The notes under the pieces are model-generated. The model did not search any database. It was not told the DNA's origin and saw only the letters and a list, made by a program, of their open reading frames with translations. DNA of 64,000 bases from Cryobacterium inferilacus. GTDB lineage: Bacteria > Actinomycetota > Actinomycetes > Actinomycetales > Microbacteriaceae. A program made the translations under genes and the position numbers. Positions within the stretch are counted from its first letter, which is position 1. Each line of letters starts with the position of its first letter. Below are positions 1 to 64,000 of this stretch, one piece after another. The DNA lies in contig NZ_JAIEUL010000002.1 in assembly GCF_019599185.1 (NCBI RefSeq), positions 124,001-188,000 on the forward strand, read 5' to 3'.

Positions 1-843
1 GCCAAGGCCAAGGTCTACGACAACACCGCCGTCGCCTGCGTGTACAACAAGGCCGACCTCGCCACCATGCGCATGGTCGAAGACGCCGAGGTGCAGGACG
101 GCGCACGGGCGATCGGGTTCGGGCTCGGCGTGCCGGGCCCGAGCGACCTCGGCATCGTGGACGGCATCCTCTGCGACCGGGCCTTCCTGGAGGACCGCTT
201 CGACACCGCGATCGAGCTGTGCACCGTGGCCGACCTCGCGACGGCGGGCCTGGCCGCACCGCACATCGTGGCGAACGTCCTGGCCGCTGCGGCCCTGGCC
301 CGCTCCTTCGACGTCGCACCCGGTGCCATCCGTACCGCGCTGGAGACCTTCCACCTGGACGCCCACCGCATCGAGGTCGTCGCCACCAGCGCCGGCGTCA
401 GCTGGGTCGACGACTCCAAGGCCACCAACCCGCACGCGGCGGACGCCTCCCTGGCGGCATACGATTCCGTCGTCTGGCTCGTCGGCGGCCTGCTCAAGGG
501 CGTGGACATCGACGCCCTCGTCGCCAAGCACGTCGGACGGCTCCGTGGCGCCGTGGTGATCGGTGTGGAGCGCAACGAAGTCCTCGCCTCATTCCGGCGA
601 CACGCCCCGGCCCTGCGCGTGTTCGAGATCGACTCAGATGACACTGGTGAGGTCATGCCGACCGCGGTCAGCCTGGCCGCGGCCCTGGCCGAGGCCGGTG
701 ACGTGGTTCTGCTGGCGCCCGCTGCGGCGTCGATGGACCAGTTCGCGAGTTATGCGGAACGCGGTGCGAAGTTCGCGGCGGCCGTGCACGATTATTTGGG
801 AGGTGGGTCGGATGACGACTCGTCCTCGACTCCGGGTGTCTGA
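1..843 (+). CDS. murD: UDP-N-acetylmuramoylalanine--D-glutamate ligase MurD, 5'-truncated by window edge
   Basis: Cytoplasmic Mur ligase that adds D-Glu to UDP-MurNAc-L-Ala in peptidoglycan precursor synthesis. Only the last 280 residues lie in the window; the reading frame is open from base 1, so the gene begins upstream and the ATP P-loop is not visible. The visible part covers the end of the central ATPase domain and the whole C-terminal domain. The Mur C-terminal signature DDSKATNPHA sits near fragment residue 137, followed by VVWLVGGLLKGVD and a final LLAPAAASMDQF segment, all typical of MurD. The stop lies 31 bases inside the next gene, ftsW, so the two are probably translationally coupled. 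Identity is secure from the motif and from the dcw neighbourhood. Confidence 0.96.
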   Translation, partial: AKAKVYDNTAVACVYNKADLATMRMVEDAEVQDGARAIGFGLGVPGPSDLGIVDGILCDRAFLEDRFDTAIELCTVADLATAGLAAPHIVANVLAAAALARSFDVAPGAIRTALETFHLDAHRIEVVATSAGVSWVDDSKATNPHAADASLAAYDSVVWLVGGLLKGVDIDALVAKHVGRLRGAVVIGVERNEVLASFRRHAPALRVFEIDSDDTGEVMPTAVSLAAALAEAGDVVLLAPAAASMDQFASYAERGAKFAAAVHDYLGGGSDDDSSSTPGV

Positions 844-2164
844 GCCCGGTCGCACCGATTCGACCCCGAGCACCGCCAGGGTCGCGCTCAGCCGGGTCAA
901 CCTCGGCAAGGTCTTCCGGGCGGAGTCCACCAACTACCTCCTCCTGCTCGGGACGACACTGTTCCTCGTGGTGTTCGGCCTGGTCATGGTGTTGTCCTCG
1001 TCCTCGGTTGATTCCTACCTGGAGAACGCCGGCTTCTTCGGCGGGCTGTTCCGCCAGGGCATTTTCGCCATGATCGGCATCCCGTTGATGCTCGTGATCA
1101 GCCGGATGCCGCTCACCTTCTGGAAGCGCATCGCCTGGCCCGCCCTTCTCGTGGCCTGTTTCTCCCAGTGCCTCGTGGTCTTCACGCCGCTTGGTGTCAC
1201 CGTGGCCGGAAACACGAACTGGCTGGACATCGCCGGAGTGCAGTTCCAACCCTCCGAAGCCATCAAGGTCGCCCTGGTGGTCTGGCTGGGAGTGGTCCTG
1301 GGCCAGAAGACGGACAAGCTCCACGACTGGCGGCACGTCTACATCCCCGTGTTCGGTGTCGGCGGCGGGGCCGTGATGCTCGTCATGATCGGCGGCGACC
1401 TCGGAACCGTCATCATCATGGCGGGGATTCTGTTCGGCGCCATGTTCTTCGCCGGCGTGCGGCTGCGGATGATCGCCCCGCCGCTGATCATCGGCGCGGT
1501 GCTGGGCGGGCTGCTCGCCATCTCCAGCGAGAACCGCCGCACCCGGCTGCTGAGCTTCGCCGTGGATTCCTGCGACACTCTCACCGGCGAGATCTCTGCG
1601 GCCTGCTGGCAACCCTTGCACGGCACCTGGGCGCTGGCCAACGGCGGCGTGTTCGGAGTGGGGCTGGGCAATTCCAAGGCCAAGTGGTCCTGGCTGCCCG
1701 CCGCGGACAACGACTACATTTTCGCGATCATCGGCGAGGAACTCGGACTGATCGGCGCCATCGTCGTGCTGCTGATGTTCGTCCTGCTCGCGTTCGCGTT
1801 CATCCGGATCCTGCGTGGCGCCTCGACCCTGCAGATCAAGGTGACGACGTCGGCGGTGATGGTCTGGATCATCGGTCAGGCCCTCGTCAACATCGGCGTC
1901 GTTCTCGGTGTGCTCCCGGTTCTCGGTGTGCCCCTTCCGCTCATCTCCGCCGGTGGTACCGCCCTGCTCACCACCCTGGCCGCGATCGGAGTCGTGCTCT
2001 CGTTCGCGCGTCACGACCACGATCAGCAGCACGAGGGGCCGGCAGCAGCAGCAGAGCGCAGCGCAGCCCAGCGCAGCACACGAGAGCGCAGCACCACCCA
2101 GCGCAGCACCAGCCCGCGCGTCACACCAGAGGCCGCTGCACCGAAACGAGGATCCACCCGATGA
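812..2164 (+). CDS. ftsW: Septal peptidoglycan polymerase FtsW (SEDS family)
   Basis: Integral-membrane SEDS glycosyltransferase that polymerises lipid II at the septum with a class B PBP. The 450-residue protein has a short polar N-terminus, then about ten hydrophobic segments starting near residue 38 (YLLLLGTTLFLVVFGLVMVLSSSSV). SEDS hallmarks are present: NWLDIAGVQFQPSEAIK, GGDLGTVIIM, and near the C-terminus NIGVVLGVLPVLGVPLPLISAGGTALL. The ATG at 812 is chosen because GGGAGGTGGG lies just upstream; a longer open frame begins inside murD but has no support. The C-terminal tail is Ser/Arg/Gln rich and low complexity, encoded by a run of AGCGCAGCAC-like repeats, which is common for actinobacterial FtsW. 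It overlaps murG by ATGA. Confidence 0.95.
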   Translation: MTTRPRLRVSEPGRTDSTPSTARVALSRVNLGKVFRAESTNYLLLLGTTLFLVVFGLVMVLSSSSVDSYLENAGFFGGLFRQGIFAMIGIPLMLVISRMPLTFWKRIAWPALLVACFSQCLVVFTPLGVTVAGNTNWLDIAGVQFQPSEAIKVALVVWLGVVLGQKTDKLHDWRHVYIPVFGVGGGAVMLVMIGGDLGTVIIMAGILFGAMFFAGVRLRMIAPPLIIGAVLGGLLAISSENRRTRLLSFAVDSCDTLTGEISAACWQPLHGTWALANGGVFGVGLGNSKAKWSWLPAADNDYIFAIIGEELGLIGAIVVLLMFVLLAFAFIRILRGASTLQIKVTTSAVMVWIIGQALVNIGVVLGVLPVLGVPLPLISAGGTALLTTLAAIGVVLSFARHDHDQQHEGPAAAAERSAAQRSTRERSTTQRSTSPRVTPEAAAPKRGSTR

Positions 2165-3249
2165 CGACGTATCTCTTGGCGGGCGGCGGAACCGCCGGCC
2201 ACGTCAACCCACTTCTCGCCGTCGCCGATGCCCTGAAGCTGCGGGACCCCGACGCCACCATCCTGGTGCTCGGCACCCAGGAAGGTCTCGAGGCCCGCCT
2301 CGTTCCCGCCCGCGGCTACGAATTGCTGTTCGTGCCCAGGCTGCCGTTCCCGCGCCGACCCAACCGGGCGGCCCTCTCGTTCCTGCCGCGGATGAACCGG
2401 GCGATCAACGATGTCGCGACCATGCTGCGCGAACGCCAGGTCGATGTCGTGGTCGGCTTCGGTGGCTACGTCGCCAGCCCCGCCTATCTGGCCGCACGTC
2501 GGGCGGGCGTTCCCATCGCGATCCACGAGGCCAACGCGAAGCCCGGCCTGGCCAATCGGCTGGGCGCCCGGATGTCCCACAATGTCGGCGTGGCCTTCGC
2601 TGGCACCCCGCTCCCGCACTCTCGTGTGGTCGGCATGCCGTTGCGTCACGAGATCGTGCAGCTGGACCGCGCGGCCACCAAGGCCGAGGCGCAGGAGTTC
2701 TTCGGCCTCGACCCGGCCCTGCCCACGCTGCTCGTCACCGGCGGGTCCCTCGGCGCCCGGCGGATCAATCGCACCGTGGTGGACTCGGCGGCGACGCTCA
2801 CCGCGTCCGGCTGGCAGGTCCTGCACATCACCGGTACCGCCGCCGAGGTCACCGACCCCGCGGTGCCCGGCTACCAGATGGTGGCGTACTGCGACCGGAT
2901 GGACCTGGCGCTCTCCGTCGCCGACGCGGCCGTGTCCCGCGCGGGTGCGGCGACCGTCAGTGAACTCTGTGCCCTGGGCATCCCGGCCGTGTATGTGCCG
3001 TACCCGGTCGGCAACGGCGAACAGCGCTTCAACGCGGCCGACGTCGTGCGCGCCGGCGGCGGAATCCTCGTGGACGACGCCGAGTTCGTGCCGGCCTGGG
3101 TCGATTCGGTGTTGCTCCCGGTGCTGGCCGATCCCGCCCGGATCCACGTCATGGGGGAGGCCGCCCGATCGGTCGGGATGCTAGACGGCACGACCCGCAT
3201 GATCGAACTCATCGACCAGGCCGCGCATCCGCCCAGGGTGAGACGCTAG
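2161..3249 (+). CDS. murG: UDP-GlcNAc:lipid I N-acetylglucosaminyltransferase MurG
   Basis: Membrane-associated GT-B glycosyltransferase converting lipid I to lipid II on the cytoplasmic face. 362 residues, normal length. It opens with the diagnostic glycine loop LLAGGGTAGHVNP (residues about 4-16); the second Rossmann domain starts with LLVTGGSLGARRIN, and the UDP-GlcNAc pocket is marked by SRAGAATVSELCALGIPAVYVPYP and GEQRFNAADV. ATG overlaps the ftsW stop (ATGA), implying coupling. About 137 bp follow before murC, containing a short GC hairpin directly after the stop. Confidence 0.97.
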   Translation: MTTYLLAGGGTAGHVNPLLAVADALKLRDPDATILVLGTQEGLEARLVPARGYELLFVPRLPFPRRPNRAALSFLPRMNRAINDVATMLRERQVDVVVGFGGYVASPAYLAARRAGVPIAIHEANAKPGLANRLGARMSHNVGVAFAGTPLPHSRVVGMPLRHEIVQLDRAATKAEAQEFFGLDPALPTLLVTGGSLGARRINRTVVDSAATLTASGWQVLHITGTAAEVTDPAVPGYQMVAYCDRMDLALSVADAAVSRAGAATVSELCALGIPAVYVPYPVGNGEQRFNAADVVRAGGGILVDDAEFVPAWVDSVLLPVLADPARIHVMGEAARSVGMLDGTTRMIELIDQAAHPPRVRR

Positions 3250-3269
3250 CCCCGTTGCCGCCGACGGGG
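3250..3269 (+). terminator. Short GC hairpin after murG, possible weak terminator or attenuator
   Basis: CCCCGT (3250-3255), eight-base loop, ACGGGG (3264-3269), beginning right after the murG stop. There is no T-run. The stem is only six pairs, so it may merely separate murG from murC expression. The rest of the gap to murC has two TTGAC-like boxes but no convincing -10. Confidence 0.3.
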
Positions 3270-3386
3270 CAGTGACCCGGCCCGTTCGCCGCCGCCTCTG
3301 CCGCCGCGTAACGTTGACCGCGTACCGTTGACACAGAACCGAAAACGTCGCACCACCCGCGCACCGCCAGCCAGAAAGACCGTCAC

Positions 3387-4841
3387 GTGATCAAGCCAGA
3401 CCTCACCCTCATCGTTCCCGAAGACCTCGGCACCGTGCATTTCGTGGGCATCGGCGGCTCGGGCATGAGCGGTATCGCCCGTCTCTTCCTGGCCGCAGGG
3501 CACACCGTGACCGGCTCCGATTCCCGCGAGTCCGAGAACGTCGAGACCCTGCGCGCCCTCGGTGCCACGATCGCCATCGGGCACGACGCCAAGAATGTGG
3601 GCGACGCCGACAGCCTCGTCGTGACCGGTGCGCTGTGGCAGGACAACCCCGAGTACGTACTCGCCACCGAACGCGGCCTGCCCGTGTTGCACCGGGCACA
3701 GGCCCTCGCCTGGCTGGTGCGGTCACACCGCCTGGTGTCGGTCGCGGGGGCACACGGCAAGACCACATCCACCGGCATGATCGTCACCGGCCTGCTGGGG
3801 CTCGGCCAGGACCCCAACTTCGTCAACGGCGGCGTGATCGAGTCCCTCGGCGTGAGCGCCGGCAGCGGCTCCGACGACCTCTTCGTGGTCGAGGCCGACG
3901 AATCCGACGGATCGTTCCTGCTCTACGACACCAGCGTCGCCCTGATCACGAACGTGGACCCCGACCACCTCGACCACTACGGCTCGCTCGAGGCCTTCGA
4001 AGCCGCCTTCGTCGAGTTCGCCCAGAACGCCACCGAGCTGGTCGTGGTCTCCTCTGACGACCCCGGCGCGGTGCGGGTCACCGGCCGGCTGAACGGACCT
4101 CGCATCATCACCTTCGGCGAGGCCGACGACGCCATGGTTCGAGTGCATTCCATCGGCACGTCGGGGCCCGTCGCCTTCACCGTCAGGTGGGAGGGCGTCG
4201 ACTACTCCGCGACCCTGCGTGTGCCCGGCCGGCACAATGCGATCAACGCCGCCGGCGCGTTCGCGGTTCTGGTCGGCCTCGGCTTCGATCCAGCCAGCTC
4301 GCTGGAGGCCGTGTCGGCGTTCGGCGGAACCCAGCGTCGCTTCGAACTGCACGGGACCGTCCGCGGCGTCAGCGTCTACGACGACTACGCGCACCACCCC
4401 ACCGAGGTCGCCGCAGCGCTCTCCGCCGCGCGCACCGTGGTGGGAACGGGGCGGATCATTGCCGTGCACCAGCCGCACCTGTACAGCCGCACCCGGCTCT
4501 TCGCCCAGGAATTCGCCGACGCGCTCGAGACGCATGCCGACCAGACCATCGTTCTCGCGGTCTACGGCGCCAGGGAGGACCCGGAGCCCGGTGTCACCGG
4601 CGCACTGGTGTCCGAGCGGTTCACCGACCCCTCCCACGTGGCCTTCATTCCCGAATGGCAGGATGCGGCCGACTACCTGGGCAGCATCGCCAGAGAGGGC
4701 GACTTCGTCGTCACCCTCGGTTGCGGTGACGTCTACCGGATCGTGCCCCAGCTGCTGGATTCGCTGGGCACGACCGAGGGCGCCGACGCCACTCGACCCG
4801 GCATTGCCGAGCCCACGCCCGTGACCGGGGACCGCGGATGA
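3387..4841 (+). CDS. murC: UDP-N-acetylmuramate--L-alanine ligase MurC
   Basis: Cytoplasmic Mur ligase adding L-Ala to UDP-MurNAc, the first peptide step of wall precursor synthesis. 484 residues with a GTG start. The N-terminal UDP-binding Rossmann domain has [17 protein letters not shown] (residues about 12-28); the ATP loop is [12 protein letters not shown] near residue 120; the central domain has [10 protein letters not shown] and [10 protein letters not shown]; the C-terminal domain has [12 protein letters not shown] weak purine stretch (AGAAAGACC) precedes the GTG. It ends 22 bp before ftsQ. All expected catalytic motifs are intact. Confidence 0.97.
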
Positions 4842-4863
4842 CCCTCGCGCCGGACCCACGGGC

Positions 4864-6087
4864 ATGAAGCGCCCCGCTGGCATACCCCAGTCGCCGCGGC
4901 CGGCCACGCCGCGGCAACCAGACCGGGCCACTCCCACCGCGGCAGAGCGACGGGTGCAGGGCACGGCACCGGATGCGTCGGCACCGGTAGCCGGGGTGCA
5001 GTCCAGGTCCGCCTCGACGGGCCGCACGGCCAAGCCGACCGGGCGTCAGGCGCAGCGGTCCTCGGAGCCTGACGCCACGACGGAACCGATCACGGTCGTT
5101 CTCTCGAGCTCAGACGACCGGCCCGCACCGGCCGCGCCGGCCGCGCCGGGCGGCGGCGGCGACACGAACGCATCCGTCCCGACCGCACCCGCTTCGGTCG
5201 CGCCTGGCAGGGCACTGCCCGCAACCGACGTCGGCGAACCGGGGACACCCGCGGCGACCCCCGGGCTGATTGGACGCCTGACCACCCGCCGGTCCCGCGC
5301 CGCGACCCCCGATGCGCCGCTCACCGCCCGCGAGGCGCGCGCCCGCCTCCGCGCGGCCCGCCGAGCACGCAAACAGTACGAACGCAGCGAGGTGCGCCGT
5401 TTCACCACCCGGTCCAGGCGTCGCCGCAATCTCTGGCTCGTCGCCGCCGGCACCACGGTCGCCCTGGTGGCGTTCGTACTCGTTGGCGTCTTCTCGCCCC
5501 TGATGGCGTTGCGCACCATCGAGGTCACCGGCACGAGCCGCATCCCCGCCGAAGACATCGTGCAGGCACTGGACGGCCAGGTCGGAACCCCCCTGCCGTT
5601 GCTCGATTTCGCCGAGGTGAAGGGGGAACTGAGCGAGTTCAGCCTCATCCGGAGCTACGTGACCGAGAGCCGTCCACCCGACACCCTGGTAGTGCGAATC
5701 GTGGAACGGGAACCGGTGGGCACCATCGCGTCCGCCGCCGGATTCGATCTGGTCGACGCCGCGGGCGTGGTCATCACCAGCGGGGTCGACCGGGCAGAGG
5801 GACCGCTCATCGACGCGGCCAACGGCGCCGGCGGAGCCGGGTTCCCCGCTGCCGTCGCCGTGATCGCGGCGCTGCCGGAGGGCATCCGCAGTCAGCTCGA
5901 TACCGTGACGGCCGCGACCAAGGACGACGTCACGTTGACGCTGGTCGGGGGAGCGCGGGTGGTCTGGGGCAACTCCGAACGCGCCGACTACAAGGCGATC
6001 GTGCTCTCCGCCCTGCTCGTGAGCCACCCGGTGGGCAGCGTCACCGAATACGACGTGTCCTCACCGGACAGTGCCGTGGTGCGCTGA
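4864..6087 (+). CDS. ftsQ: Cell division protein FtsQ/DivIB with long disordered N-terminus
   Basis: Bitopic divisome protein linking cytoplasmic and periplasmic division factors. 407 residues. Residues 1 to about 185 are Pro/Ala/Arg/Thr rich and probably disordered; a basic stretch (TTRSRRRRNL) precedes the single membrane helix (LWLVAAGTTVALVAFVLVGVF, about 192-212). The POTRA domain follows (LRTIEVTGTSRIPAEDIVQAL), then the FtsQ domain (ESRPPDTLVVRIVEREPVGTI and DAAGVVI). No clear ribosome site precedes the ATG at 4864, so the exact start is uncertain within the low-complexity region. ftsA, which often follows ftsQ in Gram-negatives, is absent, as usual in actinobacteria. Confidence 0.92.
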   Translation: MKRPAGIPQSPRPATPRQPDRATPTAAERRVQGTAPDASAPVAGVQSRSASTGRTAKPTGRQAQRSSEPDATTEPITVVLSSSDDRPAPAAPAAPGGGGDTNASVPTAPASVAPGRALPATDVGEPGTPAATPGLIGRLTTRRSRAATPDAPLTAREARARLRAARRARKQYERSEVRRFTTRSRRRRNLWLVAAGTTVALVAFVLVGVFSPLMALRTIEVTGTSRIPAEDIVQALDGQVGTPLPLLDFAEVKGELSEFSLIRSYVTESRPPDTLVVRIVEREPVGTIASAAGFDLVDAAGVVITSGVDRAEGPLIDAANGAGGAGFPAAVAVIAALPEGIRSQLDTVTAATKDDVTLTLVGGARVVWGNSERADYKAIVLSALLVSHPVGSVTEYDVSSPDSAVVR

Positions 6088-6174
6088 TCCGACCCGAAGC
6101 GACCGCTCGTCGTCGAGATCCACTCGGATATTCGCGACACGCGGGCGCGCCTCCCCAAGGCAGTCGGTGTGGCA

Positions 6175-6240
6175 CCTAACTTCGAATTTAGGAATTGCAT
6201 ACTCAGCATAACTTTAAGCTTCGAGTAGAGGTTTAGAGTT
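6175..6240 (+). promoter_or_regulatory. AT-rich ftsZ control region with imperfect 18-bp palindrome
   Basis: The last 80 bases before ftsZ are strikingly AT-rich against a GC-rich background. They begin with CCTAACTTCGAATTTAGG (6175-6192), which matches its own reverse complement except at one symmetric pair of positions. Several -10-like boxes follow: TAACTT (6209-6214), TAAGCT (6215-6220) and TAGAGT (6234-6239). TAAGCT would give a leader of roughly 30 bases carrying the GGAGG site at 6246-6250. No convincing -35 was found. The palindrome is a candidate operator by inference only. Confidence 0.45.
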
Positions 6241-6256
6241 CCACCGGAGGCCGGAC

Positions 6257-7444
6257 GTGTCAACTAATCAGAACTACCTAGCAGTCATCAAGGTTGTTGG
6301 AATCGGCGGAGGCGGCGTCAACGCCGTCAACCGCATGATCGAGCTCGGCCTCCGTGGGGTCGAGTTCATCGCCATCAATACGGATGCCCAGGCACTCCTG
6401 ATGAGCGATGCAGACGTCAAGCTCGACGTCGGCCGCGACCTCACCAGGGGTCTCGGCGCCGGAGCGGACCCCGAGGTCGGCCGTCGCGCCGCCGAGGACC
6501 ACGCTGAGGAAATCGAAGAGGCGCTGGCCGGGGCCGACATGGTCTTCGTCACGGCCGGTGAGGGTGGCGGTACCGGCACCGGTGGCGCTCCCGTCGTCGC
6601 CAGGATCGCCAAGTCCATCGGCGCCCTGACGATCGGTGTCGTCACCAAGCCGTTCGGCTTCGAGGGCAAGCGTCGTCAGGCTCAGGCCGAGACCGGCGTG
6701 GCTTCGCTCAAGAACGAGGTCGACACCCTCATCGTCGTTCCGAACGACCGCCTGCTGGAAATCAGCGACCGCGGCATCAGCATGCTCGAGGCCTTTGCCA
6801 CGGCAGACCAGGTGCTCCTCGCCGGTGTGCAGGGAATCACCGACCTGATCACCACCCCCGGCCTGATCAACCTCGACTTCGCCGACGTCAAGTCGGTCAT
6901 GCAGGGCGCAGGTTCGGCCCTGATGGGTATCGGCTCGTCGCGAGGCGCAGACCGGGCCATCAAGGCCGCCGAGCTCGCCGTTGCCTCGCCGCTGCTCGAG
7001 GCGTCCATCGATGGTGCCCACGGTGTGCTGCTGTCCATTCAGGGTGGCTCCAACCTCGGTATCTTCGAGATCAACGACGCCGCCAGACTGGTGCAGGAAG
7101 CCGTGCACCCCGAGGCCAACATCATCTTCGGTGCCGTGATCGACGACACCCTCGGCGACGAGGTGCGGGTCACCGTCATCGCCGCGGGCTTCGACGGCGG
7201 CGAGCCGGGTGCGAAGGCCGTCGAGGTTCGGCGTGCCGACCTCGTGGCCGCCGGCGTCGCTGCCGGCGCCACCGCTGCCGGCGGCTCTGCCATCGGCTCC
7301 GGTTCCGACGCGCCCGCGTACACCGTGGAAGAGTCCTCCGCATCGGTCTGGTCCACGGTCGATTCCGCCGCGAGCACCCCCGTCGCCGACCCGGCGTTCG
7401 AGGACGATTCAGACGATCTGGACATCCCCGACTTCCTCAAGTAA
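6257..7444 (+). CDS. ftsZ: Cell division GTPase FtsZ
   Basis: Tubulin-like GTPase that forms the Z ring. 395 residues, GTG start six bases after GGAGG. The N-terminal GTP-binding domain carries [13 protein letters not shown] and the tubulin signature GGGTGTG at residues 103-109; the T7 synergy region with [11 protein letters not shown] follows. A variable Ala/Ser-rich linker (about 315-380) leads to the conserved C-terminal peptide [10 protein letters not shown], the docking site for SepF and other partners. yggS starts directly at the next base after the stop. The AT-rich upstream region suggests its own promoter in addition to read-through from the mur genes. Confidence 0.98.
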
Positions 7445-8161
7445 ATGGCCATTCCAGACCTACCCTCCCGGTTGGCGACCGTGCGCGACGGCATTGCCGA
7501 CGCCGCACGGTCCGCCGGTCGGCCCGTGGCCGACATCACGACGGTCGTCGTGACGAAGTTCCAGCCGGTGTCGTTGGTGCACGAGCTCCTCGAGCTTGGT
7601 GTACGCGATTTCGGCGAGAGCCGGCACCAGGAGGCGCAGGTCAAGGCCGCCGAGCTGGCCGGGAGCCCCGCCACCTGGCATTTTGTCGGCCAGGTTCAGG
7701 GCAAGAAGGCACGTCAGGTGCGCGCGTACTCGTCGGTGATCCACTCCGTCGATCGGGAGTCACTGGTGACCGCGCTGGGCACGCCGCCGAACGCGGAGAC
7801 CGCCGACGCATCCGTGACCGTCGACTGCTTCGTGCAGGTGAATCTCACCGACGACCCGGCCAGGGGCGGTGTGTCCATCCCCGACCTCGCTCCACTGGTC
7901 GAGAAGGTGCTCGGTACCCCCGCGCTCAACCTGCTGGGCTTGATGGCCGTGGCACCGCTCGGCACCGAACCGCGGCGGTCGTTCGCCCTGGTGGCCGAAC
8001 TCGGTGCCCAGATGCGGTCGATGGCGCCGGAGGCGCGCTATCTGTCGATGGGGATGTCCCAGGACTACGCGGCCGCCATTGCCGAGGGTGCGACACACCT
8101 GCGAATTGGCACCGCAATCACCGGGAATCGCCCGGCACCGGTTAATCTGAAAACGTCGTAA
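7445..8161 (+). CDS. yggS: YggS/YlmE-family PLP-binding protein (PLP homeostasis protein)
   Basis: Cytoplasmic PLP carrier/homeostasis protein of the alanine-racemase-like fold type III family; no catalytic reaction is firmly assigned to the family. 238 residues. The PLP-binding lysine lies in [10 protein letters not shown] (about residue 37), followed by [25 protein letters not shown] and the C-terminal [26 protein letters not shown], all family signatures. The ATG abuts the ftsZ stop with no gap. The usual Gram-positive partner gene pgeF (ylmD), commonly between ftsZ and yggS, is absent here. Confidence 0.92.
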
Positions 8162-8180
8162 TACCAACACGGAGGTCGAG

Positions 8181-8696
8181 ATGTCCAACCCGCTCAAGAA
8201 AACCATGGTCTACCTGGGTCTGGCAGACGAAGAGCTGGAATATGAGGAACCCGCCAAGGCTCCCGTCTCCACTCTCCCCACCCAGTCCGCGCACGCCGCG
8301 AACTCCCACGCTGCTGCTGCGCCCGTGACCGGGTCGCACTCCTCGGGCCGAGCACCGGTCACGCCGTTGCACAAGACCTCCACCCCCAAGAATGTTGTCG
8401 TGTCTGAAATGAACGAGATCCTCACCGTCCACCCCCGCCAGTACCGCGACGCCCAGGTCATCGCCGAGTCGTTCCGTGACGGCATCCCGGTCATCATCAA
8501 CCTGTCCCAGATGAGCGACGCGGATGCCCGCCGGCTGATCGACTTCGCCAGCGGCCTCTCGCAGGGCCTGTACGGCAAGATCGAGCGGGTGACGGCCAAG
8601 GTCTTCCTGCTGTCCCCGTCGCATGTCGTTATCTCGGGTGACAACGCCGCCGCCGAAGAAGGGGACGCTGACTCGTCCTTCTTCGCCCAGTCGTAA
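8181..8696 (+). CDS. sepF: Cell division protein SepF
   Basis: FtsZ membrane anchor that substitutes for FtsA in actinobacteria. 171 residues; ATG preceded by ACGGAGGTCGAG. The N-terminal amphipathic membrane-targeting helix is [12 protein letters not shown], then an acidic stretch and an Ala/Ser linker to about residue 70. The C-terminal SepF domain reads [60 protein letters not shown], ending with [13 protein letters not shown], which matches the family fold. It lies between yggS and yggT in the standard division-cluster order. Confidence 0.95.
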
Positions 8697-8702
8697 CCCA
8701 GC

Positions 8703-8999
8703 GTGTCACCTGTCGCGCTGATCGGATCGATCGCCTACCTCGTTCTCCTGCTGTACTTCTTCGTGCTCTGGGGGCGCTTCATCGTCGACCTCGTCCGCGG
8801 AGTCAACCGCTCGTGGCGGCCGCAGGGTTTTGTACTCGTGCTCACCGAGTTCGTGTACACCGTCACCGACCCGCCGGTCAATTTCTTCCGCCGTATCTTT
8901 CCGCCCCTCCGGATCGGACCGATCGCGTTGGACTTCGGCTGGACGCTGACGATGCTCTGCACCATCATCGCAATGTCGATTACGGGGTTTCTGCGTTGA
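8703..8999 (+). CDS. yggT: YggT/YlmG family membrane protein
   Basis: Small membrane protein of 98 residues with a GTG start six bases after the sepF stop. Two hydrophobic segments (about residues 4-27 and 74-97) flank a conserved YggT core, VYTVTDPPVNFFRRIFPPLRIGPIALDFGW. The family is genetically linked to sepF and divIVA and has been connected with septation or nucleoid and plastid organisation, but its biochemical role is unknown. The position between sepF and divIVA is the canonical one. Confidence 0.9.
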   Translation: MSPVALIGSIAYLVLLLYFFVLWGRFIVDLVRGVNRSWRPQGFVLVLTEFVYTVTDPPVNFFRRIFPPLRIGPIALDFGWTLTMLCTIIAMSITGFLR

Positions 9000-9027
9000 C
9001 CCGCAGCCTCGCCGGTGTCCCGGCATG

Positions 9028-9033
9028 TATTCT
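9028..9033 (+). promoter_or_regulatory. Predicted -10 box (TATTCT) for divIVA transcript
   Basis: TATTCT at 9028-9033 is preceded by TG, and lies six bases before an ATG that opens a 10-codon ORF. This matches the TANNNT-N6-start spacing seen at other genes in the window. Transcription from here would give divIVA a leader of about 98 bases. No good -35 is visible. Confidence 0.4.
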
Positions 9034-9039
9034 GGATCG

Positions 9040-9072
9040 ATGACGACCGACCGGCCCGGTACCGCACCGTAA
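9040..9072 (+). CDS. Putative leaderless 10-codon leader ORF upstream of divIVA
   Basis: ATG at 9040 opens MTTDRPGTAP followed by TAA. The ATG lies exactly six bases after the TATTCT box at 9028-9033, so it could be the 5' end of the mRNA. No homology can be claimed for ten residues. It may be a leader peptide coupled to divIVA expression, or chance; there are 65 untranslated bases before the divIVA ATG, including an AT-rich stretch just before its ribosome site. Confidence 0.3.
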   Translation: MTTDRPGTAP

Positions 9073-9137
9073 GCCTGTTGGTCGCACGCACGTGTTCGCA
9101 ACAACTGTTCTTTTAACAAGTTTTGAGGTGGAAAGCC

Positions 9138-9821
9138 ATGGCGCTAACTCCGGAAGATGTAGTCAACAAGCGGTTTCAGTCGACCAAGTTCCGTGAGGGA
9201 TATGACCAGGACGAGGTTGACGACTTCCTCGACGAGGTCGTTGTCGAGCTGCGACGTCTGACCCAGGAGAACGAGGAGCTCAAGGCTCGTCTCTCCGGCG
9301 GAGAAGGCGTACCTGCCTCCGCTCCGGTCAGCGCGGCACCGACCAAGGTTGCCGAGCCGGTCAACACGCCCGAGCCCGTCGCCGAGCCCGTGGCCGCTGT
9401 CGTGCCTGAGCCCGTTGCAGCAGCGCCCGTCGCCGCAGCGCCTGTCGCCGAGCCGATCGACGAGACCGCCGGCACCACCAACCTGCTGCAGCTGGCCCGC
9501 CGCCTGCACGAGGAGCACGTCAAGGAAGGCGCCGAGAAGCGCGATGCCCTGATCGCCGAGGGTCACGCCACGGCCGCCCGCGTCATCGCGGAATCCGAAG
9601 CCAAGCAGCGCGCCCAGATCAACATCCTCGAGAAGGAGCGTTCGGTTCTCGAGAACAAGATCGAAGAGCTGCGCACCTTCGAGCGTGAATACCGCCAGAA
9701 GCTGAAGAGCTACATCGAGGGTCAGCTGCGCGACCTCGACTCCGCGTCACCTGTCGGTGCCGGCGCGGGCAAGGACTCGGGAAACTCGCCGAAGGCGAGC
9801 TTCCAGGGCTTTGGCGCGTAG
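9138..9821 (+). CDS. divIVA: DivIVA/Wag31 polar growth and septum-site protein
   Basis: Coiled-coil scaffold that binds negatively curved membrane and organises polar growth in actinobacteria. 227 residues. The start is set at ATG 9138, after GAGGTGGAAAGCC; a TTG five codons earlier overlaps that ribosome site and is rejected. The N-terminal DivIVA domain (MALTPEDVVNKRFQSTKF, then EGYDQDEVDDFLDEVV) is followed by a coiled coil (about 28-52), a Pro/Ala/Val low-complexity linker (about 60-110), then a long second coiled coil (about 115-200) with heptad-like charged residues. The tail ends in SFQGFGA. It overlaps the probable lspA start. Confidence 0.95.
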   Translation: MALTPEDVVNKRFQSTKFREGYDQDEVDDFLDEVVVELRRLTQENEELKARLSGGEGVPASAPVSAAPTKVAEPVNTPEPVAEPVAAVVPEPVAAAPVAAAPVAEPIDETAGTTNLLQLARRLHEEHVKEGAEKRDALIAEGHATAARVIAESEAKQRAQINILEKERSVLENKIEELRTFEREYRQKLKSYIEGQLRDLDSASPVGAGAGKDSGNSPKASFQGFGA

Positions 9822-10422
9822 TACCAGCGCGACGATCAACTCCCGCGCCCTCGTCGTCCTGGCCCTCGTGGCCATCGGCGGGTTTGCGCTAGACCAGATC
9901 AGCAAGGCTCTCGTCGTCAACTCGATGACAGAGGGCCAAATCGCTCGGGTTCTGACTGATGTGCTGCACCTGCACTTCATTCGGAACCCGGGCGCTGCTT
10001 TTTCATTCGCCACCGGCCTCACCTGGGTGTTCACCCTCGTCTCGGCCGGTGTCGTCGTGTTCGTCCTGTGGTTCGCCCGCCGCATCCGCTCGGTGTCCTG
10101 GGCCATCGTCTTCGGCCTCTTGCTGGGCGGCGTACTCGGCAATCTCGCCGACCGACTCTTCCGCGAGCCGTCCATCGGGCTCGGGCATGTGGTCGACTTC
10201 ATCAGCACGCCGTGGATGCTTCCGGCGATCTACAACATCGCCGACGTCTGCATCGTGGTGAGCATGGCACTGTTCATGGTGCTCACCCTGCTGGACATCG
10301 GCCTCGACGGTCGGCGCGCATCCGCGCAGGCGACACCCCCGGAAGCCGACGCAGAGCCGGTCGCGGCCGGAACCATCCAGAGCCCACTCTCTCCACCCCT
10401 CACTGACTCCACCCCCAACTGA
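9811..10422 (+). CDS. lspA: Lipoprotein signal peptidase LspA (signal peptidase II)
   Basis: Inner-membrane aspartyl protease that removes signal peptides from diacylglyceryl-modified prolipoproteins such as the ProX lipoprotein encoded later in this window. Four hydrophobic segments; catalytic-motif regions are [23 protein letters not shown] and GLGHVVDFI, with the two Asp residues in the last two motifs. The start is assigned to TTG 9811 ([12 protein letters not shown]), overlapping divIVA by 11 bases; the frame stays open further upstream but only inside divIVA. Start position is moderately uncertain, function is not. The C-terminal tail is hydrophilic and Pro/Ser-rich. Confidence 0.93.
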
Positions 10423-10430
10423 ACGGCATC

Positions 10431-11351
10431 ATGGAAAACCGATCCCTTCCCCTGCCCGACGGCCTGGACGGTGTCCGCGTCGACGCGGGCATCGCCAAGC
10501 TGTTCGGTTTCTCCCGCAGCTTCGCGGCCGAGATCGCCGAGGCCGACGGGGTCACCCAGGACGGGGTCACCGTCGGCAAGTCGGACAAGCTCCGTGCCGG
10601 TGCCTGGCTCGATGTCAGCTGGCAGCCCAAGATGGACCTGGTGATCGTTCCGATCGCCGTTCCCGACCTCACCATCGTGCACGACGACGACGACATCGTG
10701 GTCGTCAACAAGCCCTCTGGGGTCGCCGCGCACCCGAGCGTGGGCTGGACGGGACCCACGGTGCTGGGTGCCCTCGCGGCCGCCGGGTACCGTATCGCCA
10801 CGACCGGGGTGTCCGAACGCGCCGGGATCGTGCACCGCCTCGACGTGGGGACGAGCGGCCTGATGGTCGTCGCCAAGTCCGAGCACGCGTACACCCACCT
10901 CAAGCGGGCCTTCCACGACCGCGAGGTCGACAAGATCTACCACGCCATCGTGCAGGGCCACCCGGACCCCTCCAGTGGAACCATCGACGCGCCCATCGGT
11001 CGCCACCCGCGGTCGGACTGGAAATTCGCCGTCATCGCCGGCGGCAAGGATTCCATCACCCACTACGAGACCCTGGAGGCGTTCCCCTCCGCGTCCCTGC
11101 TCGAGGTGCACCTCGAAACCGGTCGCACCCACCAGATCCGGGTTCACATGGCCGCCCAGCGGCATCCGTGTGTCGGCGACGCCATGTACGGTGCAGAGGC
11201 GAAGATCACCGCCAGGTTGGGCCTCACCCGGCAGTGGCTGGTGGCCAAGCAGCTGTCGTTCGAGCACCCGTCCTCTGGCGAGTGGGTGACCTTCAACGCC
11301 GAATACCCGGACGACCTGGCCAACGCGCTGCGGATCCTCCGCGGCGATTAG
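10431..11351 (+). CDS. rluD: RluA/RluD-family rRNA pseudouridine synthase
   Basis: Cytoplasmic enzyme isomerising uridine to pseudouridine in structured RNA, most likely 23S rRNA. 306 residues. An N-terminal S4-like RNA-binding region ([30 protein letters not shown]) precedes the catalytic domain with the Asp motif [19 protein letters not shown] (catalytic D in HRLD) and [14 protein letters not shown] 10431 lies eight bases after lspA. The lspA-rluD pairing is a very common gene order. The exact uridine target cannot be told from sequence; RluD is the most usual assignment. Confidence 0.9.
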
Positions 11352-11392
11352 TATCTTCTTCAATCCAACACCCCAGAGCAGCTGGAGCAGTC

Positions 11393-14901
<3,509 letters not shown>

Positions 14902-14914
<13 letters not shown>

Positions 14915-14937
14915 TCACCCTGCCTCACCTGATCACC
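14902..14937 (+). repeat. 18-bp perfect tandem duplication spanning the dnaE stop
   Basis: CTGCCTCACCTGATCACC occurs at 14902-14919 and again, adjacent and identical, at 14920-14937. The dnaE stop (TGA, 14912-14914) is inside copy one, and copy two contains a second stop in the same frame, so the duplication left the protein unchanged. It looks like a recent slippage event. Confidence 0.9.
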
Positions 14938-14954
14938 GCCGCGTCAGTTGCCGG

Positions 14955-16559
14955 TCAGAACGGCGGGTTCTCGGGTACCGGTGGTGACGGGCGACGCGTG
15001 GGTTGGTGTTCGGGCATCAGGTAGCTCGCCGCGGCGGGTCGTCTGCGTTTCTTGGGTGTCACCACCGGTGGCCGGGGTCTGGGTGGTGCGACCGGATTGG
15101 CCGGGTCGGTGCGGTAGCTGCGCTTGCCCGGTGAGGTCCAGTGCAAAACACCGCCCGGTTCCTGAACGACCTGCCACTGGGAGAGGTGTTTGAGCCGGTG
15201 GTGGGCTTCGCAGAGGTGGGCGAGGTTGTCGCAGTCGGTGCTGCCGCCGTTCGCCCAGTCGTCGGTGTGATCCACATCTGATTTCACCGCGGGGCGGTTG
15301 CAGCCGGGGAACCGGCAGGTTTCGTCGCGCATGCGTAGCCATTTCTTCATGGCCTTGGTGTTCTTGTACTGGGTTTTGCCCAGTGAGAGCACGACCCCGG
15401 TTTCAGGGTGGGTGAGCAGCCGGGTGAAGCTGGGCGCGCCGGCGGCGATGTCCCGGGCGGTCTCGGGGGAGATCGGCCCGTACCCCTCGAGGGTGGCGGG
15501 TTCATCGCTCTGGCCCAGCAGGGTCAGCACCGGCACCGTGATCATCACCGTGCCGCGGATGCCCGCGCCAAGACCGTCCGGCGTGACACCGTCGAGCAGC
15601 AGGGCCCGGGTGATGTCCGCCCGAAGCTGAGCGAGACCACGCCTGCGCTGCTGTTCGGCTTCGGCCCGCTCTGCCGCCGACCCCGGTGCCGAGCCCGAGC
15701 CCGCGCCCGCGCCCGTTCCCGCGCCGGTGTCGCCGTGCTGCTGCAGAGCCTTGGCAGTGGTGTCGATGCGGTCGAAGGCGGATTTGGTGTCGTGGGCGGT
15801 GCCGTACCAGTGCAACCAGCCCATCCCGTCGGCGGCCGGTTCCCACCGGGTGTGCCGCTCGGCGAGGGCATTCTTGGTGCGAATCACGATCGATTCCGGG
15901 TGCTGCTTCTCCCGCAACCGGTGCGCCCGGTTGCTGAACCGGCCCACCGGCAACGTCTTCGCGTGCGGCAACACCGCCTCTTCGAACGCGGCCTGGTCCT
16001 CCTCGGGCAGGGTGCGCAGCTGATCGATCAACGCCTTGGCATGCGGGTAACTGATCTCCCCGGCCGAGAGGGCTTCGAACGTGGCCGTGGTGGAGTACAA
16101 CCAGAGCGACTCGTCCAGCAGCCGCTCGACGGTGCGTTCGTGCAGGTTCAACAGGCACGCCGTCTCACTCACGATCGTGCGCCTCGCCACCTCCCGGTCC
16201 TCCCACCGCCCGAACGCAATTGCGCGCGCCTGGTCCTCGGTGAGCGTGGCGGCGTCCCGGTCGGCCAACCGGACGCTCTCCGGGCTGCCCTGCAGCCGCG
16301 ACGCCACCTGCGGCTCCTCGCTCCAGAGCTGCAGTTCCGCCAGCCGTTCGGCCTGTCGGGCCTGGGCTTGGGCGATGGCGCGGTGCTCGGCCGCGATCAG
16401 CTCGGTGCGCCGCACCAGCTCCGTGCGCACCCAGTCGGGATCGGCTCGATCGGGCCCTGGCGGGTGGTCGGGGGCGGGGGTGGATCCGGGTGGGGCGGGT
16501 TCCGGAGAGTAGTCGTCATCGTCCGGAACTGGCGGTGGTGCCTGGTCTGGGCTACTCAT
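14955..16559 (-). CDS. DUF222 / HNH endonuclease domain protein (13E12 repeat family type)
   Basis: 534 residues. The N-terminal half is the DUF222 region typical of actinobacterial 13E12-repeat proteins (LLDESLWLYSTTATFEALSAGEISYPHAKALIDQLRTLPEEDQAAFEEAVLPHA). A Gly/Ala low-complexity patch (about 275-300) separates it from the second DUF222 part with GVTPDGLGAGIRGTVMITVPVLTLLG. The C-terminal HNH nuclease module has RDETCRFPGCNRPAVKSDVDHTDDW, then CDNLAHLCEAHHRLKH, with the expected Cys pairs and His residues. These genes are usually multicopy in Microbacteriaceae; role unproven, sometimes treated as mobile or selfish. I see no terminal repeats. A palindrome lies directly upstream of the ATG. 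It is convergent with dnaE. Confidence 0.88.
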   Translation of the reverse strand: MSSPDQAPPPVPDDDDYSPEPAPPGSTPAPDHPPGPDRADPDWVRTELVRRTELIAAEHRAIAQAQARQAERLAELQLWSEEPQVASRLQGSPESVRLADRDAATLTEDQARAIAFGRWEDREVARRTIVSETACLLNLHERTVERLLDESLWLYSTTATFEALSAGEISYPHAKALIDQLRTLPEEDQAAFEEAVLPHAKTLPVGRFSNRAHRLREKQHPESIVIRTKNALAERHTRWEPAADGMGWLHWYGTAHDTKSAFDRIDTTAKALQQHGDTGAGTGAGAGSGSAPGSAAERAEAEQQRRRGLAQLRADITRALLLDGVTPDGLGAGIRGTVMITVPVLTLLGQSDEPATLEGYGPISPETARDIAAGAPSFTRLLTHPETGVVLSLGKTQYKNTKAMKKWLRMRDETCRFPGCNRPAVKSDVDHTDDWANGGSTDCDNLAHLCEAHHRLKHLSQWQVVQEPGGVLHWTSPGKRSYRTDPANPVAPPRPRPPVVTPKKRRRPAAASYLMPEHQPTRRPSPPVPENPPF

Positions 16560-16560
16560 A

Positions 16561-16575
16561 CTGAGATCATCTCAG
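16561..16575. promoter_or_regulatory. 15-bp palindrome immediately upstream of the HNH gene start
   Basis: CTGAGATCATCTCAG has two perfect seven-base arms around a single central base, ending one base from the ATG of the minus-strand HNH gene (16559). The position is suited to a repressor or to blocking initiation. No regulator is identifiable, so this is a structural observation only. Confidence 0.5.
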
Positions 16576-16659
16576 CTACCACCGACACTGAGGCCCGCCC
16601 GGCCAGACCCAGAACGCACCCAGGGAAAATCAAGTTCTGAGTCGGGCCGCAGAGAGAAC

Positions 16660-17157
16660 TCAGCGCAGGATTTCGACCATCAAGACCCAGGCGTCGAGCA
16701 TGGAACCGACCACGGTGACCACCATCCCGGCGGCCAGCCAGTACAGGCCGGTGCCGTCCCCGGTGAGCAGCAGGAGCAGAGCGCCCACCACAACGGGCGC
16801 CAGCTGCAGCGTGGCGAGCGGCACGTAGAGAGCGAGGGAATGCCCGGCGCTGTCACTTTGATGCGTCCGACGGTGCAGTGAGAGGACGTGCAGCACGATG
16901 ACCGGCACGACGGCCACCAACACCTCGGCGCCGAGAAGGGGTGCGGACTGGCCGGGCACAAGGATGAGGGCCGCCATCACCACCACCAGCACGAGAGATC
17001 CGATCGCGGACGCGGCGCGCGCCGTGAGGCCGCGATACGCCAGAATCTCCTTGATGTTCACCGAGATGGCGACCATCACGAGCCCGGCCAGGGCCGCAGC
17101 CGCACCGGCCATGGCCACGGCGAAATCGCCCCAGGCCGTCGTCAGCGCCGCAGCCAT
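16660..17157 (-). CDS. Small four-helix membrane protein, function unknown
   Basis: 165 residues with a clear ribosome site (AAGGAGG) just before the ATG at 17157, which fixes the start well inside a longer open frame. Four hydrophobic segments are visible, roughly residues 12-35 (GAAAALAGLVMVAISVNI), 45-65, 75-95 and 113-160. I do not recognise a named family; the N-terminal pattern, a hydrophobic helix followed by NIKEILAYRGLTARAASAIGSLVLV, resembles uncharacterised actinobacterial membrane proteins. The gene is monocistronic, divergent from the acyltransferase at 17312, with 154 bp between them. Confidence 0.75.
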   Translation of the reverse strand: MAAALTTAWGDFAVAMAGAAAALAGLVMVAISVNIKEILAYRGLTARAASAIGSLVLVVVMAALILVPGQSAPLLGAEVLVAVVPVIVLHVLSLHRRTHQSDSAGHSLALYVPLATLQLAPVVVGALLLLLTGDGTGLYWLAAGMVVTVVGSMLDAWVLMVEILR

Positions 17158-17299
17158 GTCCCTCCTTGAACCAGCTCGCGTGGATGCGCACACGATAGCG
17201 CGACGATCCGACCGGGTGCGCGCCGACTTGGCCCGCGACCGGTGAAAAAACAGCACCGTGCTGCCCGCATGTGGCCAGCCGGTTGACAGCCTGGGGCCA

Positions 17300-17305
17300 T
17301 ACGCT
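17300..17305 (+). promoter_or_regulatory. Leaderless -10 box for acyltransferase gene
   Basis: TACGCT lies exactly six bases before ATG 17312, so transcription would begin at or next to the start codon. There is no ribosome site. A TTGACA at 17283-17288 is too close (11 bp) to be its -35. Confidence 0.5.
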
Positions 17306-17311
17306 AGAGCC

Positions 17312-18109
17312 ATGAGAACGCGCACCAGGGAACCGATCTACAGCACGGCCATCACGGCCGGCCGAACCGTCTTCGGCCTGTTCCGTCTTCGGCCGTCCGT
17401 GACGGGTCTGGCGAACCTGCCGGATGCCGGGGGAGCGGTCCTCGCGATCACTCACTTCGGTTACGCGGACTTCGCCCTCGTCGAGTGGATGACGTGGCGG
17501 AAGAACAAGCGCCACATCCGTTTCATGGCGAAGAAGGGGGCGTTCGACAAGCCCCTCGTCGGCTTTCTGCTGCGCGGAATGCGGCACATCAATGTGGACA
17601 TGACCGCTGGCGCCCAGGCCTACGCCGATGCCGTTCGAGCACTCAGCGCCGGCGAACTCGTCGGGGTGTTTCCGGAGGGCGGCGTGAACGCATCCTTCAC
17701 GGTGCGCGACCTGAAGACCGGCGCGGCCCGGATGGCCCAGGAGGCGAACGTGCCCATTGTGCCGATCGCCGTCTGGGGTGGACACCGGCTGCTCACCAAG
17801 AACCACAAGCCGTCGGTGCGGGAGGCCTATGGCACTCCGGTGACGTTCGCGGTGGGAACCCCGATCCGGGTCGAGGCGGACGACGACCCGCAGGCCGTCA
17901 CGCTGGCCCTGCACGGCACCCTGCAGACGCTCGTGGACGGCCTGCAGAAGCGCTACCCGGTGGCCGGTGCCGGCCGCTGGTGGCAGCCGGCCCACCTGGG
18001 CGGGACCGCCCCGACACCGGCAGAAGCCGCCGCCACCGAAGCGGAACGCCAGCTTCGGAAGGCCGCCGCCCGGGCTGCCGCCGGCTCACCCGGCATGGAA
18101 AGGCGGTAA
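17312..18109 (+). CDS. PlsC-type 1-acyl-glycerol-3-phosphate acyltransferase family protein
   Basis: Membrane-associated lysophospholipid acyltransferase (phosphatidate synthesis or a related lipid acylation). 265 residues from ATG 17312. The PlsC block I motif, normally NHxxxxD, appears as THFGYADFALVEW (about residue 44), with the His and Asp at the canonical spacing; block III is GVFPEGGVNAS; block IV is VPIVPIAVWGG. The Ala-rich C-terminal 40 residues are probably disordered. The gene stands alone with a predicted leaderless promoter. Exact acyl acceptor is not deducible. Confidence 0.85.
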   Translation: MRTRTREPIYSTAITAGRTVFGLFRLRPSVTGLANLPDAGGAVLAITHFGYADFALVEWMTWRKNKRHIRFMAKKGAFDKPLVGFLLRGMRHINVDMTAGAQAYADAVRALSAGELVGVFPEGGVNASFTVRDLKTGAARMAQEANVPIVPIAVWGGHRLLTKNHKPSVREAYGTPVTFAVGTPIRVEADDDPQAVTLALHGTLQTLVDGLQKRYPVAGAGRWWQPAHLGGTAPTPAEAAATEAERQLRKAAARAAAGSPGMERR

Positions 18110-18137
18110 CGGCGCGTCGAGCGCGCGGAGGGACCGG

Positions 18138-18689
18138 TTAGAGCGTGTCGCCCAGCGCCCGGTACCTGCGCTCGTGGTAGATGAGAGCCTCGTCGTCGGC
18201 ACCGAGACCGCCGCCCTCGATCTGCACCACGACGACAGCCGAGTTGTGCACGCTGACCCGTTCCACGATGCGCCCGACCATCCACGACGTCACGTCGTTG
18301 AGTACGGGCAGGCCGTGAGGTCCCACCCGCCAGTGGTCGCCGATGAAGCGCTGGGTGTTCGGGCCGGCGAGCCGCTCAGCCAAGGCCCGATTGCGCAGAC
18401 CGAGCAGGTGGATGACCACCCTCTCGGTTTCGTTCACGGCGGGCCAGGAACTGGCCGACTTCGCCATGTTGAACGTGGCCAGGGGAGGCACCGCCGACAT
18501 CGAGGCGAGGGAGGTGGCGGTGAAACCCACCGGCGTTCCCTGGGCGTCCAGCGCTGTCACGACGGACACGCCCGCCGCGTGCCGACGGAACGCATTCTTG
18601 AAAGCAGCCAGGTCGGCCGGAGCGTGCGGATCGGTGTCGAGTGTGGTGGCCTGGGGGATCCCGGCCTGCCCGGTGGTGCGTTCGGTCAT
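18138..18689 (-). CDS. Flavin reductase-domain FMN-binding oxidoreductase
   Basis: Small NAD(P)H:flavin oxidoreductase of the HpaC/flavin_Reduct type that supplies reduced flavin to a monooxygenase or works alone. 183 residues from ATG 18689; an upstream GTG at 18713 sits one base after a TAGGCT box and is less likely. Typical elements: FKNAFRRHAAGVSVVTALDAQGTPVGFTATSLASMSAVPPLATFNM at the N-terminal half (flavin-binding split barrel) and NDVTSWMVGRIVERVSVHNSAVVVVQIEGGG toward the end, with the near-terminal LIYHERRYRAL. No monooxygenase partner is adjacent, so the physiological substrate is unknown. Confidence 0.85.
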   Translation of the reverse strand: MTERTTGQAGIPQATTLDTDPHAPADLAAFKNAFRRHAAGVSVVTALDAQGTPVGFTATSLASMSAVPPLATFNMAKSASSWPAVNETERVVIHLLGLRNRALAERLAGPNTQRFIGDHWRVGPHGLPVLNDVTSWMVGRIVERVSVHNSAVVVVQIEGGGLGADDEALIYHERRYRALGDTL

Positions 18690-18760
18690 AGTGGAGCCAA
18701 TCGTTTCACCCACCAGCCTATTCCCGTGGCCGGTGCGGTTCTTGGATAAGCTGGAGCGAC

Positions 18761-20080
18761 ATGATCCAGACGATTGACCTTCGAGGAACGCGGCCTGCTC
18801 CGGCCGATCTTTTGGCCTCAGTGCCCCGGGCGCTCACCAGCGTTACCGTCGCCAGCGACGTCGCGGCCGAGCTGATCGACGACGTGCGCGCACGCGGCGA
18901 ACTGGCCCTGCTCGACCAGGCCGAGCGCCTCGACCGGGTGCGCCCAGGGCACGTGCGGGTTCCGGCGGCCCACGTCGAGGAAGCCCTAGCCGCCCTCGAC
19001 CCCAGCGTGCGCACGGCGATCGAGGAAACCATCCGTCGGGTGCGCCTGGCCAGCGCCGCCCAGGTACCGCCGCTGGTCACCACGACCATCGCCGACGGCG
19101 CCGAGATCGTGCAGCGCTGGCGCCCCGTGCAGCGCGTCGGCCTCTACGTTCCGGGCGGAAAGGCCGTCTACCCGTCCAGTGTGGTGATGAACGTGGTTCC
19201 CGCCCAGGTGGCCGGCGTCACCTCGATCGCCCTCGCCTCGCCGCCGCAGAGCCACTTCGGCGGCCGGGTGCACCCCACCATCCTCGCCGTGGCCGGCCTG
19301 CTCGGTGTCGACGAGATCTACGCCATGGGCGGTGCAGGCGCCGTGGGCGCCTTCGCCTACGGCGTACCGGGCCTCGGCCTCGACCCCGTGCAACTCGTCA
19401 CCGGCCCTGGCAACGTCTATGTGGCCGCGGCCAAGCGGCTCGTGCGCGGTGTCACCGGGATCGACTCCGAGGCGGGCCCCACCGACATCCTGGTGATCGC
19501 GGATGCCGCTGCCGACCCCGCCTTCGTCGCCGCCGACCTGGTGAGCCAGGCCGAACACGATGAACTCGCCGCCGCGGTACTCGTCACGGACTCCGCCGAG
19601 CTCGCCGCGGCCGTCGAGGCGCTCCTGGACACCCTGGTCACCACGACCACCCACTCGGAACGGGTCGCCGCCTCGCTCGGCGGCAGCCAGTCGGCGATCG
19701 TGCTCGTCGACGACCTCGCCCAGGCCGCCGCGTTCAGCAACGCCTTCGGCCCTGAGCACCTCGAGATCCAGACCGACGACGTCGACGCCGTACTCGCGCT
19801 GATCGACAACGCCGGCGCCATCTTCCTGGGCCCGTACTCGCCGGTGAGCCTCGGCGACTACGCCGCCGGGTCCAACCACGTGCTGCCCACCGGCGGACAG
19901 GCCCGCTTCTCCGCCGCGCTCGGCGCCTACACGTTCCTCCGCCCCCAGCAGGTGGTGCGCTACAGCCGAGGGGGTCTGGCCGACGTGGCCGACCACATCC
20001 TGTCGCTCTCAGACGCCGAGGCGCTGCCCGCGCACGGTGACGCGGTGAGCGCACGCTTTGCCACCACCGTGGAACGGTAG
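18761..20080 (+). CDS. hisD: Histidinol dehydrogenase HisD
   Basis: Zn-dependent NAD+ enzyme catalysing the last two steps of histidine synthesis (L-histidinol to histidine). 439 residues. Signatures: RVGLYVPGGKAVYPSSVVMN, GGAGAVGAFAYG, GPGNVYVAAAKRLV, GIDSEAGPTDILVIAD and the base/metal region LVSQAEHDELAAAVLVT, then GDYAAGSNHVLPTGGQARF. TAAGCT lies eight bases before the ATG, with GGAG in between, giving a very short or absent leader. Other his genes are not in the window. nrdR starts 12 bp after the stop. Confidence 0.96.
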   Translation: MIQTIDLRGTRPAPADLLASVPRALTSVTVASDVAAELIDDVRARGELALLDQAERLDRVRPGHVRVPAAHVEEALAALDPSVRTAIEETIRRVRLASAAQVPPLVTTTIADGAEIVQRWRPVQRVGLYVPGGKAVYPSSVVMNVVPAQVAGVTSIALASPPQSHFGGRVHPTILAVAGLLGVDEIYAMGGAGAVGAFAYGVPGLGLDPVQLVTGPGNVYVAAAKRLVRGVTGIDSEAGPTDILVIADAAADPAFVAADLVSQAEHDELAAAVLVTDSAELAAAVEALLDTLVTTTTHSERVAASLGGSQSAIVLVDDLAQAAAFSNAFGPEHLEIQTDDVDAVLALIDNAGAIFLGPYSPVSLGDYAAGSNHVLPTGGQARFSAALGAYTFLRPQQVVRYSRGGLADVADHILSLSDAEALPAHGDAVSARFATTVER

Positions 20081-20092
20081 GCTCACAGCACT

Positions 20093-20575
20093 ATGTACTG
20101 CCCGTTCTGCCGTCACCCCGACTCCCGTGTCATCGACTCCCGCACCAGCGACGACGGGCTGTCGATCCGTCGCCGCCGGCAGTGTCCCGAATGCGGTCGC
20201 CGGTTCAGCACCACGGAGACCGCCAGCCTGAACATCATCAAGCGCAGCGGGGTCGTAGAACCGTTCAGCCGCGAGAAGATCGTGTCCGGCGTGCGCAAGG
20301 CCTGCCAGGGCCGCCCGGTCACCGACTCCGATCTGGCCATGCTGGCGCAGAAGGTCGAGGAGACCATCCGGCAGACCGGCGCGTCACAGATCGAGGCCAA
20401 CGACATCGGCCTGGCCATCCTCGCGCCCCTCCGTGACCTCGATGAGGTGGCGTACCTGCGCTTCGCCAGCGTGTACCAGGCTTTCGATTCCCTCGAGGAC
20501 TTCGAGAGTGCTATCTCCCAGCTCCGCACCGAGCACGCCGCAGCAGCGGATGCCGACGTGGACCCCGATCTGTAG
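20093..20575 (+). CDS. nrdR: Ribonucleotide reductase transcriptional repressor NrdR
   Basis: Zn-ribbon/ATP-cone repressor that controls ribonucleotide reductase genes according to dATP/ATP. 160 residues. The ribbon uses CPFC (residues 3-6) and CPEC (about 31-34); the ATP-cone follows ([26 protein letters not shown]). A TAGGCT box at 20078-20083 overlaps the hisD stop codon and lies nine bases from the ATG, suggesting an own promoter with a near-zero leader besides read-through from hisD. No NrdR box was seen locally; its targets are elsewhere. Confidence 0.95.
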
Positions 20576-20581
20576 GCACGC

Positions 20582-21616
20582 GTGTACCCCACCCTTTTCA
20601 AGCTCGTCCTCACCCGGATCGATCCCGAGCAGGCCCACCACCTGGCCTTCGAGGTCATCCGGTGGCTGCCTCGGCTCGGCCTGGGTCCCGCCCTGCACAG
20701 GTTCACCAGACCACGCACAGCGATCGGTGTTGATGCCCTCGGGCTGCACTTCGATTCCCCGTTCGGTGTGGCCGCCGGATTCGATAAGGACGGACACGCC
20801 GTCATCGGTCTGGGCCGCCTGGGCTTCGGGCACGTCGAGGTGGGCACTCTCACCGCCGTCGCACAGCCGGGAAACCCGAAGCCACGCCTGTTCCGCCTGA
20901 TCCCTGACCGTGCGGTGATCAACCGGATGGGCTTCAACAACTCCGGCGCTCTCGCGGCCGTCGAGCGGCTGACCCGGGTGCGCGCCACCCGCGGGCGCCC
21001 GGTCCTCGGCATCAACATCGGCAAGAGCCGGGTCACTGCCGTCGAGGATGCCACGGCCGATTACCTGGTGAGTGCCGCGGCCCTCGCCCCGATCGCCGAC
21101 TACCTCGTGGTGAACGTGAGTTCTCCCAATACGCCCGGCCTGCGCGGACTGCAGGAACTCGACCAGCTCGCGCCGCTGCTTCGTGCCGTCAAGGACACCG
21201 CGGGAGCCACGCCGCTGCTGGTCAAGATCGCCCCCGACCTCTCCGACGACGAGGTCACCCGGATCGCGGGGCTGGTGGTGGAGCTCGGCCTGGACGGCAT
21301 CATCGCCACGAACACGACCATCAGTCGCGACGGCCTCGCCACCGACCCCGCCGTTGTCGCCGCGGCCGGGGCCGGCGGTCTCTCCGGCGCCCCGCTGAAC
21401 GTCCGTTCGCTGGCCGTGCTGCGCCTCATTCGCCAGAGCGTGCCGGCCGAGCTGTGCGTCATCTCCGTCGGCGGCGTCGAAACCGCCGAGCAGGTCGCCG
21501 AGCGTCTTGCCGCAGGGGCCACGCTGGTGCAGGGCTACACCGGGTTCCTCTATCGCGGCCCGCTCTGGGCGCGGCAGATCAACCGCGGACTCGACACGCT
21601 CCTCGCGCGCCGCTGA
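20582..21616 (+). CDS. pyrD: Dihydroorotate dehydrogenase (quinone), class 2 PyrD
   Basis: Membrane-associated FMN enzyme oxidising dihydroorotate to orotate with quinone in pyrimidine synthesis. 344 residues, GTG start six bases after nrdR. The N-terminal helical extension (PTLFKLVLTRIDPEQAHHLAFEVIRW) marks the class 2, membrane-bound form. FMN/catalytic motifs: FGVAAGFDKDG, NRMGFNNSGA, VNVSSPNTPGLRGLQ (catalytic Ser of class 2), IATNTTISR and ISVGGVETAEQVAERLAAGATLVQGYTGF. It shares direction with nrdR and is convergent with the App1 gene. Confidence 0.95.
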   Translation: MYPTLFKLVLTRIDPEQAHHLAFEVIRWLPRLGLGPALHRFTRPRTAIGVDALGLHFDSPFGVAAGFDKDGHAVIGLGRLGFGHVEVGTLTAVAQPGNPKPRLFRLIPDRAVINRMGFNNSGALAAVERLTRVRATRGRPVLGINIGKSRVTAVEDATADYLVSAAALAPIADYLVVNVSSPNTPGLRGLQELDQLAPLLRAVKDTAGATPLLVKIAPDLSDDEVTRIAGLVVELGLDGIIATNTTISRDGLATDPAVVAAAGAGGLSGAPLNVRSLAVLRLIRQSVPAELCVISVGGVETAEQVAERLAAGATLVQGYTGFLYRGPLWARQINRGLDTLLARR

Positions 21617-21658
21617 CGCGGCGCGGACCCGGTCGGACCCGGACCCGGTCGGGCGCGA

Positions 21659-22774
21659 TCAGGCCGGGTCGACGCTGCCGGGCAGACCGGGGTCAACGAT
21701 CAGACCCAGATCCGCCAACTGTTCGGCGAGACTCGCACCGTCAGGGCCGTACACCCAGAGGGAATCGCGTTTGGTGTCCGCCGCGTCCTTCGGCCGGCGT
21801 CCGGCCAGAACAGCCTCGCTGGGCGAGAGCCGGCGGATGGCGACGGCCGCGACAGAATCCGGGAACTCCTGTTGGAAGTCGCTGTAAATGGCCTCATCGT
21901 GCTGGCCGTCGTCCCCGATCAGGATCCACTTCATCTCCGGGAACTCCTGGGCAAGACGGCGCAGGTTGTCGTGCTTGTGCTCGCGGCCGCTCCGGAACAG
22001 ACGATCGTGGGTGGGGCCCCAGTCGGTGAGCAGGAGAGCGCCGGCCGGGTACAGGTTGCGCGACAGGAACCGACTGAGCGTCGGTGCCACATTCCAGGCC
22101 CCCGTGGACAGGTAGATCACCGGCGACCCCGGTGTGGCGTCGGCGAGCCGGTCGAGTAGCACGGCCATGCCGGGCGTGGGCACGCGGGCATGCTCGTCCA
22201 GAACGAAGGTGTTCCAGGCCGCGAGCATCGGCCGGGGGAGCGTGGTGACCATGACGGTGTCGTCGACATCGGAGATGATGCCGCGCCGAACATCGGGCGC
22301 GACAACGAACACGGGCGCCTCCACCGACGCGGACGCCTCGGTGTGCAGGCGAGCGGTGTGCCAGCCAGGCTCTAGGTTGACCTGCATGACGGTGTCGACC
22401 ACACCACCGCGGTCGGCCTGGACGCGGTGGGCGGTGCCACCGATCTCGATCGTCACGGTGACATCGTTCACGGGCACGCTGGTGAAACTGCGCCAGCCAC
22501 GGATGCCGGCCTCACGTGCTGCGACGCGCCGTTTGGTGCGCCCGCCCACCTTCACCGGCTTGGCCAGCAGAACCCGGCAGAGTACGCGCACCCGCTCGGG
22601 GGTGCCGTAGCCGGTGTATGGGATGACGACGGGCAGATGGCCGCGCCGGCGGGCGAACTTCTCCCGTTTGTCGTGCAGCCAGTCCTCGATCCGGGCGGCG
22701 CGATGAATCATGCGTGCAGGGTTCAGCGGAGCTGCGGCCGTGGCGGGGAACTTAGACACACCCCAGTCTCTCAT
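21659..22774 (-). CDS. App1-type phosphatidate phosphatase domain protein
   Basis: About 371 residues from ATG 22774 (a GTG five codons later is an alternative; a longer upstream frame is Arg/Pro-rich and unlikely). The C-terminal domain has the HAD-like DXDXT/V motif as GIISDVDDTVMVTTLP, which is the App1 catalytic signature, then VIYLSTGAWNVAPTLSRFL and HKHDNLRRLAQEFPEMKWILIGDDGQHDEAIYSDF. By family, it is a candidate phosphatidate phosphatase; yeast App1 acts on phosphatidic acid at actin patches, whereas bacterial substrates are not established. The N-terminal half is a beta-rich module unique to the bacterial form. It is divergent from tetR with about 150 bp between. Confidence 0.85.
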   Translation of the reverse strand: MRDWGVSKFPATAAAPLNPARMIHRAARIEDWLHDKREKFARRRGHLPVVIPYTGYGTPERVRVLCRVLLAKPVKVGGRTKRRVAAREAGIRGWRSFTSVPVNDVTVTIEIGGTAHRVQADRGGVVDTVMQVNLEPGWHTARLHTEASASVEAPVFVVAPDVRRGIISDVDDTVMVTTLPRPMLAAWNTFVLDEHARVPTPGMAVLLDRLADATPGSPVIYLSTGAWNVAPTLSRFLSRNLYPAGALLLTDWGPTHDRLFRSGREHKHDNLRRLAQEFPEMKWILIGDDGQHDEAIYSDFQQEFPDSVAAVAIRRLSPSEAVLAGRRPKDAADTKRDSLWVYGPDGASLAEQLADLGLIVDPGLPGSVDPA

Positions 22775-22896
22775 GCGCGCGGGCGGTACCCGCCCGCGCG
22801 CCGCCGTCCGGTCGGCCTGTCGCGACCCTCCCGGGTCTGGCCTTCGCGCTCCGTTTGGGGGGCGCGTTCCTGCGCGTGGCGGAGACTGCGGGCCCG

Positions 22897-22902
22897 TAGG
22901 AT
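22897..22902 (+). promoter_or_regulatory. Predicted -10 box (TAGGAT) for tetR gene
   Basis: TAGGAT is 25 bases before the GTG of the TetR gene and eight bases before an ATG that opens an overlapping 8-codon frame (22911-22937). A clear -35 is lacking. It places the 5' end just before the strong AAGGAGGA ribosome site at 22917-22924. Confidence 0.4.
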
Positions 22903-22927
22903 TGTGACGTATGTTCAAGGAGGACAC

Positions 22928-23587
22928 GTGGCTCTGATCGACCTATTCGGTGAAGACTCGCTCGCACAAGGACGGCAGGTTCGAACCGAGCCCATTCAGC
23001 AGCGAAGCGCCGCGCGCTTGAGCGCGCTGCTCGATGCGGCTGCCGAGGTCGTTGACGAGGTCGGGTTCGACCGGATCACCACCGCCATGGTCGCCGAACG
23101 CGCGGGCGCATCCATCGGCACCGTCTACCGGTACTACCCCGACCGGGTCGCCGTGCTGGAGGGCCTGCGCGAACGAGCGGTGCTGCGCTTCCGCCAGCGG
23201 GTCGCCGACAATCTCAAGGCCGCCAAGCCGGAGTCCTGGTGGGAAGCGGTGGATTGCGGCATCACCGCCTTCGTCGAGCTCTACCGCGCCGAGCCTGGAT
23301 TCCGCATCCTGCACTTCGCCGACCGGGAACGCGCCCAGACCAGCACGCCGGGCGAACAGGACTCTGGATTCTTCGCCAACCAGATCGCCGCCGTCCTGTC
23401 AGAGGAATTCGGGCTCTCCGGCGGAGACGACCTGATCTTCCGTCTGGAGGTCGCGGTGGAGATGGCAGATTCGCTGCTGTCCCGGGCGTTCACCTGGAAC
23501 AGCCAGGGCGACGAGCGTTTCATCGCCGAGTGCCGGCGCATCATGCACGACTACCTCACCGGGTTCTACGGTCCTGACGCGGGCTGA
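22928..23587 (+). CDS. TetR-family transcriptional regulator
   Basis: 219 residues from GTG 22928, chosen because AAGGAGGA is immediately upstream. The N-terminal TetR DNA-binding domain spans about residues 22-68, with the recognition helix region ITTAMVAERAGASIGTVYRYYPDRVAVLEGL. The C-terminal ligand-binding region (about 75-219) is helical, with a WWEAVDCGITAFVELYRAEPGFRILHF stretch, resembling actinobacterial TetR proteins with a TetR_C domain. Likely represses itself, the divergent App1 gene or the downstream ABC importer, but no operator dyad is evident. Target and ligand unknown. Confidence 0.88.
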   Translation: MALIDLFGEDSLAQGRQVRTEPIQQRSAARLSALLDAAAEVVDEVGFDRITTAMVAERAGASIGTVYRYYPDRVAVLEGLRERAVLRFRQRVADNLKAAKPESWWEAVDCGITAFVELYRAEPGFRILHFADRERAQTSTPGEQDSGFFANQIAAVLSEEFGLSGGDDLIFRLEVAVEMADSLLSRAFTWNSQGDERFIAECRRIMHDYLTGFYGPDAG

Positions 23588-23710
23588 TTTTTTTCCACCC
23601 GGAGCGGCAATCCGCTTTGGTTCTGGCTCCGAACAGTGATTGGCTGGTCATCCGCACTTGCCGCCCTGGGGTGAGTGGGTGTATCGCCCGCTTCGAGGAT
23701 TGAGCCAGCC

Positions 23711-24565
23711 ATGATCGAGTTCCATTCCGTGAGCAAACGATTCCCCGACGGCACTCTCGCCGTCGCGGACTTCAGCCTCGTGCTGCCCTCGCACCAGACC
23801 ACGGTGCTGGTGGGCTCATCGGGGTCGGGCAAGACCACGCTGCTGCGCATGATCAATCGCATGGTCGATCCCACCAGCGGATCGATCGAGATCGACGGCG
23901 AGGACATCGCCACCTTGCCGCCGGTGAAACTGCGCCGCGGCATCGGCTACGTCATGCAGAACTCCGGGCTTCTGCCGCATCGCACCGTGGTCGACAACGT
24001 CGCGACAGTGCCGCTGCTGCGCGGCACCCCCAAGCGTCAGGCCAGGCAGGATGCGCTGGCCCTGCTGGACACCGTGGGCCTGGACCGCAGCCTGGCCACC
24101 CGGTACCCCAGCCAGCTCTCCGGCGGCCAGCAGCAGCGCGTGGGCGTGGCCAGGGGACTGGCCGTGAACCCGAACATCCTGCTCATGGACGAACCGTTCG
24201 GCGCCGTCGACCCGATCGTGCGTGCCGAGCTGCAGCAGGAGCTGGTGCGTCTGCAGGACGAACTCGACAAGACCGTCGTCTTCGTCACCCACGACATCGA
24301 GGAGGCCTTCCTCCTCGGCGATCAGATCGTCATCCTGCGGGAGGGCGGCCTGATCGCCCAGGTCGGCTCGCCGGCCGAGCTGCTGGCCAACCCCGCAGAC
24401 GACTTCGTTGCCAGCTTCGTGGGCGCGGACCGGGGGCGCAGGGCCCTGCACCTCGAGCGCCACGGCGACGAGGACGTCGTGGTCGACAGCGACGGGCGCC
24501 TCGCCGGCGTCCTCGACCCCAGTCGCCGCCCGGCTGCCCCCGCCGGGCCAGAGAGCGCCCGATGA
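23711..24565 (+). CDS. proV: Quaternary-amine (betaine/choline-type) ABC transporter ATP-binding protein
   Basis: ATPase of an osmoprotectant importer (ProU/OpuC class). 284 residues from ATG 23711. Walker A GSSGSGKTTLL, Q-loop YVMQNSGLLPH, signature LSGGQQQRVGVARGL, Walker B ILLMDEPFGAVD and H-loop VTHDIEEAF are all present. The FGAVDPIVR and AELQQELVRLQ pattern is typical of glycine betaine ATPases. After residue 240 there is only a short tail, so the regulatory CBS tandem of classical OpuA/OpuC ATPases is missing. Overlaps the next gene by ATGA; first gene of a four-gene operon. Confidence 0.92.
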   Translation: MIEFHSVSKRFPDGTLAVADFSLVLPSHQTTVLVGSSGSGKTTLLRMINRMVDPTSGSIEIDGEDIATLPPVKLRRGIGYVMQNSGLLPHRTVVDNVATVPLLRGTPKRQARQDALALLDTVGLDRSLATRYPSQLSGGQQQRVGVARGLAVNPNILLMDEPFGAVDPIVRAELQQELVRLQDELDKTVVFVTHDIEEAFLLGDQIVILREGGLIAQVGSPAELLANPADDFVASFVGADRGRRALHLERHGDEDVVVDSDGRLAGVLDPSRRPAAPAGPESAR

Positions 24566-25239
24566 CCTGGGTGCTGGCCAACCTCGGCCTGATCTGGGCT
24601 CGAACCCTTGACCACGTGGTGCTCAGCCTGCCGCCGATCCTGCTCTGCTTCGTGATCGCGGTTCCCCTCGGCTGGCTGGCCCGCCGTTACCGGGTGAGCC
24701 GCGGCATCATCCTCACCGGCGCCGGTCTCCTCTACGCCGTCCCGTCGCTGCCGCTGATCTTCGTGCTCCCCGCCGTGATCGGCACCAGCCTGCTCTCCCC
24801 GCTGAACGTGATCATCGCCCTCACCCTGTACGGCATCGCGTTGATGGTGCGGGTCGTGTCCGACGGCCTCGATTCGGTGGATGCCGACGTGCGCCAGTCC
24901 GCCTCAGCGATGGGGTATTCCACCTGGTCGCGGTTCTGGCAGGTGGAGCTTCCGCTGGCCGGACCGGTGCTCCTGGCCGGCATGCGGGTGGTGGCGGTGA
25001 GCACCGTGAGCCTGGTCACCGTCGGCGCGGTGATCGGGGTGCAGAGCCTGGGTTCACTGTTCACCGACGGCTTCCAGCGCGGCATCCAAGCCGAGATCGT
25101 CGCCGGGCTCGTCGCCACCGTGGCCCTGGCACTCCTGTTCGACGGCGCACTCGTGCTCGCGGGCCGGATGCTGATGCCCTGGACGCGACGAGTGACGACC
25201 GCCAAGCCGAGTGTGCCCGTGGAGGTGAGCGCCGCATGA
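24562..25239 (+). CDS. proW: Quaternary-amine ABC transporter permease 1
   Basis: 225-residue integral-membrane permease with about six hydrophobic segments. The EAA-like coupling loop is QSASAMGYSTWSRFWQVELPLAGPVLLAGMRVV, and the betaine-permease pattern TGAGLLYAVPSLPLIFVLP is present. It forms the membrane channel with the second permease encoded directly downstream. ATG overlaps the preceding stop and its own stop overlaps the next start by ATGA, so the three membrane-complex genes are translationally coupled. Confidence 0.92.
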   Translation: MTWVLANLGLIWARTLDHVVLSLPPILLCFVIAVPLGWLARRYRVSRGIILTGAGLLYAVPSLPLIFVLPAVIGTSLLSPLNVIIALTLYGIALMVRVVSDGLDSVDADVRQSASAMGYSTWSRFWQVELPLAGPVLLAGMRVVAVSTVSLVTVGAVIGVQSLGSLFTDGFQRGIQAEIVAGLVATVALALLFDGALVLAGRMLMPWTRRVTTAKPSVPVEVSAA

Positions 25240-25949
25240 ACCTGTTCGCCAGCGCCATCGACTGGATCCTCGACCCCGCCAACTACGTCGGTCTGAACGC
25301 GATTCCACTCCGGATCGGACAGCACCTCGTCTTCTCCCTGGTCACCGTGGTCATCGCCTCGGTGATCGCGATCCCACTGGGCTACCTGATCGGCCACACC
25401 GGCCGGGGCCGCGGCCTCGCGGTGACGACGTCTGGCGGGCTCCGCGCCATCCCCACGCTCGGCCTGCTCACGCTCGTCGCCCTCTGGGTGGGCATCGGCG
25501 TCGTCGCCCCGTACGTGGCGCTCACCGTGCTCGCGATCCCGCCCATCCTGGCCGGTGCATACACCGGATTCGAAGCCATCGACCGGCGCACCGTCGACGC
25601 CGCCCGCGCGGTGGGGATGAGCGAGCTGCAGATCGTGCGCAAGGTCGAGGTTCCCCTTGGCCTGCCGCTGCTGATCGGCGGCCTGCGGTCTGCCACCCTC
25701 CAGGTGGTCGCCACGGCGACCCTCGCGGCCTATGTGGCCGACATCGGCCTGGGCCGTTACCTGTTTTCAGGGTTGAAGACTCGTGACTATGCGGAGATGC
25801 TGGGCGGGTCGATACTCGTGATCCTGCTGGCTTTGGCGCTGGAGGGAATCTTCGCGCTGATCCAGCGGTTTGTTGTACCGCGGGGCGTCTCAGGACGTCT
25901 CGCCAGCACCCCAACGACTCGCACCGGCAGCCCCGCGGCCGCCCGGTGA
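25236..25949 (+). CDS. proW: Quaternary-amine ABC transporter permease 2
   Basis: 237-residue second permease subunit, homologous to the one before it. Six hydrophobic segments; the conserved stretch SGGLRAIPTLGLLTLVALWVG matches the AIP(T/S)L pattern of OpuC/ProW permeases, and the coupling loop is DAARAVGMSELQIVRKVEVPLGLPLLIGGLRSATLQVVATATLAAYV. Having two separate permease genes rather than one indicates the OpuC/YehWXYZ arrangement. The stop is 41 bases before the substrate-binding protein start. Confidence 0.92.
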   Translation: MNLFASAIDWILDPANYVGLNAIPLRIGQHLVFSLVTVVIASVIAIPLGYLIGHTGRGRGLAVTTSGGLRAIPTLGLLTLVALWVGIGVVAPYVALTVLAIPPILAGAYTGFEAIDRRTVDAARAVGMSELQIVRKVEVPLGLPLLIGGLRSATLQVVATATLAAYVADIGLGRYLFSGLKTRDYAEMLGGSILVILLALALEGIFALIQRFVVPRGVSGRLASTPTTRTGSPAAAR

Positions 25950-25990
25950 CACATCTACCGAATCATCGGTACCTGAGGAAGGACAACAGC

Positions 25991-26914
25991 ATGTTCACAC
26001 ACACACGAGGCCGGCTCGCGCTTGTCAGCGCGGTCGCGGTTGGGGCTGTCGTAGCCCTTGCAGGGTGCGCGTCCGGAGATCCGCTGGACGAGGGAACCAG
26101 TGCGGAAGGATCCGAAACTCTCGTCGTCGGATCCCAGGACTACTACTCCAACGAGATCATCGCGGAAATCTACGCCCAGGCCCTGGAGAACGGCGGCTTC
26201 ACGGTCGAGCGCCAGTTCCGGATCGGCCAGCGCGAGGCCTACCTGCCCGAGATAGAGTCTGGCTCCATCGACGTCTTCCCCGAGTACACCGGCAGCCTGC
26301 TGCAGGCACTGGATGCCGACGCACCCGGTGGCACCGCAGACGAGGTCTACTCGGCCCTCGAGGCCGCCCTGCCCGCCGAACTGAGCGTGTTGGACCGGGC
26401 AGAGGCCAGCGATCAGAACTCCTGGACCGTCACCCAGGCCTTCGCCGACACCTACGGCCTCACCGACATCGCCTCGCTCACCGAGGTGACCGAACCGATC
26501 ACCGTCGGTGGCAACTCCGAACTGGAAACCCGTCCGTACGGGCCGACCGCGCTCAAGGAGACCTACGGCATCGAGATCGCCGGCTTCACCCCGGTCGAGG
26601 ACAGCGGCGGACCGCTGACGGTCAAGGCGCTGGTGGACAACAAGATCCAGTTGGCGAACATCTACACCGCTGACCCCAACATCGCCTCGAACGACCTCAT
26701 CGCCCTCGAGGACCCCGACGGCCTGTTCCTGCCAGACAACGTCGTGCCGGTGGTCTCCGACAAGGTCGACGACTCGGCCGCCGAGATCCTCAACGAGGTC
26801 AGCGCCGCCCTGGGCGCCGACACCCTCGTGGCGCTGAACGCGCAGAGTGTGAACGACCAGGCCGCCGCAGACACCATCGCGACCGACTGGCTCACGGAGC
26901 AGGGCCTGATCTAG
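25991..26914 (+). CDS. proX: Quaternary-amine-binding lipoprotein of ABC importer
   Basis: Extracytoplasmic solute-binding protein, anchored by lipid. 307 residues from ATG 25991, preceded by GAGGAAGGACAAC. A basic n-region and hydrophobic core lead to the lipobox LAGC with lipidated Cys26 (substrate for Lgt and the LspA in this window). The mature domain has VVGSQDYYSNEIIAEIYAQALENGGFTVE, REAYLPEIESGSIDVFPEYTGSLLQAL and the C-terminal LNEVSAALGADTLVALNAQSVNDQAAADTIATDWL, matching OpuAC/OsmF-type betaine, carnitine or choline binders. Precise ligand unknown. A strong hairpin terminates the operon. Confidence 0.92.
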   Translation: MFTHTRGRLALVSAVAVGAVVALAGCASGDPLDEGTSAEGSETLVVGSQDYYSNEIIAEIYAQALENGGFTVERQFRIGQREAYLPEIESGSIDVFPEYTGSLLQALDADAPGGTADEVYSALEAALPAELSVLDRAEASDQNSWTVTQAFADTYGLTDIASLTEVTEPITVGGNSELETRPYGPTALKETYGIEIAGFTPVEDSGGPLTVKALVDNKIQLANIYTADPNIASNDLIALEDPDGLFLPDNVVPVVSDKVDDSAAEILNEVSAALGADTLVALNAQSVNDQAAADTIATDWLTEQGLI

Positions 26915-26956
26915 GTTCCCTGCGCAGCGGTTTCAGAGTCGGTTCTCCGGCTCGGC

Positions 26957-26988
26957 CGAATGGCCCCGTCAGCAGACGGGGCCATTCG
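26957..26988. terminator. Perfect 14-bp stem, bidirectional terminator between proX and the M56 gene
   Basis: CGAATGGCCCCGTC (26957-26970), loop AGCA, GACGGGGCCATTCG (26975-26988). Perfect arms, very GC-rich, in the interval between two convergent genes. There is no T-run in either direction, as usual for actinobacterial hairpin terminators. Confidence 0.75.
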
Positions 26989-27023
26989 TGTGTCCGCGCC
27001 TCGGTTCGCCTGGTCGAACGCGG

Positions 27024-27980
27024 CTACCGCGTCGTGACCAGCAGAGCGAGGGGGAGGAGGAATAGGACGGCGGTGGCCGAGAGCACCGCGGTGCGCCCGA
27101 TCGGTCCGAGCCCTGGGATGTCGCCCAGCAGCCGACTCACCCGAGGGCCCACCAGGTCGGCAGAGGACGTGTAGTCCAGGCCGCCGGCCACCGCCGCAGG
27201 GGACTGGGTGCCCGCGACCTCGTCCAGGTGCGCCGTGCCCACCAGGGCGATCGCCTGGGCCAGGGTCCGGTCATCGATCTCGAGCCTGGCCTGGTCGTCC
27301 GCCATCATCTCGACCAGGAGCGCAACGGCGTTCTCGGCCCGGTTGGCGATCGGGAACCAGCGCAGGGCACTGTGCCAGGACTTGAACGCCAGGAGCACCA
27401 GGTGATGCTGCTGGCGCAGGTGCGCACGCTCGTGCGCCACCACGCCGCGCAGCTGGTCGGCATCCAGCAGGCTCAGCAGCCCCCTGGACAGCACCGTTGC
27501 CGACCGGGTGCCGCCCGGCAGGCAGTAGGCGATCGGGGCGGCGTGGTCGATCACCCTGGTGCCCTCGGTGTCGAACGGCAACGGGTCGCTGAGCAGCCCG
27601 ATCAGGGTGTGGTGGCGGCGGCGCTGACGTTCAGCCCGGATGAACGTCGCGCTGAGGTTCAGAAGCAGGTGCGCGGTGAGGATCAGCGCCAGGCAGAGCG
27701 CCATCACCCCGGTCAGCGTGGCTCCGGCCGGGAGCGTGCCCGCGGCGACGTGACCGGTGAGGGCGGCCACGGCGGCCACCGGCGTGGCGCCGAACGGAAT
27801 GAGACCGAAGACCAGCAGGGAACCGATCATCGAGACGCCACCGGCCAGGGCGATCGACTGCCACAACGCCAGGGCCAGCCCGGGCGCGCGCGGTGGCCAG
27901 GCGGCGCCGGCGAGCAGGATGGGAATGGGCCAGGCCAGAAGGACGGCCAGGATCATCAGGGCCAGTGCGGTGCTGAGCAT
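27024..27980 (-). CDS. M56/BlaR1-type membrane metallopeptidase lacking an extracellular sensor domain
   Basis: Zinc membrane peptidase, 318 residues. Several hydrophobic helices (about 5-28, 36-62, 66-110) precede the cytoplasmic zincin-like domain with HERAH at residues 183-187 (VVAHERAHLRQQHHLVLL) and a distal Glu region VALLVEMMADDQARLE that would supply the third ligand. One last helix is at about 297-315. It lacks the penicillin-binding sensor of BlaR1/MecR1. Paired with the BlaI-type gene immediately upstream; by analogy it may cleave or inactivate that repressor, but the signal is unknown. The start ATG follows GGCGGAG. Confidence 0.87.
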   Translation of the reverse strand: MLSTALALMILAVLLAWPIPILLAGAAWPPRAPGLALALWQSIALAGGVSMIGSLLVFGLIPFGATPVAAVAALTGHVAAGTLPAGATLTGVMALCLALILTAHLLLNLSATFIRAERQRRRHHTLIGLLSDPLPFDTEGTRVIDHAAPIAYCLPGGTRSATVLSRGLLSLLDADQLRGVVAHERAHLRQQHHLVLLAFKSWHSALRWFPIANRAENAVALLVEMMADDQARLEIDDRTLAQAIALVGTAHLDEVAGTQSPAAVAGGLDYTSSADLVGPRVSRLLGDIPGLGPIGRTAVLSATAVLFLLPLALLVTTR

Positions 27981-28033
27981 ACGGCGCTACTCCGCCCGCA
28001 GAACAGGGCTCGCGCGGCGAGTGGACGCCGTCG

Positions 28034-28414
28034 TCATTCCGAGGACGGGCCGATGCTGGCCAGGAGTGCGCGCAGGGTCTCGGCCTCCTGCGGGCTGACG
28101 TTGCCGATGAAGCGCGCCAGTGTGGCCGTGCGGTCGCTCGTTGTGCCCAGGACCTCGTGCATGAGTTCTGCGGTGTGCTGGGCCCTTGAGCTGACCGCGC
28201 TGTAGCCGTGCGGCCGGATCTCGCGGTCCCTGGTGACGAAGCCCTTGTTCTCCAGCCGGGACAAGACGGTGAGGACCGTCGTCGTTGCGAGAGGTTTTGC
28301 GGCCGTCGATTGAGGGTCTACCAGGGCATCGCGGAGTTCGTTTGCGGTCAGAGGACGATCTGCGGACCAGAGCAGGTCCATCAACAGTCTCTCCAAAACG
28401 CCCAAACTTCCCAT
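28034..28414 (-). CDS. blaI: BlaI/MecI/CopY-family winged-helix repressor
   Basis: 126-residue DNA-binding repressor. The N-terminal winged helix reads SLGVLERLLMDLLWSADRPLTANELRDAL and then TTVLTVLSRLENKGFVTRDREIRPHGYSAV, a hallmark of the family. The C-terminal dimerisation helices contain LMHEVLGTTSDRTATLARFIGNVSPQEAETLRALL. The ATG has no ribosome site; TAAAGT lies seven bases upstream, implying a leaderless mRNA. Two perfect BlaI-type dyads lie between this gene and cydA. It heads an operon with the M56 peptidase, 53 bp apart. The symbol is by family; there is no evidence for beta-lactam response. Confidence 0.9.
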   Translation of the reverse strand: MGSLGVLERLLMDLLWSADRPLTANELRDALVDPQSTAAKPLATTTVLTVLSRLENKGFVTRDREIRPHGYSAVSSRAQHTAELMHEVLGTTSDRTATLARFIGNVSPQEAETLRALLASIGPSSE

Positions 28415-28421
28415 ACGGAAA

Positions 28422-28427
28422 ACTTTA
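28422..28427 (-). promoter_or_regulatory. Leaderless -10 box (TAAAGT) for blaI
   Basis: On the minus strand TAAAGT occupies 28427-28422, and seven bases follow before the blaI ATG. With a 17-bp spacer the -35 position would fall on the inner end of operator 1, so BlaI binding there would block its own promoter. Confidence 0.45.
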
Positions 28428-28444
28428 TCAAGCGATTCGTCTTT

Positions 28445-28461
28445 TTCTACCGTGCGTAGAA
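28445..28461. promoter_or_regulatory. BlaI-type operator 1 (TTCTAC-N5-GTAGAA)
   Basis: TTCTACCGTGCGTAGAA: two perfect six-base arms with a five-base centre. It overlaps the probable cydA -10 box TAGAAT (28457-28462). Perfect dyads of this TAC-N5-GTA form fit binding by a BlaI dimer, by family analogy. Confidence 0.75.
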
Positions 28462-28462
28462 T
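28457..28462 (+). promoter_or_regulatory. Predicted -10 box (TAGAAT) for cydABDC
   Basis: TAGAAT straddles the right edge of operator 1; the predicted start of transcription falls just before or inside operator 2, giving a leader of about 35 bases with the GGAGG site at 28496-28500. No convincing -35 is present, which would suit a regulated promoter. Confidence 0.5.
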
Positions 28463-28469
28463 AGTAGTC

Positions 28470-28486
28470 TTCTACGACACGTAGAA
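28470..28486. promoter_or_regulatory. BlaI-type operator 2 (TTCTAC-N5-GTAGAA)
   Basis: TTCTACGACACGTAGAA: perfect six-base arms identical to operator 1, with a different five-base centre. The centres of the two dyads are 25 bp apart, and this site would cover the start of the cydA transcript. Confidence 0.75.
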
Positions 28487-28504
28487 CTCACTCCCGGAGG
28501 ACAC

Positions 28505-29914
28505 ATGAACGAGTGGCTAGATCCGTTACTCCTGTCACGCTGGCAGTTCGGTTTGACGACGATTTACCACTTCCTGTTCGTCCCCCTCACGATCGGCCTC
28601 GTCACGACGGTGGCGATCTTCCAGACCGCCTGGTACCGCACCAACAAGGCCCACTACCTGCAGCTCACCCACTTCTTCGGCAAGATCTTCCTGATCAACT
28701 TCGCCATGGGTGTTGTGACCGGGATCGTGCAGGAGTTCCAGTTCGGTATGAACTGGTCGGATTACTCCCGATTCGTCGGGGACGTCTTCGGCGCGCCCCT
28801 GGCGTTCGAGGGCATCACGGCGTTCTTCCTCGAAGCCACCTTCATCGGCCTGTGGATCTTCGGCTGGGACAAGCTGCCCAAGAGGCTGCACCTGGCCACG
28901 ATCTGGCTCACCGCCGTCGGCAGCATCGCCTCGGCCTACTTCATCATCGCGGCCAACGCCTTCATGCAGAACCCGGTGGCCTATCGGATCAACGAGGAGA
29001 AGGGCAGGGCCGAACTGACCAGCATCGGCGAGCTGCTCACCAACCCGATCGCCCTCTCGGCGTTCCCGCACACGATCTTCGCCTGCTTCATGGTCTCCGC
29101 CGGCCTGATCATCTCGGTGGCCGCCTGGCACCTGGCCCGCAACCAGAACCTCGAGACCATGCGTCCCGCCCTCAAGTTCGGCCTCTGGATGATGGTCATC
29201 GCCGGTGCCCTCACCACCCTGATGGGCGACCAGCTCAGCCTGGCCATGGTCGAGGCCCAGCCGATGAAGATGGCCGCGGCCGAGGCGATGTACCACACCG
29301 CGACCGGCGCCAACGCATCCTTCTCGATCTTCACGCTCGGCACACCGGACGGCGTCAGCGAGCTCTTCTCCATTCGTATCCCGTATCTGCTGTCGTTCCT
29401 GTCCACGCACACCTTCGACGGCACAGTGGAGGGCATCAACAACCTCCAGGAGCAGTACGTGCAGCTCTACGGACCCGGCGACTACGCGCCCATCATCTGG
29501 GTCACCTACTGGTCGTTCCGCTGGATGATCGGCCTGGGCATCGCGCACATCATGGTCGCCGTCGCCGGCCTCTGGTTCACCCGCAAGGGCCGTCGCCCCC
29601 AGGCCTGGATGTGGAAGATCGCAATCTGGTCCTTCCCGATGTCGCTGCTGGCCATGAGTGTGGGTTGGGTCTTCACCGAGATGGGCCGGCAACCCTGGCT
29701 GGTCTTCGGCCTGCTCAAGACCGCAGACGGTGTCTCACCGAATGTCAGCGGGCTGGAAATCCTGATCTCCCTGATCGCCTTCACGCTGCTCTACGGCGCC
29801 CTCGCGGTGGTCGAGTTCCGCCTCATTCTCAAGGCCGTTCAGAAGGGGCCAGACCCCGCGACGGTGCCCGACCCGGTGTCCGGCGAAATCAAGCACACGA
29901 CCACGGTCTACTAG
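28505..29914 (+). CDS. cydA: Cytochrome bd ubiquinol/menaquinol oxidase subunit I CydA
   Basis: Membrane subunit carrying hemes b558, b595 and d; oxidises quinol and reduces O2 with high affinity without pumping protons. 469 residues. His22 in RWQFGLTTIYHFLFVPL corresponds to the conserved N-terminal heme ligand; TEMGRQPW (GRQPW at 394-398, preceded by Met393) matches the heme b558 Met region. About nine hydrophobic helices. The length indicates a short Q-loop compared with the 520-residue E. coli protein, as in other Gram-positives. ATG follows CCGGAGGACAC. First gene of cydABDC, with BlaI-type operators over its promoter. Confidence 0.97.
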   Translation: MNEWLDPLLLSRWQFGLTTIYHFLFVPLTIGLVTTVAIFQTAWYRTNKAHYLQLTHFFGKIFLINFAMGVVTGIVQEFQFGMNWSDYSRFVGDVFGAPLAFEGITAFFLEATFIGLWIFGWDKLPKRLHLATIWLTAVGSIASAYFIIAANAFMQNPVAYRINEEKGRAELTSIGELLTNPIALSAFPHTIFACFMVSAGLIISVAAWHLARNQNLETMRPALKFGLWMMVIAGALTTLMGDQLSLAMVEAQPMKMAAAEAMYHTATGANASFSIFTLGTPDGVSELFSIRIPYLLSFLSTHTFDGTVEGINNLQEQYVQLYGPGDYAPIIWVTYWSFRWMIGLGIAHIMVAVAGLWFTRKGRRPQAWMWKIAIWSFPMSLLAMSVGWVFTEMGRQPWLVFGLLKTADGVSPNVSGLEILISLIAFTLLYGALAVVEFRLILKAVQKGPDPATVPDPVSGEIKHTTTVY

Positions 29915-29924
29915 GAGCCCACCC

Positions 29925-30929
29925 ATGGAACTCAACACCCTGTGGTTCTGGATCATCGCCGTCATGTTCATCGGCTACTTCGTCCTGGACGGCTTCGACT
30001 TCGGTGTCGGCATGTCCCTGCCATTCCTGGGCAAGGACGACACCGACCGGCGCGTCCTGATCAACACCATCGGCCCGGTCTGGGACCTCAACGAGACCTG
30101 GGTCATCGTGGCAGGGGCCTCGCTCTTCGCGGCCTTCCCGGAGTGGTACGCCACGATGTTCAGCGGCTTCTACCTGGCATTGCTGCTCATCCTGCTGGCC
30201 CTCATCGCCCGCGGTGTGTCGTTCGAATACCGGCACCAGCGCCCTGAACTGAAGTGGAAGAAGTCCTTCGACACCATGATCGTGGTGGGTTCGGCTGTGC
30301 CGGCCCTGCTCTGGGGCGTGGCCTTCGGCAACGTCGTTCGCGGTGTGCCGTTGGACGCCGACTTCAACTACATCGGCAGCTTCTTCGACCTGCTGAACCC
30401 CTACGCTCTGCTGGCCGGGCTCACCACCCTGCTGTTGTTCTTCACCCACGGCGTGATCTTCGTCTCCGCCAAGACCGAGGGTGAGATCAGGGTGCGGGCG
30501 CGCGCCCTGGCGATCAAGTCTGGGCTGGTCACCATCGTCGTCGCGGCCTCGTTCCTGGTCTGGACCACCCTGGCCTACGGCACGTTCGCCTCCGGCATCC
30601 TGGCCGCCGTCGCTGCCGTGGCCCTCATCGCCGCGTACCTGATGAACCTGGCCGGCAGGGAGCGCACGGCGTTCGGCCTCATGGCCGTGACCATCGGTTT
30701 CGCCGTTCTGACCCTGTTCGCGTCGCTGTTCCCCGACGTGATGCCGGCCAGCAACAACGTGGCCAACAGCCTCACCATCGAGAACGCCTCATCCACCCCG
30801 TACACCCTGCAGGTCATGAGTTGGACGGCGTTGATCGCCGCTCCCGTGATCCTGGGCTACCAGGGCTGGACGTATTGGGTGTTCCGCAAGCGAATCGGCC
30901 GCACGCACATCGAAGCCGCGGCGCACTGA
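29925..30929 (+). CDS. cydB: Cytochrome bd oxidase subunit II CydB
   Basis: Partner subunit of CydA, needed for assembly and heme insertion. 334 residues with about eight membrane helices; the N-terminal signature LWFWIIAVMFIGYFVLDGFDFGVGMSLPFLG and GPVWDLNETWVIVAGASLFAAFPEWYATMFSGFYLALLLIL are diagnostic, and the C-terminus has VMSWTALIAAPVILGYQGWTYWVFRKRI. Starts ten bases after cydA with GGAGCCCACCC upstream. cydD follows 21 bp later, with a TACACT box that might add a second promoter. Confidence 0.97.
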   Translation: MELNTLWFWIIAVMFIGYFVLDGFDFGVGMSLPFLGKDDTDRRVLINTIGPVWDLNETWVIVAGASLFAAFPEWYATMFSGFYLALLLILLALIARGVSFEYRHQRPELKWKKSFDTMIVVGSAVPALLWGVAFGNVVRGVPLDADFNYIGSFFDLLNPYALLAGLTTLLLFFTHGVIFVSAKTEGEIRVRARALAIKSGLVTIVVAASFLVWTTLAYGTFASGILAAVAAVALIAAYLMNLAGRERTAFGLMAVTIGFAVLTLFASLFPDVMPASNNVANSLTIENASSTPYTLQVMSWTALIAAPVILGYQGWTYWVFRKRIGRTHIEAAAH

Positions 30930-30950
30930 GCCGCCGTACACTAAACGTAC

Positions 30951-32666
30951 ATGCGTCCTCTCGATCCACGGCTCCTCAAGCACGCCTCCGCGGCGCGCTG
31001 GTTCCTCGTGGCCGGTGCGGTCCTTGGACTGGCTCAGACGCTCACCGTCGTCGCGTTCTCCTGGTTCCTGAGCCAGAGCATCACGCTGGCCGTGCGGGGC
31101 GACTCGCTCGAGTCGCTGCGCGGAACCGTCGCCGCATTGGCCGGGGTGGTCGTGGTACGCGCCGTGCTGGTCTGGATGCTCGACGTCGCCGCCCACCGCG
31201 GCGCCGCCGCCGTGAAGAGCCAGCTGCGCACCGCGGTGATGCACCGGCTGGCCGAGCGCGGCCCGAACTGGCTGGCGGGCCAGCAGGATGCCCGGATCGC
31301 GACCACGGTGACGAGCGGGCTGGACGCGCTCGACAACTACTTCTCCCGCTACCTGCCTCAGCTTCTGTTGACGGCAATCGCCACGCCGATCCTGGTGCTG
31401 GTGATGCTCTGGCAGGATCCGGCGAGCGGGATCACGGTGATCATCGTGCTGCCGCTCATCCCGGTCTTCATGATCCTGATCGGGCAGGCCACCCAGGGTG
31501 TGCAGCGCGCGCAGTGGGATGCGCTGCAGCGGCTGTCAGCCGGATTCCTCGACGTGGTCGGGGGCTTGGCGACACTGAAGATCTACGGCAGGGAACGGCG
31601 CCAGACCGAGCGTCTGGGCAGCCTGACGGAGGAGTACCGGGGCCGCACGATGAAGGTGCTGCGGGTGTCCTTCCTCAGCGGGTTCGTGCTCGAACTCGCC
31701 GGCAGTCTCTCCGTCGCCCTGATCGCGGTGTCGATCGGGCTGCGGCTCGTGGACGGTTCGCTGCTTCTGGGCGTCGGCCTGTTCGTTCTTCTCCTGGCCC
31801 CCGAGGCGTTCCTGCCGGTGCGCCAGGTCGGCGTGCACTTCCACGCGGCGGCCGACGGGCTGGCCGCCGCCGAGGAAGTGTTCGCCATCCTCGATGCCGA
31901 CGAACCGTCCCGCCTGGATGCGTCGGGCGACCGGGTCGGGGGAGTCCGCACGGCATCCGCACTGCCCGTTGTCGGCCAGCCTGTTGTCGGCCAGCCCGCG
32001 GTTGACCTGCCCAGAGCCGACCGGCCCGGCGGCGGCGCCCTCAGCTTCGAGGGCGTGACCATCCGCCGCGGCGACAGCACCGTCATCGATCGGCTCAGCG
32101 CCACCTTCACCGCCGGGCGGCTCAGCGTGCTGCGTGGACCGAGCGGCGTGGGCAAGTCCACCCTGATCGGGGCCCTGCAAGCATTTGTGCCGTTCGACGG
32201 CACCATCCGCCTCGACGGCGTGACCGTGCCGACCGACGACCGCCGGGACTGGCTGGCCTGGTCAGGACAACGCGCCGGCCTGTTCTCCGGCAGCATCGCC
32301 GGCAATGTCGCCCTGGGCTCCAGCGTCACCGATGATTCCCTGGTGGTCACGGCCCTGCGTCTGGCCGGCGCCGCAGACCTGGAGCCCACGCTTCGGCTCG
32401 GCGTCAACGGTGCCGGGCTGTCCGGCGGCCAGGCCCAGCGTGTCGCCGCCGCCCGCGCCATCTACCGCTGCCTCGCCCTGGACTGCCGGGTCCTCGTGCT
32501 CGACGAGCCGAGTTCGGCCCTCGACACCGACGCGGAGAACGCCCTCATCGACGGCCTCGCCTCCCTGGCCGGTCAGGGCAGGATCGTCATCGTGGTCAGC
32601 CACCGACCGGCCTTCGTCGCCGCCGCAGACCACGTCGTCCACCTGAACGAGGTCGCCCATGTCTGA
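30951..32666 (+). CDS. cydD: Heterodimeric ABC exporter subunit CydD (cytochrome bd assembly)
   Basis: Half-transporter forming CydDC, which exports thiols or heme-related cargo and is required to assemble cytochrome bd. 571 residues. Six-helix exporter domain (about 1-310), a variable linker with a 15-bp tandem repeat encoding VVGQP twice, then the ATPase: Walker A GPSGVGKSTL, signature LSGGQAQRVAAARAIY, Walker B VLVLDEPSSALD, H-loop VSHRPAF. TACACT is eight bases before the ATG and no strong ribosome site is present. It overlaps cydC by eight bases. Confidence 0.93.
   Translation: MRPLDPRLLKHASAARWFLVAGAVLGLAQTLTVVAFSWFLSQSITLAVRGDSLESLRGTVAALAGVVVVRAVLVWMLDVAAHRGAAAVKSQLRTAVMHRLAERGPNWLAGQQDARIATTVTSGLDALDNYFSRYLPQLLLTAIATPILVLVMLWQDPASGITVIIVLPLIPVFMILIGQATQGVQRAQWDALQRLSAGFLDVVGGLATLKIYGRERRQTERLGSLTEEYRGRTMKVLRVSFLSGFVLELAGSLSVALIAVSIGLRLVDGSLLLGVGLFVLLLAPEAFLPVRQVGVHFHAAADGLAAAEEVFAILDADEPSRLDASGDRVGGVRTASALPVVGQPVVGQPAVDLPRADRPGGGALSFEGVTIRRGDSTVIDRLSATFTAGRLSVLRGPSGVGKSTLIGALQAFVPFDGTIRLDGVTVPTDDRRDWLAWSGQRAGLFSGSIAGNVALGSSVTDDSLVVTALRLAGAADLEPTLRLGVNGAGLSGGQAQRVAAARAIYRCLALDCRVLVLDEPSSALDTDAENALIDGLASLAGQGRIVIVVSHRPAFVAAADHVVHLNEVAHV
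31968..31997 (+). repeat. 15-bp tandem repeat in the cydD linker
   Basis: GTTGTCGGCCAGCC followed by T or C, twice in tandem (31968-31982 and 31983-31997). In-frame; it duplicates VVGQP in the region between membrane and ATPase domains. Confidence 0.8.
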
Positions 32667-34440
32667 TCCCCGCGCGTCCGGCCGCCCCCACCGCGACAGC
32701 TGGCTGCCGTCGGCGATGGTGCGATCGGTACTCGGGCTCGCCCAGCCGCCCGCCCGCCGCAGCCTGCCGGGCCTCGTGGCGGGAACGGTGAGCGCTGCCA
32801 GCGCCGTGGCCCTCCTGGCCTGCTCGGCCTGGCTCATCACCAGGGCCGCGGAAATGCCACCGATCCTCTTCCTGGGGCTGGCCGTCGTCGGTGTGCGCGC
32901 CTTCGCGCTGTCCCGCGCGGCATTCCGCTACCTGGAGAGGCTCCTCAGCCACGACGCGGCCTTCCGCCAGCTCGGCGCCCTGCGCCTGGGCATCTTCGCC
33001 CGCCTGGTGCCCCTGGCCCCCGCCGGTCTCTCCGGCACCCGCAGGGGCGACCTGCTGACCCGGCTGGTGCGGGACGTCGACGAGCTGCAGGACTTCCCTC
33101 TGCGCGTCGTTCAGCCCCTGCTCACCTCCGGCATCGTCGCGATCCTCAGCGTGGTCGGGGTCTGGCTGGTATTGCCGGCGGCCGGGCTCACCCTCGCCCT
33201 GTGCCTCGTGGTGGCCGCGGTCGTGGGCACGCTACTGACCGGTCTGCTGTCGGCCCGCTCCGAACGAGCCCTGGCACCGCTTCGCGGTGCCCTGGCCGAC
33301 GAGGTACTGGAGGTGGTCGAGAACCTGGACGTGCTCACGGCCTTCGGCGCGCTGGAGTCCCGGCTGGACAACCTCAGGGTTGTGGAGGAGAAGCTACGTC
33401 TGGCCGCGCTGCGCACCTCCACCGGTGCCGGAGTACAGGCCGCCGTGATCTCGCTCTGCGCCGGTGCCGCAACGGTGCTCGCTCTGACCACCGCGATCCC
33501 GGCATTGGGCTCCGGCGGGTTCTCCGGACCGGCCCTGGCCGTGGTGGTTCTGATCCCGATGGCCGTGTTCGAGGTTTTCGCCATGATCCCACCGGCCATC
33601 AGCGCCTGGCGCCGGGTGCGTTCAAGCGCCGAGCGGGTGCAGTCCGTGGTGCCGGAGCAGATTCCCGCCGAGATCCCGACCGAACTGGCGACCGGCAACG
33701 CCCTGGTCGACACGTCGGCGCCCGTGTCCGCGGTGCTGCCGGCGGCCGGCGCGGTTCTCGAGCTGACCGGGTTGGGCGCGCGCTGGCCGGGGGCAGACCG
33801 GGCCGCGCTGTCCGGGGTGACCATGCGCCTCACCGCCGGTGACCGTGTGCACCTGGCCGGGGCCAGCGGGGCCGGCAAGACCACCCTCGCCCAGACCCTC
33901 GTCCGGTTCCTGGACTACACCGGCTCGTACCGCATCAATGGCGTCGAAGCCAGGGAGCTGGCACCGTCGGACGTTCGTCAGGTTGTCGGCCTGTGCGAGC
34001 AGCGACCCTGGCTCTTCGACGACACCGTGCGCCAGAACCTGCTCTTCGCCAGGGACACGGCCACCGACGACGACCTGCTGAACGTTCTCGCCCGGGTCGG
34101 TCTGACGGACTGGATGAACAGCCGCGGCGGCCTGGACGCGCGGGTGGGCGAGCGCGGCGCACTCGTCTCCGGTGGCCAGGCCCAGCGCATCGCCCTGGCC
34201 AGGGCTCTGCTCGCTGACTTCCCGGTGCTCATCGTGGATGAACCGACAGCGAACGTCGACACCGGTCTCGGCGACACCCTCGTGCGTGACATCCTGTCGG
34301 CGTCGGCAGACGCGGGGCGCGCCGTGCTGCTCATCTCGCACACCCCGGTGCCGACCGAGCTGATCACCCGCACCTACACGCTCACGGCCGGATCCGGACT
34401 GCAGGCCGACCCTACTCCGGAGGAAGCTCTCGTTCCATGA
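32659..34440 (+). CDS. cydC: Heterodimeric ABC exporter subunit CydC (cytochrome bd assembly)
   Basis: Partner of CydD. 593 residues. Exporter membrane domain about 30-330 with CydC-typical EMPPILFLGLAVVGVRAFALSRAAFRYLERLLSHDAAFRQLGALR near the start. ATPase: Walker A GASGAGKTTLA, signature VSGGQAQRIALARALL, Walker B VLIVDEPTANVD, H-loop ISHTP. The H-loop and Walker B Asp/Glu appear intact. The ATG lies inside the cydD end. The last 29 bases overlap the end of the convergent dedA gene. Completes the cydABDC operon. Confidence 0.93.
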   Translation: MSDPRASGRPHRDSWLPSAMVRSVLGLAQPPARRSLPGLVAGTVSAASAVALLACSAWLITRAAEMPPILFLGLAVVGVRAFALSRAAFRYLERLLSHDAAFRQLGALRLGIFARLVPLAPAGLSGTRRGDLLTRLVRDVDELQDFPLRVVQPLLTSGIVAILSVVGVWLVLPAAGLTLALCLVVAAVVGTLLTGLLSARSERALAPLRGALADEVLEVVENLDVLTAFGALESRLDNLRVVEEKLRLAALRTSTGAGVQAAVISLCAGAATVLALTTAIPALGSGGFSGPALAVVVLIPMAVFEVFAMIPPAISAWRRVRSSAERVQSVVPEQIPAEIPTELATGNALVDTSAPVSAVLPAAGAVLELTGLGARWPGADRAALSGVTMRLTAGDRVHLAGASGAGKTTLAQTLVRFLDYTGSYRINGVEARELAPSDVRQVVGLCEQRPWLFDDTVRQNLLFARDTATDDDLLNVLARVGLTDWMNSRGGLDARVGERGALVSGGQAQRIALARALLADFPVLIVDEPTANVDTGLGDTLVRDILSASADAGRAVLLISHTPVPTELITRTYTLTAGSGLQADPTPEEALVP

Positions 34441-35065
34441 ATCGGGCTTCCCGGCGTTTCAGCCAGCGCTTGACGAGCACGACCACCAATCCGAACGCGG
34501 CGATCGCCCCGACGAAGAGGTAGCCGGCGAAGTGCAATTGATCGGAGATACTGCGGTAGCCCTCGGCCGCCGCGGCTCCCACCGACACGTAGGTCACGGT
34601 CCAGAGAACACACGCCGGCACTGTCCAGGCCAGGAAGGTGCGATACCGCATGGCACTCATACCCACGGTGAGCGGGATGACGGAGTGCAGCACGGGCAGG
34701 AACCTGGAGAGGAACACGGCGATCCCACCCCGTCTGGCCAGGTAGCGCTCGGCGCCGTCCCAGTGCTTCTCACCGATGCGCCGGCCCAACCAGCTGCGTC
34801 GAATCCAGGGCCCGAACCGGCGGCCCAGGTAGAAGCCGATGCTTTCGCCGGCCAGCGCTCCCAGGATCACCGCGACGATCAGGGCGACGTACTCCACCGG
34901 CCCCTCGAGCACCGTGCTCGAGACGATCACAATGGTATCGCCGGGAACGATCAGCCCGATCAAGACCGACGTTTCCAGTAGCATCCCCACACCAGCGAGA
35001 ACCGTGCGCAGGATGGGGTCGACGGAGCCAACGGCGTCCAGGATCCAGTTGAGTACGTCGTTCAC
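34412..35065 (-). CDS. DedA-family (SNARE-associated/VTT domain) membrane protein
   Basis: 217 residues, GTG start. DedA proteins are polytopic membrane proteins linked to lipid flipping (undecaprenyl phosphate or phospholipid) and membrane homeostasis. Family marks: LLETSVLIGLIVPGDTIVIVSS, GALAGESIGFYLGRRFG, FLSRFLPVLHSVIPLTVGMSAMRYRTFLAWTVPACVLWTVTYVSVG. A TAGGCT box lies exactly six bases before the GTG, a leaderless promoter back-to-back with the one for pabB. Its 3' end overlaps cydC on the other strand. Confidence 0.9.
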   Translation of the reverse strand: MNDVLNWILDAVGSVDPILRTVLAGVGMLLETSVLIGLIVPGDTIVIVSSTVLEGPVEYVALIVAVILGALAGESIGFYLGRRFGPWIRRSWLGRRIGEKHWDGAERYLARRGGIAVFLSRFLPVLHSVIPLTVGMSAMRYRTFLAWTVPACVLWTVTYVSVGAAAAEGYRSISDQLHFAGYLFVGAIAAFGLVVVLVKRWLKRREARFMERELPPE

Positions 35066-35071
35066 GTCGCC

Positions 35072-35077
35072 AGCCTA
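35072..35077 (-). promoter_or_regulatory. Leaderless -10 box (TAGGCT) for dedA
   Basis: On the minus strand TAGGCT (35077-35072) is followed by six bases and then the GTG of dedA. No ribosome site is present. It forms a mirror arrangement with the pabB box 37 bp away. Confidence 0.6.
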
Positions 35078-35113
35078 GGCCGCAGCGCGATATCCCGAAG
35101 TCGATAGCGCCCC

Positions 35114-35119
35114 TAGGCT
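35114..35119 (+). promoter_or_regulatory. Leaderless -10 box (TAGGCT) for pabB
   Basis: TAGGCT, then six bases, then the GTG of pabB at 35126. No ribosome site is present, consistent with a leaderless transcript. Confidence 0.6.
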
Positions 35120-35125
35120 TGACAC

Positions 35126-36769
35126 GTGCCGTCGACTCCCAGCTTTCTGGACCACGGCGTCCCGGACCGCCCTCGTCCGGCGCTGCGCCGAATCCCGCTC
35201 CCGGGCTGGGTCGACCCCGCCGCCGCGTACGCCGAACTGTATGCCGGATCACGCTACGCCGTCTGGCTCGACGCCGGTGCCGACGCGACGACGGGGCTGA
35301 GCTACCTCGCTGGAGCGCACACGAACTCGACGGTGATCACCGCGGACGCGGGTCTGGGCACGGTGACCCGCTCACGACCGCTCGACCCGGACGATCTGCC
35401 ACACACGACCAGCCAGAGCGTCTTCGACCTGCTCCGCGCCGAGCTCGTCCACCCGCCGATGACAGACGGCGACGACAGCGTCGGCTTCCGACTGGGCTGG
35501 GTCGGCTGGCTCGGCTACGACGTCGCCCAGCCGGTGGCGCCGGCCACGTCAGGCAGCGCAGGCACGTTCGGCAGCAGTGCCACCACCGATCCAACCGATC
35601 CCGTCGGGGCGGTACCCGGTGCTCCCTCGCTCCGCACGGGAACGCCCGATGCGGCGCTCCTGCGCGTGGACCGCGCCATCGTCTTCGATCATTCCGCCCG
35701 AACGGTGACCATCCTGGCCCGCCAGGATGCGCCGGAGCCTGGCGCCGACCCCGCTGCCGGCGTCGCCGACCTGGAGACCTGGATCGCCGATACTTCTCGG
35801 CGGCTGGCGGGGCTGCTTCACGCCACCTCGACCGCCGCACCAGCTCCCGTCCTGAGCCAGGACGTCTCCGCGACGCTCGTCCATACCGGGGCCGAGGTGC
35901 GCTGGCGGCACGATGCCGACCGTTACGCCCGCCTGATCGAGCTCTGCCAGGAACGCATCGCGGCCGGCGACGCGTATCAGCTGTGTCTGACCAACGAGGT
36001 CACCATCTCCGGACGCTTCGACGCCGACGAGGTCTACCGGCACCTGCGCGCCACCAGCGCCACCCACCACGGCGGGCTCCTCCGGTTCGGCGAGCATGCG
36101 TTGCTCAGCGCCTCGCCGGAGGAGTTTCTCGCGGTCAGCCCGGCCGGCCGAGTGCGCACCCGGCCCATCAAGGGAACCAGGCCACGCTCCAGCGACCCCG
36201 ACCGAGACCGGATGCTCCGCGCCGAATTGCTCGCCAGCGAGAAGGAACGCGCGGAGAACCTGATGATCGTCGACCTGATGCGCAACGACCTCGGCCGCAT
36301 CGCCGCGCTCGGCACCGTCGCCGTCACGGGCCTGCTCCAGACCGAGAGCTACCCGCACGTGCACCAGCTGGTCAGCACCGTCGAGGCACGCCTGGCGCCT
36401 GGGCTCACCGCTGTCGACGCCGTCCAGGCCGCATTTCCGGCCGGCTCGATGACCGGGGCGCCCAAGGCGAGCGCCATGGGCATCCTGCGCGCCCTCGAGG
36501 GCGGTGAACGCGGCGTCTATGCCGGGGCGTTCGGTTACTTGGGCGATGACGGGGCGCTCGACCTGGCCATGGTCATCCGCAGCATCGTGCTCGGACCCGA
36601 CGGAGCGTCGATCGGCACCGGCGGCGGCATCACCGCCCTGTCCGTGCCTGCGGAGGAAATCGAGGAGACCCGGATCAAGGCGGACGCTCTGATCGGGGCG
36701 GTTCTCGCCGCGGCCCGGGCTACCGGGGCGACGCCGGACCTGGCGGGCAGCCAGGGTTTAGTAACCTAG
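35126..36769 (+). CDS. pabB: Aminodeoxychorismate synthase component I (PabB)
   Basis: Chorismate-binding enzyme making 4-amino-4-deoxychorismate for folate. 547 residues, GTG start. The chorismate-binding domain is in the C-terminal half: [87 protein letters not shown] and the final [15 protein letters not shown] contains the catalytic Lys that separates PabB from anthranilate synthase TrpE, which has PIAGT. The N-terminal 200 residues form the variable first domain and include a long Ala/Thr insertion. No glutaminase (PabA) is adjacent. leuS begins 56 bp later. Confidence 0.9.
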
Positions 36770-36825
36770 GACCTTGGGCGTCGCCACCGGGCTGGATCCG
36801 GGTGCAGAGACGCCACCTCACCACA

Positions 36826-39438
<2,613 letters not shown>

Positions 39439-39442
39439 CCGG

Positions 39443-39463
39443 ACGGCCGCTCCGCGCGGCCGT
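39443..39463 (+). terminator. GC hairpin after leuS, first of two
   Basis: ACGGCCGC (39443-39450), five-base loop, GCGGCCGT (39456-39463), beginning five bases after the leuS stop. An eight-pair perfect stem without a T-run, followed closely by a stronger hairpin. Confidence 0.5.
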
Positions 39464-39470
39464 GCGAGTC

Positions 39471-39500
39471 ACCGGCCCCACCTCCACAGGTGGGGCCGGT
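39471..39500 (+). terminator. Strong hairpin terminator after leuS
   Basis: ACCGGCCCCACCT (39471-39483), loop CCAC, AGGTGGGGCCGGT (39488-39500): a perfect 13-bp stem, followed by a T/G-rich stretch. It separates leuS from the comEA promoter. Confidence 0.75.
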
Positions 39501-39553
39501 TGCGGTTGTGCACAGGTTCCGGTCTCGGCATCGAGATGGGCACGAACCCGTCC

Positions 39554-39559
39554 TAGCCT
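39554..39559 (+). promoter_or_regulatory. Leaderless -10 box (TAGCCT) for comEA
   Basis: TAGCCT is followed by six bases and then the ATG of comEA at 39566, with no ribosome site. Confidence 0.55.
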
Positions 39560-39565
39560 GCCGGC

Positions 39566-40384
39566 ATGGTGTTCGATCCGTACAGCAGCCTCGCCCCGTC
39601 CTCCCGCACGACCTCCAGCGGCTCACAGCCAGGGCCGGCCGGAACCGTTCGCACGCGGTTGCGCCTCGGTGTCGGTGCGGCGGTGGTGCTGCTCCTCACC
39701 GCCCTGGGGGTGGCTGTCGCCGTGACGGCCATCGCCCAGGTCGGCCACAGTGTCGAGGTTCCCGCCACCCCCGGCGCAGATGATGTGGGTGGGTCGGGTG
39801 AGGCGGGCGGGTCCGGCGCCACCGAACCGGATCCAGATCCGGTCGCCGGGAACGAATCGGCGCTGTTCTCTGAAGCGGGTGACGCGGCGCCCGGCGGCAC
39901 CACCGGTGCCGAGGACTCCGCCGTTTTTGTGCACGTCCTGGGTGCCGTGGCGCATCCGGGGCTCTTCGAGGTCAGCGCCGGCGCCAGAGTTGTCGATGTC
40001 GTTGCCGCGGCCGGCGGGCTGCTACCCACTGCCGATCAGGCGGGGGTCAACCTCGCCCGCCCGGTCACGGACGGTGAACAGCTCTACGTCCCCGCCCAGG
40101 GTGAGGTGGCCCCCGGTGCGCCTGCCGGAGCCGCTGGAGCTGCGACCGGTTCTCCCGGCGCCGCAGGAACGCCGCAGGGAGCCGGGGCCGGCACGACGGT
40201 GAACCTGAATACCGCGACGGTCGCCGACCTCGACACGCTGCCGCGGATCGGACCGGTCATGGCGCAGCGGATCCTGGACTACCGCGCGGCCGAGGGCCGG
40301 TTCGACAGCATCGAGGACCTCCGCAACGTCACCGGGATCGGCGACAAGACCTTCGCCGCCCTCCAGGACCTGATCAGTGTCTGA
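39566..40384 (+). CDS. comEA: ComEA-type helix-hairpin-helix DNA-binding protein
   Basis: Membrane-anchored DNA receptor-like protein. 272 residues. One membrane helix (about 38-58: GVGAAVVLLLTALGVAVAVTAIAQVG), a Gly/Ala/Pro-rich spacer, an SLBB domain (VFVHVLGAVAHPGLFEVSAGARVVDVVAAAGGL), another linker, then the C-terminal ComEA HhH pair (VNLNTATVADLDTLPRIGPVMAQRILDYR, then FDSIEDLRNVTGIGDKTFAALQDL). Overlaps comEC by eight bases. Together they resemble the DNA-uptake channel, though pilus genes are not in the window. Confidence 0.92.
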   Translation: MVFDPYSSLAPSSRTTSSGSQPGPAGTVRTRLRLGVGAAVVLLLTALGVAVAVTAIAQVGHSVEVPATPGADDVGGSGEAGGSGATEPDPDPVAGNESALFSEAGDAAPGGTTGAEDSAVFVHVLGAVAHPGLFEVSAGARVVDVVAAAGGLLPTADQAGVNLARPVTDGEQLYVPAQGEVAPGAPAGAAGAATGSPGAAGTPQGAGAGTTVNLNTATVADLDTLPRIGPVMAQRILDYRAAEGRFDSIEDLRNVTGIGDKTFAALQDLISV

Positions 40385-42926
40385 TCTCGGACGCGGCAGG
40401 GCGGGCGGCGGTCGCGGTGCAGGCCGTGCAGGCCGCGCAGACGGGCGGCGAGGCAGGTCCCGCCGTGCGCCGCCTGGCACCGCCCCGTCTGGGCTGGACC
40501 TGCGTCTGGTCTGGCCCGCGGCGGCCTGCTGGATCTCCGCCGGACTGCTGGTGGCGGTGCCGACGATCGCGGGCGGCGTTGCCGCTGTGCTCTGGGCGGC
40601 CGCGCTCGTCCTGATTCTCCGGTCGCTCCGTTGGGGCTACATCCGGTCGCCAGGTTCCCGCGGCCGGCGTCTCGGCCGGCCGGGGTCACCCCGTGCGCGT
40701 GCTCGCCTGCAACCGGCTCGCACGACGCGCAGCACCGGGCCGTTGCTCGGGACCCTGGCCGTGTGCTGCGCCGCGGCCGGCCTGGTGGCCACGACCGTCG
40801 CGGTGCAGGGCCCGCACCGGCTCCCCGACACGGTGCGCGCGGTCATCGACGAGCGCGCTCGAGCCACTGCACACGTCACGGTCGCTTCGTCACCTGTCGT
40901 GCGAAGCGGTGCTGGCTTCGGTGGTGCAGACCAACTGCGCTTCCGGGTCACCCTGACGAGACTGGAGGCGGCGGCCACCGCCAGGGGGAAGGGGCAGGAG
41001 GTATCGGTGCCCGTGGTGATGTTCATCGCAGCCGCCGAACGGACCCCGGCCATCGGCGATGAGCTACGCCTGACGGGCACTCTTGTGGCCACCGAACCCG
41101 GGGATGCCGCTTCGGCATTGTTCTTCGGTCGGGGCGAGCCCGAACTGGTTCGCCCCGCTCCCTGGTTCCTGGACTGGGCGAACCGGCTGCGCGCCGGTTT
41201 CGCCGCCGCCGCCGGCGACCTGCCAGGCCCCGGAGCGGACCTGCTCCCCGGCCTCGCGATCGGGGACACCGCCGCCGTGGACGAGGACCTCGAATCCGCC
41301 ATGAAAGCGAGCTCGTTGAGTCATCTCACCGCGGTCTCGGGCGCGAACTGTGCGATCGTGCTCGCGCTGGTTCTGGCAGTCTCCTCGGCGTCTGGCCTGA
41401 GCCGGCGGTGGCGGGTCGCCTGCGGGCTCGTGGTGCTGGCGGGATTCGTGGTTCTGGTGACGCCGGAACCCAGCGTGATCCGCGCCGCCACCATGGCCAC
41501 GATCGTACTGATCGCCGGATCGGTGGGGCGACCGGGCCGTGGCCTGCCCGCGCTGGCCCTGGCCGTGCTGGTCCTGCTGGTGAGCGATCCCTGGCTCGCG
41601 CGCAACTACGGCTTTGCGCTCTCGGTGCTGGCCACCCTCGGCCTGCTCGTGCTCACGGTACCCCTGGCGCGCCGGCTCCGGCACTGGGTGCCCGCACCGG
41701 TTGCCGCGGTACTGGCCATCCCGGTCGCCGCCCAACTGGCGTGCCAGCCGGTTCTCGTGCTGCTCAGCCCCACCCTGCCGGCGTACGGTGTGCCCGCGAA
41801 TCTGCTCGCGGCGGCCGCGGCTCCCGTCGCCACCATCGTTGGACTGGCCGCCTGCCTGCTGTTGCCGTGGCTGCCCGCCCTGGCGGCGCCGCTGGTCTGG
41901 CTGGCCTGGCTGCCGGCGACGTGGATCGCCGCTGTGGCCCAGACCACGGCAGGTTTGCCGGCCAGCAGCCTGCCCTGGCTGGGCGGTGGGTTGGGCGTAC
42001 TGCTCACCCTGGGATGCACGGTCGCGGTCGTCGTGCTGCTTGCGGCGCCACGGCCGGGACAAGGCCAGGCCGTGGCCCGGCTCGGTAGCGGGGCGCTGCT
42101 CTGCCTGGCGGTCGGGTGCACGGTGGGCGCCTCGCTCGGCACCGGCCTGGGGAGGGCCACCGTCTTCCCCGCGGACTGGCAGATCGCCGCCTGCGACATC
42201 GGCCAGGGCGACGCCGTCGTGGTGCGTGACGGCGACCAGGTCGCGCTCATCGACGCGGGGCCCGACCCCACCCTGCTGACCGCCTGCCTGGCCGAACTGG
42301 GCATCGACCGGGTCGACCTGCTTGTTCTCACCCACTACGACTTCGATCATGTCGGGGGACTGGACGCCGTGATCGGTCGGGTGGACACGGCCCTGGTCGG
42401 CCCGCCGGACACCGGCGCTGACGCCAGGCTGGGCTCCCTGCTGGCCCGGTCAGGCGCGCGGGTCACGGAGGCCGCGCGCGGGCAGCACGGCACGCTGGGA
42501 GCGCTGGCGTGGCAGGTGCTCTGGCCGATCGGCGCCGCCGACGTCTTCACGACCGGCAACGACGGGAGCGTCACCATCCGGTTCGAGGGTCGCGGCATCA
42601 GCTCAGTGTTCCTCGGTGATCTCGGTGAGGAGGCGCAGAACGCCCTGCTCGCGGCCGGTGAGATCGGCCGGGTCGACGTGGTGAAGGTCGCCCACCACGG
42701 ATCGGGCGATCAGAGTGCTGCTCTGTACGCCGAGCTCAGAGCCCGCGTGGGACTGGTCTCCGTGGGGGAGGACAACGGCTACGGCCACCCCACCCGTTCT
42801 GTCCTTGACCTGCTGGACTCGGCGAGCACGGCAACGGTCCGCACCGACCAGGATGGTCTGGCCGTGATCGCCCCGGCTGGCGGCTCGTTGAGGGTCTGGA
42901 CCGAGAGGGTCGGCCCTGCCGGTTAG
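40377..42926 (+). CDS. comEC: ComEC/Rec2-family DNA uptake channel protein
   Basis: Polytopic membrane protein of competence, 849 residues, GTG start inside the comEA end. A hydrophobic N-terminal third, an OB-like extracytoplasmic segment (TVASSPVVRSGAGFGGADQLRFRVTLTRLEA), the Competence core with LLPGLAIGDTAAVDEDLESAMKASSLSHLTAVSGANCAIVLALVL, about ten helices, and a C-terminal metallo-beta-lactamase-like domain (ACDIGQGDAVVVRDGD; DLLVLTHYDFDHVGGLDAVIG; VVKVAHHGSGDQS). The TH-Y-D-x-DH metal motif is kept, so nuclease activity is plausible. Whether the organism is transformable is not known. Confidence 0.92.
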   Translation: MSDLGRGRAGGGRGAGRAGRADGRRGRSRRAPPGTAPSGLDLRLVWPAAACWISAGLLVAVPTIAGGVAAVLWAAALVLILRSLRWGYIRSPGSRGRRLGRPGSPRARARLQPARTTRSTGPLLGTLAVCCAAAGLVATTVAVQGPHRLPDTVRAVIDERARATAHVTVASSPVVRSGAGFGGADQLRFRVTLTRLEAAATARGKGQEVSVPVVMFIAAAERTPAIGDELRLTGTLVATEPGDAASALFFGRGEPELVRPAPWFLDWANRLRAGFAAAAGDLPGPGADLLPGLAIGDTAAVDEDLESAMKASSLSHLTAVSGANCAIVLALVLAVSSASGLSRRWRVACGLVVLAGFVVLVTPEPSVIRAATMATIVLIAGSVGRPGRGLPALALAVLVLLVSDPWLARNYGFALSVLATLGLLVLTVPLARRLRHWVPAPVAAVLAIPVAAQLACQPVLVLLSPTLPAYGVPANLLAAAAAPVATIVGLAACLLLPWLPALAAPLVWLAWLPATWIAAVAQTTAGLPASSLPWLGGGLGVLLTLGCTVAVVVLLAAPRPGQGQAVARLGSGALLCLAVGCTVGASLGTGLGRATVFPADWQIAACDIGQGDAVVVRDGDQVALIDAGPDPTLLTACLAELGIDRVDLLVLTHYDFDHVGGLDAVIGRVDTALVGPPDTGADARLGSLLARSGARVTEAARGQHGTLGALAWQVLWPIGAADVFTTGNDGSVTIRFEGRGISSVFLGDLGEEAQNALLAAGEIGRVDVVKVAHHGSGDQSAALYAELRARVGLVSVGEDNGYGHPTRSVLDLLDSASTATVRTDQDGLAVIAPAGGSLRVWTERVGPAG

Positions 42927-42929
42927 GCT
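42924..42929 (+). promoter_or_regulatory. -10 box (TAGGCT) for holA
   Basis: TAGGCT overlaps the comEC stop codon (TAG 42924-42926) and lies 23 bases before the holA GTG, giving a leader of roughly 17 bases with the AGGGAG site at 42943-42948. Confidence 0.45.
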
Positions 42930-42952
42930 GGAGCGGTAGCGAAGGGAGCCCC

Positions 42953-43996
42953 GTGGCGGCACGAACAACAGCATCGGGTCGAACCGGTAAACCGGCCGCG
43001 AAGGCCTCGACGGCGAAGATCCCGCAGCTGGCCTGGCACCAGGTGCGACCTGCTCCGGTTGTGCTCGTCTCCGGCACCGAGGATTTCCTTGCCGACCGGG
43101 CAATCCGCACTCTCCGGGACTTTCTGAAACTGGAAGATCCCAGCCTCGAGATCAGCGATATCCAGGCCGACAGTTACGCACCTGGCGAGCTGCTCACCCT
43201 GGCGAGCCCTTCGCTCTTCGGTGAGCCCAGGATGATCAGGGTCAGCTCGGTCGAGAAGTGCAGCGACACCTTCCTCACCGAGGCCATCGAGTACTTGCAG
43301 AACCCCGCAGACGATACCTATGTCATCCTGCGGCACGGCGGGGGAGTGCGTGGCAAGAAGCTGCTGGACACCATTCGCAGCGGTGTCGGTGGAGCCATCG
43401 AAGTGGTCTGTGCGGAACTGAAGAAGGACGCCGACAAGCACGACTTCGCCACTGCCGAATTCCGCACGGCCGGCAAGCGTGTCACCCCGAGCGCTCTCCG
43501 GGCCCTCGTCGCCGCATTCTCCGACGATCTGGCGGAGCTCTCTGCCGCCTGCCAGCAGCTGATCGCCGACACCGGCGCCGAAGTCACCGAAACCACCGTG
43601 GACCGCTACTACGGCGGCCGGGTGGAGACCAACGCCTTCAAGGTCGCCGATTCCGCGATCGCCGGACGGCTAGGAGAAGCCCTGGTGACCCTCCGGCACG
43701 CGCTGGCCTCCGGCGCCGATCCCGTCCCCATCGTCGCCGCATTCGCGAGCAAGATCCGCACCATGGCCAAGCTATTCGGAGCGCGCGGTGGGTCGGCCCA
43801 GTTGGCCGCGACCTACAGCCTGGCCCCGTGGCAGGTCGAACGCGCCCAGCGAGACCTGCGTGGCTGGTCGGATGACGGGCTGGCCCGGTGCATCGTGATG
43901 CTTGCCGAGACGGATGCTGCCGTGAAGGGCGCTGGCCGTGACCCGGTCTTCGCGCTCGAGCGGCTCGTGACGGTCATCGCCAAGCGCGGCGAATAG
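42953..43996 (+). CDS. holA: DNA polymerase III delta subunit HolA
   Basis: Clamp-loader subunit that opens the beta clamp. 347 residues, GTG start with AGGGAG upstream. A basic Ala/Thr N-terminal tail of about 25 residues precedes domain I: LAWHQVRPAPVVLVSGTEDFLADRAIRTLRDFL. Then ADSYAPGELLTLASPSLFGEPRMIRVSSVEK, and domain II/III with DLAELSAACQQLIADTG, VETNAFKVADSAIAGRLGEALVTLRHAL and APWQVERAQRDLRGWSDDGLARCIVMLAETDAAVKG, which are typical delta-subunit motifs. It often follows comEC, as here. Confidence 0.93.
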   Translation: MAARTTASGRTGKPAAKASTAKIPQLAWHQVRPAPVVLVSGTEDFLADRAIRTLRDFLKLEDPSLEISDIQADSYAPGELLTLASPSLFGEPRMIRVSSVEKCSDTFLTEAIEYLQNPADDTYVILRHGGGVRGKKLLDTIRSGVGGAIEVVCAELKKDADKHDFATAEFRTAGKRVTPSALRALVAAFSDDLAELSAACQQLIADTGAEVTETTVDRYYGGRVETNAFKVADSAIAGRLGEALVTLRHALASGADPVPIVAAFASKIRTMAKLFGARGGSAQLAATYSLAPWQVERAQRDLRGWSDDGLARCIVMLAETDAAVKGAGRDPVFALERLVTVIAKRGE

Positions 43997-44039
43997 CGAC
44001 CTGTCCGCCCGGCCACATCGATGGCCAGACGAGGGCTGG

Positions 44040-44795
44040 TCAGGGGCGGTCAGAGACCGTGACGGCGGTGCGGTTCAGATAGATCCAGACGCCGTCGGTG
44101 TAGTCAGAGTTTCCACAGGTCTCCGCGCTGACCTTCACGGGCAGAATGGTCGCGGCCCCGGCCAGGTCGTCGTGCGAAGCGGTCCCGGCGAAGGACGCCG
44201 GCAGTGTCGGGCAGTATTCCAGCTGTACCCGACCCACCAGGTCGGTGAACTGCACCATGATCGACTCCGTGGGCGTCGGCAGGAGAACGGCCAGGGCGAG
44301 AGACAGCGCACCCACCGCGAGTCCCACGGTGCCGAGCAGGGCGCCCAGCAGGGTGAGCAGGCGCCCGGTGGGGGCCTCTGGTGCGGTGCCGCCCGGCCGG
44401 CCCTGGTCTGGTGCGACGCGCGAGGGCGCCTCGTTCGGCAGGGTGCCGGCAGGGAACGACCCATCAGGGAACGACCCGTCGGGGAACGACCCGTCCGGGA
44501 AGGCCTGTGGTTCGGGCGGGCGCGTGCCGTGCGTGACGGTGGGGGCGGGGGCGGACACCGTCGCGGCGGCGAGCAGGGCGGCCCCGCCGAGAACGAAGAC
44601 GAAGGCGAGCACCCCGATGACGACCCAGGGTTCGACGCCGGAATAGGCCCGTACGGACGGAGCGAACCAGAGTCCGACAGCGATCACGGCTGCGGCAATC
44701 CCGAAGGCGCCGGCGAGGGCGGCGGCCCTCCTGCGCCCACTCGGTCGCAAGACCAGACCGGGCGCTGCATCCGGGTGCTCGTATTCGCTCGTCAC
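44040..44795 (-). CDS. Membrane protein with PDGSF repeats, function unknown
   Basis: 251 residues, GTG start exactly six bases after a TAGGGT box (leaderless). Two hydrophobic segments early (about 24-44 and 56-78), then a Pro-rich linker with tandem FPDGS units encoded by 15-bp repeats, another long hydrophobic segment (about 143-175), and an extracytoplasmic C-terminal domain with two Cys (EYCPTLPASFAG and ETCGNSDYTDGVWIYLN) that could form a disulphide. I recognise no family. It is convergent with holA and lies 192 bp upstream of the end of rpsT, in between which are other tandem repeats. Confidence 0.72.
   Translation of the reverse strand: MTSEYEHPDAAPGLVLRPSGRRRAAALAGAFGIAAAVIAVGLWFAPSVRAYSGVEPWVVIGVLAFVFVLGGAALLAAATVSAPAPTVTHGTRPPEPQAFPDGSFPDGSFPDGSFPAGTLPNEAPSRVAPDQGRPGGTAPEAPTGRLLTLLGALLGTVGLAVGALSLALAVLLPTPTESIMVQFTDLVGRVQLEYCPTLPASFAGTASHDDLAGAATILPVKVSAETCGNSDYTDGVWIYLNRTAVTVSDRP
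44451..44501 (-). repeat. 15-bp coding tandem repeat (FPDGS units)
   Basis: GGGAACGACCC plus four variable bases repeats three times with a partial fourth copy. Copies are nearly identical, so the repeat number may vary between strains. Confidence 0.75.
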
Positions 44796-44801
44796 GCCGA
44801 C

Positions 44802-44807
44802 ACCCTA
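44802..44807 (-). promoter_or_regulatory. Leaderless -10 box (TAGGGT) for the PDGSF membrane protein
   Basis: On the minus strand TAGGGT (44807-44802) is followed by six bases and then GTG 44795. No ribosome site. Confidence 0.55.
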
Positions 44808-44838
44808 GCGTCGGCCAGGTGGTTCGGAAAGGGTGGGG

Positions 44839-44891
44839 CGACCCGCTCTGACTCTGGACGACCCGCTCTGACTCTGGGCGACCCGCCCTGA
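44839..44891 (+). repeat. 20-bp intergenic tandem repeat, 2.5 copies
   Basis: CGACCCGCTCTGACTCTGG plus one variable base at 44839-44858 and 44859-44878, then a partial copy to 44891. Non-coding, upstream of the PDGSF gene and beyond the rpsT terminator. Confidence 0.75.
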
Positions 44892-44907
44892 CACACCCCG
44901 GACGCAG

Positions 44908-44933
44908 AAAACCCCCGCCCAGTGGGCGGGGGT
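44908..44933 (-). terminator. Rho-independent terminator of rpsT
   Basis: Stem ACCCCCGCCC (44911-44920), loop AGT, GGGCGGGGGT (44924-44933), followed on the minus strand by TTTT. Perfect 10-bp GC stem with a T-run, the most classical terminator in the window, 55 bases after the rpsT stop. Confidence 0.85.
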
Positions 44934-44987
44934 GTGTCTGTGAAGCGACGCGGGGTGGAACCCTGCGGGAGAACCGAGGTTCGCGCT

Positions 44988-45248
44988 TTAGAGAGCGTTG
45001 ACCGACTTGGCGATCGCGGACTTCTTGTTCGCGGCCTGGTTCTTGTGGATAACGCCCTTGCTGACGGCCTTGTCGAGCTTCTTGGAAGCAACGGCGAGGC
45101 TGGCGACAGCCTTGTCCTTGTCACCGGCGGTGACGGCGAGGCGCGTGGCCCGGATGGCGGTCTTGAACTCGCTCTTGACCGCCTTGTTGCGCTCCTGCGA
45201 CTTCTTGTTGGTGAGGATCCGCTTGATCTGCGACTTGATGTTTGCCAC
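44988..45248 (-). CDS. rpsT: Ribosomal protein bS20
   Basis: Small-subunit 16S rRNA-binding protein. 86 residues, GTG start. Sequence is typical: [29 protein letters not shown], then [31 protein letters not shown]; lysine-rich and helical. Its codons use mostly AAG and preferred codons as expected for a highly expressed gene. The ribosome site is weak (GAAAGCG). The 118-bp upstream interval holds no promoter I can call with confidence. A textbook hairpin terminator follows. Confidence 0.97.
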
Positions 45249-45366
45249 GTTTATACGCTTTCGTTAGGTTCTTGTTCGGATGGGCCGCCCGGCGATAGAG
45301 GGCACCGTGCGGCGAAAATCGTGTGGGGTGGGACCCAACACGCAAGCCAACAGGCAACGATACCAG

Positions 45367-46149
45367 TTATCGGCGCTGATCGGTGACCGAATCGGACCGA
45401 CCTGGCCGGGAGTCCGCGCTCACCCGGGCGAGTACCCGCCTGAGCACTGTATCGAAAGCGTGCGGCCGGTGCAGGCTCACCAGGTGACCGGCACCAGGAA
45501 CGGTGATCAGAGTGGCGTTCGGGGCGGCGCGAAGGAATCGGCCCTGGTGCAGGCGGAAGTGATCCCAGGCCCCGTTGACCAGCCAGACCTGGCCGTCGTA
45601 AGCGCGCAGGTCGGCCAGGGGAGTGAGCGTTCCCGTCGACCGCAGGCCCGCCTCCATGACGTCCAGCGCGACCCCGCCGGCCAGGACATCGGCCGCCCCG
45701 GCGGCCGGGAGCATGCGGCGGACCAGGAAGGTGTGCAGCGCGAGCCCCCGGTCAGGGAGACGGTGAATCAGCCGGGCGAGCAGACGGTACGCCGCCAACC
45801 CGGCACCGCCGGGCTCGAACGACGACCCGACGGCGACGAGGCCGATGACCCGGGCCGGATGGCTGGCCGCGTAGGCCATGGCGTAATACCCGCCCAGAGA
45901 CAGTCCCACGAGCAGCACCCGGCCGCCCAGGGCGTCGACGCCGGCGTCGATCGCGGCGAGGGCCCCTGTCACGCTGAATTCGTCGCCGAGCCTGGACCCG
46001 TGCCCTGGCAGGTCGACGGCCAGCACCGGGTGGCCCGCCCCGGCCAGCCACTCGCGCTGGTGCCGCCACATGCTGGCCGAGGTGCGGATCCCGTGCACCA
46101 GCAGAACCGGCACCGGCTCCGGTACGTCGGCGGGCACCGGCTCCGGCAC
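45367..46149 (-). CDS. Alpha/beta-hydrolase fold protein
   Basis: 260 residues, GTG start one base after the stop of the response-regulator gene, so probably co-transcribed with the two-component system. Hydrolase marks: VLLVHGIRTSASMWRHQREWL (oxyanion region), DLPGHG, nucleophile elbow VGLSLGGYYAMAYA (Ser), WLVNGAWDHFRLH (acid) and PGAGHLVSLHRPHAF (His). The N-terminus PEPVPADVPEPVP is a small repeat and may be mis-started. Substrate unknown; catalytic triad looks complete. Confidence 0.85.
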   Translation of the reverse strand: MPEPVPADVPEPVPVLLVHGIRTSASMWRHQREWLAGAGHPVLAVDLPGHGSRLGDEFSVTGALAAIDAGVDALGGRVLLVGLSLGGYYAMAYAASHPARVIGLVAVGSSFEPGGAGLAAYRLLARLIHRLPDRGLALHTFLVRRMLPAAGAADVLAGGVALDVMEAGLRSTGTLTPLADLRAYDGQVWLVNGAWDHFRLHQGRFLRAAPNATLITVPGAGHLVSLHRPHAFDTVLRRVLARVSADSRPGRSDSVTDQRR

Positions 46150-46150
46150 G

Positions 46151-46837
46151 TCAGGACCCCCTGATGGTGCCTGAGGCCCTGGCGCTGGCGACGGCGGAGG
46201 TGCGGGAACTGACGCCGAGCTTGCCGAAGATGTGCACCAGGTGGGACTTCACGGTCGCCTCGCTGAGGAACAGGTCCTGGCCGATCTGCCGATTGGAGCG
46301 ACCGGCCGCGACGAGACCGAGCACCTCCACCTCGCGGGGGGAGAGCCGGCCCTGCGGGATCCGGGAGCGATCGGCGAGCTTCCGTACGATCACGGGGGCC
46401 AGCGCGCTCTGGCCGGCGGCTGCGGCCCGCACGGCGGCGATGAGTTCGGCGGGCGGCGCATCCTTGAGCAGGTAGCCGCTGGCTCCGGCCTCGATGGCGC
46501 CGAGGATGTCGGCATCCGTGTCGTAGTTGGTGAGGATGAGCACGTGCGGGGCTCCTGGCACCGAGCGCACGCGGCGGGTGGCTTCGGCGCCCTGCATGCG
46601 AACGCCGTACGGGCTTGCACTGTGCGGGTCGGCGCCGGGCAGATCCGGCCCAGGCAGTGCCCCGCCGAACTGCAGGTCCATCAGCACCACGTCGACCCGG
46701 CCAGACGCCGCCAGTGCGACGGCCTCGTCAGCGGTACCGGCCTCCAACTCGACCACCAGGTCGGGCTCGGCGCCGAGCAGCGCGCGCAGGCCGGCGCGCA
46801 CGACGGGGTGGTCGTCGGCGAGCAGCACCCGGATCAT
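46151..46837 (-). CDS. NarL/FixJ-type response regulator with enlarged receiver loop
   Basis: 228 residues. Receiver domain: acidic pocket LLADDHPVV (Asp8/9), phospho-acceptor Asp54 in VLMDLQFGG, Thr in LILTNYDTD and Lys in GYLLKDAPP. The C-terminal LuxR helix-turn-helix is [45 protein letters not shown]. Between Asp54 and the conserved GAEATRRVR, where most family members have about 5-6 residues, there are roughly 20 ([20 protein letters not shown]...), an unusual insertion. Start overlaps the kinase stop by ATGA. The cognate kinase is encoded just upstream. Confidence 0.92.
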
Positions 46838-48099
46838 GCGGGCCCCGGCCCGGTGGGGAAGGTGACCGCGACGGCGGTGCCCTGGCCGGGCGCAGACTCG
46901 AGCACGAAGCTGCCGCCCAGCTGCTCCACCCGTTGCCTGATCGCGACCAGGCCGAAGGAGTCAGGACTCTGAGCGGCGGAATCGGTGACGGCGAAACCGC
47001 GCCCGTCGTCGACGATGTCGAGGGCGACCTCGTCGGACATGTAGCTCAGCGTGATTTCCGCACGTCCGGCCCCTGCGTGCTGGGTGACGTTGGCGAGCGA
47101 GCCCTGCGCGATGCGCAACAGCGTCGTCTCCAGGGTCATCGGCAGCGGCACCGCATCACCGGTGACGTGCAGGCTGACCCTGGTGCTCCTGCCCCCACCG
47201 GTCGCGGTGCGCTCCACCGCCGCGGCGAGCCGGGCCAGAGCACCTGGCAGGCTCTGGGTGTCCAGCGCGGGCGGGGTCAGTTCCCGGATGAAGCGGCGGG
47301 TTTCCTGCAGATTGGCCGCGGCGGTGTCCCTGGCCAGACGCAGGTGCTCCAGAGCGGCGTCATCGGTCACGGTGCGCTCGGCCGCGTGCAGCAGCAGTTG
47401 GATGCTGGACAGTCCCTGGGCGACGGTGTCGTGGATCTCCCTGGCGAGTCGTTCGCGTTCGGCCAGCGTGCCGGCGTCTCTGGCCGTTGCGGCCAGTTCG
47501 GCCCTGGTGGCGAGCAGGTCCTGGATGAGGTTCTGGCGCTCGGCGGCCTCGCGCAGCATCGCCCGATAGCCCAGCCCCACGGCCACGGCGACCGCGGCGC
47601 CCACGAGGGGGCCGAGGGTGGCACCCAGGCTGAGCCCGACGTGCAGACTCATCGACCAGATCGTCAGTCCCACGCTGAGCAGCACCAGCGGGATGCCCGC
47701 CCGCAGCGGCAGCACGTGCAACTGCAGGAAGAACAGCGGGAACACGATGAACGCGGCATCCGGGGTGAGCAGGGTGAGCGCCAGCCACTCCAGCAGCAGC
47801 ACGGCCATCCACACCGGTACCACCCAGCGCCACGCGGTGCGACGGGCGAGTTCGCTGCCCCCGACGTAGCTGGCCAGGAACACGAGCGCCAGCGTCACCA
47901 CGCCGACCGGGTTCGGTACCTCGCCGAGCAGGGTCCGCACGATGACGAGACCGGTGAGCCCGGCGATCAGCAGGTGCAGGCCGTTGCGGAGGCCGGAGAA
48001 CACCGGGGTCAGGGCGGAGTGGGGGACACCCTCGCCGATGCTGGCGGGCGGCGTGGGATCCCGGCGGAGCGGGGTGGGGGCGAGCGCGAGGCTGGACAT
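46834..48099 (-). CDS. NarL-type sensor histidine kinase
   Basis: 421 residues. Five to six hydrophobic segments between about 38 and 178, with no periplasmic domain, then a short coiled linker and the HisKA_3 dimerisation domain with phospho-His at 223 ([21 protein letters not shown]). The HATPase domain has [23 protein letters not shown] (N box), DIVDDGRGF and [18 protein letters not shown]. Input signal unknown, probably a membrane or envelope state as in LiaS/DesK-like kinases. TAGGCT lies nine bases upstream of the ATG. Divergent from lepA. Confidence 0.9.
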
Positions 48100-48213
48100 G
48101 GTGCGCCCAGCCTAATCAGGCCGGCCGGAACAGTCATCCGTCGAATGGTTGACCGGCAGCAGAAAGCTCCGGGTCACCCCGACACCGCGGGGCATGGGAG
48201 AATTGGGCTCATC

Positions 48214-50067
48214 ATGTCACCGAGAGCTCTCAAGGCGCTGGAACCGGCCGCCACTGCCCCCGCGTTCATCCGTAACTTCTGCATCATCGCGCACATCGAC
48301 CACGGCAAGTCCACGCTGGCCGACCGGATGCTGCAGATCACCGGCGTCGTCGACGACCGCTCCATGCGCGCCCAGTACCTGGACCGGATGGACATCGAGC
48401 GTGAACGCGGCATCACCATCAAGAGCCAGGCGGTGCGGATGCCCTGGGAGATCGACGGTCAGACCTACGCGCTGAACATGATCGACACCCCTGGCCACGT
48501 CGACTTCACCTACGAGGTCTCCCGCAGCCTGGCCGCGTGCGAGGGCGCCATCCTGCTCGTCGACGCCGCGCAGGGCATCGAAGCCCAGACGCTGGCGAAC
48601 CTGTACCTGGCCCTGGAGAACGACCTCACCATCATCCCGGTGCTCAACAAGATCGACCTGCCGGCCGCCGACCCCGACAAGTACGCCAAGGAACTCGCCA
48701 GCCTGATCGGCGGCAGCCCGGACGACGTGCTGCGGGTCTCCGGCAAGACCGGCGTCGGCGTGTCAGAGCTGCTCGACCGCGCCACCTCGCTGATCCCCGC
48801 GCCCGTCGGCGACGCAGACGCACCGGCCCGAGCCATGATCTTCGACTCCGTCTACGACAGCTACCGCGGCGTCGTCACCTACGTGCGCATGATCGACGGT
48901 CATCTCAGTCCGCGCGAGAAGATCCAGATGATGTCCACCCGCGCCACCCACGACATCCTCGAGATCGGTGTCACCAGCCCCGAGCCCACGCCGAGCAAGG
49001 GTCTGGGCGTCGGCGAGGTCGGCTACCTGATCACCGGTGTGAAGGACGTGCGCCAGTCCAAGGTCGGCGACACCGTCACCACCGCCGTGAAGCCCGCCAC
49101 CGACGCGCTGCCCGGCTATACCGAACCCAAACCGATGGTGTTCTCCGGCCTGTACCCGATCGACGGCAGCGACTACCCGGCGCTGCGTGAAGCACTCGAC
49201 AAGCTCAAGCTCTCGGATGCGTCGCTGGTCTACGAGCCGGAAACGTCCGTCGCGCTCGGCTTCGGTTTCCGGTGCGGATTCCTCGGCCTGCTGCACCTGG
49301 AGATCATCACCGAGCGCATCGACCGGGAATTCAACCTCGACCTGATCACCACCGCACCCAGCGTGATCTACGAGGTCACCACCGACGACAAGAAGACCGT
49401 CACGGTGACCAACCCGAGCGAGTTCCCCAACGGCAAGATCGCCGTGGTGGAGGAACCGATCGTCAAGGCCGCGATCCTCGCGCCCAAGGACTACGTCGGC
49501 GTCATCATGGAACTCTGCCAGGGCCGCCGCGGCACCCTGCTCGGCATGGAGTACCTCGGCGAGGACCGGGTCGAGATTCGTTACACGATGCCGCTGGGCG
49601 AGATCGTGTTCGACTTCTTCGACCAGCTCAAGAGCAAGACCGCCGGTTACGCCTCGCTGGACTACGAGCCGATCGGCTCGCAGGAGGCCGACCTGGTCAA
49701 GGTCGACATCCTGCTGCAGGGCGAGCAGGTCGACGCGTTCAGCGCCATCGTGCACCGCGACAAGGCGTACGACTATGGCGTGCTGATGACCGGACGTCTC
49801 CGCAAGCTCATCCCGCGCCAACAGTTCGACGTGCCCATCCAGGCCGCCATCGGCGCCCGCATCATCGCCCGCGAATCGATCAGCGCCATCCGCAAGGATG
49901 TTCTGGCCAAGTGCTACGGCGGTGACATCTCCCGTAAGCGCAAGTTGCTCGAGAAGCAGAAGGAAGGCAAGAAGCGCATGAAGATGGTCGGCCGCGTCGA
50001 GGTCCCGCAGGAGGCGTTCATCGCCGCGCTCTCCGGCGACGAGCCGGCCAAGAAGGAAAAGAAGTAA
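48214..50067 (+). CDS. lepA: Elongation factor 4 LepA (EF-4)
   Basis: Ribosome-associated GTPase implicated in back-translocation and 30S assembly. 617 residues from ATG 48214, which gives the normal LepA N-terminus; a much longer open frame extends upstream but is antisense to the kinase. G1 is [14 protein letters not shown] (about 27-40), G3 DTPGH, G4 NKIDLP. The LepA-specific end is EALSG-like here: [29 protein letters not shown], with [20 protein letters not shown]1990 gene follows after six bases. Promoter not clear. Confidence 0.97.
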
Positions 50068-50073
50068 CGAAAA

Positions 50074-50721
50074 ATGCGCCGCTCGACCTTCACCGACGCC
50101 GCCGTGACCTACGCGGCCATCGGCGGCACCCTCGCCCCCGACCTGATGCGGTACCCGCCCAAGGGGCACCGTCCGCTCGAGCGCACGGTGCGCCTGGGCA
50201 GCGGTGAGGAACGCTTCCGGGTGGCGACGACCGCCCTGATGACCTGGGGCATCCAGCGCGGCAGTGGCATCACCGTGACCGACCTCGACGCCGGCACCGG
50301 TGTGCAGTACACCGGCATCGTCTTCACCGAGGAAGGCACCCCTGCGCCCAAGCAGGAGCACCCCGTCAACGAGGCCACTTTCGCCGAGGACGGCACCCCG
50401 TTCATCAGCAACGGCATGACCGCGACCCTCGCGATCCCGACCGCCTGGTTCACCGTCGCCGCTCCTGTTCGTGTCGTGTACGTCATCGACGAGGTCGACA
50501 AGATCGGCTTCGCCTACGGCACCATGCGCGGCCACCCGCAGACCGGCGAGGAGTGCTTCATCGTGGATCGTCGCGCCGACGACTCGGTGTGGCTCACCAT
50601 CCGCTCCTTCTCGCGCCCCAGCACCTGGTACTACAAGCTGGCCGCGCCGATCCTGCGCTTCCAGCAGGAGCGCTACACCCGCAAATACCTGCTGGCCCTG
50701 CACCCCGTCGGGATGGGCTGA
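50074..50721 (+). CDS. DUF1990 family protein
   Basis: 215 residues; ATG preceded by AGAAGGAAAAGAAG, which is also the lepA C-terminus, so the two are likely coupled. Family features: TYAAIGGTLAPDLMRYPPKGHRPLERTVRLGSGEERF, then WFTVAAPVRVVYVIDEVDKIGFAYGTMRGHPQTGEECFIVDRRADDSVWLTIRSFSRPSTWYYKLAAPILRFQQERYTRKYLLAL. DUF1990 (YbdZ/START-like beta-sandwich type) is of unknown function. No catalytic residues can be assigned. hemW begins six bases after. Confidence 0.88.
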   Translation: MRRSTFTDAAVTYAAIGGTLAPDLMRYPPKGHRPLERTVRLGSGEERFRVATTALMTWGIQRGSGITVTDLDAGTGVQYTGIVFTEEGTPAPKQEHPVNEATFAEDGTPFISNGMTATLAIPTAWFTVAAPVRVVYVIDEVDKIGFAYGTMRGHPQTGEECFIVDRRADDSVWLTIRSFSRPSTWYYKLAAPILRFQQERYTRKYLLALHPVGMG

Positions 50722-50726
50722 CCGGG

Positions 50727-51968
50727 GTGGCTGGACCGCACCCGGTCGGCGACCCCGCCCCGCTGGACGGCCTGATCCCGGCCTCGGCCGCGATCGGTTC
50801 TGAGACCCGTGATTTCGGTGTCTACCTGCACGTACCGTTCTGCAGGGTGCGCTGCGGCTACTGCGACTTCAACACCTACACCGCCACCGAACTGCGCGGC
50901 GTCAAACAGAGCGACTACGCCAGCCAGGCGATCCTCGAGGTCGAGGCCGCCGCCCGCGTCCTGACCGCATCGGGTGTGCCCGCCCGGCCCGCCAGTACGG
51001 TCTTCTTCGGCGGCGGCACCCCCACCCTGCTGCCCGCAGACCACCTGGTGCGGATGCTGCACGCCGTGCGCGACACCTTCGGCATCGTGCCTGGCGCCGA
51101 GATCACCACGGAGGCGAACCCCGATTCCGTCGACCTCGCCTACCTGCGCCAGCTCAAGCAGGCCGGATTCACCCGGGTATCGTTCGGCATGCAGTCCGCC
51201 GTACCCCGCGTGCTGGCCACCCTGGAACGCACCCACGACCCCGAGCGGGTGCCGCTCGTGGTCGGCTGGGCTCGCGAGGCCGGCCTGGACGTGAGTCTGG
51301 ACCTGATCTACGGCACCCCTGGGGAGACCATCGAGGACTGGCGGGCCAGCCTCACGCACGCCATCAGCCAGGCCCCTGACCACATCAGCGCGTACTCGCT
51401 CATCGTCGAGGACGGCACCAAGCTGGCCAGGCAGATCCGCCGCGGTGAACTGGTGCAACCCGATGAGGACCTGCAGGCCGACTTCTACGAACTGGCCGAC
51501 GCCATGCTCGGCGACGCCGGTTATGCCTGGTACGAGGTGAGCAACTGGGCGACGGATGACGCGCACCGGTCACGGCACAACCTGTCCTATTGGCGGAGCG
51601 CCGACTGGTGGGGGATCGGCCCCGGCGCGCACAGCCACGTCGGCGGGGTGCGCTGGTGGAACGTGAAGCACCCGGCAGCGTACGCCGACCGGGTCCTCGC
51701 CGGCCACTCTCCGGCCGCGGGCCGGGAGACCCTCGACGACGCCACCAGGGAGACCGAGCGCGTACTGCTGCTCACCCGCATCCGTGAGGGCATCCCCGTG
51801 GCCACGCTGTCGCCGCTGGGCCGCCGCGAAGTCGCCGGGCTGATCAACGACGGGCTGATCGACGACGGGCTGATCGACGGCAGGGCCGCCATCGGCGGCA
51901 CCATCGAGCTCACCCTCACCGGCCGGCTCCTGGCCGACGCCGTGGTGCGTCGGCTGCTCACCGACTGA
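50727..51968 (+). CDS. hemW: HemW radical-SAM heme chaperone (coproporphyrinogen-dehydrogenase-like)
   Basis: Radical SAM protein that binds heme and helps heme insertion; older annotation calls it oxygen-independent coproporphyrinogen III oxidase. 413 residues, GTG at 50727. The 4Fe-4S motif is CRVRCGYC (HVPFCRVRCGYCDFNTY, about residue 40); also FFGGGTPTLLP, TTEANPDS, FTRVSFGMQSAVPRVL, DLIYGTPGETIEDW, GPGAHSH, and the HemW-type HN motif SRHNLSYW. Only three of the SAM cluster cysteines precede; no extra C-terminal cluster. Heme supply to the cyd oxidase is a possible link. Confidence 0.92.
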   Translation: MAGPHPVGDPAPLDGLIPASAAIGSETRDFGVYLHVPFCRVRCGYCDFNTYTATELRGVKQSDYASQAILEVEAAARVLTASGVPARPASTVFFGGGTPTLLPADHLVRMLHAVRDTFGIVPGAEITTEANPDSVDLAYLRQLKQAGFTRVSFGMQSAVPRVLATLERTHDPERVPLVVGWAREAGLDVSLDLIYGTPGETIEDWRASLTHAISQAPDHISAYSLIVEDGTKLARQIRRGELVQPDEDLQADFYELADAMLGDAGYAWYEVSNWATDDAHRSRHNLSYWRSADWWGIGPGAHSHVGGVRWWNVKHPAAYADRVLAGHSPAAGRETLDDATRETERVLLLTRIREGIPVATLSPLGRREVAGLINDGLIDDGLIDGRAAIGGTIELTLTGRLLADAVVRRLLTD

Positions 51969-51978
51969 AGCGCCCCCA

Positions 51979-52032
51979 CGAACCGCGCCGGCAGGCCCAC
52001 ACACGCGTGTGTGGGCCTGCCGGCGCGGTTCG
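51979..52032. terminator. Perfect 54-bp palindrome, probable bidirectional terminator
   Basis: Arms of 27 bases, perfectly complementary with no loop beyond the central CGCG. The left arm begins CGAACCGCGCCGGCAGGCCC and the centre is ACACGCGTGT (52001-52010). It lies between the stops of hemW (+) and a DUF4870 gene (-), 10 and 31 bases away. The length is far beyond need for termination. Confidence 0.7.
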
Positions 52033-52063
52033 CTGGGGAGGTTCGCGAGTGGGGTTCGCGGGG

Positions 52064-52438
52064 TTAGTTGATGAACTTGATCGTGAGCGGGTAGGTGTAC
52101 CACTCGCCCTTGTTGGCGGCGATCGCGGCCATGATGCTGAAGACGATGCTGAGGATCCAGGCGGCGGCGAGGATGAAGACGCCGACGAGGATCACGGTGA
52201 GGATCGAACCGACCACGTACGCGATCGCGAGGGTGATCTGGAAGTTCAGGGCCGTCGCGGAGTGCGCACGGATGAACGGGCCACGGTCCTTGAGCACGAT
52301 GAAACCGATCAGGGCGGGCAGGAAGCCGAACAGGATCCCGCCGATGTGGATCAGAGTGGCCCACAGCTTCTCGTCGGCCGGGCCCAGCTGGCTCGGGGCG
52401 GAGTAGGGGTTGGCGGGGGGAAGTTTCGACTCAGACAT
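52064..52438 (-). CDS. DUF4870 family membrane protein 1
   Basis: 124 residues from ATG 52438, preceded by GAAGGAGAACC; a start seven codons earlier is rejected. The N-terminal 25 residues are polar Pro/Ser-rich (PPANPYSAPSQLGP). Three hydrophobic segments follow: LWATLIHIGGILFGFLPALIGFIVL, the family signature ATALNFQITLAIAYVVGSILTVILVGVFILAAAWI and a final one to the KFIN end. Function is unknown. Paired tandemly with a second DUF4870 gene 94 bp upstream, indicating local duplication. Confidence 0.87.
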   Translation of the reverse strand: MSESKLPPANPYSAPSQLGPADEKLWATLIHIGGILFGFLPALIGFIVLKDRGPFIRAHSATALNFQITLAIAYVVGSILTVILVGVFILAAAWILSIVFSIMAAIAANKGEWYTYPLTIKFIN

Positions 52439-52531
52439 ATGGTTCTCCTTCGTGGACACTCGGGGAATCGGGATGGTACGGGTGTCACTGACACCAGATT
52501 AGCGCCGGTTGCCGTCGTGCACGCCTGCAAA

Positions 52532-52933
52532 TTAGCTGATCAGGCGAAGGGCGAACGGGTATCGGTACGGGCGGCCGGCGCGGGCGCTGGCGAAGCCCAG
52601 CACCGAGAAGACCGATCCGATCAGCCACAGCACCCAACTGAGCGAGCCGAGGCCGCCCAGCAGGCCGAAGGTGAACAGTGCCAGGACCGTGCTGAGGACA
52701 TTGATGGCGAGGTACCCGATCAGCAGCGTGATCTGGAAGTTCAGGGCCTCCTTCGCCTCCTCGTCGGTGAACGGGCCCCTGGAGCGGAACACCGCCCAGA
52801 TGATCAGTGACGGCAGGAACGAGAGGATGCCGCCGAGATGGGCGAGGGATGCCCACATCCGGTCCTGCTCGGCGTTCAACGCGGCGCCGGTGCCTGATCC
52901 GGACGACCCTGTCGGCCCGTATGGGGTGCTCAT
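52532..52933 (-). CDS. DUF4870 family membrane protein 2
   Basis: 133 residues from ATG 52933 (GGAAGGGC upstream); a longer open frame is not supported. The N-terminal 30 residues are Gly/Ser/Pro-rich. Same layout as the neighbour: DRMWASLAHLGGILSFLPSLIIWAVFRSRGPFTDEEAKEALNFQITLLIGYLAINVLSTVLALFTFGLLGG, then the YRYPFALRLIS ending. The EALNFQITLLI signature is shared with ATALNFQITLAI in the first copy. Function unknown. Divergent from hrcA. Confidence 0.87.
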   Translation of the reverse strand: MSTPYGPTGSSGSGTGAALNAEQDRMWASLAHLGGILSFLPSLIIWAVFRSRGPFTDEEAKEALNFQITLLIGYLAINVLSTVLALFTFGLLGGLGSLSWVLWLIGSVFSVLGFASARAGRPYRYPFALRLIS

Positions 52934-53036
52934 GACAATGCCCTTCCACTTCGTTCGGTGACCCGTGCGGTTGCCGTTGTCCCCACGGTACTGCGCCAAT
53001 TCCACGTCGGGCAACGGGTATGCCGGGCGCCCGCGA

Positions 53037-53042
53037 TATGAT
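53037..53042 (+). promoter_or_regulatory. -10 box (TATGAT) for hrcA
   Basis: TATGAT ends on the first base of the CIRCE element, so HrcA binding would cover the transcription start. The -35 region (ACGGGT at the right spacing) is not a good match. Confidence 0.5.
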
Positions 53043-53068
53043 TGGCAGTCAAACAACGAGAGTGCCAG
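53042..53068. promoter_or_regulatory. CIRCE element (HrcA operator)
   Basis: TTGGCAGTC-N9-GAGTGCCAG. Each half matches the canonical TTAGCACTC/GAGTGCTAA at seven of nine positions, with the correct nine-base spacer, directly before hrcA and overlapping its -10 box. It therefore predicts autoregulation of hrcA-dnaJ. Confidence 0.85.
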
Positions 53069-53108
53069 TCGTCGGCGGCACACACAGGCAGAGGGAGGCG
53101 ATCGCTAC

Positions 53109-54128
53109 ATGGTGTCTGATCGCAGCCTCGAGGTCCTCCGTGTCATCGTGCAGGACTACGTGGCCTCCCGGGAACCGGTCGGTTCCAAGTCCATCGTCGA
53201 CCGGCACGCCTTCGGGGTTTCTGCCGCCACCATCCGAAACGACATGGCGCTGCTCGAAGAGGAAGAACTCATCGTGGCCCCGCACACGTCGTCGGGGCGC
53301 ATCCCCACCGACAAGGGCTACCGCCTGTTCGTCGACCACCTGGCCGACCTGCGCCCGCTCACCGGAGCACAGCGGCAGGCCATCGAGGTGTTCCTCGGCC
53401 AATCGGCCGACCTCGATGAGGTGCTCGCCCGCAGTGTGCGCCTGCTGTCCCAGCTCACCAACCAGGTGGCGCTGGTGCAGTATCCGTCGTTGTCCCGGGC
53501 GTCTGTGCGGCACATCGAACTCGTGCCGCTCAGCGACACCCGGGTGCTGTCCGTGCTGATCACCGACTCCGGTCGGGTGGAGCAGCGGGTGGTCGAACTG
53601 CCGCGTCCGATCGACGAGGCGGCCCTGGCGGAGCTCCGATCCAAGCTCAATGCCGTCATCGGCGGCCTCGGCATGACGGCCGCAGCGACGGCCCTCAACG
53701 GTCCAACCGGCCTCGGTGCCCCTGAGCAGACCGACCTCGTCGACCTGATCACCGGAACCCTCCGCGACCAGGTCGGCGCCAACCGGCAGGACCGCCTCGT
53801 CATGGCCGGCGCCGCCAACCTGGTGCGCACCGAGGAAGACTTCACCGGCAGCATCTACCCCGTACTCGAAGCCATCGAGGAGCAGGTCGTGCTGCTGCGC
53901 CTGTTCGGCGAAATGGCGACGGACCAGCACGGTGTCTCGGTGAGCATCGGCCGGGAGAACGCCCCGTTCGGTCTGGGCGAGACCTCCGTGCTCACCAGCG
54001 GTTACACCTCCAGGGGCGACGCGGCACGCCTCGGCGTGCTCGGCCCCACCCGGATGGACTACTCCAACAACATGGCGGCCGTTCGCGCCGTCGCCCGCTA
54101 CCTGTCTCGCCTCCTGGGCGAGAACTAG
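53109..54128 (+). CDS. hrcA: Heat-inducible transcription repressor HrcA
   Basis: Repressor binding CIRCE; released when GroE is occupied by unfolded protein. 339 residues from ATG 53109. The N-terminal winged helix is EVLRVIVQDYVASREPVGSKSIVDRHAFGVSAATIRNDMALLEEEELIVAPHTSSGRIPTDKGYRLFVDHL, diagnostic. The C-terminal GAF-like dimerisation part includes VSIGRENAPFGLGETSVLTSGYTSRGDAARLGVLGPTRMDYSNNMAAVRAVARYLSRLL. A longer open frame upstream is rejected because it precedes the CIRCE element. dnaJ follows 60 bp later. Confidence 0.96.
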   Translation: MVSDRSLEVLRVIVQDYVASREPVGSKSIVDRHAFGVSAATIRNDMALLEEEELIVAPHTSSGRIPTDKGYRLFVDHLADLRPLTGAQRQAIEVFLGQSADLDEVLARSVRLLSQLTNQVALVQYPSLSRASVRHIELVPLSDTRVLSVLITDSGRVEQRVVELPRPIDEAALAELRSKLNAVIGGLGMTAAATALNGPTGLGAPEQTDLVDLITGTLRDQVGANRQDRLVMAGAANLVRTEEDFTGSIYPVLEAIEEQVVLLRLFGEMATDQHGVSVSIGRENAPFGLGETSVLTSGYTSRGDAARLGVLGPTRMDYSNNMAAVRAVARYLSRLLGEN

Positions 54129-54188
54129 CCGGCCCCATCACGTATCCCGACGACGAATTCCCACCCCAGAACCCGAGGAGAGCCACTT

Positions 54189-55301
54189 TTGGCTGACCAC
54201 TACGAAGCACTCGGCGTCGCGCGCGACGCCTCCACCGAAGAGATCAAGAAGGCGTACCGCAAGCTGGCCCGTCAGCTGCACCCCGACGTGAACCCCGGGG
54301 CAGAAGCATCCGAACGGTTCAAGACCGTCACCCACGCCTACGACGTGCTCTCCGACCCCAAGCAGCGCCAGAACTACGACCGCGGCGGCTCCGGTTCCAG
54401 CCAGGGCGGCGGCTTCGACGCCGGGAACTTCGGCGACATCTTCGAGACCTTCTTCGGCGGCGGCGGCGGGGGCGGAGGCATGCGGGGGCCGCGCTCCAGA
54501 CGAGAACGCGGTCAGGACGCGCTCATCCGCGTGGAGCTCGACCTCGACGAGGTCATTTTCGGAACCCACCGCGACATCGAGGTGGACACGGCGATCATGT
54601 GCGCCACCTGTTCGGGAACCTGCTGCCAGCCCGGCACGAGCCCGGTCACCTGCGACATCTGCCACGGCACCGGCAGCATCCAGCGCGCCGTTCGTTCGCT
54701 CCTCGGCAATGTGATGACCTCGAGCCCGTGCGGCTCCTGCCGCGGCTACGGCACCATCATCGCCACCCCGTGTGTCACCTGCCAGGGGCAGGGCCGGGTG
54801 CGTGCCCGTCGTACCGTTCCGGTCGACATCCCCGCCGGCGTCGACACCGGCCTGCGCCTGCAGATGCCGGGAAGCGGCGAGGCCGGCCCGGCCGGCGGAC
54901 CCAACGGTGACCTCTACCTGGAGATGAAGGTGCGCCACCACGACGTCTTCAGCCGGGACGGTGACGACCTGCTCTGCACCCTCACGGTGGCGATGACCGA
55001 CGCCATCCTCGGCACCACGGCCACGGTCAAGGCCCTCGACGGCGACATCGAGGTAGAGCTCCGCGCCGGCGTTCAGGCCGGAGAGATCCTCACCATCAAG
55101 GACCGCGGCGTGACCAGACTGCGCGGCAACGGTCGCGGCGACCTGCGCGTCGGTGTGCAGGTGCTGACACCGACCAAACTGGACCACAAGGAACGCGAAC
55201 TGATCGAGGCCTTCGCGGCCAGGCACAAGGCCCCGGCTCCGGCCCTCAGCCAATTCCAGCAGGGACTGTTCGCGAAGCTGCGCGACAGGTTCCTGGGTTA
55301 G
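54189..55301 (+). CDS. dnaJ: Co-chaperone DnaJ (hrcA-linked type)
   Basis: Hsp40 stimulating DnaK ATPase. 370 residues, TTG start after GAGGAGAGCC. J domain residues 1-68 with HPD in [14 protein letters not shown]; Gly-rich region about 75-100; zinc domain about 138-205 with four Cys motifs; C-terminal substrate domains to residue 360. The first zinc motif reads CATCSGTC, with Cys in place of the last Gly of the CxxCxGxG pattern, while [16 protein letters not shown] and CVTCQGQG are canonical. rsmE starts ten bases after. No dnaK or grpE in the window, so this is the second, hrcA-linked DnaJ. Confidence 0.95.
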
Positions 55302-55311
55302 AGCCGGCTCG

Positions 55312-56073
55312 ATGGCGCACTACTTCCTCTCCGACAACCTCGGCGCAACCGCGGACGGCACGCCCAGCGCCGACCCCGTCGTGGGCGGCACCGTCAGCGT
55401 CACCGGCGCAGAGGCGAAGCACGCCGTCACGGTCAGCCGTGTGCGGCCGGGGGAGAGCCTGCTGCTCGGCGACGGCGCCGGCCTGGTTCTCGGCGTCACC
55501 GTGCTCACGGCCGAACCGACCGTGCTCACGGCCAGGGTGGAGACGGTGGTGCGCACCCCGCCCGCCACGCCCCGGATCGTGCTGGTCCAGGCGCTGGCGA
55601 AGGGGGACCGCGACGAGCTCGCCGTCCAAGCCGCCACCGAGCTGGGCATCGACGCCGTGCAGCCGTGGGCGGCGAGCCGCTCGGTGGCCAGGTGGGAGGG
55701 CGTCAAGATCGCCAAGGGCCAGGCGCGTTGGACCGCCATCGTGCGGGAGGCCAGCAAACAGTCCATCCGGCCCTGGTTGCCGATGGTGTTCCCGCTGACC
55801 ACGACCAAGCAGCTGGCCGCCCTGGCGGCCACCAGCCGGATGCTGCTGCTGGAGCCGACGGCATCCGTGCGCCTGACCACCATCGCGGCGCCCACCGACG
55901 ACCGCGACATCGTGCTCGTCGTGGGACCGGAGGGCGGAATCGCCGCCTCGGAGCTTGACCTGCTCGAGCGGGCCGGCGCGAGCCGGGTGCGCCTGGGCGA
56001 CACCGTGCTACGCACGTCGACCGCCGGGCCGGCGGCGGTCGCCATCCTGAACGCAACGCTCGGCCGCTGGTAG
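55312..56073 (+). CDS. rsmE: 16S rRNA m3U1498 methyltransferase RsmE
   Basis: SPOUT-class methyltransferase, 253 residues, ATG ten bases after dnaJ. The N-terminal PUA-like domain reads HYFLSDNLGATADGTPSADPVVGGTVSVTGAEAKHAVTVSRVRPGESLLLGDGAG. The C-terminal trefoil knot has LVQALAKGDRDELAVQAATELGIDAVQPWAASRSVARW, then VVGPEGGIAASELDLLERAGASRVRLGDTVLRTSTAGPAAVAIL, which is the SAM-binding knot. Usual neighbour of dnaJ in actinobacteria. Confidence 0.94.
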   Translation: MAHYFLSDNLGATADGTPSADPVVGGTVSVTGAEAKHAVTVSRVRPGESLLLGDGAGLVLGVTVLTAEPTVLTARVETVVRTPPATPRIVLVQALAKGDRDELAVQAATELGIDAVQPWAASRSVARWEGVKIAKGQARWTAIVREASKQSIRPWLPMVFPLTTTKQLAALAATSRMLLLEPTASVRLTTIAAPTDDRDIVLVVGPEGGIAASELDLLERAGASRVRLGDTVLRTSTAGPAAVAILNATLGRW

Positions 56074-56080
56074 TTCCGCT

Positions 56081-56086
56081 TAAGAT
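56081..56086 (+). promoter_or_regulatory. Leaderless -10 box (TAAGAT) for hinT
   Basis: TAAGAT, six bases, then the ATG of the HIT gene at 56093. No ribosome site; an internal promoter of the dnaJ-era string. Confidence 0.55.
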
Positions 56087-56092
56087 AGAGAC

Positions 56093-56455
56093 ATGTCTTC
56101 CCCCGCTGCAGAACCCACAGTTTTCAGCCGGATCGTCGCGCGCGAAATTCCGGCGACGATCGTGGCGGAGACCGACCACATCATCGCCTTCAACGACATC
56201 CACCCGCAGGCGCCGGTGCACGTCGTCGTGACCACCAAGAGCGCGGCCTTCCGCAATGTCGGCGAGCTCGCCGCCGCCGACCCCGCACTGCTGGCCGAGC
56301 TGGTCGCGGTGGCCGGCCGCGTCGCCGACGAGCACTGCTCCGGCGAATACCGGCTCGTGTTCAACACCGGCGCCTCCGCCGGCCAAACCGTCTTCCACGT
56401 GCACGCGCACGTTCTCGGCGGCGGACTCGAGGAGGGCACGCTTAGTGGCCGGTGA
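56093..56455 (+). CDS. hinT: HIT-family purine nucleoside phosphoramidase
   Basis: 120-residue histidine triad protein that hydrolyses AMP-N bonds; physiological role is broad. The triad is near the C-terminus: FHVHAHVLGG (HxHxH), preceded by EYRLVFNTGASAGQTV. The N-terminal part, FSRIVAREIPATIVAETDHIIAFNDIHPQAPVHVVVTTK, is typical of Hint proteins. Overlaps phoH by 11 bases. A predicted leaderless promoter lies immediately upstream. Confidence 0.93.
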   Translation: MSSPAAEPTVFSRIVAREIPATIVAETDHIIAFNDIHPQAPVHVVVTTKSAAFRNVGELAAADPALLAELVAVAGRVADEHCSGEYRLVFNTGASAGQTVFHVHAHVLGGGLEEGTLSGR

Positions 56456-57545
56456 CACGCAGACGCCGGAACCGGAGGACGGCGCCGAAGTGCTGCCGGC
56501 GGTGCGCAAGCTGCTCGTCGACGGTGTCGCGATGGTCAGGCTGCTCGGCCCGCAGGACCGTTTCCTCACCACCATCGAGAAGGAATACCCCGCCGTCGCC
56601 GTGCACGTGCGCGGCAACGAGGTCACCCTCACCGGTCCGAGCCAGGCCGTCGATGCCGTCGTGCGCCTGATCCAGGAGCTCGAACAGCTGCTGCGCACGG
56701 GTGCCGACCTCGGCGAGGCCGAGGTGAGCACCTCCGCGCGGATGCTCGGAGCCGACAGTTCGTCCAGCCCGTCGACCGTGCTCGGGCAGGCCATCCTCAC
56801 CTCTCGCGGTGTCACCGTGCGCCCCAAGACGCTCGGGCAGAGCGACTACGTCAACGCGATCGATGAGAACGCCATCGTCTTCGGCATCGGTCCGGCCGGC
56901 ACCGGCAAGACCTACCTCGCCATGGCGAAGGCGGTGCAGGCGCTGCAACGCAAAGAGGTCGACCGCATCATCCTCACCCGTCCGGCCGTTGAGGCCGGGG
57001 AGCGGCTCGGCTTCCTGCCAGGCACCCTCACCGACAAGATCGATCCCTACCTGCGCCCGCTCTACGACGCCCTGTTCGAGATGATGGACCCCGAGCTGGT
57101 GCCCAAGCTGCTGGCCGCGGGCACGATCGAGGTCGCGCCGTTGGCCTACATGCGCGGCCGCACCCTCAACTCGGCGTTCATCGTGCTCGATGAAGCGCAG
57201 AACACCACGCCGGAGCAGATGAAGATGTTCCTCACCCGCCTCGGCTTCGGCTCGCAGATGGTCGTCACCGGCGACATCACCCAGATCGACCTGCCGGCAG
57301 GCGCCAGCGGGCTCCGCCTGGTCACCCGGGTCCTCGACGGAATCGACGACATCGCCTTCGTCCGACTGACCAGCGCCGACGTCGTGCGCCACAGCCTGGT
57401 GGGACGCATCGTCGATGCGTACACCGAATACGACGCGCAGAAGCAGGCCCAACGCTACGAAAGCGACCAGGCCCGCGACTTCGCCGCCCGCGCTCCGCAT
57501 CAGGGGAACCCGCGCGATCGCACCCCGAAACGGAGATCCAGTTGA
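56445..57545 (+). CDS. phoH: PhoH-family ATPase
   Basis: Cytoplasmic RNA-related P-loop ATPase, 366 residues, GTG 56445 after GAGGAGGG. An N-terminal KH-like part (about 40-95: [28 protein letters not shown]) precedes the ATPase with Walker [14 protein letters not shown] (about 148-160), [35 protein letters not shown], Walker B-like [26 protein letters not shown] and [12 protein letters not shown]. Its stop overlaps the TTG start of ybeY (TTGA), and phoH-ybeY coupling is widely conserved, in line with a shared RNA-processing role. Confidence 0.94.
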
Positions 57546-58009
57546 GCATCGAAATCAACAACGAGTCGGCCATCCCGGTCGATGAAGCCGCCATCCTGCG
57601 GCTGGCCGCCTTCGCCCTCGACGCCATGCACGTACACGCCGACGCCGAACTGGCCATCGTGCTCGTGGACGAGGGCGCCATGGAACAGCTGCACGTGCAG
57701 TGGATGGACGAACCGGGCCCCACCGACGTGCTGAGCTTCCCGATGGACGAGCTGCGCCCTGGCACCGAAGACGCCCAAACCCCGCCGGGCCTGCTCGGTG
57801 ACATCGTGCTGTGCCCGCAGGTGGCGCAGGGCCAGGCCGAGACCGCCGGCCACAGCACCCTCGACGAATTGCTGCTGCTCACCACCCACGGGGTGCTGCA
57901 CCTGCTCGGCTTCGACCACGCCGAGCCGGAAGAAGAGAAGGAGATGTTCGGCATCCAGCGCGACATCCTGATCGGCTTCGCCATGCAGGAACGACGCCGC
58001 ACCACATGA
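57542..58009 (+). CDS. ybeY: Endoribonuclease YbeY
   Basis: Single-strand endoribonuclease for 16S rRNA 3' maturation and ribosome quality control. 155 residues, TTG start that overlaps the phoH stop. The zinc motif is [11 protein letters not shown] ([25 protein letters not shown]), with the earlier [11 protein letters not shown]. All three His ligands are intact. Downstream overlap with corC (ATGA). Confidence 0.95.
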
Positions 58010-59334
58010 TCGTCGGGTGGTTCCTCGCGGCCGCCATCCTGCTCGTCGCGTTCGGCGGGCTCATGGCCGCCGTCGATTCCGCGATCATGGCCCAGTCCAG
58101 GGCCGACATCGCCGAGCTCGCCGTCACGGCACGGGCCAAACGATCCCTTCGCGCGATCGCCGCGGACACCGGCGCGCACCTCAACGCGATCAACTTTGTG
58201 CGGATCATCGCGGAGACCACCGCGGCGGTCCTGGTGACCCTCGTGTTCGCCACGACGATCGAGCAGATCTGGCTCGCCCTGCTGCTGTCGGCGTTGCTGA
58301 TGACCGCGGTGTCGTTCGTGCTCGTCGGAGCGAGTCCGCGCAGTGTCGGGCGCGCGCATCCGAAGACCCTGGTGGCCGTCACCGCCCTGCTCGTGCACTT
58401 GCTCCGGGTGCTGCTCGGTCCGGTCGCGAACGCCCTCGTCGCCCTGGGTAACCGTGTCACTCCCGGCCGCACCCGGCTGGCGACGTTCACCTCTGAGGAC
58501 CAGCTGCTCAGCATGGTCGACGAGGCCACGGAGCTCGACGTGATCGAGGAAGACGATCGCGAACTGATCCACTCGATCTTCGAGTTCAGCGAGACCGTGG
58601 TGCGCGAGCTGATGATCCCGCGCACGGACATGGTCACCATCGACGCCGACGCCACCGTGGGTGCTGCGATGGGCCTGTTCCTCAGCAAGGGTTTCTCCCG
58701 GGTGCCCGTCGTCGACGGTGAAGTCGACGACGTCACCGGCATCCTCTATCTGCGCGATGTGGCCAGGCTGGTCTACGAGCGTCCACGCAACCTCGAGACC
58801 CTGCGGGTGCGGGAACTGGCCAAGGCGGCCCAGTTCGTGCCGGAATCGAAGAAGGCCGACGCGCTGCTGCGGCAGATGCAGCTGGAGTCGAACCACCTGG
58901 CGATGGTCGTGGACGAGTACGGCGGCATCGCCGGGTTGGTCACCCTCGAGGACCTCATTGAGGAGCTCGTCGGCGACATCTCCGATGAATACGACCGGGA
59001 CGTCGTGGAGATCGAAGACCTCGGGTCGGGTCGATTCCGGGTGAGCGCCCGCCTGCCGGTGGATGAACTCGGCGAACTCTTCAACCTCGACCTCGATGAC
59101 GACGACGTCGACTCCGTCGGCGGGCTGCTCGCCAAGGCGTTGGGCAGGTTGCCCGTCGCCGGCAGCGAAGCCAGAACCAGCGGGCTGATCCTCACCGCAG
59201 AACGCACCGAGGGTCGCCGCAAACGAATCAGCACAGTGCTGGTCGAACCAGACAAGGCGTTGAGAGACGCACAGTCCGCATTCCTGGGAATGCCGGACAT
59301 CGAAGGAGCACACGGCCATGACCAAAGAACCTGA
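58006..59334 (+). CDS. corC: CNNM/CorC-family hemolysin-like transporter-associated protein
   Basis: Membrane protein related to Mg2+/Co2+ efflux factors. 442 residues from ATG 58006 that overlaps the ybeY stop. The N-terminal DUF21 domain has about four hydrophobic segments ([84 protein letters not shown]). Then a CBS pair ([75 protein letters not shown]) and a C-terminal CorC_HlyC domain. Actual transport role in this organism unproven. Overlaps era by 17 bases. Confidence 0.92.
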
Positions 59335-60220
59335 TTTCCGGGCGGGGTTCGTTTCCTTCGTCGGACGCCCCAACGTGGGCAAGTCCACCCTCACCAATGC
59401 CCTGGTGGGGGAGAAGGTCGCGATCACGTCGTCGAAGCCGCAGACCACCCGCCGTGCCATCCGCGGCATCGTGCACCAGAAGAACGGCCAGCTGATCCTG
59501 GTCGACACCCCCGGCATCCACCGCCCCCGCACCCTGCTCGGCGAGCGGTTGAACAGCCTGGTGCAGTCCACCCTGAGCGGCGTCGACGTGGTCGGCCTGT
59601 GCATCCCGGCCAACGAACCGATCGGGCCTGGCGACAAGTTCATCAATGAGCAGCTCGACAACTTCCCCCGCGCCAAGAAGGTGGCCATCGTCACCAAGAT
59701 CGACATGTCGAGCAAGACCAGTGTCGCCAACCAGCTCCTGGCGGTGTCGCAGCTGCGCGACTGGGAGGCGATCGTGCCGATCTCGGCGACCAGCCGGATC
59801 CAGCTCGATGTGCTCAGCACCGAGCTGCTGCGCCTGCTGCCGCTGAGTGACGCGCCGCTGTATCCGGCGGATGCCGTCACCGACGAAAGCCTGGAATCAC
59901 GGATCTCCGAGTACATCCGCGAGGCGGCGCTCGAGGGCGTCACCCACGAGCTGCCGCACTCCATCGCCGTGACCATCGACGACATCATCGATCGTGACGA
60001 CCAGGACCTCGTGGAGATCTACGCGAACCTGTTCGTGGAGCGGGACAGTCAGAAGGGCATCATCATCGGCCATTCCGGTAGCCGGCTCAAGGACGTCGGC
60101 ATGCGTGCCCGCAAGCAGATCGAGCCGCTCATCGGCAAGCGCGTCTTCCTCTCGCTGCGGGTCAAGGTCGCCAAGGAATGGCAGCGCGACCCGAAGCAGC
60201 TCGGCCGCCTGGGCTTCTGA
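59318..60220 (+). CDS. era: Ribosome-assembly GTPase Era
   Basis: Essential GTPase that binds the 3' end of 16S rRNA and aids 30S assembly. 300 residues, starting 17 bases within the corC end. G1 GRPNVGKSTLTNAL (about 12-25), G3 DTPGI, G4 TKID, and the C-terminal KH domain with VERDSQKGIIIGHSGSRLKDVGMRARKQIEPLIGKRVFLSLRVKVAKEWQRD. The sequence ends LGRLGF, as in many actinobacteria. Followed by a large inverted repeat. Confidence 0.96.
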   Translation: MTKEPDFRAGFVSFVGRPNVGKSTLTNALVGEKVAITSSKPQTTRRAIRGIVHQKNGQLILVDTPGIHRPRTLLGERLNSLVQSTLSGVDVVGLCIPANEPIGPGDKFINEQLDNFPRAKKVAIVTKIDMSSKTSVANQLLAVSQLRDWEAIVPISATSRIQLDVLSTELLRLLPLSDAPLYPADAVTDESLESRISEYIREAALEGVTHELPHSIAVTIDDIIDRDDQDLVEIYANLFVERDSQKGIIIGHSGSRLKDVGMRARKQIEPLIGKRVFLSLRVKVAKEWQRDPKQLGRLGF

Positions 60221-60278
60221 TCCGCGAGGAGCGGCGGGTGCGCGCCTGCTCGGCCGGCCTCGTTCCCCGTGCTCTCGG

Positions 60279-60346
60279 CAACTGTTCCCGAAACGGACAA
60301 TTGCGCCCGGTGTGCCGGCACCAATTGTCCGCACGGGGAACAGTTG
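60279..60346. repeat. Large interrupted inverted repeat downstream of era
   Basis: Two 25-base arms, 60279-60303 and 60322-60346, pair at 21 of 25 positions (11 + 10 bp blocks separated by a four-base mismatch bubble), with an 18-base loop containing the small palindrome GTGCCGGCAC. An overlapping alternative pairing exists: GTTCCCCGTGC (60262-60272) with GCACGGGGAAC (60331-60341), 11 bp perfect. It could act as a terminator of the hrcA-era string, as a REP-like element or as a switching RNA structure; the data cannot decide. Confidence 0.75.
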
Positions 60347-60444
60347 TGGGCCGCAAGGGCTGCCAGACTGGTCCGGATCGGGACGCGCCGGGACCCGGCG
60401 TGAACGAACCCGTTCGAGCAGACGAATCCGGTCGAGGAGATCAC

Positions 60445-61329
60445 ATGTCGCAGCCGACACCATCCGCACCCGTCATCGCCGTCGTCGGCGCCGGAGCGGT
60501 CGGCGGCCTCATCGCCGCACTGTTGCACCGCACCGGTGTGGATGTGGTCGCCGTCGCCCGCCCCGACACCGCCCGCACCATCGCAGAGGACGGGCTCACC
60601 ATCCACAGCCGACAGTTCGGTGACGGAGTGTCGAGAATCCGGGTCGCCACTCGGATCCCCGCCGGAGCCCACGTCATTCTCGCCACCAAGGCCGCCGCGC
60701 TTCCGGCCCTGGCTCCAGAGATCGGCTCCGCGCGCCCCGCGGAGATCGTGTCGCTGCTCAACGGCATCGAACACCTGGCCGTGCTCCACGACGCCGCGCC
60801 AGGCTCGGTCGTGGCGGGCGCCTCCGTCGCCGTGGAGTCGACCCGGTTGGCCCCGACGGTCATCGAGCACCGCAGCCCGTTCCTGCGTCTCACCGTGCCG
60901 GCCCACGCCGCAGACACTGCAATCGTCCTGGCCTGGCAGGCCGCCGGCTTCGACGTCACGATCGGCGGGAGCGACAACGACGTGCTCTGGACCAAACTCC
61001 GCTTCCTCGCGCCGATGGCCCTGCTCACCTCGCACTGGCGGCTACCGATCGGCGCCGCGGTTGATCGGGATCCGGCACTCACCCTCGCCCTCCTGACCGA
61101 GGTCGCCCAGATCGCGACGCTGGACGGCGTTCCGACGGATGCGGGCCAGTTGGCCCGTGCCCTCGCCGCACTCCCGCCCGGCATGCGCTCATCCCTGCAG
61201 AACGACCTCGAGGCGGAGCAGGCGAACGAGCTCGACGCCATCGGGGGAGCAGTGGCCCGTCGCGGCCTCGCTGTCGGCGCGGACACCGCGACGGTGGACC
61301 GGCTCGTCGCCGACCTCCGCGCACGGTGA
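60445..61329 (+). CDS. Ketopantoate reductase PanE/ApbA-family protein
   Basis: NADPH-dependent 2-hydroxyacid-type reductase fold. 294 residues from ATG 60445, after CGAGGAGATCAC. The N-terminal Rossmann domain has IAVVGAGAVGGLIAALLHRTGVDVVAVARP (about 11-40), then ILATKAAALPALAPEI. The C-terminal catalytic domain has DVLWTKLRFLAPMALLTSHWRLPIGA (Lys present) and PPGMRSSLQNDLEAEQANELDAIGGAV with the Ser/Glu region. These suit 2-dehydropantoate 2-reductase, but members of this family act on various substrates and no pan genes are nearby, so no gene symbol is assigned. Confidence 0.82.
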   Translation: MSQPTPSAPVIAVVGAGAVGGLIAALLHRTGVDVVAVARPDTARTIAEDGLTIHSRQFGDGVSRIRVATRIPAGAHVILATKAAALPALAPEIGSARPAEIVSLLNGIEHLAVLHDAAPGSVVAGASVAVESTRLAPTVIEHRSPFLRLTVPAHAADTAIVLAWQAAGFDVTIGGSDNDVLWTKLRFLAPMALLTSHWRLPIGAAVDRDPALTLALLTEVAQIATLDGVPTDAGQLARALAALPPGMRSSLQNDLEAEQANELDAIGGAVARRGLAVGADTATVDRLVADLRAR

Positions 61330-61419
61330 CACCTGACCCGACTACATCGCAGGGATGACTTCCGGCCGATGCCGGGATGATCTCCCCGCCGCGGCGGGAA
61401 GCAGGCAGCCGCCGAGCCC

Positions 61420-61425
61420 TACGCT
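61420..61425 (+). promoter_or_regulatory. Leaderless -10 box (TACGCT) for sensor kinase gene
   Basis: TACGCT, six bases, then ATG 61432. It supports ATG 61432 over the GTG three bases earlier. Confidence 0.5.
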
Positions 61426-61431
61426 GGGGTG

Positions 61432-63324
61432 ATGGCTGCTCAGGGCTTCTTCACGCGCACGGCGCCGTACCGGTGGGCCCTCGAGCCTGCCCTCGGCGTG
61501 GCCATCGCCCTCGTCTGGGGCAGTGCGGCCCTGGTCTTCGGCCACCGGTCGTCCCTGCTCATCGTCGGTCTCCTGATGGTCGCCGTCGCCGTCTCCCGTG
61601 CCCTGCCCAGCGTCGCTCTCGTCGTTTCGGTCGTCGCGGCCGTCGGCACTGTCGCGGCGTCCTCCGGGCTCTTCACCAACCCGGTCGCGCTGGCGCTGGT
61701 GTTGGTCAGCGGATGCCTCATCACCTGGGGGGTGTGTCTGTCTGGGAGCTCCGCCGAAAGGTATGTCGCCCTCGCCGGTGCCCTGCTGGTCGGTGCCCTG
61801 CTGACGACGTTGCTGCTGGTCTCGGCGTCGGTCAGCACCGAGACCGGGTTCGGTGGCGTGCCGGGGTTCTTCGTCGAGGTGGCCTTCCGGCTCACCCTGG
61901 GGTTCTTCCTGACGGCCCTGCTCGTGGCCGGTTGGGTGGGTGCCCTGGTGCTCCGCATGCGTGCGGACGCCCGGCTGGCCGCCCAGCACCAGCCCGCTCG
62001 GCTCACCTGGGAGACCTGGCTGATGCTCCCGGCGCCGACGGGCTGGCTCACCGGTCCCAGCCTGTTCGCCGACCGTCCGGGATTCCGGCCGTTGAGCCGG
62101 AGAACCCTGCTCATCGACCTGGGCATCGCCGGCGGCTTCACGCTGTTCGGCTTTCTGAGCGACCCGTACGGCAGCGCCTGGTCACTCATCGTGCTGGCCG
62201 TGTTCACCGCGGCGGTGTCCGTGCGCAGGCTCTGCCCTGCGCTGGCCCTCGCGCTGGCCTGGGTGGGCGCGTTGACGCAGATGCTGGCCGGGCAGCCGGT
62301 GCTGGGCAGCAACTTCGCCGTGCTCGCCGTGCTGTACGCCACAGCGGCGTACGCCGACCGGTTCGTCCGGTGGGCCGGGCTGGTCTCCGTCGGGGTCGGG
62401 GCGCTGTTCGCGGCGGCCTACCTCACCATCTTCCAGGGCGGTTACCGGTCGCTCGAGTTCGCTCTGGCCCAGGACATCGGCGGGCTGATCTGGTCGATGG
62501 TGGCCACGTTCGTCGCCAGCCTCGCCGTCCTCGGTCTCTCCTGGACCCTGGGTCTGCTCATGCGCACCTGGCAAACCGCCAGGGCAGGGCGGGTCGGCGA
62601 GCACCGCGCTATGGAGGAACAGCGCGTGGCGCAGCGCAGCGTCGTCGTGGAACAGGAACGCAACCGCATCGCCCGCGACATGCACGACGTCGTCGCGCAT
62701 TCCCTGGCCGTCGTGATCGCGCAGGCTGACGGTGCCAGGTACGCGCGTGCCCAGGATCCCGACGCCGTCGATGCCGCACTGACCACCATCTCGACCACGG
62801 CACGAGATGCCCTCGGTGACGTCCGTATCCTGCTCACCCGGTTGCGGCAGGACGACGCTGCCGGTCCGCAGCCGGTGCTCGCCGACCTCGACCGCCTGGT
62901 TGCGCAGATGCGCAGCACCGGGCTCGACATCGAGTGGACCACGACGGGCACGCCCACCACTCTCGGCTCCGGCGCCCAGCTGGCCGTCTACCGCATCGTG
63001 CAGGAGGCCCTCACCAACGCCCTCCGGCACGGCGATGCCGGTCGGGCGGTATATTTGAGCCTCGCCTGGACGGACGGATGGGTTGCGGTGACGATAGACA
63101 ACGCCGTGCGCCCCACCCCGGCCGCCGACGGCACAGGGGAACTCGGCCACGGACTGCCCGGCATGCGCGAGCGGGCCCTTCTGGCCGGCGGCTCCCTGAC
63201 CGCTGAGCCCGTCGGTGGCCGGTTCATCGTGACCGCGCGCCTGCCGGCCATCACCACGAGTGCCCTGGTGCGGCCCATCCCCACCGCCCCCAGCCCCGCT
63301 GCAACCATCGGAGAACGACCATGA
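61432..63324 (+). CDS. NarL-type sensor histidine kinase with many membrane helices
   Basis: 630 residues from ATG 61432. Two groups of helices occupy residues 15-175 and 225-385, giving about ten segments with only short loops. The catalytic part has phospho-His418 in RIARDMHDVVAHSLAVVIAQADGARYARA, the N box IVQEALTNALRHGDAGRAVY, and the G box LGHGLPGMRERALLAGGSL. The first ten residues and last thirty are low complexity. The kinase/regulator overlap (ATGA) indicates a cognate pair. Signal unknown; such many-helix kinases are often of the DesK or actinobacterial cell-envelope kind. Confidence 0.88.
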   Translation: MAAQGFFTRTAPYRWALEPALGVAIALVWGSAALVFGHRSSLLIVGLLMVAVAVSRALPSVALVVSVVAAVGTVAASSGLFTNPVALALVLVSGCLITWGVCLSGSSAERYVALAGALLVGALLTTLLLVSASVSTETGFGGVPGFFVEVAFRLTLGFFLTALLVAGWVGALVLRMRADARLAAQHQPARLTWETWLMLPAPTGWLTGPSLFADRPGFRPLSRRTLLIDLGIAGGFTLFGFLSDPYGSAWSLIVLAVFTAAVSVRRLCPALALALAWVGALTQMLAGQPVLGSNFAVLAVLYATAAYADRFVRWAGLVSVGVGALFAAAYLTIFQGGYRSLEFALAQDIGGLIWSMVATFVASLAVLGLSWTLGLLMRTWQTARAGRVGEHRAMEEQRVAQRSVVVEQERNRIARDMHDVVAHSLAVVIAQADGARYARAQDPDAVDAALTTISTTARDALGDVRILLTRLRQDDAAGPQPVLADLDRLVAQMRSTGLDIEWTTTGTPTTLGSGAQLAVYRIVQEALTNALRHGDAGRAVYLSLAWTDGWVAVTIDNAVRPTPAADGTGELGHGLPGMRERALLAGGSLTAEPVGGRFIVTARLPAITTSALVRPIPTAPSPAATIGERP

Positions 63325-64000
63325 CCGACGTCCACGCAGCGGATGCCCCGCGTATCCGGGTCGCCCTCGTTGATGATCAGGCCCTCTTCCGGGCCGGAAT
63401 CCGCATGCTGGTGTCCTCCCAGCTCGACCTGGAATTCGTCGGGGAGGCCGGCAACGGTGCTGCGGGTGTCTCCATGGCCGCGGCCGTGAGTCCCGACGTG
63501 ATCCTGATGGACATCCGGATGCCCGTGATGGACGGCATCGACGCCACCGCGGCCATCATCGCTGCCGCCGCCGCGGCGGGAACGACGCCGCCACGGATCA
63601 TCGTGCTCACCACCTTCGAACTCGACGAATCCGCCAGCCGGGCCATCCGCGGCGGGGCCAGTGGGTTCCTGCTCAAGGACGCCGATCCGGAGTTCCTGCT
63701 CGCCGCGATCCGCACCGTGCACTCCGGCAGCGCCGTCATCGCCGCCTCGGCCACCCGCGAGCTCTTCGCCCATTTCGACGCCCCGGCCCCCGAGCAGGAG
63801 GTGCCGGTGGCGTACACGACCCTGACCAGCAGGGAACGGGACATCTTCGCCCTCGCCGCCCTGGGCCTGAGCAACGCTGAGATCGCCACCGGCGAGTTCC
63901 TGAGTGAGGCCACCGTCAAGACTCATATCAGCCGGATCCTGGCCAAGCTCTCCCTGCGCGACCGGGTGCAGCTGGTGGTCTTCGCCTTCCAGCACCGCCT
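63321..64000 (+). CDS. NarL/FixJ-type response regulator, cut by window end
   Basis: ATG 63321 overlaps the kinase stop (ATGA). The 226 visible residues include a receiver domain with acidic pocket VALVDDQALFRAG (Asp18/19), phospho-acceptor Asp64 in VILMDIRMPVMDG and Lys in GFLLKDADP, then the LuxR helix-turn-helix [45 protein letters not shown]. The sequence continues past base 64000, with QHRL last. An Ala-rich stretch (IIAAAAAAGTTPP) sits between the receiver strands. Regulated genes unknown. Confidence 0.92.
   Translation, partial: MTDVHAADAPRIRVALVDDQALFRAGIRMLVSSQLDLEFVGEAGNGAAGVSMAAAVSPDVILMDIRMPVMDGIDATAAIIAAAAAAGTTPPRIIVLTTFELDESASRAIRGGASGFLLKDADPEFLLAAIRTVHSGSAVIAASATRELFAHFDAPAPEQEVPVAYTTLTSRERDIFALAALGLSNAEIATGEFLSEATVKTHISRILAKLSLRDRVQLVVFAFQHR

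Follow-up and report, generated by a model that had tools for sequence, protein, structure and literature searches.

Tandem dyads at a divergent blaI-cydA locus point to probable control of cytochrome bd genes by a BlaI repressor, possibly protease-relieved, in Cryobacterium and its relatives

Pairs formed by a repressor and a membrane protease of the BlaI/BlaR1 kind are best known from antibiotic resistance. In Cryobacterium inferilacus, genes for such a pair are located next to the genes for cytochrome bd oxidase, raising the question of what a 'penicillinase repressor' might control at this place and which cue it might answer to. The switch to cytochrome bd is poorly defined in actinobacteria outside a few models. 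The locus was analyzed in a stretch of 64 kb of DNA, referred to as the window, from a genome of 4.0 Mb in 75 contigs, and compared with the corresponding loci of relatives. We propose, with a probability of about 0.8, that BlaI represses cyd and its own gene, and in relatives genes for cytochrome and cofactor supply, and that this repression is relieved by the protease; less certainly, the cue may be a shortfall of working terminal oxidase.

The region between the divergent blaI and cydA genes contains two exact copies of the dyad TTCTAC-N5-GTAGAA (Table 1). Both the position of the dyads and their layout, with identical six-base arms, five-base centres, and a distance of 25 bp from centre to centre, had been correctly described in the original prediction. 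An exact-match scan of the 4.0 Mb genome revealed no dyad beyond these two. According to a first-order Markov model of the window, 5 × 10–5 exact dyads are expected by chance per 64 kb and 0.003 per genome; both dyads are far beyond this expectation. On the other side of the region, cydA and cydB are followed, in order, by two genes encoding ABC exporter subunits, in keeping with a cydABDC operon.

Table 1. Features of the blaI-cydA locus, with positions counted in the window.
Feature	Position	Strand	Basis or remark
BlaR1-type membrane metallopeptidase, 318 aa, without extracellular sensor domain	27024..27980	-	PF01435; model best aligned with BlaR1
blaI, BlaI/MecI-family repressor, 126 aa	28034..28414	-	Pfam PF03965 Penicillinase_R, E 1.2 × 10–19
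Probable blaI -10, TAAAGT	28422..28427	-	7 bp before blaI ATG; TA-N3-T comparison
Predicted blaI -35 slot, outer arm of operator 1, GTAGAA	28445..28450	-	TA-N3-T beyond arm in 37/37 loci
Putative operator 1, TTCTAC-N5-GTAGAA dyad, TTCTACCGTGCGTAGAA	28445-28461		Exact match; kept in relatives
Probable cydA -10, TAGTCT	28465..28470	+	TA-N3-T in 35/37 loci; between operators, one base common to operator 2
Putative operator 2, TTCTAC-N5-GTAGAA dyad, TTCTACGACACGTAGAA	28470-28486		Exact match; kept in relatives; over inferred cydA transcription start
Probable cydA ribosome-binding site, GGAGG	28496..28500	+	Read from sequence
cydA, cytochrome bd oxidase subunit I	28505..29914	+	PF01654 Cyt_bd_oxida_I, E 4 × 10–160
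cydB, cytochrome bd oxidase subunit II	29925..30929	+	PF02322, E 1.1 × 10–107
cydD-like ABC exporter subunit	30951..32666	+	ABC_membrane and ABC_tran; name from position and order
cydC-like ABC exporter subunit	32659..34440	+	ABC_tran and ABC_membrane; name from position and order

A search of related genomes for the dyad upstream of cydA and next to blaI, which the original prediction had suggested, covered 65 loci (L005 to L069). The two genes were adjacent and divergent in 50 of them, and removal of six repeated contigs (L035, L040, L041, L042, L044, and L046) left 44 distinct loci, including that of the window. The dyad was kept throughout: two or three TAC-N5-GTA dyads were present between blaI and cydA in 44/44 loci, and at least two perfect TTCTAC-N5-GTAGAA copies in 41, one arm mismatch being found in L019, L022, and L049. 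Across the set, the arms were nearly fixed, the bases of the centre varied, and neighbouring centres were mostly 24 to 27 bp apart. Most loci originated from Cryobacterium; Glaciibacter, Subtercola, Microbacterium STN6, Salinibacterium, actinobacterium MAGs, and Blastococcus were also represented. The CydA proteins of Microbacterium STN6, Salinibacterium, and Blastococcus displayed 44 to 45% identity to that of the window over the aligned part. In the NCBI taxonomy, Blastococcus belongs to the Geodermatophilales and Cryobacterium to the Micrococcales; the Blastococcus locus (L054) is carried by a contig of 4,273 bases, so short that it could be a stray. The 15 remaining loci of the 65 contained distant BlaI homologues, mostly from Bacteroidota, with no match to cydA.

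The tandem dyad was detected in 24 of 396 genomes of the order, the window's own included, and the reversed pattern in none of the 396. In all 24 genomes, the site separates cydA from blaI, and the metallopeptidase gene follows. A phylum-wide sample contained the tandem dyad in 2/396 genomes, namely that of the window and G041, a member of the same order. Inspection of two exceptions, G042 and G122, revealed a blaI-cydA divergon with no clear dyad inside; by eye, the divergon of G042 contains a look-alike with a six-base centre. In four genomes of genus g7 (L159, L165, L170, and L181), the two cydA dyads abut, their centres being 17 bp apart rather than about 25 bp, indicating that dimer spacing is not fixed.

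The promoters were compared in 37 of the 44 loci; L037 and L038, which agree on inspection by eye, and L050 to L054, which have a different layout, were left out. The -10 element first proposed for cydA, TAGAAT at 28457-28462, was dropped in favor of TAGTCT: among the 30 loci whose two cydA-proximal dyads are separated by an 8-bp spacer, the last T of TAGAAT is kept in only 11, whereas the trinucleotide GTA further on in the spacer is kept (G in 30/30, T in 30/30, and A in 29/30). A TA-N3-T hexamer was readable in the spacer of 35/37 loci versus a mean of 10 in shuffled spacers. The -10 element of cydA is thus likely to be TAGTCT, an assignment that places operator 1 within the spacer of the promoter and operator 2 across the start. 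The claim that operator 2 covers the cydA start stands for the inferred transcription start, but not for the start codon (ATG at 28505), which is left uncovered because the operator ends 18 bp before it. On the blaI side, the predicted overlap of operator 1 with the -35 element was borne out: all 37 loci contain a TA-N3-T hexamer within a few bases of the blaI start, at a distance of 16 to 19 bp from the outer arm of the operator (a raw count, without shuffle control). The probable -10 element is only 7 bp before the ATG codon, suggesting that the blaI transcript is nearly leaderless, and the location of an operator arm in the -35 slot predicts autoregulation of blaI.

BlaI matched the winged-helix repressor family PF03965 with 71.2 bits for a cut-off of 22.6. 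Its closest solved structure is 2g9w (profile E 5.5 × 10–32), which we take to be Rv1846c, the BlaI of Mycobacterium tuberculosis. According to a study of the staphylococcal system, BlaR1 cuts BlaI between Asn101 and Phe102, Phe being the P1' residue (PMC9834060). All 36 aligned BlaI proteins have a Phe at position 102, which corresponds in the alignment to the Phe of the staphylococcal cut site, and in 33 of the 36 the residue before it is Arg, not Asn. The metallopeptidases harbor the HEXXH and EXXXD motifs of gluzincins (H183, E184, H187, E224, and D228 in 34/34 proteins), as does BlaR1 according to the same study (PMC9834060). These conserved catalytic motifs and the cleavage Phe support a protease-linked switch, as originally predicted from the locus. 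All 34 aligned metallopeptidases, that of the window included, matched PF01435; PF05569 (Peptidase_M56) was matched by 12 of them, the window protein not being among these. The predicted structure aligned best with BlaR1 entries, consistent with a membrane-embedded BlaR1-type fold; in the Foldseek search with this model, no match was obtained at E < 0.001, the BlaR1 rows having probabilities of 0.82 to 1.00. In the window protein, only the metallopeptidase domain was found, and the C-terminal penicillin-binding sensor domain was absent. The protein ends at residue 318, three residues after the last predicted helix (293-315), leaving no room for a BlaR1-type sensor. The protein was not filed as a β-lactam receptor, and the original suggestion that the switch would not respond to β-lactams fits the missing domain. 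Separately, Cys153 of the metallopeptidase (27522-27524, minus strand), part of an AYC(L/V)P stretch on a strand predicted at 151-154, ahead of the HEXXH helix, is retained in 33/34 proteins and might make a redox or metal contact.

Co-occurrence of the dyad with BlaI was assessed in 149 order-mates, BlaI matches being counted up to E 0.001. Exact single dyads were present in 26 of these genomes, all among the 64 with a BlaI match (26/64 versus 0/85 without). With a cut at E 1 × 10–24, set post hoc once the list was known, dyads were found in 22/23 genomes with a strong BlaI versus 4/126 others (Fisher p = 3 × 10–21, kinship ignored). The BlaI homologues of the four exceptions (G069, G129, G157, and G170) are weaker, and none of the dyads in these genomes is farther than about 6 kb from such a homologue. 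Since cydA was present in 138/149 genomes but dyads in only 26, cydA alone does not bring the dyad. The association held within genera: in g24, BlaI is accompanied by two dyads in each of three genomes (G074, G105, and G147), and two others (G119 and G133) have cydA but neither BlaI nor the dyad; in g1, G028 lacks both BlaI and dyads. The best BlaI match was divergent from cydA, within 700 bp, in at least 45 of the 64 genomes. This arrangement extends to families with weak BlaI similarity (E 1 × 10–18 to 1 × 10–24), and exact inverted repeats with 6-bp arms and a 5-bp gap, mostly with a TACGAC- or TACTAC-type core, were found in 12/20 such regions from other families (mean of 1.3 and maximum of 6 in shuffles). 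Judged from these regions, the BlaI-cyd association is older than the exact dyad. Two genomes, G107 (L189) and G149 (L205), had no cydA match, yet retained the genes for BlaI and the metallopeptidase, with 15 exact dyads in the former and 5 in the latter.

Dyads at other genes were then considered. In 22 order-mates, 127 exact dyads were counted versus 13 matches to the reversed pattern, the former number including the tandem dyad, for which these genomes had been chosen. In 57 genomes of the window's genus, the corresponding numbers were 143 and 43. Omitting the cyd and blaI loci, cydDC dyads, L191 to L193, and duplicates, 85 of 104 examined dyads were outside the ORFs predicted by a simple caller and just upstream of a start, 15 were inside ORFs, at least two of which have overcalled starts (L120 and L138), and four were neither. 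Among the reversed-pattern sites, loci were obtained for 15 of 22; all 15 were inside ORFs, and none was upstream of a start.

The genes behind these dyads were most consistent in family f6, considered to be Micrococcaceae from gene content, in which all 37 non-cyd dyad sites of nine genomes were examined. Dyads precede hemQ-hemH in 9/9 genomes, as they do a small membrane protein gene (fam5, e.g. L141:1305-1709) that has no Pfam or NCBIfam match. In eight of the nine, a dyad is located in a divergon separating histidine-phosphatase-like, resA-like, and ccdA-like genes from a yceI gene; hmp is preceded by a dyad in six, a pyridoxamine-oxidase-like gene in three, and two other genes in one each. 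In other genomes, dyads precede qcrC (three genomes), ctaG, copC, a DUF1775 gene, and genes for COX2, SURF1, and heme o synthase, and one precedes a gene followed by that of a PCuAC copper chaperone. Further dyads precede genes for a universal stress protein, an amidohydrolase, and a sugar-nucleotide enzyme, and genes with no named function. The hmp, NsrR, and ResA assignments are based on matches below the NCBIfam cut-offs, with agreeing Pfam domains, and the adhE-like name on an Aldedh match. In G147 and G074, a fused cydDC gene located apart from cydAB has its own dyad 16 bp upstream. Together, the persistence of dyads at blaI-cydA, the restriction of exact dyads to genomes with a BlaI match, and the dyad at the detached cydDC gene argue for BlaI-dyad control of cydABDC, as was originally predicted; the scope of that prediction, confined to cyd, appears too narrow, since relatives also have dyads at genes related to haem, cytochrome c, copper, and flavohaemoglobin. 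These dyads are likely to define a regulon of cytochrome and cofactor supply. Dyads were also observed in the order beside genes for isocitrate lyase and PEP carboxykinase. In family f16, extra BlaI-metallopeptidase pairs with dyads are located beside FecCD, PepSY_TM, and CtaG-family genes (L191, L192, and L193), which suggests metal-related paralogues.

In the window's own genome, the cyd pair alone is secure. Dyads with one or two mismatches were in no excess over the reversed pattern, and a near-match regulon was rejected on this ground. In the window's species, BlaI might accordingly repress only cyd and its own gene, and the wider regulon might be a feature of other lineages, a possible reading that we would sooner doubt than accept. 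It fits the occurrence of only two exact dyads in 4.0 Mb, the lack of excess of near matches, and the genus average of 2.5 dyads per genome (143 in 57), similar to the two or three of the cyd locus. It is at odds with the extra sites of other genomes of the genus: among the matches listed, G821 being left out, 13 of 15 lie in the gap that separates an Rrf2/NsrR-like gene from a flavohaemoglobin gene, just upstream of the latter, and two are upstream of an aldehyde-dehydrogenase-domain gene. One of five one-mismatch dyads of the window's genome (C8:50964-50980; L109:1765-1781) also speaks against it, since it separates hemA from hemE, and a hemY-like gene comes next; as a target, this site is suggestive only.

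The dyads could instead be bound by another regulator of respiration, such as Rex, a Crp/Fnr protein, or NsrR, with blaI as a bystander. Regulators of this type act on cyd in other bacteria, and an Rrf2/NsrR-like gene precedes the hmp target; the dyads nevertheless track BlaI even within genus g24, and a dyad arm occupies the blaI -35 slot, making this alternative quite unlikely. Sensing of β-lactams or of damage to the cell wall would make the pair resemble its staphylococcal counterparts and would place cyd in an envelope response; the BlaI/BlaR1 ancestry is in line with this. We regard this as similarly improbable, given a metallopeptidase with no room for the sensor and targets among which no β-lactamase or penicillin-binding protein was identified, some flanking ORFs being unnamed. 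Perfect 6-bp inverted repeats between divergent genes might also form RNA hairpins or terminators rather than protein sites. A hairpin would tolerate compensatory changes in its arms, but the arm sequence is nearly fixed and the centres vary, and the inferred blaI and cydA promoters share sequence with the repeats; this last alternative is scarcely credible.

From the dyads, the promoter geometry, the gene order, the joint occurrence of regulator and dyad, the genes that dyads precede in relatives, and the catalytic and cleavage residues, all read from the sequence, we infer that BlaI binds the dyads, represses there, and is cleaved. According to the proposed protease-relieved mechanism, BlaI dimers would bind both dyads and shut both divergent promoters, operator 1 blocking the -35 element of blaI and the spacer of the cydA promoter, and operator 2 the cydA start region, so that blaI would be autoregulated and cydABDC repressed. 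The adjacent metallopeptidase, activated from within the membrane, would cut BlaI before Phe102 and free the promoters. In relatives, the same switch would extend to genes for haem synthesis, cytochrome c maturation, copper delivery, heme-copper oxidase, bc1, and flavohaemoglobin. The cue, the least certain step, may be a shortfall of working terminal oxidase caused, for example, by low oxygen, copper or haem shortage, or NO. A broader view, which we hold tentatively and at slightly less than even odds, is that BlaI is a general regulator in the order: a sensor-less M56-type peptidase would read the state of the respiratory membrane directly and, through destruction of BlaI, free not only cyd but also genes for haem, cytochrome c, copper delivery, oxidase, and NO detoxification, and the staphylococcal β-lactam system would have branched off from a wider membrane-reporting module. 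The signals read would then be quinone redox state, oxidase occupancy, or copper and haem sufficiency.

The analysis names a regulator for cytochrome bd, together with its likely operator and a candidate regulon, and a membrane protease that could act as the sensor. It suggests that the labels 'beta-lactamase repressor' and 'penicillinase repressor' are misleading beside cydA. The blaI-cyd loci also offer a setting for finding what sensor-less M56-type peptidases detect.

Rex, CydR/Fnr, ArcA, ResD, and other regulators couple the expression of cytochrome bd and cofactor genes to the respiratory state. They belong to protein families different from that of BlaI and are not known to involve a proteolytic step. 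Among titles and abstract openings of open-licence PMC papers, none linking BlaI to cyd was found. The closest solved relative of the window's BlaI, 2g9w, is taken to be that of M. tuberculosis, the regulon of which is reportedly the subject of a paper by Sala in 2009. This BlaI is reported to lower transcription of Rv1303, which is co-transcribed with ATP synthase genes, and to bind its promoter (PMC12565901, PMC5874750). In a sigC mutant of M. tuberculosis under copper limitation, cyd, ATP synthase genes, icl, and pckA were raised, and blaI is discussed among the regulators raised (PMC7924339). As a lead by analogy, icl and pckA may parallel the isocitrate lyase and PEP carboxykinase genes with dyads in the order. 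No report of cyd control by M. tuberculosis BlaI was found, whereas the blaI gene of the window lies divergent to cydA, with dyads at the cyd promoter. The BlaI/BlaR1 and MecI/MecR1 systems of S. aureus, like the pair described here, combine a repressor with an adjacent membrane metallopeptidase of related sequence and fold, HEXXH and EXXXD motifs, and a Phe at the cleavage position. The window's pair differs from them by the lack of the β-lactam sensor domain, by the Arg that replaces Asn before the Phe in most relatives (33/36), and by its neighbor, which is a respiratory oxidase rather than a β-lactamase.
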